Source: Phycisphaerales bacterium (GTDB lineage: Bacteria; Planctomycetota; Phycisphaerae; Phycisphaerales; UBA1924). From it: DNA of 34,643 nt. The notes under the pieces were generated by a model that saw nothing but the letters and a program-made list of their open reading frames with translations, was not told where the DNA came from and made no database searches. Numbering within the stretch: the stretch's first letter is position 1; each line of letters begins with the position of its first letter. Shown one piece after another: positions 1-34,643 of the stretch. The position numbers and the translations under genes were made by a program. Location of the stretch: the NCBI GenBank assembly GCA_020831775.1, contig JAFIFZ010000054.1, forward strand, positions 1 through 34,643, given 5' to 3'.

Positions 1-34
<34 letters not shown>

Positions 35-44
35 GCCCCCTCCC

Positions 45-178
45 GTGCCCCCGACCTCCAACGGAGGTCGGTGCTCCCAACCCCTACCAACCCTCGCAGC
101 ACCCCCCCTACTCCCCCTCCGGCTCACCTGCTCGCCTGCTCAACTCTCTCCTGCTCCCGCCCGCGCAGCGGGCGCGCC
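45..178. repeat. composite palindromic repeat (module A + module F)
   Basis: Module A (45-78) is a hairpin with arms CCGACCTCC and GGAGGTCGG around AAC, flanked by GTGCCC and GTGCTCCC. Module F (about 116-176) is a CT-rich unit reading CTCACCTGCTCGCCTGCTC, then CTCTCCTGCTC, and ending in the palindrome CGCCCGCGCAGCGGGCG. Both recur across the window. No gene is supported in bases 1-185. Confidence 0.8.
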
Positions 179-185
179 AATGCTC

Positions 186-887
186 TCATTTCGAATCCTG
201 CCCCGACCCCACGATCACCGGCACAGATAGCCGCAAAAGCAAACGCGCAACACCATCCTCGATGGCGGCAGCAGCATCGAGTCGCTCGACCACATCTGCG
301 CGATCATCGCGGGGCAGTCTGTAAATCTCAATGTCCACAATCTCCCCCGCAGAAACACCCTCCAACAGATAATCAGTAATCCATGGCCTATCTCCGGGGT
401 GTCGCGGGGTGACTCTTGCTCCGAGGTATCTCCAGAGCACCCAAGGCCCACCCGCAACCCTGTGTCGCCCTTCGGGTTCCGCCACAACAACTCTGGCGAT
501 ATACCAAAACTTCCGATCGCCACTCTCCCAATCCGTACGGAGTGAAACGCGACCCTCTTCCGACTCAACAAACAGCTCCCCAGCCGCGGCGTCGTGCAAA
601 AGCCGTGTCGCCAGCCACGAAGGATAACCATCCTGCACAATCGCCTTCCCGGCCCGCACAGCTCTGTGCCGCTCGCCCATCATGCGCCGATAGGCATCCC
701 CGCGATCCTGCCCACCAAAGACCTCCTGCACGGCAGCCGCCGCAAGCTCTCCTCGCGAGTCCGCCGGAGCAGTCTCCACAGGCGTAAACCGCGTAAGCCC
801 CGCACCAAGAAGAACGGCCACCGCAATCGCGAGGAAGAATACCCCGCATCGCGGGACGCCAGAATAAGTGCTTTGCGCTCTGTTCAC
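186..887 (-). CDS. membrane-anchored or secreted protein of unknown function
   Basis: About 233 residues. The start chosen is GTG at 887 because GGAG lies 8 bases upstream; an in-frame TTG at 902 lacks such a site. Residues about 16-35 are a hydrophobic segment (signal anchor or uncleaved signal peptide), so the rest is probably outside the cytoplasmic membrane. There is no lipobox Cys. I recognise no catalytic motif. Just after the membrane segment comes RGELAAAAV followed by a DRGDA motif. Nearly the same stretch (RGELAAAAM, then DRGNA) follows the signal peptide of the lipoprotein at 4000-5466, so the two share a module although their C-terminal parts differ. It is the last gene of a seven-gene minus-strand block. 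Confidence 0.7.
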   Translation of the reverse strand: MNRAQSTYSGVPRCGVFFLAIAVAVLLGAGLTRFTPVETAPADSRGELAAAAVQEVFGGQDRGDAYRRMMGERHRAVRAGKAIVQDGYPSWLATRLLHDAAAGELFVESEEGRVSLRTDWESGDRKFWYIARVVVAEPEGRHRVAGGPWVLWRYLGARVTPRHPGDRPWITDYLLEGVSAGEIVDIEIYRLPRDDRADVVERLDAAAAIEDGVARLLLRLSVPVIVGSGQDSK

Positions 888-1024
888 AACAAGTACTCCC
901 AAACGGCCGGATCAAGAAGATGACGCCGCGATGTTCCCATCCAACCGCCGACCGAATCACAGCAACGCGCCCTGCGCACACCGCATGAACACACCAGACA
1001 TCTCGATGGCACTCAACACTCCAA

Positions 1025-1543
1025 TCACCGCAACCGCTCCGTGTGATCGATCGTGACATCAATGTACCCGGCGCCATCCAAAGCAAACACCACGCGCAAA
1101 CGCCCCTTCGCACCGTGGTAGTCGTAGTCGATCTCGAAATGAGACTCCTCGCCCAGCACAAGTCCCGACGAGGAGTTAACCTCCGCTTCCATATCGGCAA
1201 GCTCGTCCGTAACCGCGTCGTAGTACTGACGCAACAGTCTGTCTCTTCTCTCTGTAGTGACAACGATCGCTCTGAACCGATCGGTCCTCACAGCCCGATC
1301 GAGGCGTCGCCAAAACTCGTAGCCTTCTTGGCGATACTCGTACCCGCCGTTGCACAACAAGTTTGCAAAGGTGTTGGTGAGCCACTCGGTCTGAGCAAAA
1401 GCGGATAACTCGCGATCCGCGGCCTCTCCACCCGCAGCCTCGCGCCCACATCCCGTCCCCAGCACAACCAAAGCCAGCGCGCCGCAAGCCAAAACGCGCT
1501 CAAGCCAGGCCGCAAACGCCTTCCGCCGCCGCTTGTTGCTCAC
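1025..1543 (-). CDS. small lipoprotein, paralogue of the next gene upstream
   Basis: About 172 residues. GTG at 1543 is preferred because AGGAGG sits 6 bases upstream; an in-frame GTG at 1561 lies within that leader. The N-terminus is NKRRRKAFAAWLERVLACG, followed by a hydrophobic core and the lipobox VLGTGC, so the product is probably lipid-modified after export. The mature part matches the protein at 1616-2143 along its length: a Gln-Thr-Glu-Trp/Gln-Thr-Gly-Trp segment, MEAEV(N/D)SSSG, HFEI(D/S)Y, YHG and GYIDV near the end. No family is recognised. The two genes are 72 bp apart and probably arose by tandem duplication. Confidence 0.75.
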   Translation of the reverse strand: MSNKRRRKAFAAWLERVLACGALALVVLGTGCGREAAGGEAADRELSAFAQTEWLTNTFANLLCNGGYEYRQEGYEFWRRLDRAVRTDRFRAIVVTTERRDRLLRQYYDAVTDELADMEAEVNSSSGLVLGEESHFEIDYDYHGAKGRLRVVFALDGAGYIDVTIDHTERLR

Positions 1544-1546
1544 CCG
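1463..1546 (-). repeat. shared lipoprotein N-terminal cassette, copy 1
   Basis: About 84 bp covering the start, the NKRRRKAF basic region, WLER and the hydrophobic core. It is closely similar at the nucleotide level to 2049-2134 and 5400-5469, which encode the signal peptides of two other lipoproteins. Similarity at the DNA level points to recent copying or gene conversion and not only to selection on a signal peptide. Confidence 0.7.
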
Positions 1547-1615
1547 AATCCTCCTTCGCACACCCTCGCCTACGGCCGCTATCCACCCACGCCCCGATGT
1601 CGCTCAACCCTCCAA

Positions 1616-2143
1616 TCAACGCAGCCACTCGGTATTCTCGATATCTACATCAATGTACCCAGCACTATCTAAGGAGAACAACACGCGCAAGTACCCGTCC
1701 GTGCCATGGTAGTAATACGAGATCTCAAAATGAGGCACTTCGTTGAGAACCGGACCCGACGAGGAATCAACCTCCGCTTCCATCTCAGAGAGCTTATCTA
1801 CAATCGCCGCATAGTATAAATGCAGAAGTTTATCTCTATCGCAAGCGCCTCCGACCGCTCTCATCCGAATGGTCTGCTCTCCATCCCAAAGGCTCTTGAA
1901 CCCTCTGGCGCCTCCACCGTGGTAGCCGTACCCGTGAGTCCGCAACAAGTCTTCAAAAGAAGTAAGGAACCATCCAGTCTGGATGAGTTCTGAGAATTCT
2001 GAATCCGTGGGCCGTTCGAGCACCATCTCGCGATCACAGCCCGCCGCCAACACAACCAGAACCAGCGCGCCGCAGAGCAAGGCCCGCTCAAGCCAGCCCG
2101 CAAACGCCCTCCGCCGCCGCTTGTTGTCCGCCCGACCGCTCAT
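1616..2143 (-). CDS. small lipoprotein, paralogue of the 1025-1543 gene
   Basis: 175 residues from ATG at 2143. The open frame runs further upstream to 2359, but that part would translate the duplicated 101-bp intergenic segment and is unlikely to be coding. Signal sequence NKRRRRAFAGWLERALLCG, then the lipobox VLAAGC. The mature region is homologous over its full length to the neighbouring 172-residue lipoprotein, including MEAEVDSSSGPVL, HFEISYYYHG and GYIDVDIE. The function is unknown and it is presumably anchored to a membrane facing the periplasm. The Shine-Dalgarno candidate GGAGG lies rather far (about 13 bases) upstream. Confidence 0.72.
   Translation of the reverse strand: MSGRADNKRRRRAFAGWLERALLCGALVLVVLAAGCDREMVLERPTDSEFSELIQTGWFLTSFEDLLRTHGYGYHGGGARGFKSLWDGEQTIRMRAVGGACDRDKLLHLYYAAIVDKLSEMEAEVDSSSGPVLNEVPHFEISYYYHGTDGYLRVLFSLDSAGYIDVDIENTEWLR
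2049..2134 (-). repeat. shared lipoprotein N-terminal cassette, copy 2
   Basis: Second copy of the signal-peptide-coding segment, encoding NKRRRRAFAGWLERALLCG and the hydrophobic core. See also 1463-1546 and 5400-5469. Confidence 0.7.
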
Positions 2144-2232
2144 TCGCACGCCCGCACCTCCCGCCTCAATCCGCGGCACGCGTCCCCCATCCGAGCCGCC
2201 CTCCCCCGACGCCACCACAGACACATCACCTC

Positions 2233-2333
2233 CCCAGCCGCCCAATCTGTCCCGGCCTCGCAAAGTCACAGCGCCAATGTACAAGGCCCCCCCCGCACCC
2301 CGCAAGACCAAAGCACCGAATCCGCGATGAACA
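2233..2333. repeat. 101-bp duplicated upstream segment, copy 1
   Basis: Ungapped match to 3743-3843 with a constant offset of 1510 bases and 4 differences in 101. It lies about 90 bp upstream of the lipoprotein start at 2143. The other copy lies 36 bp upstream of the start at 3707. It holds a run of eight C after ACAAGG. No convincing promoter was seen in it. Confidence 0.9.
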
Positions 2334-2350
2334 GCCCCCTTCCACCCCTC

Positions 2351-2597
2351 CTGTGGCACTGGCGGCTAGCCCGCCAGTGCTAAGCCCCTTCTACCCCTTC
2401 TCTCACCTTTCGCCTCTTCAACCCTCTCCCCCCTCTCCCGCGCAGCGGGCGCCCTCCCGTGCCACCGACCTCGCCCCGAGGTCGGTGCTCTCCCCCTACT
2501 CCTGCGCCACTGGCAACTCGCCCCTCGCCACTACCCCCTCTACTCCTCCGGCTCGCCTGCTCAACTCTCTCCTGCTCTCGCCCGCGCAGCGGGCGCA
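2351..2597. repeat. composite palindromic repeat (B, F, A, degenerate B, F)
   Basis: This fills most of the gap between genes at 2144-2623. Module B (2351-2382) has arms ACTGGCGG and CCGCCAGT around a short loop, preceded by CTGTGGC. A degenerate F unit follows at about 2383-2453. Module A (2459-2490) reads GTGCCACCGACCTC, a CGCCCC loop region, then GAGGTCGGTGCTC. A decayed B (about 2505-2530) and a good F unit (2545-2597) complete it. The rest of the gap holds nothing I can call. Confidence 0.8.
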
Positions 2598-2623
2598 CCC
2601 AAGGACAGTGAAGCGGAATCGCA

Positions 2624-3109
2624 TCAGCCGAATCCGCGGCTTCTTCGGACTGCCAAGGGACAAATCGCGGTTGCCGCCACAAACAAACACGACAAAGCGA
2701 GCAACAACACGCACCACACCCCCGCAGGAGTCATCTTCGCACGAGTGCTGACTCGATCCCCGACAAGGAAAAGGTGTCTATGTCCCGCCGCATCGATATA
2801 CGCCACTTCTTCATGCTCGCTCTGAAGCTGAATCAAACGCAACGGCCAGCCTACAGATACGGTCACGGTGGGGTAAAAGTGCAAGACAGTGAGCTCGCCG
2901 GTATCCTGACTGTACATTGTTACCGGCAAATCCCCGTCGATGTCGATCTGCCCCCATTGGATGCCGGAGCCGCCAGAGTGCACAATCCCCAGGGAACCCG
3001 TTCCCTCGTACTCTAGCACAATCGCGGCAACACCAGACAAGACAGAAACGGCAAGCACAACCGCACAAACAGCGCCAGCGACAACGCACACTATGTTGGC
3101 CTGTCGCAT
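2624..3109 (-). CDS. small membrane protein of unknown function
   Basis: 161 residues from ATG at 3109, with AGGG 5 bases upstream (an in-frame GTG lies at 3115). Two hydrophobic segments are visible, at about residues 5-31 and 126-148. They bracket a roughly 95-residue domain that is polar and rich in beta-branched residues, with EYEGTGSLG, GQIDIDGD and HFYPTVTVSVGW, and is probably extracytoplasmic. The C-terminus is short and basic. No family recognised. The gene is 58 bp downstream of the zinc-ribbon membrane protein gene and may be transcribed with it. Confidence 0.65.
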   Translation of the reverse strand: MRQANIVCVVAGAVCAVVLAVSVLSGVAAIVLEYEGTGSLGIVHSGGSGIQWGQIDIDGDLPVTMYSQDTGELTVLHFYPTVTVSVGWPLRLIQLQSEHEEVAYIDAAGHRHLFLVGDRVSTRAKMTPAGVWCVLLLALSCLFVAATAICPLAVRRSRGFG

Positions 3110-3167
3110 CGTCACCCTGTCACACCTCGCTCATCAGAAAATACTGTGGGACCGAAAGCCATAAGAC

Positions 3168-3707
3168 CTACAGAGTAGCAAGGCGCAAATGTATAACGAT
3201 GGAATAGGCGGCAATATAGAACACTTTCGCCGCAATCATTGCAGTCGCGAGCACGGCCAATCTGCGCCACATGACCGCAGCACTCAACTCGGCCGCACTT
3301 CGCATGGCATGACCGACTCGAAATGATTGGACCGTCAAATAGACGACACCCGCGATTACAACCAACAGGCACGCGAAATGCGTCAACTCGTACCATGTGC
3401 TCCATAGCGAAGGCTGAAACACGAGCCCCGCAAAGCCGCCGCTGTCTGCCGGTCGCATGGTCTGGACGACACGAAGCGAAAGCCAGAATGACTGAAGATG
3501 CTCAAAGATATCAAGCATCGCTATCGCAAAGACTCCGCCCGCCGCCAGATAAAACCAGGGCTTTGAATCGACTGTCCAGCAGCCAACCGGCCTAAAGCGA
3601 AGTGGGTAGCCACATTCCGGGCATTGCACATCGCTGCTGTTGACAATCGCATAGCGGCAGCGAGGACAACGGTTGCGAGCATTGTTCAGGTCAGCCATGC
3701 TGTTCAT
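3168..3707 (-). CDS. zinc-ribbon multi-pass membrane protein
   Basis: 179 residues from ATG at 3707, chosen because GGAGG lies 9 bases upstream. The frame stays open to 3821 only through the duplicated 101-bp segment. The N-terminus carries a four-cysteine ribbon, CPRC at residues 14-17 and CPECGYPLR at 29-37, expected to bind one zinc ion on the cytoplasmic side. Three or four hydrophobic segments follow (around 50-65, 115-132 and 145-172). Short proteins with a C-terminal membrane part and an N-terminal CPxC/CPxCGY ribbon are common in planctomycetes, generally without known function. Metal binding is inferred from the motif alone. Confidence 0.72.
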   Translation of the reverse strand: MNSMADLNNARNRCPRCRYAIVNSSDVQCPECGYPLRFRPVGCWTVDSKPWFYLAAGGVFAIAMLDIFEHLQSFWLSLRVVQTMRPADSGGFAGLVFQPSLWSTWYELTHFACLLVVIAGVVYLTVQSFRVGHAMRSAAELSAAVMWRRLAVLATAMIAAKVFYIAAYSIVIHLRLATL

Positions 3708-3742
3708 CGAGATGCACCTCCAGCTCTCCCCGAGTTCTTCGT

Positions 3743-3843
3743 CCCAGCCGCCCAATCTGTCCCGGCCTCGCAAAGTCACAGCGCCAATGTACAAGGCCCC
3801 CCCCGCACCCCGCAAGACCAAAACACCGAGCCCACGATGAACA
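3743..3843. repeat. 101-bp duplicated upstream segment, copy 2
   Basis: Near-identical to 2233-2333, with 4 differences and no gaps. It ends 36 bp upstream of the start of the zinc-ribbon gene, so if it carries a promoter or leader the two downstream genes would share regulation. Confidence 0.9.
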
Positions 3844-3887
3844 AGGCCCCCCGAAGCCCCCCTTCTACCCCCACCTCTTCCCTCCCC

Positions 3888-3987
3888 TCTCGCTCGCGCA
3901 GCGAGCGCGGCTCACCTGCTCGCCTGCTCAACCCTCCCCTGCTCTCGCGCGCTCTGCGGGCGCCGCTCGCCGAGCCGTGTCTACACC
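3888..3987. repeat. composite palindromic repeat (F + half D)
   Basis: The F unit (3888-3963) starts with the palindrome CGCTCGCGCAGCGAGCG and contains CTCACCTGCTCGCCTGCTC. It is fused to the D arm CGCTCGCCGAGCCGTG followed by TCTACACC (about 3964-3987), the reverse of the D module at 8090-8118. Confidence 0.75.
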
Positions 3988-3999
3988 CGCTACCACCCC

Positions 4000-5466
4000 T
4001 CACGGACTCCAGTATCGCACCTCGCGCGGATCCCCCGCACACATCTCACAATCGCTGGAGCAGGCGTGTCCCGCGATCCACCGCTCCGGATCGTCCGGAT
4101 CAACGCCGACGGCATGACCGGCAGCGAGTGATGCAGCCAACTGCCCGGCAGCCTTCGATCTCCACATGTCAAACACCATGTGCTCCGCCATGGACCGATT
4201 CTCGCCAACATACAGGATGTTAAAAGTGGGCAGCCCGATGCCGCCGTCAATCAATCCAAGCTCGCCCAGAACAAAGCCGGCGCCGTATGCGCCGAACGGG
4301 TGCCCGCAGGTCAGCGTCTTCATCATCGACAGCGTCATACTCAAGCCGCACCCGCCTGAATCCTCATCGATGTAGCCCTGGCGAGTCAGAGACAACATCT
4401 GCCAGCGCACCGCATCATCTACAGCAGAGTACTCGTCCTCCCAAACAGAAAGAACGCGAGCCGCATAATCCTGCCAATAGCGCCGATCACTGCTGGAGAC
4501 CAGTTCACCGGTAACCGGGAGGATCTCGCCTGTGAAGGAGTACAAGCCAAACAGGGTGTGTATAAACACTCCGTAGCCGAAGCGGTCAAGATAAGCGTCC
4601 CCGGCCGGGATCTCGGCGATCGCCTCCAGAACTCTCGCGAGGGCGTTGGCCGAAAGGACAGGAGCCGACACCTCTTCCCGCAAAAACGCAACGCTATAGC
4701 GAATTCTGATAATCGGCGTCTCCAGCGATCGTAAATCAACATCCCCGCCCTCCTCCACGGCCTCCTCCAGAGCCAGGCGGATCTCTCGAACAGAATCAAT
4801 CACCATCGATTCACTAAGCGCGATCCGCTCGCTCGCCGATTCGATCGCAAGTCGAGCGAATTGCTGCTCATGGTAGTCGGCTCTGTCATCGAAGGAGGTA
4901 AGCCGAGCGTACGCGTCCAAAGGTTCATGAGCAATGAAAGCCTCCAGCTGCGCAAAGCCTCCGGCAGTAATCAAGGCAAAAGTTCGAATGCGCTCCGGCC
5001 GCTCATCATCCCGGACGATATCAAGCATCGCGGCTTGAACCGCCGCGGCATCCTCTCGGTGCGACGCTAACATATCGGCCGCGAGGCGAAAAGTCCCGGG
5101 ATCGTTGCTGTCGAGTTGGCGTCCCGCCCAAGCGACACTGGCTGTGTTGCGGACGGCGGCCTGAAAAGCGAGCGTTCTGCTCGCGCCGCAACGCAACAGC
5201 ACGCCCTCGCTCTGCAGCAAAGAAACCCAGGCCGGTGACAACATGTCCGTCTGGTCAAGAGCAACCTTTCCACCAGCGTTCCCACGATCAGCCCCGTCGG
5301 ACGCCCCGCCCATCGCCGCGGCCGCCAACTCCCCCCGAGCAGCCTCCCCGCCCTCGGGCTCTGAGCCGCACGACGCAAGCAACCCCGCGCCCAAGACTAC
5401 CGCGCCACAAACCAAGGCCCGCTCAAGCCAGCCCGCAAGAACCTTTCGCCGCCGCTTGTTGTCCAC
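4000..5466 (-). CDS. large lipoprotein of unknown function
   Basis: 488 residues from GTG at 5466, with AGGAGA about 7 bases upstream (an in-frame ATG at 5490 overlaps that site). The signal peptide NKRRRKVLAGWLERALVCG is the third copy of the cassette seen in the two smaller lipoproteins, here followed by the lipobox GLLASC. Then comes RGELAAAAM, shared with the protein at 186-887. The mature part is mostly predicted helix with many Ala, Leu and Glu. It ends in a Cys-containing region (GGCGLSMT, TLTCGHPFGAYG and a final HACSSDCEMCAGD) that could form disulfides or bind metal. No catalytic family recognised. It is probably exported and membrane-anchored. Confidence 0.75.
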   Translation of the reverse strand: MDNKRRRKVLAGWLERALVCGAVVLGAGLLASCGSEPEGGEAARGELAAAAMGGASDGADRGNAGGKVALDQTDMLSPAWVSLLQSEGVLLRCGASRTLAFQAAVRNTASVAWAGRQLDSNDPGTFRLAADMLASHREDAAAVQAAMLDIVRDDERPERIRTFALITAGGFAQLEAFIAHEPLDAYARLTSFDDRADYHEQQFARLAIESASERIALSESMVIDSVREIRLALEEAVEEGGDVDLRSLETPIIRIRYSVAFLREEVSAPVLSANALARVLEAIAEIPAGDAYLDRFGYGVFIHTLFGLYSFTGEILPVTGELVSSSDRRYWQDYAARVLSVWEDEYSAVDDAVRWQMLSLTRQGYIDEDSGGCGLSMTLSMMKTLTCGHPFGAYGAGFVLGELGLIDGGIGLPTFNILYVGENRSMAEHMVFDMWRSKAAGQLAASLAAGHAVGVDPDDPERWIAGHACSSDCEMCAGDPREVRYWSP

Positions 5467-5469
5467 CCG
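5400..5469 (-). repeat. shared lipoprotein N-terminal cassette, copy 3
   Basis: Third copy of the signal-peptide-coding DNA, within the 5' end of the 488-residue lipoprotein gene. The match to 1463-1546 and 2049-2134 is strongest over the bases encoding NKRRRK and WLER. Confidence 0.65.
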
Positions 5470-5587
5470 GGTTCTCCTTTGCGCAGTCAATTGACAACTC
5501 TCCGGCCTTGTGCTTGTCTCGAAGACAGGACACTAGGCATTGCGCCAAGCTGACGACTGTACATTTCCATCGCAGCCAATAAGGCAC

Positions 5588-6004
5588 TCAACGGTTCAAA
5601 AATGTACTCAACGAATCGCGCAACGCCTTGTCCTCGGGCGTGAGTGTTCGAATTCTTTGACGTCCTCCACTGTTATCCACGACAACATCTGATAAAAAAT
5701 TAATCGATTCTCCGTTAAAATAGACGATCAGCCGAGGCGCGTATGAAATATATGATCTTCTTTTCCAGCCCGATCCCGACTTCGTCGAACGCCACACCAA
5801 AATCTGATCGTACAAATCGCTATCCGGAGGAATATTTTCTCTACTGAGCAGCTTGCCGCCTGTATATTGAACAACTACAGCCGAAGGCACACCCTGCGGG
5901 TCAGCCGGGCGATGTCCATCCGCATTTCTCGGCGAACAGCACACAACCCATGCGGCAATCGCAATCGTAGCCGCCAGAATAGACACTCCAAAGATGAATC
6001 GCAC
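5588..6004 (-). CDS. small exported protein, possible lipoprotein
   Basis: 138 residues. The start is GTG at 6004 with GGAGG 6 bases upstream. Residues 3-21 are hydrophobic and end in WVVCCS, which could act as an atypical lipobox. The remaining 115 residues are polar, with VVVQYTGGKLLS, RLIVYFNGESINFL and a helical C-terminus EDKALRDSLSTFLNR. No family recognised. The coding DNA is visibly more AT-rich than its neighbours, with short A/T runs around 5690-5720, which may reflect a different origin. Confidence 0.62.
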   Translation of the reverse strand: MRFIFGVSILAATIAIAAWVVCCSPRNADGHRPADPQGVPSAVVVQYTGGKLLSRENIPPDSDLYDQILVWRSTKSGSGWKRRSYISYAPRLIVYFNGESINFLSDVVVDNSGGRQRIRTLTPEDKALRDSLSTFLNR

Positions 6005-6119
6005 GAAGTACCTCCGGTTGTTCTATGCAATCGCACATTGTAACTGGCGCTGGGTCGCGTCGCCGATCCGTCCTTCGCCCGCCGCGTCCCTGGAGCCGCC
6101 CGAAGTCGGTGGCGCCGGC

Positions 6120-6382
6120 GGAGAGGAGCCCAAGCAAACCACCCCCCCACCGCCACCCGCGGCAACCCCCCACCACAATCTCGCCCAACCACAAACCATC
6201 AGCCCAAACTACAAAAACCCACCCCCAAATCAAACCCCACACCCCCAAAACCCCAAAAAACAAACAAACCACCCCAAACAAGGTGGCCCACAAACCATCA
6301 CCCCCCGTCTCTCTCTCTCTCCGTCTCTCCGTCTCTTCGCCCACCCCCCTCCGTGCCCCCGTGCCTAAGTGCCTAAGTGCCT
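6120..6382. repeat. low-complexity A/C-rich tract, pyrimidine run and octamer repeat
   Basis: The 360-bp gap at 6005-6364 is mostly simple sequence. About 6150-6290 contains hardly any G or T on the plus strand. About 6306-6340 is a CT repeat. At 6361-6383 the octamer GTGCCTAA is repeated two and three-quarter times. The octamers run into the end of the histidine kinase gene and supply its last codons and stop. I see no gene that can be supported. Confidence 0.75.
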
Positions 6383-7141
6383 ATCTGAGAACCCAATCTC
6401 AAATCGAGTCCCCACCCCCACCTCCGACGCCGCCCGGATCTCCCCACCCGCTGTTTCAACAAGCTTCTGGCAGATCGTGAGCCCCAAACCAACCCCCCCG
6501 CTCTCCTCCCGCCGCCGGAACGCCCGAAACGCCTCCGCCAGCTCCTCCGGTGCCATCCCCCGCCCCGTGTCCTCCACGATGATCCGGATGTTCCCCGTGG
6601 AACAATCCGTCCGGATGCTCAGCCGGCCGCCCCGCGGCCGCATCGCGTCCCGGGCGTTCAGGATCAGGTTGAGGAGCACCTGCTGGAGGGCCCCCTGGGC
6701 CATGGGGACCTTGAGGCCCGGGGCGACATCGCACAAGACCTCGACGCGGTCCTGGTGCAGCTCGCCGCCGAGGCAGTTCAGGGCGTCGTCGGTGGCCATC
6801 AGGACATCGGCGGCCTCGGCCGGGCTCCGGGGTTCGCCGGCCAGGCGGAGGATCGAGTCGGCGATCTCGGTGGCCCGGGTGGCGTTCTTGTCGGCGACCT
6901 CGACGGCCCGGGCCATGGCGGCGGGGTCGCCCCGCTTGGCCTTGGCGGCGCCGGTGGCCATCTTGATGGGGGTCAGGAGGTTGTTGAACTCGTGGGCGAG
7001 CATGGCCGCGGCGAGCCCGAGGGTGGCCAGGCGGTCGCTGCGGTGCAGGGCCGACTGGAGCTCTGAGAGCCGCTGATCGACCGACTCGATCTGGTCGAGC
7101 AGGGCGGCGGTGCTGGCGGCGATGTCTTCCCGGCTGGCCAT
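6365..7141 (-). CDS. soluble sensor histidine kinase
   Basis: 258 residues. After a coiled-coil-like N-terminus (1-35), the phosphoacceptor helix has LAHEFNNLLTPI with His50. The HATPase_c domain shows the N box LNLILNARDAM (157-167), G1 box DTGRGM (191-196) and G2 box GVGLGL (216-221). The enzyme should autophosphorylate on His50 and pass phosphate to a response regulator. There is no transmembrane segment or obvious sensor domain, so it is cytoplasmic. No response regulator gene is adjacent, so the partner is unknown. It lies 51 bp downstream of the Nudix gene on the same strand. The final residues DRHLGT come from the octamer repeat at the stop. Confidence 0.9.
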   Translation of the reverse strand: MASREDIAASTAALLDQIESVDQRLSELQSALHRSDRLATLGLAAAMLAHEFNNLLTPIKMATGAAKAKRGDPAAMARAVEVADKNATRATEIADSILRLAGEPRSPAEAADVLMATDDALNCLGGELHQDRVEVLCDVAPGLKVPMAQGALQQVLLNLILNARDAMRPRGGRLSIRTDCSTGNIRIIVEDTGRGMAPEELAEAFRAFRRREESGGVGLGLTICQKLVETAGGEIRAASEVGVGTRFEIGFSDRHLGT

Positions 7142-7192
7142 ACCCGGTGGCTATCGGGCATCGGGAGCCGCATATTCAGTCGGGATGCGGGG

Positions 7193-7651
7193 CTATTCGG
7201 TGGCTGAGATCCAGCGGTCGGCCTCGGGGCAGCCGGCGGCGAGCCAGGCCCGGGTGCAGCGGGGGAGGACCGGGAGGTCGATGACCGCGGCCAGGTCGAC
7301 CCAGGCGAAGGCGATGTCGGGCTCTTTGGACTCGATGGGGAGGGCCGGGTTTGGGCGCGCGCCGTCCAATTGTTCCACGAGGAACACCAGGTTGATCTCG
7401 TGTTTTGGCTTGTTGTTCTGGGTGAAGCGGACTTCGTGGGCGGCGAGGAAGGGGCCTATTTGTGCGCACAAACCGGCCTCCTCCATGAGTTCGCGGGCGA
7501 GGGCTTGCTCGGCGGATTCGTTGTGCTCGATGTGGCCGCCGGGGAGGTAGAGGTAGGGAGGGTCTGGTTGGTCGGGGGCGGCGGGGTGGCAGAGGAGGAC
7601 CTTGCCGTCGTGGATGGCGAGGCCGCGGGCGATGGGTTCGATTTTGGGCAT
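7193..7651 (-). CDS. Nudix hydrolase
   Basis: 152 residues starting at ATG 7651. The open frame continues far upstream opposite parB, but only this part has family features. The Nudix box is complete at residues about 39-61: GHIEHNE, seven residues, then RELMEEAGL, giving the Gx5Ex7REUxEExGU pattern that binds Mg2+ and cleaves nucleoside-diphosphate-linked substrates. The N-terminus IARGLAIHDGKVLLCH and the YLYLPGG turn are typical. The substrate cannot be deduced. It is transcribed away from parB, with a repeat (7658-7715) starting 7 bp before its start. It may be co-transcribed with the histidine kinase. Confidence 0.9.
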   Translation of the reverse strand: MPKIEPIARGLAIHDGKVLLCHPAAPDQPDPPYLYLPGGHIEHNESAEQALARELMEEAGLCAQIGPFLAAHEVRFTQNNKPKHEINLVFLVEQLDGARPNPALPIESKEPDIAFAWVDLAAVIDLPVLPRCTRAWLAAGCPEADRWISATE

Positions 7652-7657
7652 AGGGAA

Positions 7658-7715
7658 GCCCGCCTTTGGCGGGCGGAGGTTTGAGCAGGGGATCAGGTGA
7701 GCAGGTGACAGAGGG
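7658..7715. repeat. module F repeat between nudix gene and parB
   Basis: Palindrome GCCCGCCTTTGGCGGGC followed by GGAGGTTTGAGCAGG and two further G(A)GCAGG units, the reverse orientation of the F units at 116-176 and 2545-2597. It abuts the start of the Nudix gene and lies in the divergent promoter region of parB. Confidence 0.75.
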
Positions 7716-7789
7716 TGTGTAGTCGGCGGTAGGTGGGCAGTATACTGGGCGTGTTGGGTTGGGAAGTCTTGGCGCATGGAGGCGATGTG

Positions 7790-9043
7790 ATGGCTGAGAA
7801 GAAGACGGCGGGGAAGCAGAAGCCGCGGCGGTTGGGTCGGGGGTTGAGTGCGATGATTCAGGGGGCTCCGCCTGTTCGGGTGGAAGGGGATAGGTCCGAT
7901 AATAAACTGGAAGAGGCGGGTCAGAGTGGGGGGCGCCCGCCGGAGGCGAGCGGGAGCAGGGGAGGGTTGAGCAGGGGAGCAGGTGAGCGGGAGGTAGGCA
8001 GGGGTAGCACTGGCGGGCAAGCCGCCAGTGCCACAGGAGATGGGGGAGCCACAGGTCGGAGACCTGTGGCACCAGTCGGCGGAGATGGTGTAGACACGGC
8101 TCGGCGAGCCGTGCCGCCGGGAGGCGGAGAGGGTGTAGAGAGGACGGGGAACACTGGCGGGCAAGCCGCCAGTGGCACAGGGGGAGAAGGGGTAGCCACA
8201 GGCGAGACGCCTGTGCCACGAGAACGGGTAGGGAAGGGGAAGGTTGCTTATTTGGAGTTGCCTGTTGGGTCGGTGCGGGCGAATCCTTATCAGCCGCGGC
8301 GGGAGTTTTGGGAAGTGGAGATGCGCGAGTTGGTCGCGTCTGTGAAGCAGGACGGGGTGATCCAGCCTGTGGTGGTTCGGCCTGCGCCGGATGGGGAGGG
8401 GTATGAGCTTGTGGCGGGGGAGCGGCGGTTGCGTGCCGCGTTGTATGCGGGGCTGGAGACGATCCCGGCGATCGTGCGTGAGATCGGGGACCAGCGGTCT
8501 GCCGAGTGGGCGCTGATCGAGAATGTGCAGCGTGTGGATCTGAACCCGATGGATCGTGCGGCGGGTTTGCATTCGCTGATGATGAAGTTTGGGCTGACGC
8601 AGCAGGCCGTGGCGGACCGGATAGGGATGGAGCGGTCGAGCGTTGCGAATCTGCTGCGGCTGATGGAGCTTGAGCCGAAGATCCAGGAGCTTGTGCGTTG
8701 CGATTCGCTGAGTTTCGGGCACGCGAAGGTGTTGCTGTCGTTGCCGGCGGGGCGGTATCGGGTGGATCTTGCGCTTGCCGCGGCTGACAACGAGTGGCCT
8801 GTGCGGAAGCTGGCGTCGCGTGTGAAGTATGCGCTGAGCGACAAGAGCGGTGAGGGCGAGGCGCCGAAGGAGCGTTCGCCGGCGCTGGTGGACCTCGAGA
8901 AGCGGCTTGGGGAGCACCTGGGGACGCGTGTGCGGATCGAGACGGACAAGGGGGGTAAGCGGGGGAAGATTGTTGCGGAGTTCTTTGATTTGGATCACTT
9001 TGATGGGTTGGTGGGGAAGATGGGGTTTCGGTTGGAGGAGTAG
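7790..9043 (+). CDS. parB: chromosome-partitioning protein ParB with repeat-derived linker
   Basis: 417 residues from ATG 7790, with GGAGG 7 bases upstream. Residues 13-23 (RRLGRGLSAMI) form the ParA-contacting N-terminus. The CTPase/ParB domain starts near 153 with LPVGSVRANPYQPRREF and contains GERRLRAA (210-217) and ENVQR (244-248). A helix-turn-helix (LTQQAVADRIGMERSSVANL) follows at about 269-288, then a C-terminal dimerisation domain. ParB binds parS sites and, as a CTP-dependent clamp, helps segregate chromosomes. Residues about 45-144 are translated from a composite of intergenic-type palindromic repeats (7922-8222) yet keep the frame open, making the N-terminal linker unusually long. 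No parA is adjacent; the neighbours are a divergent Nudix gene and a KAP-like NTPase. Confidence 0.95.
   Translation: MAEKKTAGKQKPRRLGRGLSAMIQGAPPVRVEGDRSDNKLEEAGQSGGRPPEASGSRGGLSRGAGEREVGRGSTGGQAASATGDGGATGRRPVAPVGGDGVDTARRAVPPGGGEGVERTGNTGGQAASGTGGEGVATGETPVPRERVGKGKVAYLELPVGSVRANPYQPRREFWEVEMRELVASVKQDGVIQPVVVRPAPDGEGYELVAGERRLRAALYAGLETIPAIVREIGDQRSAEWALIENVQRVDLNPMDRAAGLHSLMMKFGLTQQAVADRIGMERSSVANLLRLMELEPKIQELVRCDSLSFGHAKVLLSLPAGRYRVDLALAAADNEWPVRKLASRVKYALSDKSGEGEAPKERSPALVDLEKRLGEHLGTRVRIETDKGGKRGKIVAEFFDLDHFDGLVGKMGFRLEE
7922..8222. repeat. composite palindromic repeat inside parB (F, B, C, D, B, E)
   Basis: Successive modules: F (7931-7995); B (8004-8037, CACTGGCGGGC...GCCGCCAGTG); C (8047-8074, CCACAGGTC...GACCTGTGG); D (8090-8118, ACACGGCTCG...CGAGCCGTG); B (8150-8181, opposite flank GTGGCAC); and an E-like unit (8192-8219, CACAGGCG...CGCCTGTG). 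All except C recur outside genes in this window. Together they encode about 100 Gly/Ala/Thr-rich residues without a stop. Confidence 0.9.
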
Positions 9044-9117
9044 GTGGGGGAGATTGGGGGGACTGGCGTTTGTTGTCGAGTAACGCCATTCCGTATTGAG
9101 CAGATTAGACTTCATGA

Positions 9118-11793
9118 ATGTTTAGGATCAGGTACATAGCGATTCGGTGGCTCACCGTTGTCGCGTACGCGGCAATCGCCGGATCAGTCGCCTTGCTCAT
9201 CGAGAGCGCATTGGCCAGTGCGGTGGAGTACACAGTTCGGGGCACCACGGGAAACCGATCTGTTGTGTTGATCGCGGCTTCTGGCACGACACTTGCCCTC
9301 GGGTTGCTCGGCGTCGCGATACCCCAGGTGCGCCTCCGTCTGTGGGGTCTCTTCGGCTTCAGGTACTTTTGGCAGTATCCGCCGCTGTGGGTAGCCGTCG
9401 CGGGTGCGGCGGCGTACATGGACTTCTTGCAGTTCAGTCTTTTTCGCACATCCGCCGGCGCGGGCGTTCCTTGGTTAGGAATAGTTGCAGTCTCGTGCGT
9501 TGCCGTCGTGGGTGCGCTTTCACCATTGTGGCGACTGCAAGAGATCTTGAAGGTGAAAGGCGGGGTCGACTCGGATTCAGCAGCGAGCGAGTCAATCAGG
9601 CTTTCTGATTTGCCAGTCGAGGCGTTGATTGAATGGGCGAAAGACGATAGAGAAGTTACGGATCGCAATCAAGACCTATTTGGGCACGCGGCCGTTGCGG
9701 CGCGCATTGCATCGCGGATCAAGGTAAATCCGGCCGATGTTCCGACCATGGTTGTCGTCGGAGAGCCTGGAACCGGGAAGTCCTCAATTCGCAATCTCCT
9801 GGAACAGGAGCTCGGCAAAGAGCCGAGCGTGGTGTTTGTCAATGTGAGTTTATGGCAGTATGCGTCCGTGAACGCTGCGGTTGCCGGGATACTTACATCG
9901 CTCGCAAAGGCGATTGCCGAGCGAGTGGACGCCACATCACTTTATCATTTGCCTGAGAAGTATGTTGAAGCGATCCAGGGGCTCAGCGGTTGGACGGGCA
10001 TGATTCGCCTGTTAGGTCGGCGACGCTCGCCGGAACAGATTCTCGAGCGGATAGCAAGCATCTTGCACGCGACGGGGATGACGGTGACACTTTACATCGA
10101 GGATCTTGAGCGATTCTCCGGAGCGCCCATCCAGATGGATCAGGAGCAACGCGGCGAGGCTAGTTTAGACGAGGCCGATCTCTGCGGTCCGATACACGCC
10201 GTCTTGCACTTGTTGGACCAACAGCAAAGAGTATCGGTGATCTTGGCGACCGCGTCTCTTCGCGACCGGCTGGATGTTGGCAAGCTGGCGCGGTACATCG
10301 AGACGCCTCCGGTGCCGACGGAAGAAGAGATATTGACACTGCTGCACTCGTTTCGACGACATTGCCTGACGAACTATGACTATATCGACCCTGCGCCCGT
10401 TCTATTCAGGTCGTATCTGGATCCGCCCTTTGGCATTGTGAGTTGGGATGAACTCCGATACCGAGAGCACAAAGTCATAAACCCGATGCTCGCACTTGGG
10501 CGATCGTTGCGAAATCCTCGTAGGTTCAAGCATTGCGTTCGCGAGGTGATCGACACATGGGACACGCTCTACGGAGAGGTTGACTTTGATGCGGTCTTGG
10601 TTGCGACCGCGCTGAAGTTGTCGTACCCCGCGGTCTTTAGCTTTCTTATGAACAACCGAGATGCGATTTATTTCCACCGAGGCCATAAGGGCGCTCGCGA
10701 CGCAGCGAAAGGTGGTCCGGGCGCGGACCCGGCTTTGAGTGTCCAGTTGAATGAAGTGGTTGAGCGGTCGGTGAGCCAGCGTGACCGTCGTGATGCTCGA
10801 CAACTGGTGTCTTATGCGTTTGCGATCGGAGGTGATCTTAGCAGAGGCATCTTAGATTCATCGCCGCAATCATTTCGGCAGTACACGCATTGCGACTATC
10901 TCAGGCGATTTCTCGCAAAGCAAGCCGTGCCCGAGCGGGAGAGTGACCAGCGAGTGTTAAGGGCAATCGAGCAATGGAACAAGTCGGCAAGCCCTGAGCT
11001 CGCAGAACTTCTTTTAGATGAAATGACCAATGAAAGCTTTGACACCTTTGCGTACCGGGTCAAACAAGGGGGTGAGCTCGCCCTATTCAAGGAAGTTGTT
11101 TCGAGACTGAGTGTGCATTCCGCTGCGCCATGGAAGTCTCATCGCGGAACCGTGCCGGGGTTGACACCTGCATGGCGGTTGGTCGAAAAATCGAACACCT
11201 TGAGCAGCGAGAAACACAGCGATGTCTGCGAGTTACTCGCGGTATGCATGCAGAACAATATCCCGTTGGCGTGCGAGTTATACCACAGATGCTATCGGAG
11301 TTCATATCGGCAATCGTTTAGCGGCACGCATCTGTTTGATAAAGGCCAGTTGGAAGAGCAGTATCAGATCATGATCAGTTGTCTTTTGGAGAACTATGTT
11401 GATAAGCCAGATCGAATGCTTGCGGCGCTCAAAGACGGGGAGTCTTGGACCGTGTTTCATTTGGTGTGGGGCGCACACCGATACACCGCGGGTGACTTGT
11501 GTGGGGTACCCTTTGATGGCTGGGAAAGCGTTGCTGACACCCTTACAAGAATGGTGGAGCGTGATCCGGTTAGCGGCCTGCGGTACATAGTGCCCTTCAT
11601 CACGCGCGAGGACTCGGAACGACGGATCGTTGAGTACGATGAGGACGCGGCGAAGCGTCTGTTTGATATGTCGCGGTTGCTGCCGTTGTTTGCGGCAACC
11701 CCTCCGCTTCAAAGCGGTAGCGCTGCATTGTTGGTTCGTTACGAGTTGGTCCAAAGCGTCGCTTCCAAGTTGAGAAAGTCGTCTTCCTCTTGA
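9118..11793 (+). CDS. membrane-anchored KAP-like P-loop NTPase
   Basis: 891 residues. Four hydrophobic segments (about 11-33, 48-70, 88-108, 116-136) precede the ATPase. The lead-in DLFGHAAVAARIASRI, Walker A GEPGTGKS (215-222) followed by SIRNLLEQEL, and Walker B VTLYIEDLERF (323-333) followed by VILATASLRDRL (374-385) fit the KAP group of P-loop NTPases, where an acidic pair sits in a hydrophobic strand. Typical KAP proteins carry membrane helices inserted within the NTPase; here they are N-terminal. The C-terminal 450 residues are unrecognised. KAP proteins are often linked to membranes and some to phage defence; that role is only an inference here. Codon use is less GC-rich than in flanking genes. 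No clear Shine-Dalgarno. Module G repeats begin within 15 bp of the stop. Confidence 0.72.
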   Translation: MFRIRYIAIRWLTVVAYAAIAGSVALLIESALASAVEYTVRGTTGNRSVVLIAASGTTLALGLLGVAIPQVRLRLWGLFGFRYFWQYPPLWVAVAGAAAYMDFLQFSLFRTSAGAGVPWLGIVAVSCVAVVGALSPLWRLQEILKVKGGVDSDSAASESIRLSDLPVEALIEWAKDDREVTDRNQDLFGHAAVAARIASRIKVNPADVPTMVVVGEPGTGKSSIRNLLEQELGKEPSVVFVNVSLWQYASVNAAVAGILTSLAKAIAERVDATSLYHLPEKYVEAIQGLSGWTGMIRLLGRRRSPEQILERIASILHATGMTVTLYIEDLERFSGAPIQMDQEQRGEASLDEADLCGPIHAVLHLLDQQQRVSVILATASLRDRLDVGKLARYIETPPVPTEEEILTLLHSFRRHCLTNYDYIDPAPVLFRSYLDPPFGIVSWDELRYREHKVINPMLALGRSLRNPRRFKHCVREVIDTWDTLYGEVDFDAVLVATALKLSYPAVFSFLMNNRDAIYFHRGHKGARDAAKGGPGADPALSVQLNEVVERSVSQRDRRDARQLVSYAFAIGGDLSRGILDSSPQSFRQYTHCDYLRRFLAKQAVPERESDQRVLRAIEQWNKSASPELAELLLDEMTNESFDTFAYRVKQGGELALFKEVVSRLSVHSAAPWKSHRGTVPGLTPAWRLVEKSNTLSSEKHSDVCELLAVCMQNNIPLACELYHRCYRSSYRQSFSGTHLFDKGQLEEQYQIMISCLLENYVDKPDRMLAALKDGESWTVFHLVWGAHRYTAGDLCGVPFDGWESVADTLTRMVERDPVSGLRYIVPFITREDSERRIVEYDEDAAKRLFDMSRLLPLFAATPPLQSGSAALLVRYELVQSVASKLRKSSSS

Positions 11794-11803
11794 GTTGGTT
11801 CCT

Positions 11804-12010
11804 CCGCTCCTTCGGAGCGGTGGGGATTGTTGGCGTTTTCCACGGGTTGCGCTTCGCTCGATGCTGCGCATCGTGCGTGCGCTGCACCCGTGGCAAGGAT
11901 CTGGGCGCTCCTTTGGAGCTTTCGAGGAGGGGGGCGGTGCGTTGTTGTGGGGGTGTTGCGGGGGTTGGTGGGTTGGTAGCACCGACCTCCTTTGGAGGTC
12001 GGTGGCACGG
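11804..12010. repeat. composite repeat (GCTCC hairpin, module G, module A)
   Basis: Within the 337-bp gap at 11794-12130: hairpin CCGCTCCTTCGGAGCGG (11804-11820); module G (11840-11901, 62 bp, outer arms CCACGGGT and ACCCGTGG with inner ATGCTGCGCAT); a second GCTCC hairpin-like sequence near 11907; and module A (11976-12010, ACCGACCTCC...GGAGGTCGGT followed by GGCACGG). Module G matches 22574-22635 with 6 differences and no gaps. Confidence 0.85.
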
Positions 12011-12130
12011 GAGGGGTGGAGTTTGGCGGGGCGTTTTGGTAGGCTGTTTGGGGCGTGGTGATCGGGCGGGTGCGTTTGGGCGCCGACCTGCTGGGGAGGT
12101 TGGTGCGGTCGGGAGCGCGGGAGGTGGATT

Positions 12131-12433
12131 GTGACTGATTTGCTGGCTTATGCGGTTTTGATCTCGACGGGGATGAATGGGTTTGTGTCGGCGATTCGGG
12201 GCGATTGGCGGTTTGTGTGGATGCCTCGGCGGGGTGCTTGGCTTTGGTTGAGCTCTGTGCTGATCTCGGTGTCGATTGGTAGCGCTGTGTTGGCGACGCT
12301 CGGTGTTGTCGTGTCGGGTGTGTGGATGCCGCTGATGATCGGGCCGGTTGTGTTGTGGCAGTTGGTGACGGTTGGCGCGAAGTTGTGGCGGGTGGATCGG
12401 CCTGATGAGGAGCCGTTGGTGGAGGGGGGTTGA
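12131..12433 (+). CDS. small membrane protein of unknown function
   Basis: 100 residues with a GTG start at 12131 and GGAGG 6 bases upstream. Hydrophobic segments at about 5-20, 36-60 and 63-84 indicate two or three membrane passes. The C-terminus is short and charged (DRPDEEPLVEGG). No family recognised. It lies 94 bp before the FKBP gene on the same strand, and its base composition matches the surroundings. Confidence 0.6.
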   Translation: MTDLLAYAVLISTGMNGFVSAIRGDWRFVWMPRRGAWLWLSSVLISVSIGSAVLATLGVVVSGVWMPLMIGPVVLWQLVTVGAKLWRVDRPDEEPLVEGG

Positions 12434-12527
12434 GCGTTCAGATTTGGAAGGGGTTGGGTGGGGGTCGGTTCGTTGGCGGTAGGTCGTCTAGAATCTGGTT
12501 CCCTGCCCTTAGACTGTGGAGAAGAAG

Positions 12528-13235
12528 ATGACCCGAACCAAATCAATCGTTGTCGCCGGCTCGTGTGTGGCGGCTGTCGGCCTGGCGTCGGCTTTTGCGT
12601 TTCGTGCGAAGCAGCCTGATTACTCCAGGCTGATGCCGGTCGATGCGGGCGAGGTTGAGCGGAAGCTGAAGGAGTTGGGCGTGTCGCTCGCCGACGCGGT
12701 TCGCAAGGCGGAGGCGGAGACGGGCGGCAAGGCGATGTCGGCGAAGCTCGATCTGGAGGAGGATCCGCCGTCGGTTGCGGTCGTCGTGTACGCGGATGAG
12801 GCGGAGCACCATGTGACGATCAAGGCGCGTGAATTGTCGGTGGCGTCGGTGCGGACGGCGCCGCCTTATGTGCTGCCCGGTTGGGCGGTTGAGGGCGAGT
12901 GGACGGAGACGGATTCGGGCTTGCGGTACTGGGATGTTGTTGAGGGCGAGGGTGCCGCGGCTGGTCCGACGAAGCGGGTGACGGTGCATTACACCGGGTA
13001 TCTTGTTGACGGGCAGAAGTTCGACAGTTCAGTGGATCGTGGCCAGCCGGCGACTTTCGGCTTGAACCAGGTCATCGCCGGTTGGACGGAGGGCGTTGGC
13101 ACGATGCGCGAAGGGGGCCGGCGGAAGCTGGTGGTTCCTTACGAGCTTGCGTATGGCGCACAGGGGCGGCCGCCGGTGATCCCGGCGCGGGCGATGCTGG
13201 TGTTTGATGTCGAGCTGATTCGGGTTGTTGATTGA
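12528..13235 (+). CDS. secreted FKBP-type peptidyl-prolyl cis-trans isomerase
   Basis: 235 residues from ATG 12528, with GGAG 6 bases upstream (an in-frame GTG at 12516 is less well placed). Residues 1-24 form a signal peptide or anchor. A linker of about 120 residues, helical with VERKLKELGVSLADAVRKAE, precedes one FKBP domain at about 146-235. The FKBP domain shows VTVHYTGYLVDGQKFDSS, VIAGWTEGVGTMREGG, LVVPYELAYG and PARAMLVFDVELI, the usual active-site and core motifs, so isomerase activity is likely. It should assist folding of exported proteins. A -10-like TAGAAT lies at 12489-12494. A terminator follows the gene. Confidence 0.92.
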   Translation: MTRTKSIVVAGSCVAAVGLASAFAFRAKQPDYSRLMPVDAGEVERKLKELGVSLADAVRKAEAETGGKAMSAKLDLEEDPPSVAVVVYADEAEHHVTIKARELSVASVRTAPPYVLPGWAVEGEWTETDSGLRYWDVVEGEGAAAGPTKRVTVHYTGYLVDGQKFDSSVDRGQPATFGLNQVIAGWTEGVGTMREGGRRKLVVPYELAYGAQGRPPVIPARAMLVFDVELIRVVD

Positions 13236-13272
13236 CCTGAGCTGGTACGGGAGACATTGAGTTGTGCGCATG

Positions 13273-13309
13273 AAAACGGCGCGGGCTTTTGGGGCCTGCG
13301 CCGTTTTTT
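13273..13309. terminator. bidirectional rho-independent terminator
   Basis: Stem AAAACGGCGC paired with GCGCCGTTTT, extended by G/C pairs toward a TTTTGGGG loop region, then six T on the plus strand and four T on the minus strand. It sits between the convergent FKBP and sat genes and can serve both. Confidence 0.85.
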
Positions 13310-13338
13310 GTTGTGTTGGTGGGGTTGGTTGCCCGGAG

Positions 13339-14514
13339 TTACTTGGCGGTGGCCCAGCTGATGAGGGCGTCGGCGACTTCGGGGCGGGTGAATTCGGCGG
13401 GGGGGCGTTGGCCGCTAGCGAGGAGGTCACGGACCTTTGTGCCGCTGAGGAAGACCTGGTCGCCTTCGAGCTTGGGGAAGGTTTTGCCCGAGACCATGCC
13501 TTGCGCCTTGTGGCTCCAGGCGGCGTGCTCGAACTTGAGGGGGGTGATGCCGAGGTTGTCGTGGTCGAGTTCGTCGAAGATCTGCTGGGCGTCGTATGTG
13601 CCGTAGTAGTTGCCGACGCCGGCGTGGTCGCGTCCGACGATGAAGTGGGAGATGCCGTAGTTTTTGCGGATGAGTGCGTGGAGGACGGCTTCGCGCGGGC
13701 CTGCGTATCGCATGGCTGCGGGCATGACGGTGAGCATGGTGTGGTCGGGGTGGAAGTAGTTGTCGATGAGGATTTTGTAGCAGTCCATGCGGACGGCGGC
13801 GGGGATGTCGCCCTCTTTGGTTTCACCCACGAGGGGGTGGATGAGGAGGCCGTCGGTGATTTCCTGTGCGCACTTGCAGAGGTACTCGTGTGCGCGGTGG
13901 ATGGGGTTTCTTGTCTGGAATGCGGAGATGGTTTTCCAGCCCTTTTCGGCGAAGGCCTTGCGCGTTTGGGCGGGGGTGAGGCGGTGGTCGAGGAAGGCTT
14001 CGGGGCCTTCGGGGTCGACGCAGGCGGCGAGGACCTTGATGGGGCCGGAGATGCAGGTGTCGCCCTCGGCGAGGACCTGTGCGACGCCGGGGTGGGCCTC
14101 GTCTTCGGTGCGGAAGACGGAGGGGATTTCGAGCTTCTTGTCGTGGGCGAAGGTCTCGCCGACGGTCATGACGGCCTGGAGCGTGCCGTTGGGTGCGTAG
14201 AGGGCGACACGCTCGCCGATGGGGGGCGGGCTCTTGACGGAGAGGAGGATGGGGATGGGCCAGATGTCGCCGCTCTTGAGCTTCATGTCCTTGCAGACGC
14301 TGCGGAAGTCGGCGGAGCCCATGAAGGTTTTCAGGGGGCTGAAGGCGCCGATGGCGAGCATTTCGAGGTCGCAGGACTGCTTGGGGGTGAGGTCGATGCG
14401 CGGGAGCGATTCGGCCTCTTTGGCGAGGGTTTTGGCCTCATCGGGGGTAGCGAGGAGGTTGATGAGTTTGCCGCCGTGGGGGGCGATGAGGCCGTCGGGG
14501 GTGGTCTGGTGCAT
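13339..14514 (-). CDS. sat: sulfate adenylyltransferase (ATP sulfurylase)
   Basis: 391 residues, ATG 14514 with AGGA 7 bases upstream. The enzyme forms adenosine 5'-phosphosulfate and pyrophosphate from ATP and sulfate, the first step of sulfate activation. Visible motifs: QTRNPIHRAHE (200-210), the nucleotide-binding QxRNPxHxxHE-type motif, here with HRAHE; GRDHAGVG (294-301); and FLSGTKVRDLL near the C-terminus. The length fits the single-domain bacterial monofunctional form with no APS-kinase domain. No APS reductase or kinase gene is nearby. It lies 91 bp downstream of the methyltransferase gene on the same strand and ends at the shared terminator. Confidence 0.95.
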   Translation of the reverse strand: MHQTTPDGLIAPHGGKLINLLATPDEAKTLAKEAESLPRIDLTPKQSCDLEMLAIGAFSPLKTFMGSADFRSVCKDMKLKSGDIWPIPILLSVKSPPPIGERVALYAPNGTLQAVMTVGETFAHDKKLEIPSVFRTEDEAHPGVAQVLAEGDTCISGPIKVLAACVDPEGPEAFLDHRLTPAQTRKAFAEKGWKTISAFQTRNPIHRAHEYLCKCAQEITDGLLIHPLVGETKEGDIPAAVRMDCYKILIDNYFHPDHTMLTVMPAAMRYAGPREAVLHALIRKNYGISHFIVGRDHAGVGNYYGTYDAQQIFDELDHDNLGITPLKFEHAAWSHKAQGMVSGKTFPKLEGDQVFLSGTKVRDLLASGQRPPAEFTRPEVADALISWATAK

Positions 14515-14605
14515 GGTTTGGTCCTGCGTGCTTGCGTGTTGTGTATTGCCGCGGGCGGGGCGGCTAGGGGTAGAGGATAGGCGGGGGAACGCGGATTTGG
14601 CGAGG

Positions 14606-15517
14606 TCAGGCGGTGCGGGGCTTGGCTCTTGGGGCGAAGATGGCTGTGGAGGCGCCTTCGAGGGCGCCTTTTCGGATCATGCCTGCTTCCATGCGTTCGG
14701 CGGCGCTTTTGGCGAGGTCTTTGGAGTATTCGACGCCGATGAAGCGGCGGTCGTAGTCGAGGGCGACGGTGCCGGTGGTGCCGCTGCCGTTGAAGGGGTC
14801 GAGGACGAGGTCGCCGGGGTTTGTGCAGGCGCGGACGACGCGTTCTAAGTAGACCTCGGGGAGTTGGTTGTCGTGGTTGTGGCGTCGTTCCTTGTTGTTG
14901 CCCTGGATGCGTCCCCAGTACTGGCCGTACCAGACATCCATGGGGAGGCGCATGCCGGCGGGTGCGCCGTCGCGTTTTTCTTCGGTTCGTTTGTCGAAGT
15001 AGATGGAGCGTCGGTCGGAGACCTCCATGACTTCGGTGGGGTTCCAGGTGCGGCTTGCGGGGTCTTTGCAGAAGTAGAGGGCGTGGACCTTGGAGTTGAT
15101 GAAGCGGCCGTTGGTGTTCTGGCCGAAGCGGTAGTGCCAGACGCACCAGTTGACCATGAACATGCGGCGTTTCTTGAGGTGGACGACGATCTCTGCGGCC
15201 CAATCGTCTGGAATGTTGACCCACATCGTGCCGTGGGGGGCGAGGGCGTCGACGCAGAGGTCGAGCCACTCGGTGGTGAAGTCGAGGTATTCCTGTACGG
15301 GGAGGTTGTCGTCCCACTTGTCGTAAGCGCGTTTCCAGTTGAAGGGTGGGTCGGCGAAGATGAGGTCGACCTGCTTGTTCTGGCACTCGGGGATGGTGGG
15401 GAGGACTTCTCGGCAGTCGCCGATGTAGAGGCGGCCCTTGCCTTCTTTGAGCTGGATGGCTTTAGGGGCTGGCTTTGGCTTCTTTGCGCTCTTGGGGGCG
15501 GGCTTGGTGGCTGGCAT
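14606..15517 (-). CDS. DNA methyltransferase, beta class (N6-adenine or N4-cytosine)
   Basis: 303 residues from ATG 15517, with AGGA 7 bases upstream. The frame is open further upstream, but that part translates repeat DNA. A Lys/Pro/Ala-rich N-terminus (1-20) is followed by LYIGDC, catalytic DPPF (56-59), a variable target-recognition region and, after it, the SAM-binding DPFNGSGTT (240-248) and GVEYS (261-265). Catalytic motif before SAM motif defines the beta class (N6/N4 MTase family). No restriction endonuclease gene is adjacent, so it may be an orphan regulatory methylase; the recognition sequence is unknown. Upstream are the kinase and AAA ATPase genes, separated by a 263-bp repeat-filled gap. 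Confidence 0.92.
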   Translation of the reverse strand: MPATKPAPKSAKKPKPAPKAIQLKEGKGRLYIGDCREVLPTIPECQNKQVDLIFADPPFNWKRAYDKWDDNLPVQEYLDFTTEWLDLCVDALAPHGTMWVNIPDDWAAEIVVHLKKRRMFMVNWCVWHYRFGQNTNGRFINSKVHALYFCKDPASRTWNPTEVMEVSDRRSIYFDKRTEEKRDGAPAGMRLPMDVWYGQYWGRIQGNNKERRHNHDNQLPEVYLERVVRACTNPGDLVLDPFNGSGTTGTVALDYDRRFIGVEYSKDLAKSAAERMEAGMIRKGALEGASTAIFAPRAKPRTA

Positions 15518-15560
15518 TGGTGCGTCCTTGCGGGTGGTGGGCGAGGCGGAGGTAGTTGGG

Positions 15561-15711
15561 GTAGACACGGCGCGGCGAGCCGTGCCACGAGGCCTGGTAG
15601 GGGGACACTGGCGGGCCGCGCCCGCTTTGCGGGCGAGAGCAGGAGAGAGTCGAGCAGGCGAGAGTTGAGCCGGAGGCTGGGGTAGGTCGGGTAGTCGGTG
15701 TGCCGCCAGTG
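15561..15711. repeat. composite repeat with module F nested in the loop of module B
   Basis: Module D (15561-15589, ACACGGCGCG...CGAGCCGTGCCAC) is followed by the left arm of B, ACACTGGCGGGC (15605-15616). A complete F unit follows (15617-15675, palindrome CGCCCGCTTTGCGGGCG plus GAGCAGG-type units), then a spacer, then the right arm of B, GCCGCCAGTG (15702-15711). F thus lies between the two halves of a B hairpin. The remainder of the gap at 15518-15780 holds nothing recognisable. Confidence 0.8.
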
Positions 15712-15780
15712 ACACGGGTCTGCGGTGTTTGTTGAAGATAGCGCGATGCGCTCGATGGCGCAAGTGGGTTGTCGGCAAGT

Positions 15781-16572
15781 TCAGGCGAGCGGGTCGTCGT
15801 TCGGCGCGGGGTTGGGGTGGAGGTCGAGGCGTCGGCGGACTCGGGCGATGCATTCGGCGGCTTCGTGCTCGGTGGGATCGCGCTCGAGGAGGTGGGGGAG
15901 GGCTGCATTTGCGGCGGCGTGGAAGAGCTCGTGGTGGATGTCGAGGCCCACGCCGAGGGGTTCGACGAAGAGGCTGAAGCACATGCGTTCGAGAGATTCG
16001 GCGCGTGTTCGGCGCGCGTGGCGGATCGCGACGGTGTCGATGATCGCCGGCTCGGGGTCTTCGCCCACGATGATGTTGGAGGGTTTGAGGTCGCGGTTGA
16101 AGAGGCCGGCCTTGGCGAGGCGTCCTGCGAGGTCGGCGGCTTTGGCGAAGAGGGCGGGGGCGTCGGCGTTCGGCTCGGCGAGGGCGTGGAGGAGGGTTCG
16201 GCCTTCAAGGGCGCGCATGGCGAGAAGGTCTGTCTCGGGGTGGTTCGCCGAGGCGGGGAGGCGTCCGAGGAGGAGGCAGGGGGCGGCGCGGAAGCCGCGG
16301 CGTTGGAGGCGGGCTGCGCCCTTCCACTGGTTGTCGAGGCGTGCGAGGCCGAGGCGTGAGCGGAGGCGTGCCGTGCGGGATGCGAGGTGGTGGGTCTTGA
16401 TGACGAGGTTCAGCGTGTCGGCGCTGGCGAGGGCGACGAGGCCGGCGTCGGTCTGCTTGATGATGACGCCGGAGGCGATGGCGTCGGTGAGTTGGGCGGG
16501 GGAGGGAGCGTCGTCGGCGCGGCGGCGGAGCTTAAGCTGGGAGAGATCGGGGCGCTCTGGCGTGTCGCCCAT
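15781..16572 (-). CDS. WaaP/Kdo-kinase-like protein kinase
   Basis: 263 residues, ATG 16572. Kinase-fold residues are visible: LVIK (Lys59, ATP-binding lysine), FNRDLKPSNIIV (catalytic Asp161 and metal-binding Asn166) and AIIDT (Asp179 in place of the DFG Asp). The compact size and RDLKPSNII with IIDT fit the lipopolysaccharide kinase (WaaP/Kdo kinase) branch, whose members phosphorylate heptose or Kdo sugars; a protein substrate is also possible. No membrane segment. Its Shine-Dalgarno GGAG overlaps the stop of the upstream AAA ATPase gene, leaving 3 bp between the coding regions, so the two are almost certainly translated together. Confidence 0.8.
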   Translation of the reverse strand: MGDTPERPDLSQLKLRRRADDAPSPAQLTDAIASGVIIKQTDAGLVALASADTLNLVIKTHHLASRTARLRSRLGLARLDNQWKGAARLQRRGFRAAPCLLLGRLPASANHPETDLLAMRALEGRTLLHALAEPNADAPALFAKAADLAGRLAKAGLFNRDLKPSNIIVGEDPEPAIIDTVAIRHARRTRAESLERMCFSLFVEPLGVGLDIHHELFHAAANAALPHLLERDPTEHEAAECIARVRRRLDLHPNPAPNDDPLA

Positions 16573-16575
16573 GGT

Positions 16576-18099
16576 TTACTCCGGGTGGTCTGCGGGGACG
16601 CAGCGGTCTTTGGCCCACTTTCTCAGGGCGTCGATGCGTTCGCGCATGGTGACCGAGAGGGGGTTGGTCTCTTTGACGGCCTTGACGATCCCGTCGGTGC
16701 TGAGGGGCTGGTTGTCGGCGAAGGCGGCGTGGAGTGCGGAGACGACGGCCTGCTCGATCTCGGCGCCGCTGAAGCCTCTGGAGACGGATGCGAGCTTGTC
16801 GGTGTTGAAGTCGGCGGGGTCTTTGCCGCGCTTTTTGATGTGGATCTCGAAGATGAGTTTGCGTGCTTCGGCGCCCGGGAGGTCGACGAAGAAGATCTCG
16901 TCGAAGCGTCCCTTGCGGAGGAGTTCGGGGGGGAGCGCGTCGATGTTGTTGGCGGTTGCGACAAGGAAGACGGGTTCGCGGTGCTCCTGCATCCAGGTGA
17001 GGAGCGCGCCGAACATGCGCTGGCTGAGGCCGCCGTCGGTGGAGTGTGTTGCGGCGGAGGCGAAGGCCTTTTCGATCTCGTCGATCCAGAGGACGATGGG
17101 GGACATGGCCTCGGCCTGCTGGAGGGCTTCTCTGAGTTTCTTTTCCGATTCGCCGATGAAGCGGTCGTAGAGGCCGCCGGGGTCCATGCGGAGGAGGGGG
17201 CGTTGCCATGCGGTGGCGATGGCTTTGGCGCAGAGGCTTTTGCCGGCGCCCTGGACGCCGAGGAGGAGGACGCCTCTGGGCGGGGTGAGGCCGTAGTCGG
17301 AAGCTGTTTCGGAGAAGGAGTTTTCGCGCTGGGCGAGCCAGCCCTTGAGGCGGTCGAGTCCGCCGATCTCGTCGAGGGATGCGGGGCTCTCGACGAATTC
17401 GAGCATGCCGCCGCCGGAGAGCATGCGTCTTTTGGACGCGAGGATGCGGTTGATGTCGTTGTCGGTGAGCTTTCTGTCGACGGCGACGGCCTCGTGGAGG
17501 ACGCGTTGGATCTGGCGTCTGCGCAGGCCCCGGAGGTTTTTGAGAACGATGTTCCAGGTGGTCCGGTTGATGTCGATCTGGATGGGTGTGCGTCTGTTGA
17601 TCTCGCGGAGAACGCTGCGGGCGATCTGCTCGATCTCGTCGGCGATGGGGAAGGAGATGTTGTGTCGAGTTGTGAGCGAGGCGACGGCGGGGTGGATCGA
17701 GTGGGCGTGGTCGATGAGGACGAGGTGGCTGGGGGTCTCTGAGGGGTCCTGGGCGTAGCGCTGGATGAGCTGGCGAGCGGCTCGCCTGGTGGTGGGGTCT
17801 TCGAGGTGGTCGCTGAGGTCGAGGAAGGCGGCGATGGTGGGCCGGTCGCGCATGCCGAGCCAGGCGAGGGCGGCGGCGGCGACGGTCGTGTCGGGGACGG
17901 CCTCGCCGGCGTCGACGATGCCGCAGTGGAGCCCGTCGACGGCGGACCATGTGTAGAAATCGGCTTCGACGCCGGTCATGGCGGCGCGGACGACTTCGAG
18001 GGCCTCGTTTTCGTCGTCTGTGGGAATCCAGACGGCGGGGTGCCTTGACTGGAGGAGTGCGTGGATGGCTTTGATGTCCGGGTGTTCGGTTTGCTTCAC
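16576..18099 (-). CDS. AAA ATPase (Ycf46-like)
   Basis: 507 residues, GTG start at 18099. The N-terminal 240 residues resemble a decayed or regulatory ATPase-like domain (HLVLIDHAHSI). The C-terminal AAA module is complete: Walker A GVQGAGKS (281-288), Walker B IVLWIDEIEKA (335-345), sensor ATANN (381-385) and arginine finger RKGRFDE (395-401). Size and layout resemble the Ycf46/Slr0374 group of AAA proteins, whose role is poorly defined. It is expected to form a ring and remodel a protein substrate. First gene of the minus-strand run with the WaaP-like kinase; the 3-bp spacing and shared Shine-Dalgarno suggest a working pair. Confidence 0.88.
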   Translation of the reverse strand: MKQTEHPDIKAIHALLQSRHPAVWIPTDDENEALEVVRAAMTGVEADFYTWSAVDGLHCGIVDAGEAVPDTTVAAAALAWLGMRDRPTIAAFLDLSDHLEDPTTRRAARQLIQRYAQDPSETPSHLVLIDHAHSIHPAVASLTTRHNISFPIADEIEQIARSVLREINRRTPIQIDINRTTWNIVLKNLRGLRRRQIQRVLHEAVAVDRKLTDNDINRILASKRRMLSGGGMLEFVESPASLDEIGGLDRLKGWLAQRENSFSETASDYGLTPPRGVLLLGVQGAGKSLCAKAIATAWQRPLLRMDPGGLYDRFIGESEKKLREALQQAEAMSPIVLWIDEIEKAFASAATHSTDGGLSQRMFGALLTWMQEHREPVFLVATANNIDALPPELLRKGRFDEIFFVDLPGAEARKLIFEIHIKKRGKDPADFNTDKLASVSRGFSGAEIEQAVVSALHAAFADNQPLSTDGIVKAVKETNPLSVTMRERIDALRKWAKDRCVPADHPE

Positions 18100-18494
18100 G
18101 GTCTCGGCCCGCTCTATCGGTCTGGAGTTATCGGTCTTTTCGGTGAATCATTCCCCTGATGCGGTGAGGGGGGTTGCGTCCGGCCGATCAGCGGGTACCT
18201 TACCACGGTGCCGTCCGGATCTTGTGCCGGTGAGTCCGCTGTGGGGTGGAACACCCCGGTGGGTCTGGCGTATTGGACGGTGAGGAGAGTGTGTGCGCCC
18301 ATCTGCCGCGGTTGAACGAAGGCGGCGTGGGTGGTTCATGAGGGTTTGGGGCGTGTGTTCGGGTGTTGGGTTGGGTGATGTGTTGGGGAGGGGCGGGTGT
18401 GTGATCCGGGCGTTGGGGATCTTGGGGCCTCGGATCTTGTGAGAGCGTTGGGTCAGTGCATCGCGGTGCAGAGATCGCGAGGAATGTGAAAACG
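18100..18494. other. 395-bp divergent intergenic region
   Basis: It lies between the AAA ATPase start (minus) and the metalloprotease start (plus), so it should contain promoters in both directions. I see no repeat module of the A-H set, no convincing -35/-10 pair and no gene. A short inverted pair GGGGTGGAACACCCC occurs near 18242-18256. Confidence 0.5.
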
Positions 18495-20351
18495 ATGAAG
18501 AAGTTCTCAACGAAGCGTGCGGTGCTCGCCTGCGCGGCGATCACGATGGCGGCGGGCTCAGCGTTCGGTGATCCAGCGATGGATCTGCTGATCGAGCGTG
18601 AGCTTCATGTGGACCGGTACGAGCTGGTCGATCTGGAGCTGCCAGGGGCGATCGGCAACGGGTTCACGGTGGGCCTGGATCTCGGCGGCGAGCTTGTGCA
18701 GGTGGAGATGCTGCCGTTTTCTGTGCGGTCTCCGTCGTTCCGCGTCCTGGTCGACGATGGGACGGAGATCCGCGAGGTGGATGCGCCCGAGTCCCGGACG
18801 CTGCGTGGTTTCGGCCTGACGCACCCGGATGTGGTTTCGGCCGCGTCGCTCTCTGATACCGGACTGACTGGGCTGTTCATCGTTCCGGGTCCGGGCGGCG
18901 AGGGCGGGACGACCTGGGTGGTGCAGCCGCTGCTTGATCTGACCGACGAGGCGCCGTTCGGTCGTCATGTGCTGTATCGCGCCGACGACACATTCGAGCT
19001 TCCTTACAAGTGCGGAGTGGACCACGAGAACCCTGAGGAGTTCATGCCGCACAGGCTGGCGCACCAGGACGCGGCTCAGCCGGAATCTCCCGAGCCTCAG
19101 CCCGAGACGCCGATGCCGCGGAGCGGGATGCTGCTTGCGGACATCGCGTACGACTTTGACTTCCAGGGTTACCAGTGGGCGGGATCGAGCGTGAGCGAGT
19201 CTGTCGCGCGGACCGAGGCGATCCAGAACGCGGTGACGCTGATCTACGAGCGTGACACGGACATCACCTACGACATCACCGAGATCATCGTGCGGACGAG
19301 CTCTGCTTCGAACCCGTACACGACGAACAACGCGGGCAATCTGCTGGTCCAGTTCCGCAACCACTGGAACGGCAACCACAACAGCGTGCCGCGGGATGTG
19401 GCGCACCTGCTGACTGGCCGGAACACGGGCGGTACGCTGGGTGTTGCGTATCTCGGCGTGATCTGCCAGCGGAACTCGGCGTACGGTCTGAGCCGGCTGA
19501 CCTGGACGAACAACTTTAACCTGCGGATCTCGGTTGTTGCGCACGAGCTTGGCCACAACTGGAACGCGCCGCACTGCAACGGCGCCTCGCCCTGCAACAT
19601 CATGTGCTCGGGCATCAACGGGTGCAACGGCGTGGGTCTGCCGAACTTCGCGCCCGTGAGCGTGAACACGATCACAAGCTTCCGCAACACACGGACCTGC
19701 CTGACGCCGACGGGGCCGGTGGCGCCGACCTCGCTGCCGATCACCGACACTTTCCCCGCGGGGAGCCTGAACCCGTCGGTGTGGGGCGACTTCGAGGGCG
19801 CGAGCATTGTCTTCCCGCTGGGCGCGACGCCTCCGGCGGGCTCGACGGTGATGCGTCTGACCTTGAACCAGTTCGCCGAGACGGTGCCTCTGGCGCTCGA
19901 GTCTGCCGGCACGGATGTGGTGGTCGAGTTTGCCTGGTCGAGCTTCTCGATGGAGGCGGGCAAGTCGCTGCGTGTCGATGTGTCTGACAGCAGCGGGAAC
20001 TTCACCGAGATCGGGGCGATCGTCGCCGACGGGAGCTTCCCCAGCGCGTACACCTACGAGTCGTTTGCGATCCCCGCCAACCTGCTGAACGACGGCGGGA
20101 CGGTGCGGTTCAGGGCGCAGGTCGCCGACACGAGCGATGTGTGGTATGTCGATGACCTGTACATCGGCGAGCCGGTGACGCCCGCGTGCCCGCCCGACCT
20201 CAACGGCGACGGCGTGGTTGACGCTGACGACTTCTTCCTGTTCCTGCAGCTCTTTGCGGCCGGTGATCCGGCGGCGGACTTCAACAACGACGGCGTGATC
20301 GACGCCGACGACTTCTTCGCGTTCCTGGGCGCGTTTGCCGCGGGTTGCTGA
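18495..20351 (+). CDS. secreted M12-like metalloprotease with GC-type dockerin tail
   Basis: 618 residues; ATG 18495, as an upstream frame from 18456 precedes the signal peptide MKKFSTKRAVLACAAITMAA. A propeptide-like region (26-210) contains a possible cysteine switch (YKCGVD). The metalloprotease domain (about 212-403) has HELGHNWNAPH (350-360), a zinc-binding HExxHxxxxxH motif in which the usual Gly is Asn, and a Met-turn CNIM (367-370), as in M12B/reprolysin-like enzymes. A beta-rich domain (about 415-560) follows. The C-terminus has two calcium-loop repeats, DLNGDGVVDADDFF and DFNNDGVIDADDFFAF, ending AAGC, the planctomycete GC-type dockerin thought to anchor or sort exported proteins. 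The next gene carries the same tail. Confidence 0.88.
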   Translation: MKKFSTKRAVLACAAITMAAGSAFGDPAMDLLIERELHVDRYELVDLELPGAIGNGFTVGLDLGGELVQVEMLPFSVRSPSFRVLVDDGTEIREVDAPESRTLRGFGLTHPDVVSAASLSDTGLTGLFIVPGPGGEGGTTWVVQPLLDLTDEAPFGRHVLYRADDTFELPYKCGVDHENPEEFMPHRLAHQDAAQPESPEPQPETPMPRSGMLLADIAYDFDFQGYQWAGSSVSESVARTEAIQNAVTLIYERDTDITYDITEIIVRTSSASNPYTTNNAGNLLVQFRNHWNGNHNSVPRDVAHLLTGRNTGGTLGVAYLGVICQRNSAYGLSRLTWTNNFNLRISVVAHELGHNWNAPHCNGASPCNIMCSGINGCNGVGLPNFAPVSVNTITSFRNTRTCLTPTGPVAPTSLPITDTFPAGSLNPSVWGDFEGASIVFPLGATPPAGSTVMRLTLNQFAETVPLALESAGTDVVVEFAWSSFSMEAGKSLRVDVSDSSGNFTEIGAIVADGSFPSAYTYESFAIPANLLNDGGTVRFRAQVADTSDVWYVDDLYIGEPVTPACPPDLNGDGVVDADDFFLFLQLFAAGDPAADFNNDGVIDADDFFAFLGAFAAGC

Positions 20352-20380
20352 GGCAGGCCCGGGCTTTGAGTTGGCGAACC

Positions 20381-20410
20381 CGTCGCGGGGGTGGAAACGC
20401 CCCCGCGACG
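20381..20410 (+). other. perfect stem-loop before the second protease gene
   Basis: An 11-bp perfect stem, CGTCGCGGGGG with CCCCCGCGACG, around an 8-base loop TGGAAACG. It is followed by CTTTGATAAGGAG, where AAGGAG is the Shine-Dalgarno of the protease at 20431. No U-run follows, so a classical terminator is unlikely. It could be an RNA-processing or stability element separating expression of the two protease genes. Confidence 0.75.
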
Positions 20411-20430
20411 CTTTGATAAGGAGACACCCG

Positions 20431-22350
20431 ATGCGGCGCGGTCATTGCGGGCTGGTGCTTTTGATGGCGTGCGGGCTGGCGTGCGGGGGTGCGCATGCCG
20501 CCGATGGCGTTGCGCCGGCGCCGATCGATGTCGCGACGGGTGTGGGCGACGGGGTGGAGCGGCTGTTCATCGAGACGCCCGATGCGTTGGCTTCGATGGC
20601 GACGCGGGAGGACGGGCTCGACGGGTTTTTGCTCTATGCGCGGGTGATCGCAAAGGCCGAGGCCGGTGTGCTGCGTGCGGTGCTCGGCGCGGGCGCGGCG
20701 ATGGAGCCTGTTGCCGGCTCGCCGGGGTACTGGCTCGTTGAGGCGGCGAGCGTGGCGGACGCGGTGTCGCTGGCGTTTGCGCTGCAGGCGACGCCGGGCG
20801 TGGGCGAGGCGTTTGTTGACATCGAGCGGCCGACGGCGCTGCGGAGCGTCCCGAACGACCCGCTGTTTCCGAGTCAATGGCACCTGCGGAACACGCAGGT
20901 GGTCGGGGCGGACGCGAACATCGTGGGCGCGTGGGGCTTGGGGTACACGGGGCAGGGCGTGACCGTCGGCGTGATCGACGGCGGGGTCATGCAGACGGGG
21001 CATCCGGACCTTGCGGCGAACTTTGTCCCGGCCGCGTCGATCACTTCGGGGACTTATGTCGGCGGGCACGCGACGAATGTCGCGGGTGTTGTGGGGGCGG
21101 TTGGGGATAACGGGATCGGCGTGACGGGCGCGGCTTACAACGCGGGGCTCGGCGTGATGTCGTTCGGCAGCGCGTCGCAGAACGCCACGGCGTTCAGCCA
21201 CCGCAACGACCTGATCTCGATCAAGAACAACTCGTGGGGCCCGCCCGACAACGGGCGCCTGGGCTTCTGGACGAATGTCGAGGCGAACGCGATCCGCAAC
21301 GCGGTGAACAACGGGCGAGGCGGGCTCGGCGTCGTGTTCGTGTGGGCGGGGGGCAACGGGGGGACGGTCGACCGCGTGGATTACGACAACTACGCGTCGA
21401 GCCGGTACACGATCGCGGTGGGGGCGATCAACGACCTTGATCGGCGTGCGTCGTATTCGGAGCGGGGCTCGTCGCTGCTGGTCGGGTCGCACTCTCACGA
21501 CACGGGGCGTCGGCACATCTGGACGACGGATCGAACTGGCAATTACACCAATAACTTCGGCGGGACGAGTTCGTCGGCCCCGCTGGCGGCGGGTGTTGTG
21601 GCGCTGATGCTGGAGGCGAACCCGCAGCTTGGCTGGCGCGATGTGCAGCATGTGCTTGTTGAGTCGGCGCGGAAGGTGCACCCGGCCTCGCCCCAGTGGC
21701 AGGTCAACGGGGCGGGGTACGACATCAACTACGACTTCGGGTTCGGCGCTGTCGACGCGACGGCGGCGGTGACGCTGGCCGAGCAGTGGACGCTTGTGGG
21801 CGAGGAGATCTCGGCGACGACGGGGGCCGTGCAGGTGGGCGTGACGCTGCCCGACAACGACCCGGCCGGGCACAGCGTGACGGTGGCGATGGGCGATCGC
21901 GTGCGGATCGAGCATGTCGAGCTGGTGCTGAACGCGACGACGGCGCATGTGGGCGACCTGCGTGTGCGGATCACCTCGCCGGATGGGACCGAGTCGCTGC
22001 TGGCTGTGCCGCGGAGCGATTCGACAAGCAACTACAGCAACTTCGTGTTCACGAGCGTGCGCCACTGGGGCGAGCTGTCCGAGGGCGACTGGACGGTGCA
22101 CATCGCCGACGAGCGGCCGAGCAACATCGCGACCTGGAACAGCTTCGAGCTGCGGGTGTACGGGACGGACCCGGCGGAGGCGTGCCGCGCTGATATCAAC
22201 GGCGACGGCGTGCTGGACGCGGACGACTTCTTCGCGTTCTTGAGTCTGTTTGCGGCGGGTGATGCCGCGGCGGACTTCAACGGGGACGGGGTGATCGACG
22301 CGGATGATTTCTTCGCGTTCTTGACGGCGTTTGCGGCGGGGTGTCCGTAA
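20431..22350 (+). CDS. secreted kexin-like subtilase with P domain and GC-type dockerin
   Basis: 639 residues; ATG 20431 with AAGGAG 7 bases upstream. Signal peptide 1-23 (LLMACGLACGGAHAA). Peptidase S8 domain: Asp183 in VGVIDGG, His213 in GGHATNVAG, oxyanion Asn309 in WAGGNGG and Ser380 in GGTSSSAPLAAGV, the last strongly kexin-like. The His motif is unusual, HATNVAG where HGTxVAG is expected. A P domain (about 465-580; VELVLNATTAHVGDLRVRI, GDWTVHIAD) follows, as in proprotein convertases. Two calcium loops, DINGDGVLDADDF and DFNGDGVIDADDF, end in AAGCP. Probably a cell-surface or secreted protease, cotranscribed with or just after the metalloprotease 79 bp upstream. Confidence 0.92.
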   Translation: MRRGHCGLVLLMACGLACGGAHAADGVAPAPIDVATGVGDGVERLFIETPDALASMATREDGLDGFLLYARVIAKAEAGVLRAVLGAGAAMEPVAGSPGYWLVEAASVADAVSLAFALQATPGVGEAFVDIERPTALRSVPNDPLFPSQWHLRNTQVVGADANIVGAWGLGYTGQGVTVGVIDGGVMQTGHPDLAANFVPAASITSGTYVGGHATNVAGVVGAVGDNGIGVTGAAYNAGLGVMSFGSASQNATAFSHRNDLISIKNNSWGPPDNGRLGFWTNVEANAIRNAVNNGRGGLGVVFVWAGGNGGTVDRVDYDNYASSRYTIAVGAINDLDRRASYSERGSSLLVGSHSHDTGRRHIWTTDRTGNYTNNFGGTSSSAPLAAGVVALMLEANPQLGWRDVQHVLVESARKVHPASPQWQVNGAGYDINYDFGFGAVDATAAVTLAEQWTLVGEEISATTGAVQVGVTLPDNDPAGHSVTVAMGDRVRIEHVELVLNATTAHVGDLRVRITSPDGTESLLAVPRSDSTSNYSNFVFTSVRHWGELSEGDWTVHIADERPSNIATWNSFELRVYGTDPAEACRADINGDGVLDADDFFAFLSLFAAGDAAADFNGDGVIDADDFFAFLTAFAAGCP

Positions 22351-22374
22351 GTCCGCGCGGGTCGTTGTCCGATC

Positions 22375-22721
22375 GTGCCACCGACCTCTGCAAGAGGTCG
22401 GTGCTCCAAGTTGCGCGAAGGCGCTTGCCGGCACGCCGTGGTCAGCGATCATCAAGTCTGTCCGCCCCGAAGGGGCGGAGGATCGTTGAACTTATCTGTC
22501 GCGGGGATGATCGGATCGAGTACGAGATCGGTTCCTTCGCCCTTTCAGGGCTCGGGTGTGATTGGCGGGCTGTCCACGGGTGGCGCTTCGCGTGATGCTG
22601 CGCATCGCGCGTGCGCTCTACCCGTGGCAAGGATCCGGTGCTCCTTCGGAGCGGTGGGGCGGAAGATCGTTGATCTGTCAATGACAGGAAACACTGGCGG
22701 GCGAGCCGCCAGTGCCACAGG
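22375..22721. repeat. composite repeat array (A, two hairpins, G, GCTCC hairpin, B)
   Basis: This occupies the 410-bp gap at 22351-22760. Module A (22375-22407, GTGCCACCGACCTC...GAGGTCGGTGCTCC); hairpin CCGCCCCGAAGGGGCGG (about 22462-22478); hairpin GCCCTTTCAGGGC (about 22540-22552); module G (22574-22635); CTCCTTCGGAG hairpin (about 22641-22651); module B (22689-22721, ACACTGGCGGGC...GCCGCCAGTGCCACAGG). GATCGTTGA occurs both after the first hairpin and after the last, suggesting internal duplication. No gene seen. Confidence 0.85.
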
Positions 22722-22760
22722 TCTTTTGTCGTTCTGTGTATCGCTGCCGATGGTCGTGAA

Positions 22761-24284
22761 TCAAGAGAACAGCACGAAGTACATCGCGAGCAGGACGAGG
22801 CTGTTGTGGATGAAGTGGGCGGTCATCGAGGCGATGATCGAGTTGCGCCATTCGCGGAGCAGGGCGAAGGTGACGGCGAGGGCTGTCAGGACGGGCACTG
22901 CTGTCGGGCCGTAGGCGTGCACGAGCGTGAAGACGAGTCCGACGACGATCGCGGAGAAGACGACTCTGAAGCGTGCGCGGAGGTGGCGGTACATGCCGCC
23001 GCGGAAGACGAGCTCTTCGACGACCGGGGCCCAGAGCGTCGCGAGGGAGAAGAGCAGGAGCAGTTCGAGGAAGCCCGCCTGGGCGATCCGGTCGGCGATG
23101 GGGTTGTGGACATTGGGCGGCTCGCCGACGACGGCGTTCCACAGGTTCATGATGACGAGCGAGAGGAGCATGCCGGCGAGCAGGAGGGGGATGCCGGCGA
23201 GGTAGCCGAAGACGCCGCAGAGGACCTCGCGCGTGACGCCGCGGGGTGCGATGAGTCCGAGGTCGTGTCGGACGCGGGCCCAGGGGACGCCTCGGTAGAC
23301 GGGCCAGAGGACGACCAGGAGCAGCGACCACTGCAAGACGGCGGCGCCGATCACGGGCACCTGCACGCCGATCGCGGTGATGATGTAGACCACCAGCCCG
23401 ACCGCCATGAACCCCGCGAGGAAGAGCGGCAGCATTTCGAGGTAGACGCTCCCGCCCGGCGCGGGCGGCACAAACCTCGGCGCGAGCTTGCCCTTGGCGA
23501 ACAGGTACAGGGCGATGAGGAAGCAGAGCAGGCCCAGGCCAGCGAGGCCGACCATCGCGGCGCCGGCTGAGAGCAGGCGTGTCGCGAAGCTCCGCGCGTC
23601 TTTGAGGAGTTCGGCGCGGGCCGCGGCGTCGTCGGGCTCGCCGATCACCATCGCCAGCGAGGCGAACCAGGCGTGGCGTTCGTTGAGGCGTTCGAGGTCG
23701 TCGGGGTGCACGCGGGTGACGCCCTCGCCCCAGATCAGGTCGACGGTCTCGATGTCGGCCAGGAGATCGGACTGGGCGTCGTCTTCGGGGTCGAGGGAGC
23801 GGCGGAGGCGGGCGAGGTCCTGATCGGCCGCGGAGATGCCCTCGAGCTCGGCCTTGAGGATCAGCAGGCGGAGCTGGTCCTGCTCCGGGGCGTCCTGGTC
23901 GATCTCGGGGATGAGCATGGCGTCGGCGAAGCCGGGCTCCAGGCCCCAGCGGCTGAAGAGCTCGCGCAGGCCGATCGTGGCCCGGGCGCCGGTGACCAGG
24001 GCGTCGCCCGGGCCGGGGGCTGTGAACTCGGCGGCTTCGGCGGGCTCGGGCGAGCCGAAGATCGCCTCGTAGTTCTGCATCCACGCGACCAGCAGAAAGA
24101 GGACCAGCGCGAGCCAGAAGGTGATCCGGCGGCTGCGGGGCGTGCCCGGGTCTGGCCTGCGGGCGGGGGCCCCCGGTTGGGGGTCGGCCCGGGCTGGCCG
24201 GGGTGGGTGGGCGGGGGGGTGGTGGGGGTGGGGGGTGGGGGGGGGGGGGGGGGGGGGGGGGGCGCGGGTGGGGTGGTGGTCCAT
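22761..24284 (-). CDS. CPBP-family intramembrane metalloprotease with polyproline N-terminus
   Basis: 507 residues from ATG 24284; an in-frame GTG at 24308 is possible. Residues 8-50 are almost all Pro, His, Arg and Ala, partly encoded by a 26-base C run. One membrane segment (about 53-70) and a soluble region of about 180 residues precede some seven membrane helices. The C-terminal CPBP (Abi/CaaX-like) motifs are present: EELVFRGG with Glu423-Glu424 and Arg428, TLVH with His456, and HFIHN with His490 and Asn494. Such proteases cleave within membranes; substrates are unknown here. It is convergent with the subtilase gene, separated by the repeat array. Confidence 0.88.
   Translation of the reverse strand: MDHHPTRAPPPPPPPPTPHPHHPPAHPPRPARADPQPGAPARRPDPGTPRSRRITFWLALVLFLLVAWMQNYEAIFGSPEPAEAAEFTAPGPGDALVTGARATIGLRELFSRWGLEPGFADAMLIPEIDQDAPEQDQLRLLILKAELEGISAADQDLARLRRSLDPEDDAQSDLLADIETVDLIWGEGVTRVHPDDLERLNERHAWFASLAMVIGEPDDAAARAELLKDARSFATRLLSAGAAMVGLAGLGLLCFLIALYLFAKGKLAPRFVPPAPGGSVYLEMLPLFLAGFMAVGLVVYIITAIGVQVPVIGAAVLQWSLLLVVLWPVYRGVPWARVRHDLGLIAPRGVTREVLCGVFGYLAGIPLLLAGMLLSLVIMNLWNAVVGEPPNVHNPIADRIAQAGFLELLLLFSLATLWAPVVEELVFRGGMYRHLRARFRVVFSAIVVGLVFTLVHAYGPTAVPVLTALAVTFALLREWRNSIIASMTAHFIHNSLVLLAMYFVLFS
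24237..24262. repeat. 26-base poly-G tract within CPBP gene
   Basis: Twenty-six consecutive G on the plus strand (C on the coding strand), encoding the prolines just after the start of the CPBP protease. One-base changes would shift the reading frame of the whole protein. It may be a slippage-prone phase-variable tract or a sequencing artefact. Confidence 0.9.
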
Positions 24285-24358
24285 GGGTGTATGAGCGGCC
24301 CCGAACACGGCCGGGGCCAGCGGGAGGGGGTTTCAGGAGGCCAGCGTTCGCCACGACC

Positions 24359-24449
24359 GACCGTGGCACAGGCGTCCCCGCCTGTGCGGAAGCGCAGTCG
24401 TTGATCGCCGGCAGGATGTTCGCCCGGGCGGGACGCCCGGGCCACGGTC
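24359..24449. repeat. 91-bp inverted-repeat element E, copy 1
   Basis: Terminal inverted repeats GACCGTGGC (24359-24367) and GCCACGGTC (24441-24449) enclose two inner palindromes, CACAGGCG...CGCCTGTG and GCCCGGGCGGGACGCCCGGGC. Same length and nearly the same sequence as 26455-26545 and 27558-27648. The structure resembles a miniature inverted-repeat element. No clear target-site duplication. Confidence 0.88.
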
Positions 24450-24573
24450 GTTTGCGTTGAAACGGTTGGCGAATTTGGTCTTGCGTGGAGCTGCGGCCGG
24501 CGGTACTGTACGGCGAATGATCGCCGCTGTTGTGCGGCGGGTTTCTGAATCAGACAGCACCAGGGGACGAGTG

Positions 24574-25509
24574 ATGCGATCGAGTGCCAGATTCGTTGTT
24601 GCGGGGCTTGCGGCGGTGTTCTGCGGGGCGTCGGCCGCGGCGATGCCTTTCAAGGTGCAAGCGATCGAGCGGCTGGAAGGCCATACGGCCGGTGCCGTGG
24701 GCGTCAAGATCACCGATGCGGGGCAGGTGTTTGGGTTTGGCCAGATGGCTGATGGCGTTCGCACGCAGTTCTGGTGGCAAGCCGATCAGCGGCGCGGATT
24801 GCCGCCGGGGCTGACCGCGGGAGGGCCGCAGCCGCTGGAGCATTACCCGGTTGCGTATGCGAAGAATCGATCGGGCTTGTACGCGGGCGCACGGCAGCGA
24901 CTGCTGAACTCGCCGCTCTCCGCTTTCGTGTGGTCGACCGACCATGGCATGGAGTATCTCGGCTCGCTCGGTGGCGAAGGTTCCGGCGCCTTCGACCTGA
25001 ATGACGATGGCGGGGTCGTCGGGTGGTCGGAGACCGACATTGTCCTCCCGGACGAAAGCCGCGAAGTCGGCGCATTCGTCTGGCGTTCCGAGACGGGGAT
25101 GCAGGGATTGCAGCATCTGCCCGGGTACACGCATGCGGTGGCCGCCGGGATCAACAACCATGGCGCGATTGTCGGGGTTGCAACCAACGACCGCACGACC
25201 GCGACGCACTGGCCGATTCTGCACAACAGGCTGCCGCAGGATTCGGTTGGTGTCATCTGGCTTCACGGCCAAGCGATCGACCTCAATATGATGGTTCTCG
25301 ACGAGGGCTGGATCATCGAAGCCGCGTTTGACATCAACAACCTCGGACAGATCACCGGCATGGGCCTATCGCCGAAGGGGGACCGTGTCGCGGTGATTCT
25401 CCATCCGCTCGGTGAGTCGGAAGTTGACGAGGAGACTCTCGTGGACGACGCGCCCGTGATCATCAGCATCTTCGGGTTGCCTCGCGAGGTGTTCTGCCCG
25501 AAGTGGTAG
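24574..25509 (+). CDS. secreted HAF-repeat protein
   Basis: 311 residues from ATG 24574. The frame is open from 24457, but MRSSARFVVAGLAAVFCGASAAA is a clean signal peptide at this start. The mature protein carries recurring units of the type (D/G)-(L/I)-N-(D/N)-x-G-x-(V/I)-x-G: DLNDDGGVVGWS, GINNHGAIVGVA, DINNLGQITGMG, each separated by 40-60 residues with FVW or similar strands. This is the pattern of the extracellular HAF-repeat family, probably a beta-propeller-like fold of unknown role. No catalytic residues evident. It converges on the membrane protein gene at 25545. Confidence 0.75.
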   Translation: MRSSARFVVAGLAAVFCGASAAAMPFKVQAIERLEGHTAGAVGVKITDAGQVFGFGQMADGVRTQFWWQADQRRGLPPGLTAGGPQPLEHYPVAYAKNRSGLYAGARQRLLNSPLSAFVWSTDHGMEYLGSLGGEGSGAFDLNDDGGVVGWSETDIVLPDESREVGAFVWRSETGMQGLQHLPGYTHAVAAGINNHGAIVGVATNDRTTATHWPILHNRLPQDSVGVIWLHGQAIDLNMMVLDEGWIIEAAFDINNLGQITGMGLSPKGDRVAVILHPLGESEVDEETLVDDAPVIISIFGLPREVFCPKW

Positions 25510-25544
25510 TTTTATGAGCGAGGGGCTGCCACCGAGGCGGCTCA

Positions 25545-26357
25545 TCAGCGATGGCGGGCGGCTTTGTTCGGCACGCTCAGGCCGCTGATGCGTGCGGCGC
25601 CTCGGGCGGTCGGGCCTGTGCGGCAGTGTTGGCGTTGCGACTTGCAACGAACTTTGAGATTGAAGTCTTTCAGCGCGTAGAGCTTGCTTGAGCGGAGGGG
25701 CTCGGGCATCTCGTCCTTGACTCTCAGAACGCGGGCGAGGGACCAGTGTGTGGCGAGCACAGTGACAGGCGCAGTTTCGGCGAGGAGGACGAGGATGTAG
25801 CGATAGTCGATGGTTCCTTTGATCGTGCCCGGGAAGGCGGCCCGTGCGAGCAGCAGATCCGCTTTGTTTGACGGGATGGGGAGCGAGTCGGTCCGGATAC
25901 GGCCCACGATTCTCGACAGGACGATGCGGCTGTCTTTGCCGATCAAAACACAGGTCTTCACTTTCGGGCTCAAAGCAATGCCGATGAACGCCGCGCCCGC
26001 GAGCAGCGAGATATAGCCCATGATCGCGAAGGCGCCGAACGGGTCGAATCGGCCGGAAAGTGTTGCGTAGTAGAGCACCGCCGCCGCGATCCCGATCCAG
26101 ATGATGCCTATCGCGACGAAGAGTCCTCGTTGATCTTGCGACTGTGTCTCCCACGATCTATTCGTCTCATCGAACGCCCAATTGGGGATCTGTGTGCGAT
26201 GCAGTGAACCTGCGAGTAAGGAGTTTACGGGTTCGACGAGCGGGAGATCGTCGCGTTCGAGGCGGGCCTTCAGCGCGTCGAAGTCGTTGATGTTGTCGAG
26301 CTCGACGGCTTCGACCGGGTCTTCTGTGATGCGTTTGACCAGCAGCGCTCGTCCCAT
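25545..26357 (-). CDS. membrane protein of unknown function, tandem paralogue 1
   Basis: 270 residues. The N-terminal soluble part begins MGRALLVKRITEDPVEAVEL and DFDALKARLERDDLPLVEP. Two membrane helices lie at about 80-100 and 110-130. A C-terminal cytoplasmic or periplasmic domain has LLLARAAFPGTIKGTIDYRY and SLARVLRVKDE, and a basic tail GPTARGAARISGLSVPNKAA. All these blocks recur in the next gene upstream (26636-27460), so the pair arose by tandem duplication with a period of about 1103 bp that includes the upstream repeats. No family recognised; the pattern of conserved termini and diverged middle suggests both are functional. Confidence 0.72.
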   Translation of the reverse strand: MGRALLVKRITEDPVEAVELDNINDFDALKARLERDDLPLVEPVNSLLAGSLHRTQIPNWAFDETNRSWETQSQDQRGLFVAIGIIWIGIAAAVLYYATLSGRFDPFGAFAIMGYISLLAGAAFIGIALSPKVKTCVLIGKDSRIVLSRIVGRIRTDSLPIPSNKADLLLARAAFPGTIKGTIDYRYILVLLAETAPVTVLATHWSLARVLRVKDEMPEPLRSSKLYALKDFNLKVRCKSQRQHCRTGPTARGAARISGLSVPNKAARHR

Positions 26358-26400
26358 CGGTGGATCCCCCTGGGGCTTGGTGGGCAGTTTAACGGGGAGG

Positions 26401-26619
26401 ACCCGACTCTTCGCTGTACTCAGAGGTCGGCGTCAGGGGGTGTTCGGCTCGGTCGACCGTGGCACAGGCGTCCCCGCCTGTGCGGAAGCGCTGTCGTTGA
26501 TCGCCGGCGGGATGTTCGCCCGGGCGGGACGCCCGGGCCACGGTCTATTGCGGCTCGGGCTTGCGTGTTGGGGGTCGGTTGACGGTTGGACCCGACTCTT
26601 CGCTTCGCTCAGAGATCGG
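26401..26619. repeat. H-E-H repeat block upstream of paralogue 1
   Basis: Module H (26401-26430, CCCGACTCTTCGCT...CAGAGGTCGG), element E copy 2 (26455-26545, 91 bp with GACCGTGGC/GCCACGGTC ends), and a second H (26590-26619). The same arrangement occurs at 27503-27723 upstream of paralogue 2, so the block was carried in the tandem duplication. Confidence 0.88.
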
Positions 26620-26635
26620 CGGCCGAGGAACGGGA

Positions 26636-27460
26636 TCAGCGTGGGTTTTGGGGCGGCGCGGCGGCTTTGTTCGGCACGCTCAGGCCGCTGACGCGGGCGA
26701 CGCCTCGGGCGATCGGGCCTGTGCGGTGGTGTCGGCCGTGAGATCTGCAACGCACTTTCAGATGAAGGTGTTCAAGCGCGTAGAGCGTGCGTGAGCGGAG
26801 CGGTTCGGGCGCTTCGTCCTTAACTCTGAGGATGCGGGCGAGGGACGAGTGCGAGGCGAGCAGCGCGATCGGAACGCCCTTGGCAAGCAGCACGAGCAGG
26901 TAGCGATAGTCGATGGTGCCTTTGAGCGTGCCCGGAAATGCGGCTCGTGCGATGAGGAGGCCGGTGTCGGCGCCATCGATCGAGAGTGAACCTATTTGTT
27001 TTTTACCCTTGAGGTACGAAACCGTAACCGTGTTGTTGTCTTCGACGGAAATGGATGTCTTGAACCGCAGCAAAATTGATATGGCAATGAATGAAATCCC
27101 AATGAGTGAAATAAGATACATGAAGATAGAAAGCGTATCAAATGGGTCGAAGGACCCGAAGATCGTCGCGGCGTAAAGACAGGCCGAGGCTATGCCGAGA
27201 AAGATCAGGCCAATCGCCGCGTGGTACCCCCGGTGTGGCGGTTTCTGTACGGCGGAGGCTCGGTTCGGGGCGTCGTGTTTCCATTGCGGGATGTATGCCC
27301 GATGAACAAGCCGGAGGCGTGAGTAGTACTCCGGTTCTACGAGCGGGAGATCGTTGCGCTCGAGGCGGGCCTTAAGCGCGTCGAAGTCGACGAGGTTTTC
27401 GAGCTCAATGGCTTCGATCGGGTCTTCCAAGACGCGGTGGATGAGCAGTGTTCGTCCCAT
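26636..27460 (-). CDS. membrane protein of unknown function, tandem paralogue 2
   Basis: 274 residues, ATG 27460 with AGGAG about 10 bases upstream. Same layout as its paralogue: MGRTLLIHRVLEDPIEAIEL, DFDALKARLERNDLPLVEP, two membrane helices at about 80-98 and 108-130, AAFPGTLKGTIDYRY, SLARILRVKDEAPEPLRS and tail GPIARGVARVSGLSVPNKAA. The middle, around 27000-27130, is more AT-rich than the rest and more diverged from the paralogue. Function unknown. The very high conservation of the last 25 residues, in both protein and DNA, suggests either selection or local gene conversion. Confidence 0.72.
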   Translation of the reverse strand: MGRTLLIHRVLEDPIEAIELENLVDFDALKARLERNDLPLVEPEYYSRLRLVHRAYIPQWKHDAPNRASAVQKPPHRGYHAAIGLIFLGIASACLYAATIFGSFDPFDTLSIFMYLISLIGISFIAISILLRFKTSISVEDNNTVTVSYLKGKKQIGSLSIDGADTGLLIARAAFPGTLKGTIDYRYLLVLLAKGVPIALLASHSSLARILRVKDEAPEPLRSRTLYALEHLHLKVRCRSHGRHHRTGPIARGVARVSGLSVPNKAAAPPQNPR

Positions 27461-27502
27461 CGGGTTTCATCTCCTGTCGCGGCTGGACAGTGTAATGGAT
27501 TG

Positions 27503-27723
27503 ACCCGACTCTTCGCTGTACTCAGAGGTCGGCGTCTTGGGGGCGTTCGGCTCGGTCGACCGTGGCACAGGCGTCCCCGCCTGTGCGGAAGCGCTGTCAT
27601 TGATCGCCGGCGGGATGTTCGCCCGGGCGGGACGCCCGGGCCACGGTCTGTTGCGGCTCGGCCTTGCGTGTTGGGGGGTCGGTGGTTGGTTCGACCCGAC
27701 TCTTCGCTTCGCTCAGAGGTCGG
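27503..27723. repeat. H-E-H repeat block upstream of paralogue 2
   Basis: Module H (27503-27532), element E copy 3 (27558-27648, 91 bp), module H (27694-27723). It matches 26401-26619 almost base for base, including TCGGCTCGGTC before E and TTGCGGCTCG after it. Confidence 0.88.
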
Positions 27724-27777
27724 CGTCCGCCCCCGAGCCGGGCTCGGTTGGTCGACGCTCGGTGATCGGCTCCGGAG

Positions 27778-27871
27778 GTGGCACGGCTCGCCGAGCCGTG
27801 TCCTACCCCCCCTTCCCAAACTCCTGCTCGCCTGCTCGACCCTCTCCTGCTCTCGCCCGCCGGGGGCGGGC
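27778..27871. repeat. composite palindromic repeat (D + F) upstream of rplM
   Basis: Module D (27778-27806, GTGGCACGGCTCGCCGAGCCGTGTCCTAC) adjoins a CT-rich F unit (27821-27871, CTCCTGCTCGCCTGCTCG... ending CGCCCGCCGGGGGCGGGCG). It ends immediately before the candidate rplM promoter. The rest of 27461-28062 outside the repeats holds only that promoter and an untranslated leader. Confidence 0.8.
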
Positions 27872-27872
27872 G

Positions 27873-27902
27873 TTGACCCATCCGACAGGGGTGGCCTATC
27901 CT
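27873..27902 (+). promoter_or_regulatory. candidate sigma70-type promoter for rplM-rpsI
   Basis: TTGACC (27873-27878) and TATCCT (27897-27902) separated by 18 bases, close to the TTGACA/TATAAT consensus. It starts 2 bp after the end of an F repeat and would give a leader of about 155 bases before rplM. Confidence 0.4.
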
Positions 27903-28062
27903 TGCAGCCCAGGTCTCGGCCTCGCGGCGATGCCGCGGTCCATGCACCAATCATGCCGGCTTGTCCGGCCCGCCCCGCCCGGTAGGCGGCGAGTCAGCCT
28001 TTCGCGGCGTTGTCCCGGCGTTGGACCGGTCGCCGTCGGGCCCGAGTCAGTGGAGGCCACAG

Positions 28063-28515
28063 ATGCCAGAGCTCCGCCGACAGACCACGATCTTCAATCA
28101 GGGCCAGGAGCCCGTGAAGCGGTGGCATGTCATCGACGCGACCGACCGTCCCCTCGGGCGGCTCGCGACCGAAGTCGCCACCATCCTCATGGGCAAGCAC
28201 CGCCCCGAGTACACGCCCCACTCCGACTGCGGCGATTATGTGATCGTCCTCAACGCCTCGAAGGTCGGCCTGACCGGCTCCAAGGCGGAGCGGTCGTACC
28301 GCAAGCGGTTCACCGGCTATCCGGGCGGCCTGAAGCTGGAGACCTTCGGGCACCTCCGCGAGCGTCGCCCGCAGGCCCTCGTCGAGGGGACCGTCAAGCG
28401 GATGCTGCCCAAGACCCGTCTCGGGCGCGTGATGATCCAGAAGCTGAAGGTGTACGAGGGGGCCGAGCACCCGCACCAGGCCCAGCTCGCCGGGCTCGCC
28501 GCAGAGCAGAACTGA
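28063..28515 (+). CDS. rplM: 50S ribosomal protein L13
   Basis: 150 residues from ATG 28063, with GGAGG 6 bases upstream; the frame open from 27961 has no such site. uL13 binds 23S rRNA early in large-subunit assembly. Family features: WHVIDATDRPLGRLATEVA, GDYVIVLNASKVGLTGSK, YRKRFTGYPGGLK and VKRMLPKTRLGR. The N-terminus has about ten extra residues (MPELRRQTTIFNQGQEPVKR) compared with many bacterial L13 proteins. It precedes rpsI directly with 3 bp between the stop and the first ATG, the conserved L13-S9 operon order. Confidence 0.97.
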   Translation: MPELRRQTTIFNQGQEPVKRWHVIDATDRPLGRLATEVATILMGKHRPEYTPHSDCGDYVIVLNASKVGLTGSKAERSYRKRFTGYPGGLKLETFGHLRERRPQALVEGTVKRMLPKTRLGRVMIQKLKVYEGAEHPHQAQLAGLAAEQN

Positions 28516-28518
28516 CCG

Positions 28519-29049
28519 ATGCAGACGCCGGGGAACCCACCGATGACCCAGACCGACACGAACGCTGGCCAAGAGGGCCTGATCGACCTCTCCTCTCCGA
28601 ACACCCGTGCTGTTCGCGATCCGGTTCCGCCGGATGCGCACGGCTGGTGGTGGGGCACCGGGCGTCGCAAGACGGCCGTGGCCCGCGTCCGCATGCGTGC
28701 GGCCAAGGAGGACGAGGCGAAGATCTCGATCCAGATCTCCAAGACCAAGTTCAAGACGGTCGACGAGTACTTCACCGAGCCGGAGGACCGGGCGGACTGC
28801 TACGCCCCCCTGGATGTGACGCAGACGCGTGACAAGTTCCAGATCTTCGTCCGCTGCGCCGGCGGGGGGATCACCGGGCAGGCCCAGGCCGTGCGCCTCG
28901 GGATCGCCCGGGCGCTGCGCGACTTCGACCCTTCGCTCGAAGGCATTCTTCGTGACAACGGGTTCCTGACCCGCGACGCCCGCGAGGTGGAGCGGAAGAA
29001 GTACGGCCTGGCCGGCGCCCGCCGTCGCTTCCAGTTCTCGAAGCGCTAA
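28519..29049 (+). CDS. rpsI: 30S ribosomal protein S9
   Basis: 176 residues from ATG 28519; ATG 28543 is an alternative (168 residues). Neither has a strong Shine-Dalgarno, consistent with coupling to rplM. uS9 features: GTGRRKTAVARVRM, GGGITGQAQAVRLGIARAL, FLTRDAREVERKKYGLAGARRRF and the C-terminal QFSKR tail that reaches the decoding site. About 45 residues of acidic and polar sequence precede the conserved domain (normally about 130 residues in total), an N-terminal extension of unknown role. A strong terminator follows. Confidence 0.97.
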   Translation: MQTPGNPPMTQTDTNAGQEGLIDLSSPNTRAVRDPVPPDAHGWWWGTGRRKTAVARVRMRAAKEDEAKISIQISKTKFKTVDEYFTEPEDRADCYAPLDVTQTRDKFQIFVRCAGGGITGQAQAVRLGIARALRDFDPSLEGILRDNGFLTRDAREVERKKYGLAGARRRFQFSKR

Positions 29050-29077
29050 GCCTTCGGTTCGACATGCTTTTCTCTGG

Positions 29078-29105
29078 CGGCGGTCCTTTGGGGCCGCCGT
29101 TTTTT
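29078..29105 (+). terminator. rho-independent terminator of rplM-rpsI
   Basis: Stem CGGCGGTCC with GGGCCGCCG (one G-T pair), a four-base TTTG loop, then six T. It starts 28 bp after the rpsI stop codon. Confidence 0.88.
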
Positions 29106-29185
29106 ACTGCGCGGCTGCTCGGTGCGCGGATCGGCGTTCGTGCGGACTCTGCTTTGCGGTAGACTGGAGCCGACCGAACCCGTCC

Positions 29186-30058
29186 ATGGCCCAGCGAACC
29201 AGACTCGAATCCGATCGCCCAGGAGGGGCCGAGACCCCGCCTGTGCCGCCGCCCGGCGCTGATGAGCGTCGGCGTCGTTGGGTCGTGGTGCGTCGGGTGG
29301 TCATCGTCGGGGCGATCGTGTTCGGGCTGGGGGCGGGGGTGGTGGTGCTGGCGGCGGTGCACATGGTCGGCCAGGCGCCGGTCTGGTGGCGTGCGGCCGA
29401 GCCGGACAACCCCGAGACCGCCGAGGTCGCCGAACGCATCGAACGGGCGCTGGTCAACGAGCTGCACCGCGTGGACCGCGCCGCGAGCGAGGAGACGGCC
29501 GAGGGCGGGGGTGACTGGATCAGCGAGCCCTGGGGGTTCACGGTGTCGGCGAGGGATGTGAACGCGTGGCTGAACACGCGCCTGCCGCGCTGGGCGGAGA
29601 ACGAGGAGCCGGACTTCGACTGGCCCGAGAGCGTGCGCGAGCTGCAGATCGACTTTTCCGGGCGTCTGATCCGGATCGGGGCGCGGGTGAACACGGGGGA
29701 GGGGGATCGGACGCTGTGGGCGTCGTTCCGGCCGGAGATCCGCAAGGACGGGTCGCTCTGGATCGTGGCGGACGGGGCGTATGTCGGGCGTTTGCCGATC
29801 CCCCCCTCGCTGGTGCTGAACCAGACGGAAGCGAAGCTCGAGACGCTGCTGGACATGAAGCTCGAAGACCGCGAGTTCTGGTCTCGCGTGATCCGGGCGG
29901 CGATGGGGGCCGAGGCGATGCTCGAAGACGCGTCGATCGGGCTGGGCGACGGGCGACGGGTGCGGCTGTTGCGGATCGTGTCGCGTTATGACCGGATCGA
30001 GGTGACCTGCCGCACGGAGTGGTCGAGGCGTGTGGCGTCGGACGCGGGGGATCGGTAG
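29186..30058 (+). CDS. single-pass membrane protein of unknown function
   Basis: 290 residues. A basic and proline-rich cytoplasmic N-terminus (1-32) leads to one membrane helix (about 33-58: VVVRRVVIVGAIVFGLGAG). The rest is an extracytoplasmic domain with FTVSARDVNAWLNTRLPRW, LQIDFSGRLIRIGARV and LPIPPSLVLNQTEAKLETLL. The AWLN and alternating strand pattern recall planctomycete proteins with a lipid-binding-like beta domain, but I cannot assign a family. A TAGACT -10-like hexamer lies at 29160-29165. It converges on the acidic-tail membrane protein with 18 bp between them. Confidence 0.7.
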   Translation: MAQRTRLESDRPGGAETPPVPPPGADERRRRWVVVRRVVIVGAIVFGLGAGVVVLAAVHMVGQAPVWWRAAEPDNPETAEVAERIERALVNELHRVDRAASEETAEGGGDWISEPWGFTVSARDVNAWLNTRLPRWAENEEPDFDWPESVRELQIDFSGRLIRIGARVNTGEGDRTLWASFRPEIRKDGSLWIVADGAYVGRLPIPPSLVLNQTEAKLETLLDMKLEDREFWSRVIRAAMGAEAMLEDASIGLGDGRRVRLLRIVSRYDRIEVTCRTEWSRRVASDAGDR

Positions 30059-30076
30059 GGGGGATCAGGCTTTGAG

Positions 30077-30898
30077 TCAGGGCTTGAAGAGGTTGGGCTC
30101 GTCGTCCTCTTCTTCGTCCTCGTACTCCTCGTCTTCCTCGTATTCGTCCTCGTCGACTTCCTCGTCGTCTTCTTCGTCTTCTTCCTCGTCCTCTTCGTCG
30201 GGGTCTTCTTCGTCTTCTTCGAGCTCGTCCTCTTCTTCCTCGTTCTCATCTTCCTCGTTCTCATCCTCTTCTTCTTCGTCCCAGTCTTCTTCCTCTTCCT
30301 CGTCGGCTTCTTCCCACTCGTCTTCATCTGCGAATGAGGCGGGGGCGAACCGGGCGTCGTCTGTTTCGTCGTCTTCTGCCTCCTCGATGAACTCGTCCTC
30401 GCGTCGGGCGGCGGGGCGTGTGGGGGGGAGGAGGCCCATGAGGATCGCGACGGAGCCGCAGGCGATCAGCCAGAGGCGGCCGGTCTCGTCGGTGCTCCAT
30501 CGGAGGAGTTTGGAGTCGGCGCGTCGGCGCTTGGGGGGCTTGGGGGGCGCGGGCTCGATGCGCTCGAAGATCGAGATGTCGTGCTGCTCGGGCAGGGGCT
30601 CGGCCTGCTCGCGGTCGAGCGAGACGAGGTTGAGCTGGCTGCGGGCGAGGGAGCGGACGACGGCTTCATCGCCGCGCTCGATTGCGGCGAGGTAGGTCCT
30701 GTAGCGTTCGAGCCGCTGCTCGCGGTGCTCGACCATGGCGTGGGCGCGGTCGCGGCGCCAGGTGGCTTCCAAGAGCCGGTCCTCGGCGGGGACGAGAATC
30801 GCGGCGCCGACGAGGCCGAGCCCGGCGAGCAGGAAGAGCCAGCCGGGGATCCAGGGGATGGTTCTGGCAAGAGCGCCTTGCATTGCGCCTGATCTCAT
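30077..30898 (-). CDS. two-helix membrane protein with extreme acidic C-terminal tail
   Basis: 273 residues from ATG 30898; ATG 30883 is also possible, and neither has a strong Shine-Dalgarno. Membrane helix 1 at about 14-36 and helix 2 at about 141-158 flank a basic, helical loop (40-130; ATWRRDRAHAMVEHREQRLERY). After a short linker, residues about 191-268 consist almost wholly of Glu and Asp with a few Trp, Tyr and Asn, ending DEPNLFKP. Both termini face the same side, and the tail is predicted cytoplasmic if the positive-inside rule holds for the flanking Arg residues. It may bind cations or basic proteins. The coding DNA is a degenerate GAG/GAA/GAC repeat at about 30090-30330. Confidence 0.75.
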   Translation of the reverse strand: MRSGAMQGALARTIPWIPGWLFLLAGLGLVGAAILVPAEDRLLEATWRRDRAHAMVEHREQRLERYRTYLAAIERGDEAVVRSLARSQLNLVSLDREQAEPLPEQHDISIFERIEPAPPKPPKRRRADSKLLRWSTDETGRLWLIACGSVAILMGLLPPTRPAARREDEFIEEAEDDETDDARFAPASFADEDEWEEADEEEEEDWDEEEEDENEEDENEEEEDELEEDEEDPDEEDEEEDEEDDEEVDEDEYEEDEEYEDEEEDDEPNLFKP

Positions 30899-31017
30899 CG
30901 GGCGGCGTCCGGTCCCGGACACCAAAGATCCGCGTCGTCCGTGACGCGTATGGGGTGAATGTAGCACCGATGCGGCGGGACGCGTGGGCGGCGTCGGGCC
31001 GGTAGACTTGCCCGCGA

Positions 31018-32340
31018 ATGTCCAGGCGAGCGGTCATAACGGGTTTGGGGGTGGTGAGCGCGTACGGCGTGGGGCTCGAAGCGTTGTGGGCCGGGCTTTC
31101 GTCCGGCCAGAGCGCCCTGGGGCCTGTGAAGTCGTTCGATGCGACGGGGTTTGCGTGCTCGGCGGGGGGCGAGGCGGAGGGGGTGAGCGCCAAGGACGCG
31201 GTGCCCAAGACCTACCGGAAGTTTGTGAAGGTGATGGCCCGGGATACGGAGCTTGCGGTGGTCGCCGCGGGGCTGGCCGTCGAGGACGCGGGGCTGATGA
31301 CACGGGTTGGAGAGGGCGAGCCGACCTACGCCCCCGGGCGGATGGGGTGCCACATCGGCGCCGGGCTGATGGCGACGGAGCTGAAGGAGCTGACCTCGGC
31401 CCTGGCGACGGCGGTCGGCGAGGACGGGCAGTTCGGGCTGGACGCGTGGGGGAGCAAGGGCATCAACAACCTGCAGCCCCTGTGGCTGCTGAAGTACCTG
31501 CCGAACATGCTGGCCTGCCATGTGACGATCCTGCACGGCTGCGAGGGGCCGAGCAACACGCTGACCGATGCGGAGGCTTCTGGGCTCTTGAGCTTGGGCG
31601 AGTCGGCGCGGGTGATCCAGCGAGGGGATGCGGAGGTCTGTTTTTCGGGCGGGGCGGAGTCGAAGCTGAACCCGATGGGGGTCTTGCGGATGACCCGGGC
31701 GGGGCGGCTGGCCGAGACGAACGGGGCCGACCCGGCGTCGCTGGTCCGTCCTTATGACGCCGGGGCGACGGGGCAGCTCTTGGGCGAGGGCGGGGGGATC
31801 CTGATCGTTGAGGAAGCGGAAGCCGCGGCGGCCCGTGGCGCGAAGGTGTATGCCGAGATTCTGGGGTTCGGGGCCGGGCAGTCGGGGCGTGGGCTGGACA
31901 GCATGACGCTGGAGGGCGAGGCGCCGGAGGTGGACGACGGGCTTGTGGGGGCGATCGAGCGGGCGCTGGCCGAGGCGGGTTGCGGGGCGGACGAGATCGA
32001 TGCGATCGTGCCGCACGCCGCGGGGCATCGGTGGATGGACCTCGGCGAGGCTGGCGCGTTGCGCGAGGTCTTCGGGGAGCGGCTCGGTTCTGTGCCCCTG
32101 GTGACGCTGACGCCCGGGATCGGCGAGTGCGTGGCCGGGGCGGGCGGGGTGCAGGCGGTCGTCGGGGCGGCGTGCCTGGCGAGGGGGCGGCTGCCGGGGC
32201 GGATCCACGCGGGCTCGCCTGCGGATGGGCTTGACGCGGGACCGGCGCCCGAGCGGGAGCTGCCGCTGAAGCGGGTGCTGGTCTGCACGACCTCGCTGGG
32301 GGGCGCCAGCGCGGCGATCGTGCTGGGGCGATCTGGGTGA
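31018..32340 (+). CDS. ketosynthase-like protein lacking the active-site Cys (chain-length-factor type)
   Basis: 440 residues with a thiolase-fold beta-ketoacyl-ACP synthase layout: RAVITGLGVVSAYG at the start, RGDAEVCFSGGAES, RPYDAGATGQLLGEGGGILIVE, and TSLGGASAAIVLG at the end. Aligned by eye with the intact enzyme at 33027, the active-site Cys is Glu186 (DAEASG for TACAAS), the first His is kept (His333, VPHAAGH), the lysine is Thr365 and the second His is Glu370 (TPGIGE for SMTGH). It should not condense acyl chains alone. Loss of Cys is typical of chain-length-factor subunits that pair with an active ketosynthase; Gln is usual there. A TAGACT -10-like hexamer is at 31003. Confidence 0.85.
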   Translation: MSRRAVITGLGVVSAYGVGLEALWAGLSSGQSALGPVKSFDATGFACSAGGEAEGVSAKDAVPKTYRKFVKVMARDTELAVVAAGLAVEDAGLMTRVGEGEPTYAPGRMGCHIGAGLMATELKELTSALATAVGEDGQFGLDAWGSKGINNLQPLWLLKYLPNMLACHVTILHGCEGPSNTLTDAEASGLLSLGESARVIQRGDAEVCFSGGAESKLNPMGVLRMTRAGRLAETNGADPASLVRPYDAGATGQLLGEGGGILIVEEAEAAAARGAKVYAEILGFGAGQSGRGLDSMTLEGEAPEVDDGLVGAIERALAEAGCGADEIDAIVPHAAGHRWMDLGEAGALREVFGERLGSVPLVTLTPGIGECVAGAGGVQAVVGAACLARGRLPGRIHAGSPADGLDAGPAPERELPLKRVLVCTTSLGGASAAIVLGRSG

Positions 32341-32348
32341 GAGGGGGG

Positions 32349-32385
32349 GAGCACCGACCTCGCCGAGCCGAGGTCGGTGGCACGG
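32349..32385. repeat. module A palindrome after the first ketosynthase gene
   Basis: GAGCACCGACCTCG, a CCGAGC loop region, CGAGGTCGGTGGCACGG. Same element as 11976-12010, in the same orientation, inserted 8 bp after the ketosynthase-like stop codon. Confidence 0.85.
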
Positions 32386-32465
32386 GGAACGGGGGGAGCA
32401 TGAAGTTGGCGGGGCCGGTATGCTTGCCTCGGACCCTTTGACCCGTTTGTGGAGAACCGATCAAC

Positions 32466-32975
32466 ATGGATTCCTACCGACAGAACGACCGTCGCCGTCG
32501 CGGCGTGCCCCTGAGCGATCTTGACCCGGCGTTGACGGAGATCAGCCGCAAGGTCATCGGGTGCGCGATCGAGGTGCACAAGGCCCTCGGGCCGGGGTAC
32601 AGCGCCGATGTGTACCGCAACGCCCTGAAGATCGAGCTCGACCGCGAGGAGATCGGCCACAAGCAGGGGCACGCGTTCGATGTGCAGTACGACGAGCGCG
32701 TCGTCGGCGAGACGGTGGCGGACATGTACATCGCCGACCGGTTCGTCGTCGATGTGCGTGCGTACCACGGCGAGATCGGCTCGGAGGAGCGTTCGGGTCT
32801 GCGTGCGGTGCTCCGCGCGGGCGACCTGGAGCTCGGGCTGATCATCAACTTCGGCGAGCGCCGCCTCAAGGACGGGCTTGTCCGCGTCTTGAACCCGGAC
32901 AAGATCGAGTCGCTGCGGAGCTCCGACGAGGGCGAGCACGAGGACGACGATCACGACGAAGACGACGAAGAGTGA
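32466..32975 (+). CDS. GxxExxY-family protein, probably inactive, with acidic tail
   Basis: 169 residues; ATG 32466 with GGAGA about 10 bases upstream. It follows the GxxExxY (PD-(D/E)XK_3) family: EISRKVIGCAIEVHKALGPG, then GYSADVY (44-50), where the name-giving Glu is Ala; YDERVVGETVADMYIADRFVVDVRA, where the usual V-E-L-K is VDVR (95-98); and LELGLIINFGERRLKDGLVRVLN. Loss of the Glu and of the catalytic Lys suggests that no nuclease activity remains. The C-terminus ends in an acidic run, HEDDDHDEDDEE. It lies between the two ketosynthase genes on the same strand. The family's role is unknown in general. Confidence 0.85.
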   Translation: MDSYRQNDRRRRGVPLSDLDPALTEISRKVIGCAIEVHKALGPGYSADVYRNALKIELDREEIGHKQGHAFDVQYDERVVGETVADMYIADRFVVDVRAYHGEIGSEERSGLRAVLRAGDLELGLIINFGERRLKDGLVRVLNPDKIESLRSSDEGEHEDDDHDEDDEE

Positions 32976-33026
32976 TCGGCCTGTTCCCGCGCATCGAGCT
33001 GCACACGACCGGATGAACGAGACCCG

Positions 33027-34400
33027 ATGAACGCGACTTCCATGAGCCGCCGGGGGGGCAACCGCGTCGTCATCACCGGCATGGGCTGGGTGACGCCGCT
33101 CGGTTGCGATCTGGACGGGGCGTGGTCGCGGATGCTGGCGGGCGAGTCGGCGGTCGGGCCGGTGACGCGGTTCGACGCGGCGTCGTTCGGGACGAACTTT
33201 GCCGCGGAGGTCAAGGGTTTTCGGCTGGAGGATCACCTTCCGGCGGAGGCCGCGGCGAGGCATGCGGTGGGCGGGCTGCACACGGCCTTCGCGCTGGCTT
33301 CGACCGAGCACGCGTGGCGTCAGTCGGGCCTTGAGATCTCGAAGATCAACCCGCGGATGCTGGGGATCTACTACGGCGCCGGCGAGGGGCCTGTGGACCA
33401 CGGGCCGTTTTTCCGTGCGAACATGGCGGCGTGGGACGCCGAGGCGCGCGAGCTGGACACGGCCCGCTGGGCGGTGGCGGCGCTGGAGCTGCTGGGCCAT
33501 CGGTCGGAGGTGGAGCAGGAGCCGCACGCGGCGCTCTGCCACCTCGCCGACCGGTTCGGGGCGCGTGGGCCGAGCTACAACTGCATGACGGCGTGCGCGG
33601 CTTCGACGCAGGCCGTGGGCGAGGCGTTCGAGATCCTCAGGCGGGGCGACGCGGACGTGATGCTCGCGGGCGGGGCGCACTCGATGATCCACCCGCTGGG
33701 CATGACGGGGTTCATCCGGCTGACGGCGATGAGCAAGCGTCGCGACGACTTTGCGACCGCCGCGCGTCCGTTCGATCGCACGCGCGACGGGTTTGTGATG
33801 GGCGAGGGGGCGGGGACGGTGGTGCTCGAAACGCTGGAGCACGCCAAGGCCCGCGGGGCGACGATCCTGGCCGAGGTCGCGGGCTACGGCTCGACGGCCG
33901 ACGCCTACCGCATCACCGACATCCATCCCGACGGGCGGGGCGGGGCGGCGGCGATGAAGCGGGCGCTCGAGCAGGCGGGCATCGACCCGACAACGCGGGG
34001 TGGGGGTTCAGGTGGGCAGGCGGGGCGGCCGCAAGTGCACTACATCTCCGCCCATGGGACGGGGACCCCCGAGAACGACGGGACCGAGACGCGGGCGGTG
34101 AAGTCGGTCTTCGGCGAGCTTGCCAAGGAGGTGCCGTTCAGCTCGATCAAGAGCATGACGGGGCACCTGATCCAGGCGGCGGGGGCGGTGGAGCTGATGA
34201 CCTGCGTGATGGCGATCGGCACGGGGAAGCTGCCGCCGACGATCAACCTGCACAACCCTGATCCGGACTGCGATCTGGACTATGTGCCGCTGGAGTCGAG
34301 GGACCTGAGCGGGGCGGGTGGTGTTGAGGTGTGTTTGTCGAACGGGTTTGGGTTTGGTGGGCAGAACGATTGTGTTTGTGTGCGGCGGTTTGAGGGGTAG
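33027..34400 (+). CDS. beta-ketoacyl-ACP synthase (FabF-like), active
   Basis: 457 residues; ATG 33027 (ATG 33042 is an alternative; both have weak Shine-Dalgarno sites). Features: NRVVITGMGWVTPLG, active-site Cys190 in MTACAAST, RGDADVMLAGG, RPFDRTRDGFVMGEGAG, His343 in SAHGTGTPEND, Lys375 and His380 in KSMTGHLIQAAGA, and a C-terminal SNGFGFGGQND. All catalytic residues of the FabF/KAS II class are present, so it should condense acyl-ACP with malonyl-ACP. With the Cys-less homologue 1.7 kb upstream it could form a KS/chain-length-factor heterodimer. No acyl carrier protein or reductase gene is seen in the window, so the product is unknown. Confidence 0.93.
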   Translation: MNATSMSRRGGNRVVITGMGWVTPLGCDLDGAWSRMLAGESAVGPVTRFDAASFGTNFAAEVKGFRLEDHLPAEAAARHAVGGLHTAFALASTEHAWRQSGLEISKINPRMLGIYYGAGEGPVDHGPFFRANMAAWDAEARELDTARWAVAALELLGHRSEVEQEPHAALCHLADRFGARGPSYNCMTACAASTQAVGEAFEILRRGDADVMLAGGAHSMIHPLGMTGFIRLTAMSKRRDDFATAARPFDRTRDGFVMGEGAGTVVLETLEHAKARGATILAEVAGYGSTADAYRITDIHPDGRGGAAAMKRALEQAGIDPTTRGGGSGGQAGRPQVHYISAHGTGTPENDGTETRAVKSVFGELAKEVPFSSIKSMTGHLIQAAGAVELMTCVMAIGTGKLPPTINLHNPDPDCDLDYVPLESRDLSGAGGVEVCLSNGFGFGGQNDCVCVRRFEG

Positions 34401-34438
34401 GGTATCGAGAGTTGGCGGTTGGACCGAGCGCGAAGAAA

Positions 34439-34463
34439 ACACCCCGGGAATGTCCCGAGGTGT
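34439..34463 (-). terminator. hairpin with T-run on the minus strand
   Basis: Eleven-base arms ACACCCCGGGA and TCCCGAGGTGT with one mismatch around ATG. Read on the minus strand, the hairpin is followed by TTTTCTT, so it could terminate the transposase transcript entering from the right. It might instead be part of the end of the insertion sequence. Confidence 0.5.
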
Positions 34464-34514
34464 CCGCGTTGCGGAAAGCACCAGAATCAAGCGGGCAACT
34501 CGACTAGAGCGTCC

Positions 34515-34643
34515 TTACTCAACTCGTAGCGTGTACCCACAGTGTCTGAAGCAGTTGGCGGCGTCGGTCGAGGTGATCTGGTCGAGGACGGACTGCATCG
34601 CCCGCCAGAGAGCGTCTTTGGTCCTGCATGCGAGCGATCGCAG
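34515..34643 (-). mobile_element. IS630-like transposase, C-terminal fragment cut by window edge
   Basis: The last 42 codons of a minus-strand frame read into the window. They contain TKDALWRAMQSVLDQITSTD and CFRHCGYTLRVE before a TAA stop at 34515-34517. The ALW-x(n)-LD-x-IT spacing and closing FxHCGY match the C-terminal end I know from IS630-family transposases. The catalytic DDE residues lie outside the window, so activity cannot be judged. No terminal inverted repeat can be identified with confidence. Confidence 0.65.

What the first reader, a model, noticed from the sequence alone, without database searches (positions are those of the whole stretch)
7922..8222. Composite of intergenic palindromes incorporated in frame into parB
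About 300 bp in the linker between the ParA-contacting motif (RRLGRGLSAMI) and the ParB CTPase domain consist of six palindromic modules (F, B, C, D, B, E). Five of the six are otherwise seen only between genes here. The frame stays open and the conserved domains on both sides are intact, so the insertion appears tolerated and makes a roughly 100-residue Gly/Ala/Thr-rich linker. It suggests that a repeat family can lengthen a disordered linker in an essential protein. Hairpin-rich mRNA here could also affect translation.
Basis: partly seen in the sequence, partly recalled or inferred. Interest (0 to 1): 0.85.

Follow-up and report, generated by a model that had tools for sequence, protein, structure and literature searches.

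The report
Palindromic DNA repeats inside parB
A cluster of small repeated DNA palindromes that normally sit between genes has become part of the one chromosome-partitioning gene parB found in this bacterium, adding about 100 probably floppy residues without breaking the frame; in-gene palindromes of this sort are known, so it is a striking example rather than a new kind of thing.

Summary
Window 7922-8222 lies in frame inside parB (7790-9043), between the RRLGRGLSAMI motif and the ParB_N domain. It holds five REP-type hairpins (B, C, D, B, E), a weaker palindrome F and a G-rich leader. The same hairpin types are scattered over this genome (157 pattern matches, 13 for reversed controls) and two same-genus genomes. 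Similar F-leader-REP composites lie in spacers here. The ParB domains are intact and the insert is predicted disordered.

The wider pattern is firmer than the single case. In a 718-kb sample of this genome, 9 of 107 REPs sit in checked genes: five in parB and one each in queC, nuoL, an oxidoreductase and a glycosyltransferase. A same-genus species lacks exactly 36 nt (12 codons) at the oxidoreductase REP. The glycosyltransferase loop holds REP D, REP C or none in three species of the genus. Another genus has a different REP in frame elsewhere in its parB.

In-frame REPs are already published (GTAG REPs; Rickettsia RPEs), so this is a large, composite new member of a known kind. The mobilising enzyme is unproven, no empty parB site was seen within the genus, and no benefit to ParB is shown.

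The parts
7790..9043 (+). parB, ATG start with a GGAGG-like site just upstream, 417 residues
   Evidence: Pfam domains; only parB match in this genome at E<=0.001
7826..7858 (+). N-terminal RRLGRGLSAMI motif, upstream of the insert and in the same frame (its contact with ParA is recalled)
   Evidence: L15, G16, G18 and L19 invariant in 49 aligned ParB
7922..8222 (+). composite REP tract read in frame (about residues 45-145); predicted disordered
   Evidence: residues 37-134 mostly pLDDT below 50
7930..7957 (+). module F: imperfect palindrome GCGCCCGCC-GGA-GGCGAGCGGG
   Evidence: aligned copies at C11:7756 on and in the reverse strand of window 2347-2600
7958..8003 (+). G-rich leader GGGTTGAGCAGGGGAGCAGGTGAGC..., shared with spacer composites
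   Evidence: partial copy just upstream of parB at 7675-7705
8004..8034 (+). REP type B with GTAG tag and CCAC tail
8045..8073 (+). REP type C (GGAG in place of the tag)
8090..8117 (+). REP type D with GTAG tag
8148..8178 (+). REP type B, second copy, 144 nt after the first, no GTAG
8192..8219 (+). REP type E with GTAG tag and CCAC tail
8255..8530 (+). ParB_N domain (CTPase by recall), intact
   Evidence: matched to solved ParB sequences
8537..8827 (+). HTH_ParB domain, intact
8876..9022 (+). ParB_C dimerisation domain, intact
7655..7708 (+). spacer copy of an F-like palindrome and leader just upstream of parB
   Evidence: repeat D3 (7675-7705); palindrome read from the sequence
2347..2600 (-). 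spacer composite (F, leader, REP A, REP B) that aligns with most of the parB tract at about 65%
6589..6604 (+). parS-like site, 1 mismatch to a consensus recalled from memory
   Evidence: 2 matches in window, 0.02 expected
7371..7386 (+). parS-like site, 1 mismatch, upstream of parB

Best explanation
REP palindromes of a set of families shared by the genus spread mainly in spacers, and now and then land inside genes. The hairpins are G+C-rich and short of stop codons, so an insertion whose total length is a multiple of three can be read through. One spacer-type composite (F, leader, REP) entered the disordered linker of parB, between the N-terminal motif and the ParB_N domain. It then grew to five REPs by further insertions and/or an internal duplication. 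Selection kept only versions with the frame open. The roughly 100 extra residues are most likely a passive, tolerated lengthening of a linker that varies freely in length. Shown: the repeats, their spread, the intact domains, and presence or absence between relatives at other genes. Inferred: the order of events in parB, and tolerance. Not shown: which transposase did it, and any benefit.
For: Repeat nature: two patterns give 94+63 matches here against 9+4 for reversed controls; G001 66+36 against 6+5; G002 50+28 against 6+2 (one hairpin can be counted on both strands). Composite design is shared with spacers. The tract looks non-coding: the gene finder started parB only at 8258, while the conserved motif upstream shows the gene is longer. 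In 50 other parB genes no such tract is seen at hairpin score 9 or more; linkers vary, median 58.5 in 46 measured. Direct evidence at other genes: exactly 36 nt with REP E missing in the oxidoreductase of G001, same genus; the REP-coded segment of queC is missing in all seven relatives of other genera aligned, one of which (G014) has a partly filled loop of other sequence; the glycosyltransferase loop holds REP D, REP C or none in three species of the genus. A second, independent REP lies in frame in the parB of G032, in the loop before GERR, where G060 and G051 have other insertions. The core is predicted well folded and the insert disordered.
Against: The two same-genus genomes gave no parB match at all, so no empty site for parB itself could be read. 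An open frame through 300 nt of REP DNA is not rare (27% of frames). The five REPs share one reading phase and one orientation, which fits stepwise duplication as well as separate insertions. The only Y1 transposase found is not a REP-type one by NCBIfam's cut-off, and most A and B hairpins lack the GTAG tag. At nuoL the same-genus comparison gives no clean gap. In G032 the pattern total is hardly higher than its control (20 against 18); the case for a REP there rests on 11 of those 20 matches being long palindromes of one design.
Confidence: 0.86

Rival explanations
1. The tract is an untranslated leader: ParB is made from a start downstream of it, and the upstream frame is only open by chance.
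For: The tract has spacer-like composition; open frames through REP clusters are common; the published survey warns that many N-terminal in-gene REPs may be extragenic (PMC3733652, section 15).
Against: The N-terminal RRLGRGLSAMI motif lies upstream in the same frame with an ATG and a ribosome-binding-like site; its core residues are invariant in 49 aligned ParB. Other in-gene REPs lie inside coding sequence with conserved parts on both sides.
Confidence: 0.06
2. The insert has been put to use: the longer linker, or the RNA hairpins, tune ParB spreading, ParA contact or translation.
For: The only parB found in the genome, very stable RNA fold, all five REPs in one phase and orientation, a second genus with a REP in parB.
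Against: Different site and different REP in G032; linker length varies widely without REPs, including 143 residues in L007; in-gene REPs hit unrelated genes and use different phases.
Confidence: 0.05
3. Misassembly or a chimeric contig joined spacer REPs into parB.
For: Repeats are hard to assemble; the genome is in 84 contigs; the G001 queC contig begins exactly after the place of the REP-bearing segment.
Against: The frame and all domains are preserved on both sides with no stop; the same kind of insertion is seen in four other genes, one with a clean empty site, and in another genus.
Confidence: 0.03

Closest known systems
In-gene GTAG-tagged REPs (Di Nocera, De Gregorio, Rocco 2013, PMC3733652; abstract, sections 5, 15 and 16 and passages read)
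   Same: Short GTAG-tagged palindromes, several families in one genome, mostly in spacers, some inside genes; clusters in genes are reported to encode 43-82 residues; the highest number of in-gene GTAG repeats was in O. terrae (Verrucomicrobia)
   Different: Here one gene holds five REPs of four types plus F and leader, about 100 residues, all head-to-tail (absent or rare in most genomes there); many A and B hairpins lack the tag; the words parB and partition do not occur in its main text (its supplement was not read)
Rickettsia palindromic elements, RPE (Ogata and colleagues; known here through passages of PMC10969869 and PMC3733652, the original is not held)
   Same: Palindromic repeats read in frame inside unrelated genes
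   Different: RPEs are described there as about 150 bp with a conserved peptide; here 19-28-bp hairpins are read in different phases, so no peptide is conserved
REPtrons / TnpA-REP (RAYT) systems (PMC8266576, passages read)
   Same: GTAG next to a hairpin; a Y1 transposase gene in this genome is flanked on both sides by GTAG palindromes
   Different: By NCBIfam the enzyme is IS200/IS605, not REP-associated; its flanking palindrome has another stem than A-E
Enterobacterial repeat units fused to genes (PMC2759123, passages read)
   Same: Small mobile repeats read in frame in proteins
   Different: 103-168-bp MITE-like units, not hairpin clusters

Membership tests
GTAG REP families | short palindrome present in many copies | tested here: met
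   107 distinct copies in 718 kb
GTAG REP families | GTAG tag beside the hairpin | tested here: inconclusive
   within 8 nt upstream in 14 of 27 C/D/E, 6 of 41 B, 1 of 39 A; background 0.8%. In the parB tract 3 of 5; in the four other genes 0 of 4
GTAG REP families | mostly between genes | tested here: met
   9 of 107 in checked genes, about 83 expected at the coding fraction 0.772; 27 further rows in upstream frame extensions (33 rows less six of parB) were not checked one by one
REPtron / RAYT | transposase of the REP-associated family | tested here: not met
   NF047646 24.9 bits against cut-off 80; NF033573 (IS200/IS605) 83.2 against 55
REPtron / RAYT | transposase gene flanked by GTAG palindromes | tested here: met
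   gene at L001 1405-1857; palindromes at L001 907-957, 1306-1356 and reversed at 1072-1131 on one side, reversed at 2040-2080 on the other
Rickettsia RPE | unit of about 150 bp with a conserved encoded peptide | tested here: not met
   hairpins of 19-28 bp read in phases 0 and 2 and on both strands
chromosomal ParB | ParB_N, HTH and C-terminal domains, N-terminal LGRGL motif | tested here: met
chromosomal ParB | parS sites near the gene | tested here: met
   two one-mismatch sites at 6589 and 7371, 0.02 expected (consensus recalled)
chromosomal ParB | ParB protein made at full length | not testable with these tools
   needs protein data

The most novel reading that the evidence does not exclude
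Disordered loops of core genes act as lasting docking sites for REPs in this lineage: once a loop can take one in frame, REPs are inserted, swapped for other types and piled up there, so that a selfish repeat steadily remodels linkers of essential proteins. The parB tract is the furthest-grown case, the glycosyltransferase loop (type D, type C, none in three species of the genus) shows the turnover, and the short types C, D, E are the ones that do it (4 of 24 in genes against 0 of 78 for A and B outside parB, a comparison made after seeing the data).
Probability: 0.25. Interest if true: 0.65.

Novelty: new member of a known kind. Interest (0 to 1): 0.45.

Why it matters
It shows, by comparing species of one genus, that small spacer repeats can enter and change inside conserved genes without breaking them, and that they have piled up in the one parB found here. 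It gives a ready set of test cases (parB, queC, nuoL, an oxidoreductase, a glycosyltransferase) for asking whether such linkers are neutral, and it warns that a gene finder may trim starts at REP-rich stretches, as mine did.

Tried and rejected
Chance palindromes: rejected by genome counts and reversed-pattern controls. An RPE-like conserved peptide: rejected, phases differ. Open frame as strong proof of selection: weakened by REP clusters outside genes. A first gene finder called an antisense frame over parB; the second still drops the insert, the parB N-terminus and the gene at 9118-11793. Rows dropped before the counts: all eight of type '?' (three of them inside called genes, some of the others probably variant REPs) and one weak hairpin inside a gene at C81:73584; of eight rows inside called genes four were kept. 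The search with the parB neighbourhood in the same-genus genomes listed almost only repeats, probably because only 40 candidates a genome were scored, and its list was cut. Genome-contig search gave one distant named relative, a Phycisphaerales MAG, 41% identical in the best segment, the only basis here for the class. Linkers: the first count had at least three wrong values through a loose motif; one search used a stricter one, gave no value for four of 50 relatives (L008, L013, L016, L154), and its lowest value (19, L011) is still an artefact (one search gives 40). The parB of five of the 54 relatives with a match (G005, G042, G047, G050, G059) was not read. The hairpin scan would miss hairpins weaker than score 9, as it does D and E of the window. 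NuoL: the closest same-genus copy (96%) differs at the REP but gives no clean gap; one of ten nuoL loci (L102) was not picked up by my motif. Oxidoreductase: four of eight genomes searched had no match, and for the two other-genus loci my script picked the wrong frame, so only G001 was usable. Link between REP number and Y1 transposase across 41 family genomes: no simple link seen (for example G003 has 108 pattern matches and no PF01797 match), not tested further. An earlier count said eight relatives for queC; the right number is seven of other genera.

Full report
What is there. The window is contig C25 of an unnamed 3.55-Mb genome in 84 contigs. The only named relative found is a Phycisphaerales MAG whose ParB is 41% identical in its best segment. 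parB runs 7790-9043 with ParB_N, HTH_ParB and ParB_C domains. It is the only parB match in the genome at E<=0.001, and two parS-like sites lie upstream (consensus recalled). Between the N-terminal RRLGRGLSAMI motif and ParB_N lies the tract 7922-8222: an imperfect palindrome F, a G-rich leader, and hairpins B, C, D, B, E. Hairpin starts are 42, 45, 57 and 45 nt apart, all multiples of three, and all five point the same way. As two of three forward phases of a tagged hairpin are open, one shared phase has a chance of about 1 in 16, which is weak evidence of duplication or selection.

Repeat family. The strict tagged pattern has 17 matches in the genome and none for its reverse. Two wider patterns have 157 matches here against 13 reversed, 102 against 11 in G001 and 78 against 8 in G002, both of the same genus (a hairpin can count on both strands). 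Types are A (CACCGACCTC), B (CACTGGCGG), C (CACAGGTC), D (CACGGCTC) and E (CACAGGCG or CACGGGCG). Among neighbours less than 150 nt apart in the sample, 20 of 34 pairs outside parB are inverted and 14 are head-to-tail; in parB 4 of 4 are head-to-tail. The GTAG tag is frequent in C, D, E (14 of 27) and rare in B (6 of 41) and A (1 of 39), against 0.8% of random 8-mers. Spacer composites with the order F, leader, REP, REP align with the parB tract at C11:7756-7935 and on the reverse strand of window 2347-2600. The second half of the tract resembles the first (8119-8222 against 7975-8075, 74%).

REPs in genes. In the 718-kb sample (31 joined stretches) the home-made gene finder marks 77% as coding. 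Of 107 distinct A-E hairpins, 9 are in checked genes: 5 in parB, and one each in queC (C), nuoL (D), an FAD-dependent oxidoreductase (E, reversed) and a glycosyltransferase (D). About 83 would be expected without avoidance. queC is confirmed by NCBIfam above cut-off. The other three are supported as real genes by matches in relatives, but their names are my reading of the sequence, not a family-model result.

Presence and absence. The oxidoreductase of G001 (same genus) lacks exactly 36 nt that hold REP E, with near-identical DNA on both sides. In queC all seven other-genus relatives aligned lack the REP-coded segment (in G014 the loop is partly filled by other sequence); the G001 contig begins just after its place and the G002 fragment does not reach it. 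In the glycosyltransferase loop G000 has D, G002 has C, G001 has neither. In nuoL the loop is histidine-rich and variable; the closest same-genus copy has no REP there but no clean gap either.

parB in relatives. 51 parB genes were read over their length for hairpins of score 9 or more: the window's, one named (L033), and 49 of the 54 unnamed relatives with a match. The tract is seen only here. G032, another genus, has a 28-nt hairpin followed by a GCAC tail, in frame in the ParB_N loop before GERR. In G032 the wide pattern has 20 matches against 18 for its control, so the total proves nothing; but 11 of the 20, this one included, are 30-32-nt palindromes of one design (my reading of the list), so I take it as that genome's REP. 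Hairpins in L004, L013, L028 and L030 are not of REP type; that of L013 is parS-like. So 2 of 51 parB carry REPs, at different sites and of different types. That does not show enrichment.

Structure. With 49 aligned ParB the model has pLDDT above 90 over most of the core (from about residue 151) and mostly below 50 over residues 37-134. The tract thus encodes predicted disorder. As RNA it is very stable (z -5.2); its effect on translation is untested.

Mobiliser. One Y1 transposase gene is found. GTAG palindromes of another stem flank it on both sides. A related, untagged element lies at window 11838-11895 (78% over about 85 nt to a flank copy) and matches many other places in the three genomes. 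NCBIfam files the enzyme as IS200/IS605 and not as REP-associated. It is a candidate only.

Comparison with print. In-gene GTAG REPs, including clusters encoding 43-82 residues, and RPEs are published. In the main text of PMC3733652 neither 'parB' nor 'partition' occurs; its supplement was not read. A search for palindromic + ParB + in-frame insertion + linker found no paper in the held library. A search for two of Phycisphaer, palindromic and REP elements found 46 papers; of the eight listed none mentions Phycisphaerae. These searches cover the open-licence library only.

Verdict. Observation confirmed; interpretation supported in its main point; kind already known; new member, notable for size, mixed make-up, the gene it sits in, and the same-genus evidence for turnover at other genes. 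On re-checking, the queC count fell from eight to seven and the G032 control was added; neither changes the odds.

Noticed in passing
G000:C83:71243-71587 (L001): Single Y1 transposase, IS200/IS605 by NCBIfam, flanked on both sides by GTAG palindromes CCACGGGT...ACCCGTGG; a related untagged element recurs at window 11838-11895 and many other places.
   Followed up: partly
L127 (G000:C12), L128 (G001), L129 (G002): One loop of a glycosyltransferase holds REP D, no REP, and REP C in three species of one genus.
   Followed up: yes
L140 (G032:C59:2792-2823): Independent in-frame REP-like hairpin in another genus's parB, in the ParB_N loop before GERR.
   Followed up: yes
window 24366-24442, 26462-26538, 27565-27641: Three near-identical copies of a paired-palindrome element between neighbouring genes.
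   Followed up: no
window 1-32 and 24200-24273: A run of 32 C at the contig start and a 74-nt G-rich run; possible assembly or sequencing artefacts.
   Followed up: no
window 6589-6604 and 7371-7386: Two parS-like sites inside neighbouring genes upstream of parB; exact matches to the same pattern occur in 32 of 159 loci, 31 of them parB loci.
   Followed up: partly
window 9118-11793: A KAP/AAA-type NTPase gene right after parB that the second gene finder leaves out, so perhaps of unusual composition.
   Followed up: no
window 18456-20351 and 20335-22350: A metallopeptidase and a subtilase in tandem, both with EF-hand-like C-termini.
   Followed up: no
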